Shown here: positions 1 to 14,284 of the stretch, piece after piece | How the letters are laid out: each line of letters opens with the position of its first letter | Position numbering within the stretch: the stretch's first letter is position 1 | Source: Promethearchaeota archaeon | Lineage (GTDB): Archaea > Asgardarchaeota > Lokiarchaeia > Sigynarchaeales > SOKP01 | Direction of reading: 5' to 3' | DNA length: 14,284 nucleotides | Assembly (NCBI GenBank): GCA_014729315.1 | Contig: WJKD01000200.1 | Span: 1-14,284, forward strand | Notes under the pieces: generated by a model | Seen by the model: only the letters and a program-made list of their open reading frames with translations | Database searches by the model: none | Told to the model about the DNA's origin: nothing | Position numbers and translations under genes: made by a program

Positions 1-2996
1 AGATTATATAGCATGAAAAGTCTTTTTGTTTCGATCTCTCCTCGACTGATGTATTGAATTAAGAAATCCCCTATATCATCAGTACTTATGTTTGTTTTTA
101 CCCCAATCAATTTAAAAAAGTTAAGACTGTTAGGGTATGACGAATGTTTAATACTTCTAATATTATCCCCGAAGATCATCTCAGCATCCCTCGAATACAT
201 AATAAGTCGAGAACCCACTTCAAAACAATTATGTTCGAGAAGATAAACCACCTTATCTTTTAATAGTCTTTTTTTAGTCTTGTGAGAAAGTTTTTCGAAA
301 TTTTCAGTTCGTCCTAAATATGAGTAAATTTTATCAAATCTCCTTGTAATCTCCTTTTTATTTTTTAGCTCTTCTTTAGGTATCTTTTTCTTAGAGACAA
401 GAAAGTCTAAGAGATGACTCGCAACATCTTCAGGATTTGGTTTTTTTCTTATTTTAAAAGCCTTAATAAATTTATCGGGCACATTGATTAATGTATAAGG
501 CACAGAATGTCCAAGTAAATCGATTAATTTTTTTTCCATTAAATAAGACTCTTTCGGTTTAAACAGTCCTTTTGTAGTAATCATCCAAGGCTCTTCCTTA
601 AGTTCATTTATGAATATTTCCTTTTCGTCCTTTTCTTTATTTTTGAAAACTGAGTCTAATATTAACTCAACCCTTTTGACGAGCGAACTTATTTTTTTTT
701 TACTTGTTTTATCTAGATCCTCATATTCGGAAATAGTCTGATTTAAGGCTAATCTTAAATGCCTAATTTTTGGATACTTTGAAATACCTATTTTTTTAAA
801 AAATTTTATAAAATCTTTGTTCTGCTCGTCCTCTAAGTTGAAATAATGGACTAAATCGCCAAATATCTTTTGATTCTTTTTAGTGTTGAAATAGCACTCC
901 GAAGGTCTCAAAAACTCATTAGTCGTAGTTGGAATAATTTCTAAATCTTTCAATGTATCCAAATCATGATCCGTAAGGTTTTTTACATTATCCGATAGAT
1001 ATGTAAGTAGTTTAATTGATACTATTGAAGAACCATATCTTCTTAGATGTTTCACGACAAAAGAAGGATTCAATTCGCTTGATACTCCTAAAGATTTTAA
1101 ATAGACTTTGCAAATCTTTTCCTTTTCTAACTCAGGAGGGACTAAGGGGATATTCGTTTTTAATATACTAACGATGTCCTCGCTGTTAAAGAAGGCTTCT
1201 TTAGAATTTCTAAATCCCATATTTGTGAGGACAATTTTTTGTTTCTTTTCGTAGATTCCATTTTTATAAAAATAATTATAATATTTCTTGAGTAAGTCCA
1301 AATTTTTAACCGAAAGACGGGATTTAATTGAAATGAAGTACAAAAGAACGTCAGTTTTTTTCATATTCCGCGCTCCAAATTTACGAACAAAACTGGTTAA
1401 TACTTCGTTTGTTGCGAATTTGCTACTTAATTCTTTAGTTGGATCGTAGAGACCTATAGCATCCTCGTTTGGAATAATAATTTTTACTGGTGATGATAAT
1501 CTATTTAATCTGTTAGGGACAGTCTCGCTTTGGGTTAATTTACACCTCAATTCCTTATCTAAACTATCTCGATGTATAGAAAGATATTCCCAAGCTTTAT
1601 AGAGCGTTTCTATGTTCCTAATCTCTTTATTTGCAAATTTATCTACTAAATCTTCAATACTTAACTCTTTTATTCCCAGTGATTTTAAGAAATCGATGAG
1701 TTTTTCCGAAGATGGAGGTTCAATGAAATTGTAATGATAATTGAAGAAAGGCCATAAACCCTTTTCAGCAATTACTATTTTCTTTGCCTTGTTCCAGTTG
1801 CCTTTATAATCCAATATATTCTTACTAAGAAAACTCTTAATGTTGTCTAGGATGTACTGTTCGATGTAAGGTTCTAAAGATGTATGGGTTTTTCGGTAAG
1901 ATAAAACATTTAGTAGAGAATTGAAATATTTGATTCGCTTCTTTAATGGCAAATCAGAAATTTTTTCTTTCAAATAATCAAGGACTAATTTAATTAAATT
2001 TCCTGCTTCTTCGAGAAGAAAATTGTTTAACTCGCCATCTAATCCCTCTGTTGAAAACCCTTTTCTTGAAGTCTCAGGTCTAAAATTGCTCGATAATACG
2101 AAACCGAATCCAAATTGAGTATCGGAGGGAAATATTATGTATATTGGATAGTTAACTCTTACCGGAATATCACCGCTTATTTTTTTAAACGCAATGTAAA
2201 TAGGAAAGACCACATCTCCTTCGTAGGATTCAAATTCTTTCTGACTGAAATATTTCTTCGGAATGTCAATTTTTTGCTCAACAATAAGCCACTTATTTGT
2301 ATTAATCTTATTCCTTTTTCCATCGTTCCTTTTCTCGGTTATAAGTATCTCAGAAATTAGAGCTTTATTCCTTTTATGTTTATGAGTTTTCTGTTGATTA
2401 ATCTTTTTCGTTAAAATTAAAGATTTAGTAGGATAATTAACTTCAATCTTTTCTAATTGGATGGTAAAAAGAAGATGCGAATAGTGTAGTAAATATTCGT
2501 CAATTTTTCCTAATTTTTTTATATCCTCTTTTGAAAGACGCTTATGGAGCGGCAGATGAATCTTTGTGCCCTTAAAATACATTTCGTTATTTTCGTCTAT
2601 ATAAGGAACGAAATCCTCTTTTTCATGGTCCATTACAAATTTTAATACCTTTTTCCCAGAATGGTATAAAGGCTGGTCAGAAATAGATAGCACGGACAAT
2701 GCACCCAAATTCATGGCACCTGTTTTTTCAAGTTCCTTTCCACCAAGACAAGGAGTCAACAAGCGCTCTATGTCTCTTGAATCGAATACTCTACCATCAT
2801 TAGTTACGGTGATCTCGTCGGACAAATTGATATTGAGAACAATAGACTTTGCTTCGGCGTCGTCGGCGTTTTGAATCAATTCTCGAACGAAAGTACGGAC
2901 ATCTGTGTAGAGATTGTGAAATCTTTTCGTTGTTTGATAAGCAGGATAAACGATTTGCTTTCTAATTAGTTTTGATTCGTCAAATTCTTTTTCCAT
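1..2996 (-). CDS. Sacsin/HSP90-type ATPase, large, C-terminus beyond the window
   Basis: An uninterrupted frame runs from the ATG at 2996 to the window edge, about 998 codons without a stop, so the C-terminus is missing. The N-terminus carries a Bergerat (GHKL) ATP-binding fold of the sacsin kind. The N-box is ELIQNADDA at residues 39-47, followed by TNDGRVFD at 65-72 (the ND..F form of the ATP-lid motif seen in sacsin) and TGAMNLGALSVLSISDQP at 92-109, equivalent to the G2 box. The rest is a long, mostly helical Lys/Glu/Leu-rich body without a motif I recognise. The family binds ATP and is thought to act as a chaperone or remodelling ATPase. Bacterial and archaeal members often sit in accessory or defence-like loci, but I see no partner nuclease or helicase here. 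AGGGGT lies 12 nt before the start and may be a weak ribosome site. The ATPase domain assignment is firm; the cellular role is unknown. Confidence 0.85.
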   Translation of the reverse strand, partial: MEKEFDESKLIRKQIVYPAYQTTKRFHNLYTDVRTFVRELIQNADDAEAKSIVLNINLSDEITVTNDGRVFDSRDIERLLTPCLGGKELEKTGAMNLGALSVLSISDQPLYHSGKKVLKFVMDHEKEDFVPYIDENNEMYFKGTKIHLPLHKRLSKEDIKKLGKIDEYLLHYSHLLFTIQLEKIEVNYPTKSLILTKKINQQKTHKHKRNKALISEILITEKRNDGKRNKINTNKWLIVEQKIDIPKKYFSQKEFESYEGDVVFPIYIAFKKISGDIPVRVNYPIYIIFPSDTQFGFGFVLSSNFRPETSRKGFSTEGLDGELNNFLLEEAGNLIKLVLDYLKEKISDLPLKKRIKYFNSLLNVLSYRKTHTSLEPYIEQYILDNIKSFLSKNILDYKGNWNKAKKIVIAEKGLWPFFNYHYNFIEPPSSEKLIDFLKSLGIKELSIEDLVDKFANKEIRNIETLYKAWEYLSIHRDSLDKELRCKLTQSETVPNRLNRLSSPVKIIIPNEDAIGLYDPTKELSSKFATNEVLTSFVRKFGARNMKKTDVLLYFISIKSRLSVKNLDLLKKYYNYFYKNGIYEKKQKIVLTNMGFRNSKEAFFNSEDIVSILKTNIPLVPPELEKEKICKVYLKSLGVSSELNPSFVVKHLRRYGSSIVSIKLLTYLSDNVKNLTDHDLDTLKDLEIIPTTTNEFLRPSECYFNTKKNQKIFGDLVHYFNLEDEQNKDFIKFFKKIGISKYPKIRHLRLALNQTISEYEDLDKTSKKKISSLVKRVELILDSVFKNKEKDEKEIFINELKEEPWMITTKGLFKPKESYLMEKKLIDLLGHSVPYTLINVPDKFIKAFKIRKKPNPEDVASHLLDFLVSKKKIPKEELKNKKEITRRFDKIYSYLGRTENFEKLSHKTKKRLLKDKVVYLLEHNCFEVGSRLIMYSRDAEMIFGDNIRSIKHSSYPNSLNFFKLIGVKTNISTDDIGDFLIQYISRGEIETKRLFMLYN

Positions 2997-3194
2997 CGTA
3001 AAAATAATACCCCTAATCTTACTGATTACTAATTATTTTATAGAATCAATAAGGATTATGAATTTTAAATTTATCTGTGTTGGAGAATAAGCTTTTTAAA
3101 ACAATTTATGATGCCCTTGGGATTGAAGTGAATTTTATTGATTATTTAATACAACCGTGTAATTGATTGATTTTTTTCTAGAAAAAATTCGAAG

Positions 3195-3513
3195 TTAATA
3201 TTTCTCTTTACTTAATATCTCGTCCAAGTTGATATTAGAAAGATTTTTTACTGCTTCGCTCCCCAGTTCTATTACCTTTAAAATGATATTAGGATCAAGA
3301 TGAGAATATTCTTCTTGACTGTCGGAAATACTATAATTTAATCCAATTAATTCGTATATTAAAGTTACTGGAGTCCTTGTACCCTTTATATAGGTTTTCC
3401 AAGAAAAATATTTCGTTCTGATTTGATTAAAATAGGCAGTTTCGATTATATTGCGTATTAAATACTTAAATGTGTTTGTCAGTTTTTTATTCGATGAGTA
3501 GAAATTGATTCAT
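3195..3513 (-). pseudogene. DUF433-like (antitoxin-type) gene, frame broken near the start
   Basis: In the frame of the preceding HTH-CBS gene, directly after its TGA (3510-3512), a stop-free stretch of 104 codons runs to TAA at 3195. It contains KGTRTPVTLIYELIGLNYS, then EEYSHLDPNII. This is the DUF433 signature (GTRipV..ileL...G.s.eei...yp.L....i). DUF433 proteins are small DNA-binding proteins, usually antitoxins. No ATG, GTG or TTG opens this frame. However, an ATG at 3513 overlaps the upstream stop as ATGA, the usual coupled start, and encodes MNQFLLIE before a TAA. Removing one T from the TTT run at codon 4 would join that start to the DUF433 frame. It is therefore a single-base frameshift, a +1 recoding site, or an assembly error. 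No DUF5615/PIN-like toxin is found downstream. The family match rests on one motif. Confidence 0.55.
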
Positions 3514-4070
3514 ACCGTCTTAAGAAAGTCGGCGTCTGTAATTATGCCGATGTAAGCGTTTTTATCGGCCACCAAAACAGCAGAATATCTAACCAGCAAA
3601 TCCGACACATCCTTTAAGGACCATGATTGCTCGATTTCAGGAAATGCTAGCTCTTTAATATGAAAAACTTCAATATCCATAAGATCTGAATTATGAATGA
3701 TTAAATTTTGGATTTTTTTCGAAGTAATACTTCCCAAATTCGTACCATTATCGATTATCGGAAGTTGAGAGATATTATGTTCGCTCATTAAGTCAACTGC
3801 TTCTTTGACTTTTGTATCTGAGGAAATTGAAATGATATTTTTTGTCATAATGTTGAGGGCTATCAACTTTGATTCTTTTCTTTTCATTCGTTCTTTTTCT
3901 AAAAACTCGAAAATTGCTTTCGCTTTAGAATAAGGAGGATCAAGAGACCCATTCTCAATTCGCGAAATCGTTGATTGCGTTAATCCTAATTCTTTACCTA
4001 GATTCTCCTGGCTTAAGTTTAACTTTTTCCGCAGATATTTAATTTCTTCTAAATCGGGCAAATTTTTCAT
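3510..4070 (-). CDS. XRE-type HTH regulator with C-terminal CBS pair
   Basis: The 186-residue protein has a Cro/C1-type helix-turn-helix at about residues 7-60 (LSQENLGKELGLTQSTISRIENG is the core). Two CBS motifs follow at about 70-125 (MSEHNISQLPIIDNG..LGSI) and 130-186 (ending GIITDADFL). This is the archaeal HTH-CBS family (COG3620-like), in which the CBS pair probably senses an adenosyl or nucleotide ligand. The gene is divergent from the DUF39/ferredoxin pair, with 154 bp between the starts. DUF39 itself also has a CBS pair, so control of homocysteine synthesis by S-adenosylmethionine or a related compound is a reasonable inference. A perfect 15-bp palindrome lies 30-44 bp before the ATG, over the likely promoter, and suggests autoregulation. 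The stop overlaps a downstream ATG (ATGA) that belongs to the damaged DUF433 gene. Confidence 0.85.
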   Translation of the reverse strand: MKNLPDLEEIKYLRKKLNLSQENLGKELGLTQSTISRIENGSLDPPYSKAKAIFEFLEKERMKRKESKLIALNIMTKNIISISSDTKVKEAVDLMSEHNISQLPIIDNGTNLGSITSKKIQNLIIHNSDLMDIEVFHIKELAFPEIEQSWSLKDVSDLLVRYSAVLVADKNAYIGIITDADFLKTV

Positions 4071-4099
4071 TGTGTTTTTCCAAAATTTAATAATTGTGT

Positions 4100-4114
4100 C
4101 GCATAATTTATGCG
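4100..4114. promoter_or_regulatory. 15-bp perfect palindrome, candidate operator
   Basis: CGCATAA-T-TTATGCG has seven matched bases on each side of one central base. It sits in the 154-bp divergent promoter, about 37 bp before the HTH-CBS ATG, where its AT core could overlap that gene's TATA element. It is the most GC-marked symmetrical site in this spacer, as expected for an HTH dimer. That the neighbouring HTH-CBS protein binds it is inferred from position. Confidence 0.55.
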
Positions 4115-4137
4115 TCTAAGGAATATTTCGAACCTAA

Positions 4138-4151
4138 AATATTTAAATATT
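4138..4151 (+). promoter_or_regulatory. AT palindrome, possible TATA box of the DUF39 operon
   Basis: AATATTTAAATATT is a perfect 14-bp palindrome 74-87 bp before the GTG at 4225. TTTAAATA fits an archaeal TATA element and would give a leader of roughly 50 nt. In DNA this AT-rich, such symmetry can arise by chance. Confidence 0.3.
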
Positions 4152-4224
4152 AACTATATTTTATACTATTATTCTTATTAATATTTTTATAATAATTCTA
4201 ATATTTCAGCAAGTAGGTGATTAA

Positions 4225-5697
4225 GTGACCAAGACTTATGCAGAAATTAACGAGAAAATAAAAAAAGGCGAAGCTGTAGTAGTGACTGCTGAAGAAATGA
4301 TCGATATCGTAGATGAGCAAGGAGTTAGAATAGCTGCAAAGGAAGTGGATGTCGTAACGACGGGCACTTTCGGTCCAATGTGCTCCAGCGGAGCATTTTT
4401 AAATTTCGGACATTCTGATCCTCCTATTAAATTCGAGCATCTCTGGTTAAACGAAGTTCATGCCTATCATGGGAATGCTGCCGTTGACTGTTACATTGGA
4501 GTTACTAGGATGGCCGATAAACGTCCTTTTGAATACGGAGGAGGAAATGTAATAGAAGACTTAGTTTCGGGAAAACCGATACGGCTTAGAGGAATCTCAA
4601 ACACAACAGATTGTTATCCTCTTGGAGAGGTCGACACATTTTTCACATTAGACGATTTGAATCAAGCAATACTATGTAATCCCAGGAATGCCTATCAGAG
4701 ATATGTATGTGCGGTGAATAGCACGGATAAAACACTATATACTTACATGGGAAAGCTTTTGCCGAACTTTGGAAACGCTCACTTTTCGGGATCAGGATGT
4801 TTAAACCCTCTTTGCAACGACCCCGATTACGAAACTATAGGTATAGGTACTAGAATTTTCTTGGGTGGGGGTACGGGATATGTAATCGGTGAGGGAACTC
4901 AGCATAATCCAAATAATAGATTCGGAACCCTTTTTCTCAAAGGAGATTTAAAAAATATGTCCGCAGAATATCTTAGAGGTGTTAATTACGAAAAGTATGG
5001 AACTTCAATGTTCGTAGGAGTGGGTATTCCAATTCCGATTTTAAACGAAGATTTAGCGAAAAAGACTGCTGTGAAAGACGAGGGTATTATCACTGAAATC
5101 GTTGATTACGGAGTTCCACGAAGAGATAGGCCAACTTTAAAGAAAACTAATTATCAGGAATTAAAAAGTGGTAGCATCGAGTTAAATGGAAAAAAAATTA
5201 AATGCTCTTCGTTGTCTTCGTTATATTATTCGCGCAAAATTGCTCGAGAACTCAAAGAATGGATTGAAGACGGTAAATTTTTCTTGAATTCTCCGGCAGA
5301 GAACCTTCCAAAAAATGTAGATTATAAATCCATGAAACAAACTTCAGAATTAAAATTTGTTAAGGATTTGAAAAAAGAAGCAATAATATGCTACGATGAT
5401 TGCGATATTAAAATTGTGGCAGAAAAAATAATAAATAAAAACATGAACCATATTGTTATCACAGATCGAGAACGAAAATTAAAAGGAATAGTTACTAGTT
5501 TTGATATAACTAAAGCTATAGCTAAAAATACTCAGGATTTAAAAGATATTACCACGAAAAAAGTTATTACAACTACGGATAACGAACCCATCGAAATCGC
5601 AGCTCGTAAAATGAAAACAAATCAAATATCTGCTTTGCCGGTAATAGACGATCAAAATACTGTGGTGGGAATTATCACTTCGGAGGAGTTGATGTAG
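4225..5697 (+). CDS. L-aspartate semialdehyde sulfurtransferase (DUF39) with C-terminal CBS pair
   Basis: The 490-residue protein belongs to the DUF39 family (COG1900). Methanosarcina MA1821 of this family, with its ferredoxin partner, makes homocysteine from aspartate semialdehyde and sulfide (EC 2.8.1.16). Residues 1 to about 365 are the DUF39 domain. The conserved cysteines occur at C53 (FGPMCSSGAF) and C130 (NTTDCYPLGE), matching from memory the functional Cys54 and Cys131 of MA1821. Gly-rich segments follow (FLGGGTGYVIGEGTQHNP). Residues 378-490 are two CBS motifs, a common fusion that probably gives allosteric control. The start is GTG at 4225, chosen because AGGTGA lies four bases before it (4215-4220). 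The ferredoxin gene follows after three bases, so the two are co-transcribed. Assignment is strong from family and context. Confidence 0.92.
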   Translation: MTKTYAEINEKIKKGEAVVVTAEEMIDIVDEQGVRIAAKEVDVVTTGTFGPMCSSGAFLNFGHSDPPIKFEHLWLNEVHAYHGNAAVDCYIGVTRMADKRPFEYGGGNVIEDLVSGKPIRLRGISNTTDCYPLGEVDTFFTLDDLNQAILCNPRNAYQRYVCAVNSTDKTLYTYMGKLLPNFGNAHFSGSGCLNPLCNDPDYETIGIGTRIFLGGGTGYVIGEGTQHNPNNRFGTLFLKGDLKNMSAEYLRGVNYEKYGTSMFVGVGIPIPILNEDLAKKTAVKDEGIITEIVDYGVPRRDRPTLKKTNYQELKSGSIELNGKKIKCSSLSSLYYSRKIARELKEWIEDGKFFLNSPAENLPKNVDYKSMKQTSELKFVKDLKKEAIICYDDCDIKIVAEKIINKNMNHIVITDRERKLKGIVTSFDITKAIAKNTQDLKDITTKKVITTTDNEPIEIAARKMKTNQISALPVIDDQNTVVGIITSEELM

Positions 5698-5700
5698 GAG

Positions 5701-6099
5701 ATGACTATTATCAATATTACCTTACCGTTCGGATTAGTAAAAGAGATCGATGATTATTCAACAATCATCAACGAAATTTTAAAACATAAAATTACTCTTA
5801 ATATTCTTAAATTTTCAGTAGGATCGGGGGGAGTGACTTTATTACTGGATATTCCCGAGGATAAAATCAGCACTATTACTGAATCGCTCAAAAAGAACAA
5901 TATTATCGTAAATAAAAAGGGCAGAATTGTTATTGACGAAGAAAAATGTATTGATTGTGGAGCGTGCATCAGTCTCTGTCCCACTGATGCCTTACATTTT
6001 AATAGAGACGATAGACTAGAATTTTTCGATGAAAAATGTATTGGGTGTCTTATCTGCTTGGACAGTTGCCCGCGACACGCTATTGAAGAGAACAAATAA
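5701..6099 (+). CDS. NIL-domain 2x[4Fe-4S] ferredoxin, partner of DUF39 sulfurtransferase
   Basis: The 132-residue protein has an N-terminal NIL (ACT-like) domain at about residues 1-75 with the VGSGGVTLLLDIPED strand region. A double-cluster ferredoxin follows: C83, C86, C89 and C93 (CIDCGACISLCP), then C113, C116, C119 and C123 (CIGCLICLDSCP). This is the architecture of MA1822, which supplies electrons or handles sulfur for the DUF39 enzyme. Its ATG lies three bases after the DUF39 stop, with GGAGGAG at 5682-5688 inside the end of the DUF39 gene. The cytoplasmic sulfur-insertion role is inferred from the pairing, which is conserved in archaea and some anaerobic bacteria. Confidence 0.9.
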   Translation: MTIINITLPFGLVKEIDDYSTIINEILKHKITLNILKFSVGSGGVTLLLDIPEDKISTITESLKKNNIIVNKKGRIVIDEEKCIDCGACISLCPTDALHFNRDDRLEFFDEKCIGCLICLDSCPRHAIEENK

Positions 6100-6208
6100 G
6101 ATATGACTGCTTACTTTAAATTCAATTTCTTTAATTTATAATATTATTGTTATGGTGTTAGAAAGGGAAGAAAAATTTAATTAAAAAATTTAAAATGAGG
6201 AGAATTAT
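6100..6208. terminator. Convergent intergenic region with U-rich ends on both strands
   Basis: The 109-bp spacer lies between convergent genes. Plus strand: T-rich runs (CTTTAAATTCAATTTCTTT). Minus strand: TTTTAAATTTTTTAATTAAA followed by another T run. No stable hairpin is visible. This fits archaeal oligo-U termination in both directions but is not proof. Confidence 0.35.
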
Positions 6209-7120
6209 TTAATCTTCATTCAAAGATTCTTTAATATCCTTTAGTTCGCTTTCTGCTTCAGATATAAACGCTTCAATTTGAGATTTTCTGGACTCATAAT
6301 CTTCTTTAGCAATTTTATTATCCAATAATAGATCTTGCTGCGCTGTAATTTTCTCTTTTAATTCGTTAATTCTGTTTTGAACTTCTTTTTGTTGCTTAAG
6401 GAGCCATTCTAAATCCGCTTTATTAGCGTTAGCTATAGAATCAGATAAATGTTTTTCGGAAGCGTACAGTTGTTGGGTACCCTCGGGAGAACTTATTCCT
6501 AAAATATTAAAACTTTCTAAATCTAATCCATATCTAAGAAAATCTTCTGTTATTTTAGTGATTATAAGATTTATTACATGTTCTCTTTCTTCTAAAAGTA
6601 TCCCTTTTGCGTTGTAATTTTTAAAGATATCTCTTAACGACGTATGTAATAGACCGTTAATCCACATTTTTAGGTCGTGAGCTATAAACTCTCGTCTTCC
6701 AGCAGCAACATTAGTTAAAAACGCTTTTACATCATTAATTCTAAGCTTAAGATTCCCGTATAATCCAATAACTATTCCATCTTTAGTTGGTAGACCATGT
6801 GATTGAGGTATTCCCCAAGGAATTTCGAATAAAGAGGTATTAACCCAAATAATTTCCGTACCTTTGATTCTCGCTTTTTTCTCAAGCTCATATATACCAC
6901 CACTCAATACGCCCACAAGTTCTCCTTTATTGTAAAAAAGTGCTTTTTCATAATCCCTAACTGCGAAATATTTTTTTTTTTTAATATTATCTCCTGGTTG
7001 GGGAAAGGTATAGATAACTTGTCTTTCAAGGATTTCTGAATCTATCCTTTCCCAAGATATTACCTTGGGATCATGATCTTTAAATTTTGCATCTTGTATT
7101 TCTTTATACATTTCTTTCAC
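6209..7120 (-). CDS. SPFH (virion-core/YdjI-type) protein with coiled-coil and SHOCT-like tail
   Basis: Residues about 18-215 resemble the cytosolic SPFH/band-7 branch often named virion core protein (YdjI, COG4260). Visible segments are VISWERID.., the KKKYFAVRDYEKALFYNKG region, the IIWVNTSLFEIPWGIP segment, and a strand (GIVIGLYGNLKLRINDVKAF) leading to the SPFH core. There is no transmembrane segment or signal peptide. Residues 235-303 are a charged coiled coil containing LLLDNKIAKEDYESRKSQIE, close to a SHOCT motif (L-x-x-G-I-T-x-E-E-F-x-x-K). SPFH proteins form oligomeric scaffolds, often at membranes. The frame can start at GTG 7120, but ATG at 7111 has GTGAAAG just before it and may be the true start. 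It lies 73 bp after the winged-helix gene and is probably co-transcribed. A link to the ubiquitin-like genes is only positional. Confidence 0.75.
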   Translation of the reverse strand: MKEMYKEIQDAKFKDHDPKVISWERIDSEILERQVIYTFPQPGDNIKKKKYFAVRDYEKALFYNKGELVGVLSGGIYELEKKARIKGTEIIWVNTSLFEIPWGIPQSHGLPTKDGIVIGLYGNLKLRINDVKAFLTNVAAGRREFIAHDLKMWINGLLHTSLRDIFKNYNAKGILLEEREHVINLIITKITEDFLRYGLDLESFNILGISSPEGTQQLYASEKHLSDSIANANKADLEWLLKQQKEVQNRINELKEKITAQQDLLLDNKIAKEDYESRKSQIEAFISEAESELKDIKESLNED

Positions 7121-7193
7121 TTTTTTGGTTATGAGTTGTTAATTGTTATTTTTGTATGATTATTTAAATTTTAACTATGATTTAATTTGAGAG

Positions 7194-8588
7194 TCATTCA
7201 TCTTGTCTTGAAACAAGATACCAATATTCACCATGTAAAAACGATTTTGAATATTTTAAAATTCCTACTTCTGTCAAATCAATTAATAATTTCATGCACT
7301 TCGACTTCTTCCATTTAGTTTCTTCCATTATATCTGCCAAAGAAAGTTTTTGTTTCTGATTTGCCAATGATATTAATTTGACCTCATCTTGGGAAATGTC
7401 GCGGGCAATTAGTTGGACTACCTTAAGATAATGATTTTCGTCCTCTTGAATGGTCTTAATACCTGGAATATAGCCTTGGTCAGCAAGCGAGTTTATAACT
7501 CGTTCCAAATCCTCAATTGTGATACTTAAGGATGGTTTTTCGTCTAAAATAAGCTGATATAAAGCGAATAATGGAATATTTTCTTTAATTTCGATATAAT
7601 GATCGTTAAAATGAATTTGTCCTTTTTTTAGCATTGCTAACAGCTGCAAAACTATAGATTCAACCCCTTTATTTTTTTCTTCCGTGCTCATAGGGACCTC
7701 GATCAATTCACTTAACATTTCGGAAGTAATGCTATTTTTAGACAAATTCTTTAACATTTCCGAAGTTAGGTGATGAAAATCAACATCAATATCTTCTCGC
7801 TTATAAACCAAACTCGAGAGTATTCTAACTTCTTCCCTAAGATCGTTCGCGAGCGAAAAAGCATTAGAGATTGAATTATTTTCAAGCAAATTCGATAATT
7901 TATCATTAAATTCAAAAATTCTTTTTATTTCGTTGAGGATTACAGAATTAAAGAAATATGATTCGAGATATAAATCGAAAATATCGTTCTTGGATAATTT
8001 TCTTTGTTTCTCTCCCTTTTTCTTAAGCATTAGGCTTGCAATTGGATCAGCGGGCAGATTATTTACTTTTTGCTTTAAAAATTTTATTCTCTTAATAAGA
8101 AAACTCATAATGTCTTCAAATTGGGGATTATTAAGATCTATAATAAGCCCGAGAAGTTTGCTAAAATCCACTTGTAAATCTTTTAATTTTTTTGTTATTT
8201 TTTGTAATTTAGCTGAGCCTTTAGTTTTTAAATCATCAATTTTTTTCGGTATTTGAATTTTGTAGAGAAGCTCGTCTTCTCTATTAAAAAATTCGATATT
8301 ATTTTCGATACCCTTTGCTTCTTTTAATACCTTTTTCCCAAATTTTGAGATTTTCCATTTTGGAAGGATATTATTTTTCTCAACCACTCTTTCAACTTGG
8401 TTAAATTTTTCTAATTGAAGTAGGACATTCTTCACTACTCTCATCGATAGTCCGGTATTTTCACTAATGTTTCGAATGCTGGAGAGTTCTTTTTTTTTAG
8501 AGTTTAAGTATAGTAATACCGTTTCTATGCCTTGTAAAATGATTGGCAATGAACGAGTAGGATTTTTATTTTTGTTCTGTTTTGACAT
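7194..8588 (-). CDS. Multi-winged-helix coiled-coil protein, function unassigned
   Basis: I do not recognise a named family across the 464 residues. Residues 15-85 form a winged helix (ISENTGLSMRVVKNVLLQLE is the recognition part, followed by a KWKISKFGKKVL wing). Residues 100-300 are long charged helices, probably coiled coil. Residues about 335-395 look like a second winged helix (SITIEDLERVINSLADQGYI). Residues 402-464 form a third (LSLADIMEETKWKKSKCMKL, then GILKYSK..GEYWYLV). It could be a transcription factor, or a scaffold of the kind found in UFL1 and DDRGK1, which are built of repeated winged-helix/PCI-like units. Its place next to UFM1-, UFC1- and UBA5-like genes, and a promoter element shared with them, make the second idea worth testing. 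No sequence signature of UFL1 was recognised. The start is ATG 8588 with a TATA-like element about 50 bp before it. Confidence 0.7.
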   Translation of the reverse strand: MSKQNKNKNPTRSLPIILQGIETVLLYLNSKKKELSSIRNISENTGLSMRVVKNVLLQLEKFNQVERVVEKNNILPKWKISKFGKKVLKEAKGIENNIEFFNREDELLYKIQIPKKIDDLKTKGSAKLQKITKKLKDLQVDFSKLLGLIIDLNNPQFEDIMSFLIKRIKFLKQKVNNLPADPIASLMLKKKGEKQRKLSKNDIFDLYLESYFFNSVILNEIKRIFEFNDKLSNLLENNSISNAFSLANDLREEVRILSSLVYKREDIDVDFHHLTSEMLKNLSKNSITSEMLSELIEVPMSTEEKNKGVESIVLQLLAMLKKGQIHFNDHYIEIKENIPLFALYQLILDEKPSLSITIEDLERVINSLADQGYIPGIKTIQEDENHYLKVVQLIARDISQDEVKLISLANQKQKLSLADIMEETKWKKSKCMKLLIDLTEVGILKYSKSFLHGEYWYLVSRQDE

Positions 8589-8644
8589 AGTTAAAAATTA
8601 ATTTATTCTGAACTATAAAATAAGTAACTTTTGTCTAATATAAA

Positions 8645-8666
8645 TGTTTCCATATGGAACAACTTT
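8645..8666. promoter_or_regulatory. Shared 22-bp element, copy 1, before winged-helix/SPFH genes
   Basis: TGTTTCCATATGGA, two bases (AC), AACTTT. The core TTCCATATGGAA is a perfect 12-bp palindrome. The element lies 57-78 bp before the ATG at 8588. On the minus strand it is followed directly by TTTATATTA (8643-8635), a good archaeal TATA box. It therefore sits where a regulator would touch the BRE/TATA region. A nearly identical copy lies at 13066-13087. Confidence 0.7.
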
Positions 8667-8712
8667 TAAAAATGTGAATGAAAGATAAATAATTATAATA
8701 GAATATTTTTAT

Positions 8713-8737
8713 AATTCCTTTTGAAATGCAAGGAATT
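8713..8737. repeat. Inverted repeat, 8-bp stem with 9-nt loop
   Basis: AATTCCTT (8713-8720) and AAGGAATT (8730-8737) are exact inverted copies separated by TTGAAATGC. The repeat lies in the 257-bp spacer between the UFM1/UFC1 fusion gene and the winged-helix gene. It may be a hairpin in the 3' end of the fusion-gene transcript or a second operator upstream of the winged-helix promoter. Confidence 0.4.
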
Positions 8738-8759
8738 CTCGTAAAATAGAATTAAATTA

Positions 8760-8774
8760 TAGAAAAGAAAAAAC
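8760..8774 (-). terminator. U-tract terminator candidate after the fusion gene
   Basis: Read on the minus strand this is TGTTTTTTCTTTTCT, about 72-86 bp after the stop of the UFM1/UFC1 fusion gene and about 100 bp before the winged-helix promoter. Archaeal RNA polymerase terminates at such T runs. There is no supporting hairpin immediately before it. Confidence 0.35.
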
Positions 8775-8845
8775 ATATGACTACTAATCTACTAATTCTT
8801 TTTCAGATGTATTAATTACTAATTTTAATTAATGTTTTAATTTAA

Positions 8846-9667
8846 TTAGTTTTTCTTGTAAAATTCTTTGATAATTATATTTTGCTGGGCGGCCCACCAA
8901 ACCCACACTTGCCTAATAAAAAAGTGGGCAATGCCCAATTGTTCGTTCCAAGCATGAGTATTTGAAAGATGCTCGTGGCAGATCATTACATACTTTTTAC
9001 TTTTCTGCTCCCAGATATTTTTTAAAAAGATTTTCCCGCAATAATCAATTATTTTCGAATCAGCAAAACATCGCGGGCATACTTTGGGATATTCCGAGGT
9101 GAGAAGAACCACGATATCGAACTTTATTTCAGGATGTTCTGGTACGAGCAGATGGCCATTCCATAGAAGATAGTTATATCTAGGATTTTTTTCAGGATAT
9201 AATCTAAACCAAGGTAAATTTTTTGTGTTTTTTAAAAAATTAATGTACTTCATTACCTTATTAATTTCTAACTTCACTCTATCTTTCCAAGCCGGATGCT
9301 TCGGACCAATGTCTGCCCATTTTTCCGGAAATTCTTGGATCAACTCTTCAATAATTGATCTCTGCCAATTAATCTTGGTTTTGTTAGCGTCTATATCAGC
9401 TCCGACAATTCCTCTGTCGATAATGTCAAACGAATTACCAAATTTTTCTACCAGTTCTTTGATAGGACTAAGCAAATCCGAAGAGGTTAATACTTGACCT
9501 CCCATGTTTGCTATGCAGATATTTTGAGAGGAAATTCCAAATTTTTTAGAAATTTCCGGAATAATATCCATTAGCTTTAAAGTAGGAGATACGGGAAAGG
9601 GGATTTGTCTTTTTTCAGAACCAAATTTATTAACTAGGTAAATAGTATTCAATTCAGGCGATGTCAT
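8846..9667 (-). CDS. UFM1-like domain fused to UFC1-like E2 enzyme
   Basis: The 273-residue protein has two domains. Residues 5-89 are a beta-grasp domain resembling UFM1: a PFPVSPTLKL..I strand-helix start, KKFGIS, a central GGQ turn, and EKFGNSFDIIDRGIVG at the end. That end aligns with the KHGSELRIIPRDRVG end of human UFM1 (from memory). Residues 98-273 resemble UFC1: WKDRVKLEI, PWFRL (152-156), FDI (183-185), SEYPKVCP (191-198), the catalytic segment VMICHEHLSNTHAW with C230, then LGIAHFFIRQVWVWWAAQ. UFC1 has WFRL, FDI, YP..AP, ICLTDHF..LW and FGLAHL....PWLA at the same places. An insertion of about 10 residues precedes the active site. The gene lies 91 bp after the JAMM gene and may also have its own promoter (AT-rich spacer). 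No Shine-Dalgarno is seen. Assignment rests on motif order in both halves. Confidence 0.85.
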   Translation of the reverse strand: MTSPELNTIYLVNKFGSEKRQIPFPVSPTLKLMDIIPEISKKFGISSQNICIANMGGQVLTSSDLLSPIKELVEKFGNSFDIIDRGIVGADIDANKTKINWQRSIIEELIQEFPEKWADIGPKHPAWKDRVKLEINKVMKYINFLKNTKNLPWFRLYPEKNPRYNYLLWNGHLLVPEHPEIKFDIVVLLTSEYPKVCPRCFADSKIIDYCGKIFLKNIWEQKSKKYVMICHEHLSNTHAWNEQLGIAHFFIRQVWVWWAAQQNIIIKEFYKKN

Positions 9668-9758
9668 TTTGTCTTATACTTATGGGTTTTTTTCTATTAA
9701 TCTTAATTAATATTTCTCTTATATTTTTTTTCTATTGGTAATTTTTTTTTCATATATT

Positions 9759-10973
9759 TTAAAATTTCGATTGGTACCGTTTAATTTTGTTTTTAATTCT
9801 TTTATACCAGTCAAACTTTTTTGATAAAGAATCGATTTCCTTCAGAAATTCCCGAATTTGTTTTTTACGGTCAATCGATGGCTTGATTTTATCAAAAATG
9901 TCGAAAAAAGCCATAAATCTGGTGAAAAAACTAAAAATCTTGTCTGAAAGTATTTTTTTATTCATTTTTGGGTCTTCAAAAGATAATAATCTAATATAAA
10001 AACCAAAAAAATTTAGATATAAATCTTGCGGGAGAAAAATCTCTTTGTTTTGAATATTAATAATAGAATTATAAATTCTATGAAGGATATTATTGTTCAT
10101 TAATTCAGTTTTAATCAAATCATCGAGATCATTGAAAGTTTTATTTTCTTCCGATACATAAACGAGAATCTTTGCATCAATATTCAGTGATAATTTTATA
10201 TATTTTATTTTAGATCCTTTCGTATCTAATTGGCTCTCGAATTTATCAATTACAAGACGCGAAGAAAGTTTTGACTTAATTCCGTTAGGAATTTTCATAT
10301 CTAAGGGTTTACTATTGAATCGATTTACTAAATAATTTTTTACGACTTGATCTTTAGATATTTTGGAGTTTTTATACATTATTTCTAAGTGATTCCAAAT
10401 GTTATCAAAGAAGTGATTGACCAAATTCAATATTTTAATTCTTATTTTTTGAATGCTTTCTTTTGATTTATTGGTGCTTTTTGGTATTTTTATCTTCAAT
10501 TTCTCTTGGACAGAAAAAATTAAAAATTGGGGCACCTTAGAATCGGTAAATTTTGGACTAATTTCTATGGTTGAGCTATTTTTTCCCATCTGATAATAAT
10601 TAATCTCTGTTCCATTAGTCACTATAGAAACACATTGAGGAAATTGATTACTTAAACTAACCAAGGTTGCATCATCAGTATGGCTGTGAAAGACTTCCCC
10701 AGACGCAGGATGAGAATGATAAATACCAATAGGGCCTATTCCTTGAGGCATATAAGAAGTCATTTCTTGAAATTCTTGAGTGTGGGGAATGGCACTAATA
10801 AAAGTTTGCTGTTCGAATCTTTTACATTCAATAATCGCTAGCACATGGGAAATACCCATGTTGAGATAGCCTATCAACCAGCCATATACTTCATTTTCAC
10901 TCGATAAAGCTTGGGCCTTAATTAAATTAATAAAATCTTTCGGAATGTGAAATCTACTCGTTTTTTCCACCAC
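9759..10973 (-). CDS. JAMM/MPN metalloprotease, candidate UFM1-like processing or deconjugating enzyme
   Basis: Residues 1-150 form a JAB/MPN domain with a complete JAMM site: E28 (NEVYGWLIG), H86-S-H88-P89, seven residues, S97 and D100 (HSHPASGEVFHSHTD). It should bind zinc and cleave isopeptide or peptide bonds C-terminal to a ubiquitin-like Gly. Residues 150-404 are Lys/Ile-rich, mostly helical and not recognised; they may choose the substrate. The start is GTG at 10973, sharing one base with the TAG of the E1 gene (TAGTG), so translation is coupled. In eukaryotes UFM1 is cut by cysteine proteases (UFSP). A metalloprotease here would be a replacement or an older solution, similar to the JAMM enzymes of prokaryotic E1-E2-JAB operons. 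The catalytic domain is certain and the substrate is inferred. Confidence 0.85.
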   Translation of the reverse strand: MVEKTSRFHIPKDFINLIKAQALSSENEVYGWLIGYLNMGISHVLAIIECKRFEQQTFISAIPHTQEFQEMTSYMPQGIGPIGIYHSHPASGEVFHSHTDDATLVSLSNQFPQCVSIVTNGTEINYYQMGKNSSTIEISPKFTDSKVPQFLIFSVQEKLKIKIPKSTNKSKESIQKIRIKILNLVNHFFDNIWNHLEIMYKNSKISKDQVVKNYLVNRFNSKPLDMKIPNGIKSKLSSRLVIDKFESQLDTKGSKIKYIKLSLNIDAKILVYVSEENKTFNDLDDLIKTELMNNNILHRIYNSIINIQNKEIFLPQDLYLNFFGFYIRLLSFEDPKMNKKILSDKIFSFFTRFMAFFDIFDKIKPSIDRKKQIREFLKEIDSLSKKFDWYKRIKNKIKRYQSKF

Positions 10974-11809
10974 TATTTTTTCATTTCGTCGATTAAATCG
11001 TCTATATCTTTATGCGATACCTTAGGAGTTATCTTTTTTCCATTTTTTCCCTTTTCGCCACAAATCGGGCATTGAGGATCTCGACTGGTATTATATATTG
11101 AAAAATTACCACTTGTCATATTGTACATTAGATAATCTATCAATTTACCAAAATTTAGAAGATACTTTAACATTTCTTGAACTTGAATACTTGCTAACAT
11201 AGCCATCGTAGAGGGCAACGACGCTACACACGGCTCTCCTCTTTCATCAGGAATGTCTATTTGAATACTACTAATGCATTTTGCACACGCGGTTTCATAG
11301 GGAATAATTGGGTGGACATATCCAGAAAGACCGCTCCGAGAAGCACCACAGTCGATATAAGGAACATTTTGCAATATGCATTTAGCATTTAAATATTCGC
11401 GTGCCGGAACATTATCCAATCCGTTTAAAATAATATCCATTTCTTCTATTAATTCTTCAAATTCTACTTCAAAATCAATATCCATTATATCCTTTGCAAA
11501 ACATTGTATTTCCACATCTGGATTAATTTCTTTTAATACCCGCGAAGCAACTTCGACCTTTAATTGTCCAATATCCTGGGTCTTAAACATATGTCTGTTC
11601 AAGTTTACAACTTCAACAGAATCAAAGTCAAACAGACTAACTTTTTTAACTCCGCATCTAGTAACCATTTCTGCGGAGACCGTACCTATCCCTCCTATGC
11701 CAGTTATACCAACATGATGTTTTTGTAAATCCTCCCACTTGATGTCGTATCCAAATTCTTTAATAGCTTTTAATCGAGTATATCTATTATCAAGCATTAT
11801 TAAACACAT
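10973..11809 (-). CDS. UBA5-like E1 activating enzyme
   Basis: The 278-residue ThiF/E1 fold adenylates and thioester-links a ubiquitin-like protein. The nucleotide loop is GITGIGGIG (34-42), then SAEMVTRCG, LFDFDSVEVVNLNR (59-72) and INPDV. UBA5 has TAEMLTRCG, LFDYDKVELANMNR and INPDV. The catalytic segment is RGEPCVASLPSTM with C194, then LKYLLNFG; UBA5 has REGVCAASLPTTM and LKFLLNFG. Zinc ligands are C175/C178 (CAKC) and C247/C250 (CPIC). Length matches the adenylation-only architecture of UBA5, with no FCCH or large Cys domain. The tail KDIDDLIDEMKK (267-278) resembles the UFC1-binding end of UBA5 (SLEDLMAKMKNM, from memory). Three bases separate it from the upstream gene. An alternative start is ATG 11797 (M5). 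UBA5 resemblance is much stronger than to MoeB, ThiF or UBA1. Confidence 0.9.
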   Translation of the reverse strand: MCLIMLDNRYTRLKAIKEFGYDIKWEDLQKHHVGITGIGGIGTVSAEMVTRCGVKKVSLFDFDSVEVVNLNRHMFKTQDIGQLKVEVASRVLKEINPDVEIQCFAKDIMDIDFEVEFEELIEEMDIILNGLDNVPAREYLNAKCILQNVPYIDCGASRSGLSGYVHPIIPYETACAKCISSIQIDIPDERGEPCVASLPSTMAMLASIQVQEMLKYLLNFGKLIDYLMYNMTSGNFSIYNTSRDPQCPICGEKGKNGKKITPKVSHKDIDDLIDEMKK

Positions 11810-11812
11810 TAG

Positions 11813-12895
11813 TTAGTATCTTAAAGCTTTAGGAATCTTAGAAACTCTTCCACAGTGCACACATTTTACTTTTCCTTCAATATCTATTTGTTTAATCGGA
11901 AGGGGCGCCCCACATTCCGGACATTGTATATTGAGTATTTGTACCTTTTTTTCCAATTCCTCTTTTATACTGTTAACTTTAATATCTAAATCCTCTAATG
12001 TTTCTTTTATGATGTCAGAATTTTTACCAGTCACCCAAATCAATAGAGTTCCTGTATAACCAGAGGCCAAGATTTGAATGTCGATTAGCTGGAGAGAATC
12101 TAGCGTTGGATTTTTTAGGAACACAGCTGAAGCTAAATAATCTTGTTCTTCGTCGTCTAAAATCTGTTCTATAGGTGCTTCAATAACCTCAAAACTTTTT
12201 AATAAATCACTAAGCGTTCTAAATAAGACTTTAGGATTAGTCGCCTTGAATTGATATTTTTGCCCTTGATTTGGATAACTTCCCTGTTTGATTTCTTTAA
12301 TTAATTCAATGGTTTTATGCTCTATTTCGTTTTGTAGGATATTAACTCTTAGTTCTTTGCGAATTAAATTTTCTTGCTTAAGTTTTAATAATTCTTGATC
12401 AGAACTCTTTTCAATAAAAATTCTCGTCGAACTACCAACAATTACCGGAGGGTTCGGAAAGGTTTTATTGACGAACCCTGATGCAACGATAGGAGCTCCT
12501 CCTTCCCAAGATATTAGAAAAGATACTTCTTGACCAATGTCAATTAACTTTTCTTTTATGGATGGTCTCACGACTTCGGTCCATTCTCCCCGAGAAATTA
12601 AAGAATAAGAACTAGAAATATCAATATGTATTTCTATAGCTTCAGCGGGATTATATTTCAAGATAAAAACTTCATCGTTTTTACCAAAATTTCCCAAATT
12701 TCGTTCATCTACAAATATTCTTTTTTTCTCATCGTAGTGTATACCGCCTATTTCTGAGATTATTGAGAATTTTTTGAAAGGTTTATTAGCTATAATAAAG
12801 ATTGTATCCCCTTCCTTTATATTAGATAATTCTTCTTTATGTCCTTGAATAATACATTTTTCTCTGAGCTGAGGAACTATTTTATAGGTTATCAT
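11813..12895 (-). CDS. Cdc48-N-like double barrel with coiled coil and C-terminal zinc ribbon
   Basis: I see no named family for the whole 360 residues, but the N-terminus resembles the N domain of Cdc48/VAT and UFD1. Residues 1-90 look like a double-psi beta barrel (IKEGDTIFII, then FSIIS, RIFVDERNL and GKNDEVFILKYNPAEAIEI, parallel to the IKPGD..I/..IRID/..GD.V.V pattern of VAT-N). Residues 95-165 look like the second small barrel, ending NPPVIVGSSTRIFIE. A helix or coiled coil covers 166-203. Residues 204-318 are an unassigned alpha/beta region. A zinc ribbon uses C325, C328, C345 and C348 (CPECGAP and CVHCG). No AAA+ module is present, so it should act as an adaptor rather than a motor. 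It is the first gene of the cluster, three bases before the E1 gene. The zinc ribbon is certain; the Cdc48-N assignment is by pattern only. Confidence 0.7.
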   Translation of the reverse strand: MITYKIVPQLREKCIIQGHKEELSNIKEGDTIFIIANKPFKKFSIISEIGGIHYDEKKRIFVDERNLGNFGKNDEVFILKYNPAEAIEIHIDISSSYSLISRGEWTEVVRPSIKEKLIDIGQEVSFLISWEGGAPIVASGFVNKTFPNPPVIVGSSTRIFIEKSSDQELLKLKQENLIRKELRVNILQNEIEHKTIELIKEIKQGSYPNQGQKYQFKATNPKVLFRTLSDLLKSFEVIEAPIEQILDDEEQDYLASAVFLKNPTLDSLQLIDIQILASGYTGTLLIWVTGKNSDIIKETLEDLDIKVNSIKEELEKKVQILNIQCPECGAPLPIKQIDIEGKVKCVHCGRVSKIPKALRY

Positions 12896-12930
12896 ACCCG
12901 GATTTTTTATGTGTTTATTAAAATATTAAT

Positions 12931-12987
12931 TTATTTAAGTCTGGTGATAGAGTATTGAGAAAATGAAAGCAAATAATTTAAATTCAT
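12931..12987 (-). CDS. Possible 18-residue leader ORF before the cluster
   Basis: An ATG at 12987 is preceded, seven bases away, by AGGAGT (13000-12995), one of the best Shine-Dalgarno sequences in the window. It opens MNLNYLLSFSQYSITRLK and ends in TAA at 12931, 35 bp before the start of the Cdc48-N-like gene. It could be a leader peptide that tunes translation of the cluster or a small protein. The larger genes of this cluster lack a clear Shine-Dalgarno, so its presence here is notable. An ORF of this length can also be chance. Confidence 0.35.
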   Translation of the reverse strand: MNLNYLLSFSQYSITRLK

Positions 12988-13065
12988 ATTCTGCACTCCT
13001 TTAAATTATCTCTTTTGTTGAAATTAATTATGAATAATTTATTATAAGTCATTGACCTTTTTAAT

Positions 13066-13087
13066 TGTTTCCATATGGATAAACTTT
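13066..13087. promoter_or_regulatory. Shared 22-bp element, copy 2, before the UFM1-system genes
   Basis: TGTTTCCATATGGA, two bases (TA), AACTTT: 20 of 22 positions are the same as copy 1 at 8645-8666, with the same orientation relative to the downstream genes. The palindromic core is TCCATATGGA. It lies about 170-190 bp before the Cdc48-N-like start and about 80 bp before the 18-codon leader ORF. AT-rich TATA candidates follow on the minus strand (ATTAAAAAG directly, CTTATAATAA 18 bp further). The 428-bp spacer 12896-13323 shows no RNA gene. Confidence 0.65.
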
Positions 13088-13323
13088 GGAATATAGAACA
13101 AAAATGTTATTGAAAAATAGTATTGAAATTACATTTTCGCGTTATTATATAGCTTAGTTGGTTTTCATTTTCTTCATGTTTAAATAAACAAAATAGTGAG
13201 CAGAATAATTTGTTAAAGTAATTTTTTTCTAGTTTCAAACAGATTCGATTTTAAAATTCTTAGAGCGAGCTTGAGTCTTAATTCTAGCTCAAAATTAACT
13301 CTAGCGAGAATAATCTTATTTTT

Positions 13324-14284
13324 CTATTGTTCTGTAATTGTATTATAAATTAAATCGAATCTCGGACTCTTTCTTCTGAGAGTAATGCATTTTTCCTCTT
13401 CGCAACCCCGCAGAATCGCTAACAATTCGTTCAAATGGATGGTTGCGATTTCAATTTCCTCGTCGTGTTTCTTAAATATTTGTTCTCGAAATTCAGGTTT
13501 ACTTAGAGTATAAAGACACGTCGGGCAAGGCATTAGCATAAAACAGGCGTTCACATTTTCAGCACTTTTTAATTTTTTATAAGTGATTTCTAACGCCTCG
13601 TCTGGATGGATAACAATCTGAGAGGCGCCCCAACCACAACAAGATTCTCTTTCCTGATAATCAACTGGCGTTCCTCCAAAAAGCGTTATTAATTCTTCGA
13701 GTTTATTTTTGTCTTTTAAATATGATTCCATATCGGTCTTGTCTCTCTCCAAATTAAGGTAATGACATCCGTAGTGAACTGCGATACGAAGATTTTTTAA
13801 GTCGTACTTAAGGGTGTTGAGAATTTGGTATCGGATTAAGTAGATAAAATCAAGATCGTGAACAATTCGCAAGTTAGGATTCTCAAGGATTTTATATTGT
13901 CCGGGATATTGTTCCCTGCCCATTTTCTTTTCTACATCGCTTAAAATTTCTTCTGTTTTAGCTTGGACTTCGGGATTTTTTAGAAAATCTCTCCCCCTTA
14001 GGAGAGAATTATAACATCCGTTGCACGATACCAACAAGATGTCAGCTTGTCTATTTATTTCGTTCAAATTTCTTTCGTTTATTGCCGAGAATTGTGCTCT
14101 TGTTATCAGATTTCGCTGGAAAAAAGTACCCGCGCAGCAGGATTGGTTATCACAAGTCGTTACTTCCAAATCTAACGCTTCCAATAAGTCGTGAATCCCA
14201 AATCGTACTCCCGGAAAATATCTTTCTAAACAAGCCTTAAATAAACATAATTTTTTTCCCTTAAAGTATTCAAGTGGGTTATCC
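13324..14284 (-). CDS. hdrB: Heterodisulfide reductase subunit B-like (HdrB), 5' end beyond the window
   Basis: The frame is open from the right window edge to TAG at 13324 (about 320 codons visible). An internal TTG at 14184 could be mistaken for a start. However, the upstream in-frame stretch DNPLEYFKGKKLC and CLERYFPGVRFGIHDLLEAL is normal HdrB sequence and supplies the first Cys of the motif, so the gene begins outside. Two CCG domains are complete: FKAC..NQSCCAG..SCNGC in the first, and HYGC..ESCCGWG..PCPTC in the second. In methanogen HdrB these bind two noncubane [4Fe-4S] clusters that reduce disulfides such as CoM-S-S-CoB. In non-methanogens the substrate is unknown, and HdrABC complexes bifurcate electrons. 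Partners would lie to the right of the window. No N-terminal ferredoxin part can be judged. It is probably unrelated to the neighbouring cluster, which has its own promoter region. Confidence 0.88.
   Translation of the reverse strand, partial: DNPLEYFKGKKLCLFKACLERYFPGVRFGIHDLLEALDLEVTTCDNQSCCAGTFFQRNLITRAQFSAINERNLNEINRQADILLVSCNGCYNSLLRGRDFLKNPEVQAKTEEILSDVEKKMGREQYPGQYKILENPNLRIVHDLDFIYLIRYQILNTLKYDLKNLRIAVHYGCHYLNLERDKTDMESYLKDKNKLEELITLFGGTPVDYQERESCCGWGASQIVIHPDEALEITYKKLKSAENVNACFMLMPCPTCLYTLSKPEFREQIFKKHDEEIEIATIHLNELLAILRGCEEEKCITLRRKSPRFDLIYNTITEQ

Follow-up and report, generated by a model that had tools for sequence, protein, structure and literature searches.

A probable UFM1-type protein-conjugation operon in a Lokiarchaeon-like archaeon

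The locus described here raises the question of whether the core of UFMylation, i.e., the modifier UFM1, its activating enzyme (E1) UBA5, and its conjugating enzyme (E2) UFC1, has counterparts in archaea. Ufm1 was called absent from archaea and bacteria in a passage from 2014 (PMC4327156), and a 2023 text, in the sections relevant here, names UFM1 and UFC1 as exclusive to eukaryotes and the pathway as a mosaic, while recording UBA5-like E1s alone from archaea and bacteria (PMC10183829). Based on homology, predicted fold, conserved catalytic residues, and gene linkage, we assign the present cluster with good confidence to a UFM1-type protein-conjugation operon.

The window, i.e., the whole stretch of 14,284 nucleotides analyzed, contains the following features:

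6209..12895, minus strand: gene cluster of six open ORFs
6209..7120, minus strand: SPFH/Band-7 protein, 303 aa
7194..8588, minus strand: winged-helix protein, 464 aa, with MarR-like N-terminal wing, helical middle part, and ESCRT-II/Vps22-like match
8645..8658, minus strand: operator/promoter-like palindrome TCCATATGGAAACA, exact match, upstream of the winged-helix/SPFH unit
8846..9667, minus strand: 273-aa fusion of ubiquitin-like (Ubl, residues 1-89) and E2 domains (residues ~98-273)
8846..9376, minus strand: UFC1-like E2 domain, residues 98-273
8978..8980, minus strand: predicted catalytic Cys230 of the E2, within ICHEH
9401..9667, minus strand: UFM1-like ubiquitin-fold domain ending in ...DIIDRGIVG89 (profile comparison, predicted structure)
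9401..9403, minus strand: codon of Gly89, predicted mature C-terminus of the Ubl
9759..10973, minus strand: JAMM metalloprotease, 404 aa, C-terminal part uncharacterized
10973..11809, minus strand: UBA5-like E1, 278 aa (PDB profile search, tree, tail motif)
11228..11230, minus strand: predicted catalytic Cys194 of the E1, numbered from the PDB alignment with the human UBA5 cysteine
11813..12895, minus strand: 360-aa protein with a CxxC...CxxC zinc ribbon at its C-terminal end, first gene of the 360-aa/E1/JAMM/Ubl-E2 unit
13066..13079, minus strand: second copy of the palindrome, exact match, ~171 bp upstream of that unit

A first-pass annotation had proposed one minus-strand cluster, whose six ORFs all proved to be open, and the motifs it quoted for the E1 (SAEMVTRCG, LFDFDSVE, PCVASLPSTM, LKYLLNFG) and the E2 (WFRL, FDI, ICHEH, GIAH) are present in the translations. 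Relatives of UFM1, UFC1, and UBA5 are encoded as it had stated, yet the former two are not separate proteins at this locus but parts of the single fusion. The likeness was held to be specific for the UFM1 branch, in agreement with UBA5 and UFC1 being the best solved relatives of E1 and E2, respectively. Chance is an unlikely source of this likeness, because the E1 matches UBA5 at 4.8e-47, all 38 E2 rows match the Pfam UFC1 model, and the gene set recurs in other Asgard genomes.

In the profile search against the PDB, the E1 has UBA5 as its best match with 163.9 bits, which leads MoeB (92.9 bits) by 71 bits and is followed further by ThiF (76.1 bits), while Cap2 is a distant match (2.5e-5). The tree agrees with this placement away from MoeB and ThiF, which the annotation had expected: three UBA5 rows and 38 Asgard E1s form one clade (support 98/91) apart from MoeB, ThiF, and MOCS3-type rows, in a sample collected with an Asgard query and containing UBA5 as three rows (human, Timema, and one other). 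The UBA5 rows form one clade (100/100). Among the Asgard E1s, a Loki group (11 rows, 100/99), a Sigyn-containing group (16 rows, 99/99), and a Heimdall group (L010, L012, L013; 100/98) are resolved, with L011 placed apart, and all Asgard E1s together form a clade in the best tree with a support of just 70/32. The motif C-x-ASLP-x-T around the catalytic cysteine, located inside the adenylation domain, is found in all three UBA5 rows and in 35 of the 38 Asgard rows, being absent from L017, P0193, and P0200.

The C-terminal tail provides a further point of comparison. The cluster's E1 ends in a helix with the motif IDDLIDEM, which follows the pattern PhixxPhiPhixxPhi, i.e., the spacing of UBA5 residues L394, L397, M398, and M401 given as contacts to UFC1 in an excerpt of PMC8481289. 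Among 26 Asgard tails with a length of at least 15 aa, 15 show this pattern, compared to 1.28 expected by shuffling, a count that is not to be taken as a probability because the motif was chosen after inspection of the tails and the rows are related; in the other 11 tails, it is missing or incomplete. Thus, the E1 tail resembles the UFC1-binding helix of UBA5 in spacing, from which a role in E2 binding is predicted. Only 28 residues lie downstream of the last CxxC, and the tail therefore appears too short for both the UFM1-interacting sequence (UIS, residues 334-346) and the linker of UBA5.

For the E2 domain, all 38 rows match the Pfam UFC1 model at E≤0.01; the cluster's own match of 22.3 bits lies below the curated cut-off of 25, which is exceeded in 12 of 227 genomes. 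By profile comparison, UFC1 is closer than the controls UBE2D2 and UBC9, as the annotation had anticipated. In the alignment, Cys230 coincides with C116 of UFC1, and K212, which is almost invariant, coincides with the lysine of the UFC1 TAK motif (which replaces HPN), while T and A of this motif are not kept. The structure of the fusion was predicted confidently (pLDDT 94) and displays the two folds that had been proposed, with UFC1 as the top E2 and UFM1 as the top Ubl, each above every other member of its class among the matches listed.

At the sequence level, kinship of the Ubl domain with UFM1 appears marginal. Profile comparison yields P 2.5e-5 with UFM1, whereas none of six other Ubls scores better than 7e-3; the Pfam Ufm1 model gives no match over its cut-off and reaches E≤1 in two of 17 Ubl rows (best 0.037), and the Ubl profile, when searched by sequence against the PDB, retrieves no UFM1. 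Mature UFM1 ends in Val-Gly. Among 18 other loci, 12 encode the Ubl on its own, and nine of these 12 ORFs stop exactly at VG, while three extend one to three residues further; they thus usually seem to encode the mature form. All 21 fused proteins retain Gly89, and 20 retain Val88, followed by a variable residue. The tally of fused versus separate loci leaves out L018 (no Ubl seen upstream of the E2), L032 (where a degenerate Ubl follows the E2), the fragments L015, L019, and L020, and contigs that appear a second time under G handles. Fusion to the E2, as in the cluster studied and in L001-L003, L011, L037, and L043, could also indicate that the Ubl serves the E2 as a fixed regulatory domain and does not take part in conjugation. 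We regard this as highly doubtful, given the separate Ubl ORFs with their VG ends, the junction glycine retained in every fusion, and the UBA5-like E1 and JAMM that share the locus in 15 of 20 cases.

The JAMM assignment of the first-pass annotation is borne out by a Pfam Prok-JAB match (5.6e-8, residues 18-106), and E28, H86, H88, S97, and D100 are invariant in 17 of 17 rows. Its closest solved relative is Caldiarchaeum Rpn11 (CsRpn11; PDB search, 5.9e-7), which, according to a passage in PMC6043591, acts in the processing of an archaeal ubiquitin precursor. The JAMM protease probably takes the role of eukaryotic UFSP; a search for UFSP-type C78 proteases gave matches in 0 of 227 genomes and likewise none in the control genomes. 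Relatives of the 360-aa protein are found in 15 of 20 loci. Its label as Cdc48-N-like found no support: 15 relatives searched against Pfam and the PDB yielded weak matches only, mostly to zinc ribbons.

The SPFH protein, also named beforehand, matches Pfam Band_7_1 (2.3e-15) and has relatives in 12 of 20 loci. Allowing up to two mismatches on both strands, the palindrome has four matches, corresponding to the two sites, versus 0.12 expected, and CCATATGG is found upstream of the winged-helix unit in six other loci. A scan with a sigma-70 promoter model, which is ill-suited to archaea, showed no excess (37 versus 35.4 expected). The winged-helix protein looks closer to a regulator than to UFL1, as one palindrome precedes both transcription units, both of which it probably regulates. 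That it is instead an E3 equivalent to UFL1/DDRGK1 is unlikely: UFL1-UFBP1 is described as winged-helix in part of PMC12985071, and its gene accompanies the system in nine of 20 loci, with one weak case, but the protein has no Pfam UFL1 or DDRGK match, neither UFL1 nor DDRGK1 is among the fold matches listed, the shared palindrome fits a regulator better, and a single-sequence search found no relative near the Heimdall and Sigyn operons. Within the cluster, Pfam recognizes no UFL1 among the six genes. Across the genomes, Pfam UFL1 (PF09743) is present in 95 of 227 and DDRGK (PF09756) in 96 of 227; those checked lie outside the operon, and Methanosarcina likewise yields matches to the DDRGK model.

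Conservation of the gene set in other Asgard genomes, a further expectation of the annotation, was confirmed. A pattern-based scan of genome contigs yielded 20 loci, and E2-positive genomes are distributed patchily (20 of 227 of the phylum). E1, JAMM, Ubl, and E2 occur in one locus in 15 of the 20 (L001-L013, L016, and L017, from Loki, Heimdall, and Sigyn lineages), and also in L037; in L004, other ORFs lie between these genes. L018 and L032 contain the E2 and no E1 within the DNA examined. L015 and L020, which belong to a bin with the label Patescibacteria, are most likely mis-binned, and two weak E2 matches (L039 = G158, L040 = G081) were left out. One relative, P0038, bears the name Lokiarchaeum ossiferum. 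Of the 20 positive genomes, 18 were searched for ordinary UQ_con-type E2s, which are also present in all of them.

A few relatives are associated with TIR or SIR2 domains. A TIR domain is fused to the 360-aa relative in L017, P0059 is a TIR-Ubl protein, a TIR gene overlaps Ubl-E2 in L043, and L032 encodes a SIR2-TPR-E2-Ubl protein with a Cys-to-Ser exchange. These few links hint at defense.

Two other origins of the likeness have to be weighed. The cluster could be a generic prokaryotic E1-E2-JAB-Ubl system of the archaeal ubiquitin, Bil, or type II CBASS kind that resembles UFM1 through shared ancestry, and indeed PADLOC E1-E2 models match the E1 (best 2.7e-18), its JAB model matches the JAMM (1.2e-3), and CsRpn11 is the closest solved JAMM. 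However, PADLOC has no match to the Ubl-E2 protein, ordinary E2s coexist in the genomes searched, and the lead of UBA5 over MoeB, the UBA5 clade, and the position of UFC1 and UFM1 above controls by profile and above other E2s and Ubls by fold among the matches listed make this reading extremely unlikely. Horizontal transfer of the trio from eukaryotes, in contrast, would suit the patchy distribution and the weak separation (70/32) of the Asgard E1s from three sampled UBA5 rows. It is nevertheless very unlikely, as the Asgard E1s are diverse, with supported Loki, Heimdall, and Sigyn-containing groups, while UBA5 forms one clade, and as neither operon form nor JAMM is known from eukaryotic UFMylation.

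For the UFM1-type conjugation operon, we infer steps of cleavage, activation, transfer, and regulation. The JAMM protease would cut the Ubl-E2 fusion after Val88-Gly89, thereby releasing a free UFM1-like modifier and a UFC1-like E2. The UBA5-like E1 would adenylate Gly89 and then carry the modifier on Cys194, while its C-terminal amphipathic helix would dock on the E2. The modifier could then move to Cys230 of the E2 and on to target lysines, from which the JAMM would probably also strip it, as UFSP does in eukaryotes. The winged-helix protein probably controls both transcription units, and the SPFH protein may serve as a membrane platform.

Relatives of the tag, the activating enzyme, and the conjugating enzyme stand side by side in Lokiarchaeon-like DNA, which suggests that our closest archaeal relatives already possessed the UFMylation core as a ready-made gene cluster. 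If several Asgard lineages have UBA5, UFM1, and UFC1 linked in an operon, the whole core would date from before eukaryotes. Given the NADase-type TIR/SIR2 ties in P0059, L017, L043, and L032, one may speculate, as a tentative idea of low probability, that the system has an archaeal origin as a conjugation operon of an immune or stress type, and that the eukaryote ancestor inherited the trio for ribosome and ER quality control. As a three- or four-protein system, it can be rebuilt in the test tube, and the origin of UFMylation and its pre-ER role become directly testable.

Among known systems, the Asgard 'UFL1/DDRGK1' proteins (Picchianti 2023, a passage of PMC10183829) are likewise Asgard winged-helix proteins linked to UFMylation in print. 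The Pfam UFL1 proteins of Loki-type genomes, in contrast, are separate, ~800 aa long, and located outside the operon. In G001, the two lie on different contigs (C9 versus C6 for the operon), whereas in G096 and G140 one contig carries both at a distance of 40-46 kb. Such UFL1 matches are present in 95 of 227 genomes versus 20 for the E2. Bacterial E1-E2-JAB defense systems (type II CBASS Cap2/Cap3, Bil) share the E1, E2, and JAB set and, with a few relatives of this cluster, TIR/SIR2, whereas here the UBA5-like E1 and the UFC1-like E2 are encoded as two proteins, and Cap2 is a distant match to the E1. The Caldiarchaeum-type ubiquitin operon (Ub, E1, E2, RING, Rpn11) is a similarly compact archaeal Ubl/E1/E2/JAMM set with a related JAMM, but E1, E2, and Ubl here belong to the UFM1 branch, Val-Gly replaces Gly-Gly, and Pfam finds no RING among the six genes. 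The eukaryotic UFMylation core differs in that the archaeal genes form an operon with a Ubl-E2 fusion in some lineages, a JAMM probably in place of UFSP, no recognizable UFL1, and a short E1 without evident UIS. Both share fold and sequence kinship of the UFM1, UBA5, and UFC1 counterparts, the E1 cysteine in the adenylation domain, a UBS-like E1 tail, the single Val-Gly end of the modifier, and the UFC1-type IC..H and GxAH segments of the E2.

The operon comprises six ORFs on the minus strand, spanning 6209-12895 and arranged in two units, the second of which lies 257 bp past the first. No extra ORF of at least 60 aa is present in this gap. In transcription order, the operon and other elements of the window are:

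13066-13079, palindrome TCCATATGGAAACA before the 360-aa gene (exact match)
11813-12895, minus strand, 360-aa zinc-ribbon protein (first unit)
10973-11809, minus strand, E1 (first unit)
9759-10973, minus strand, JAMM protein (first unit)
8846-9667, minus strand, Ubl-E2, a UFM1-like Ubl fused to a UFC1-like E2 (first unit)
8645-8658, palindrome TCCATATGGAAACA before the winged-helix gene (exact match)
7194-8588, minus strand, winged-helix protein (second unit)
6209-7120, minus strand, SPFH protein (second unit)
3-2996, minus strand, Sacsin-like HATPase (Pfam SACS 9.4e-8, slightly below cut-off)

Over 252 columns, the E1 shares 73% identity with its counterpart in L001, a locus of a Lokiarchaeota MAG, and the genome is therefore Lokiarchaeon-like. 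At 3510-6099, an HTH-CBS protein (minus strand) adjoins an HcyBio-CBS enzyme and a two-cluster ferredoxin protein (plus strand); the latter two likely form a sulfur-incorporation gene pair distinct from the operon.

By profile comparison, the E2 is specifically related to UFC1. While the window E2 scores 22.3 bits with Pfam UFC1, slightly below the cut-off of 25, this cut-off is surpassed in 12 of 227 genomes, and each of the 38 aligned E2 rows matches the model at E<=0.01. A profile search of the PDB retrieves UFC1 at 7e-7; UBE2L3 is the highest-ranking ubiquitin-type E2, with 0.48. Likewise, a 46-row E2 profile aligns with human UFC1 at P 1.3e-8 over 148 columns, compared with 5.6e-4 (72 columns) and 2.5e-4 (86 columns) for the controls UBE2D2 and UBC9. 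The profile alignment places Cys230 of the window E2 in register with C116 of UFC1.

The E1 shows a corresponding relationship to UBA5, whose chains are its top PDB matches (163.9 bits, 4.8e-47), followed by E. coli MoeB (92.9 bits); ThiF scores 76.1 bits. A tree of 86 rows groups 38 Asgard E1s with three UBA5 rows (from human, from Timema, and one further UBA5-like row) in a clade supported at 98/91, outside of which MoeB, ThiF, and rhodanese-fused E1s are placed. Within this clade, an Asgard-only grouping receives 70/32, leaving the branching order weakly supported. The next group outward (P0205-P0207) carries the same Cys motif, which thus extends beyond Asgard archaea and eukaryotes, in agreement with the cited part of PMC10183829. 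As the E1 rows were gathered by a search from the Asgard query L037, bacterial diversity is thinly sampled.

Moreover, 26 of the 38 Asgard E1s, including the truncated P0194, extend at least 15 aa past the last CxxC. The pattern PhixxPhiPhixxPhi (Phi, hydrophobic) occurs in 15 of these 26 tails versus 1.28 expected by shuffling, an excess that is no probability since the rows share kinship. Among the 45 E1s that are neither Asgard nor UBA5 rows, a stretch of this length is present in 25, in many cases as another domain, and the pattern is found in one versus 6.9 expected. The spacing is that of L394, L397, M398, and M401 of UBA5, described as UFC1-contacting in the relevant passage of PMC8481289; the pattern was picked after viewing the Asgard and UBA5 tails and before that passage was read.

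Linkage was counted over 20 loci on genome contigs, whose records name Loki-, Heimdall-, and Sigynarchaeota as lineages. Relatives of the E1, JAMM, and Ubl are present in 16 each, the 360-aa protein in 15, SPFH in 12, and the winged-helix protein in nine (one weak: L003, 30 bits). E1, JAMM, Ubl, and E2 occur jointly in 15/20, with further ORFs intervening in L004 and with E1 and JAMM on the opposite strand in L016 and L017. The full set is lacking on a short contig (L014), in fragments (L015, L020), at a contig end (L018), and in a decayed copy (L019). In L019, the E2 remnant (10001-10186, equal to L038) adjoins an intact winged-helix gene, and neither E1 nor JAMM lies in the 20 kb of sequence covered. 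The Loki-like E2 fragments L015 and L020 come from a bin labelled Patescibacteria (AMOR_Bin_1762) and are probably mis-binned. Across the phylum of L001, 20 of 227 whole genomes have an E2 match; these include the decayed copy and two matches that are weak or very short. G140 holds two E2 copies and G161 three. Ordinary ubiquitin-type E2s are also encoded in all 18 E2-bearing genomes searched, so that the UFM1-like system is an additional one.

Beyond the window, 18 loci are legible across the Ubl/E2 junction. The Ubl is its own ORF in 12 (L004-L010, L012-L014, L016, L017) and fused to the E2 in six (L001-L003, L011, L037, L043). Nine of the 12 separate Ubls end exactly in VG, while L010, L014, and L016 carry 1-3 extra residues. 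At the junction of fused proteins, Gly is found in 21/21 and Val in 20/21, followed by a variable residue, a pattern that would be expected of a cleavage site. In several loci, the open E2 frame spans the Ubl stop, as would be seen in a coupled pair. The JAMM residues are invariant in 17/17 rows, and the nearest solved relative, Caldiarchaeum Rpn11, cleaves an archaeal ubiquitin precursor behind Gly-Gly (PMC6043591, in part). For both reasons, modifier processing and removal are the likely tasks of the JAMM protein. A search for the C78 protease gave no match in 227 genomes, and none in the control genomes either.

The model of the winged-helix protein (pLDDT 82.7) resembles ESCRT-II Vps22 in Foldseek, and residues 9-97 are similar to MarR-type regulators. 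TCCATATGGAAACA has only the two exact copies in the window; allowing up to two mismatches, four matches are found over both strands versus 0.12 expected. Among nine other loci with a winged-helix gene, CCATATGG precedes the winged-helix-containing unit in six, either directly (L002, L005, L006, L007, L019) or before two small ORFs that are followed by the winged-helix gene (L001), and an A/T-rich TATA-like stretch comes after it. Visual inspection of L008 shows a degenerate form, and L003 and L009 have none before this unit. One further copy of this 8-mer occurs elsewhere in each of L001, L002, L012, L016, L018, and L019. Because of the MarR similarity and the palindrome before both units and in six loci, we read the winged-helix protein as a putative regulator tying both transcription units; another regulator could use the palindrome.

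Separately, in many of a set of genomes with matches to the Pfam models UFL1 and DDRGK (G001:C9, G138:C2, G144:C177, G149:C509, G152:C186, and others, some being L054-L065 and L068-L071), both models match one and the same protein of ~800 aa. Further DDRGK matches are small proteins, and this model also matches in Methanosarcina. A single family of winged-helix repeat proteins may account for part of the published Asgard UFL1/DDRGK1. On two contigs (G096:C36, G140:C77), the E2 and a UFL1-model match are 40-46 kb apart.

TIR domains are linked to the modifier or to its partners in three relatives, and SIR2 in one; these cases are few, and some lie on short contigs:

P0059 (285 aa), TIR with a C-terminal UFM1-like Ubl
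L017, 6014-7687, TIR fused onto the 360-aa partner
L043, 503-1342 and 1324-2343, TIR gene overlapping Ubl-E2
L032, 1195-3546, SIR2-TPR-E2 (Cys to Ser)-degenerate Ubl

In the window, the Sacsin-like gene matches PADLOC TmtA models with up to 116 bits. By eye, the Loki neighbourhoods of L001, L003, and L009 contain no evident defence island. The TIR/SIR2 ties and the TmtA match serve solely to motivate a reading in which the UFM1 system arose as an immune/stress-type operon.

Among the papers listed by a literature search outside preprints and most subscription journals, none appeared to describe an archaeal UFM1 or UFC1, and term counts gave no mention of UFM1 in two recent Asgard papers (PMC12993045, PMC12872458). 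In the portions cited, Ufm1 is described as absent from archaea and bacteria (Grau-Bove 2014, PMC4327156), and UFM1 and UFC1 as present only in eukaryotes (Picchianti 2023, PMC10183829). An excerpt of Hatano 2022 (PMC9192718) contains a single mention of “Asgard archaeal UFM1”, used as outgroup for Vps22/36, which we take to denote winged-helix, UFL1-like proteins.
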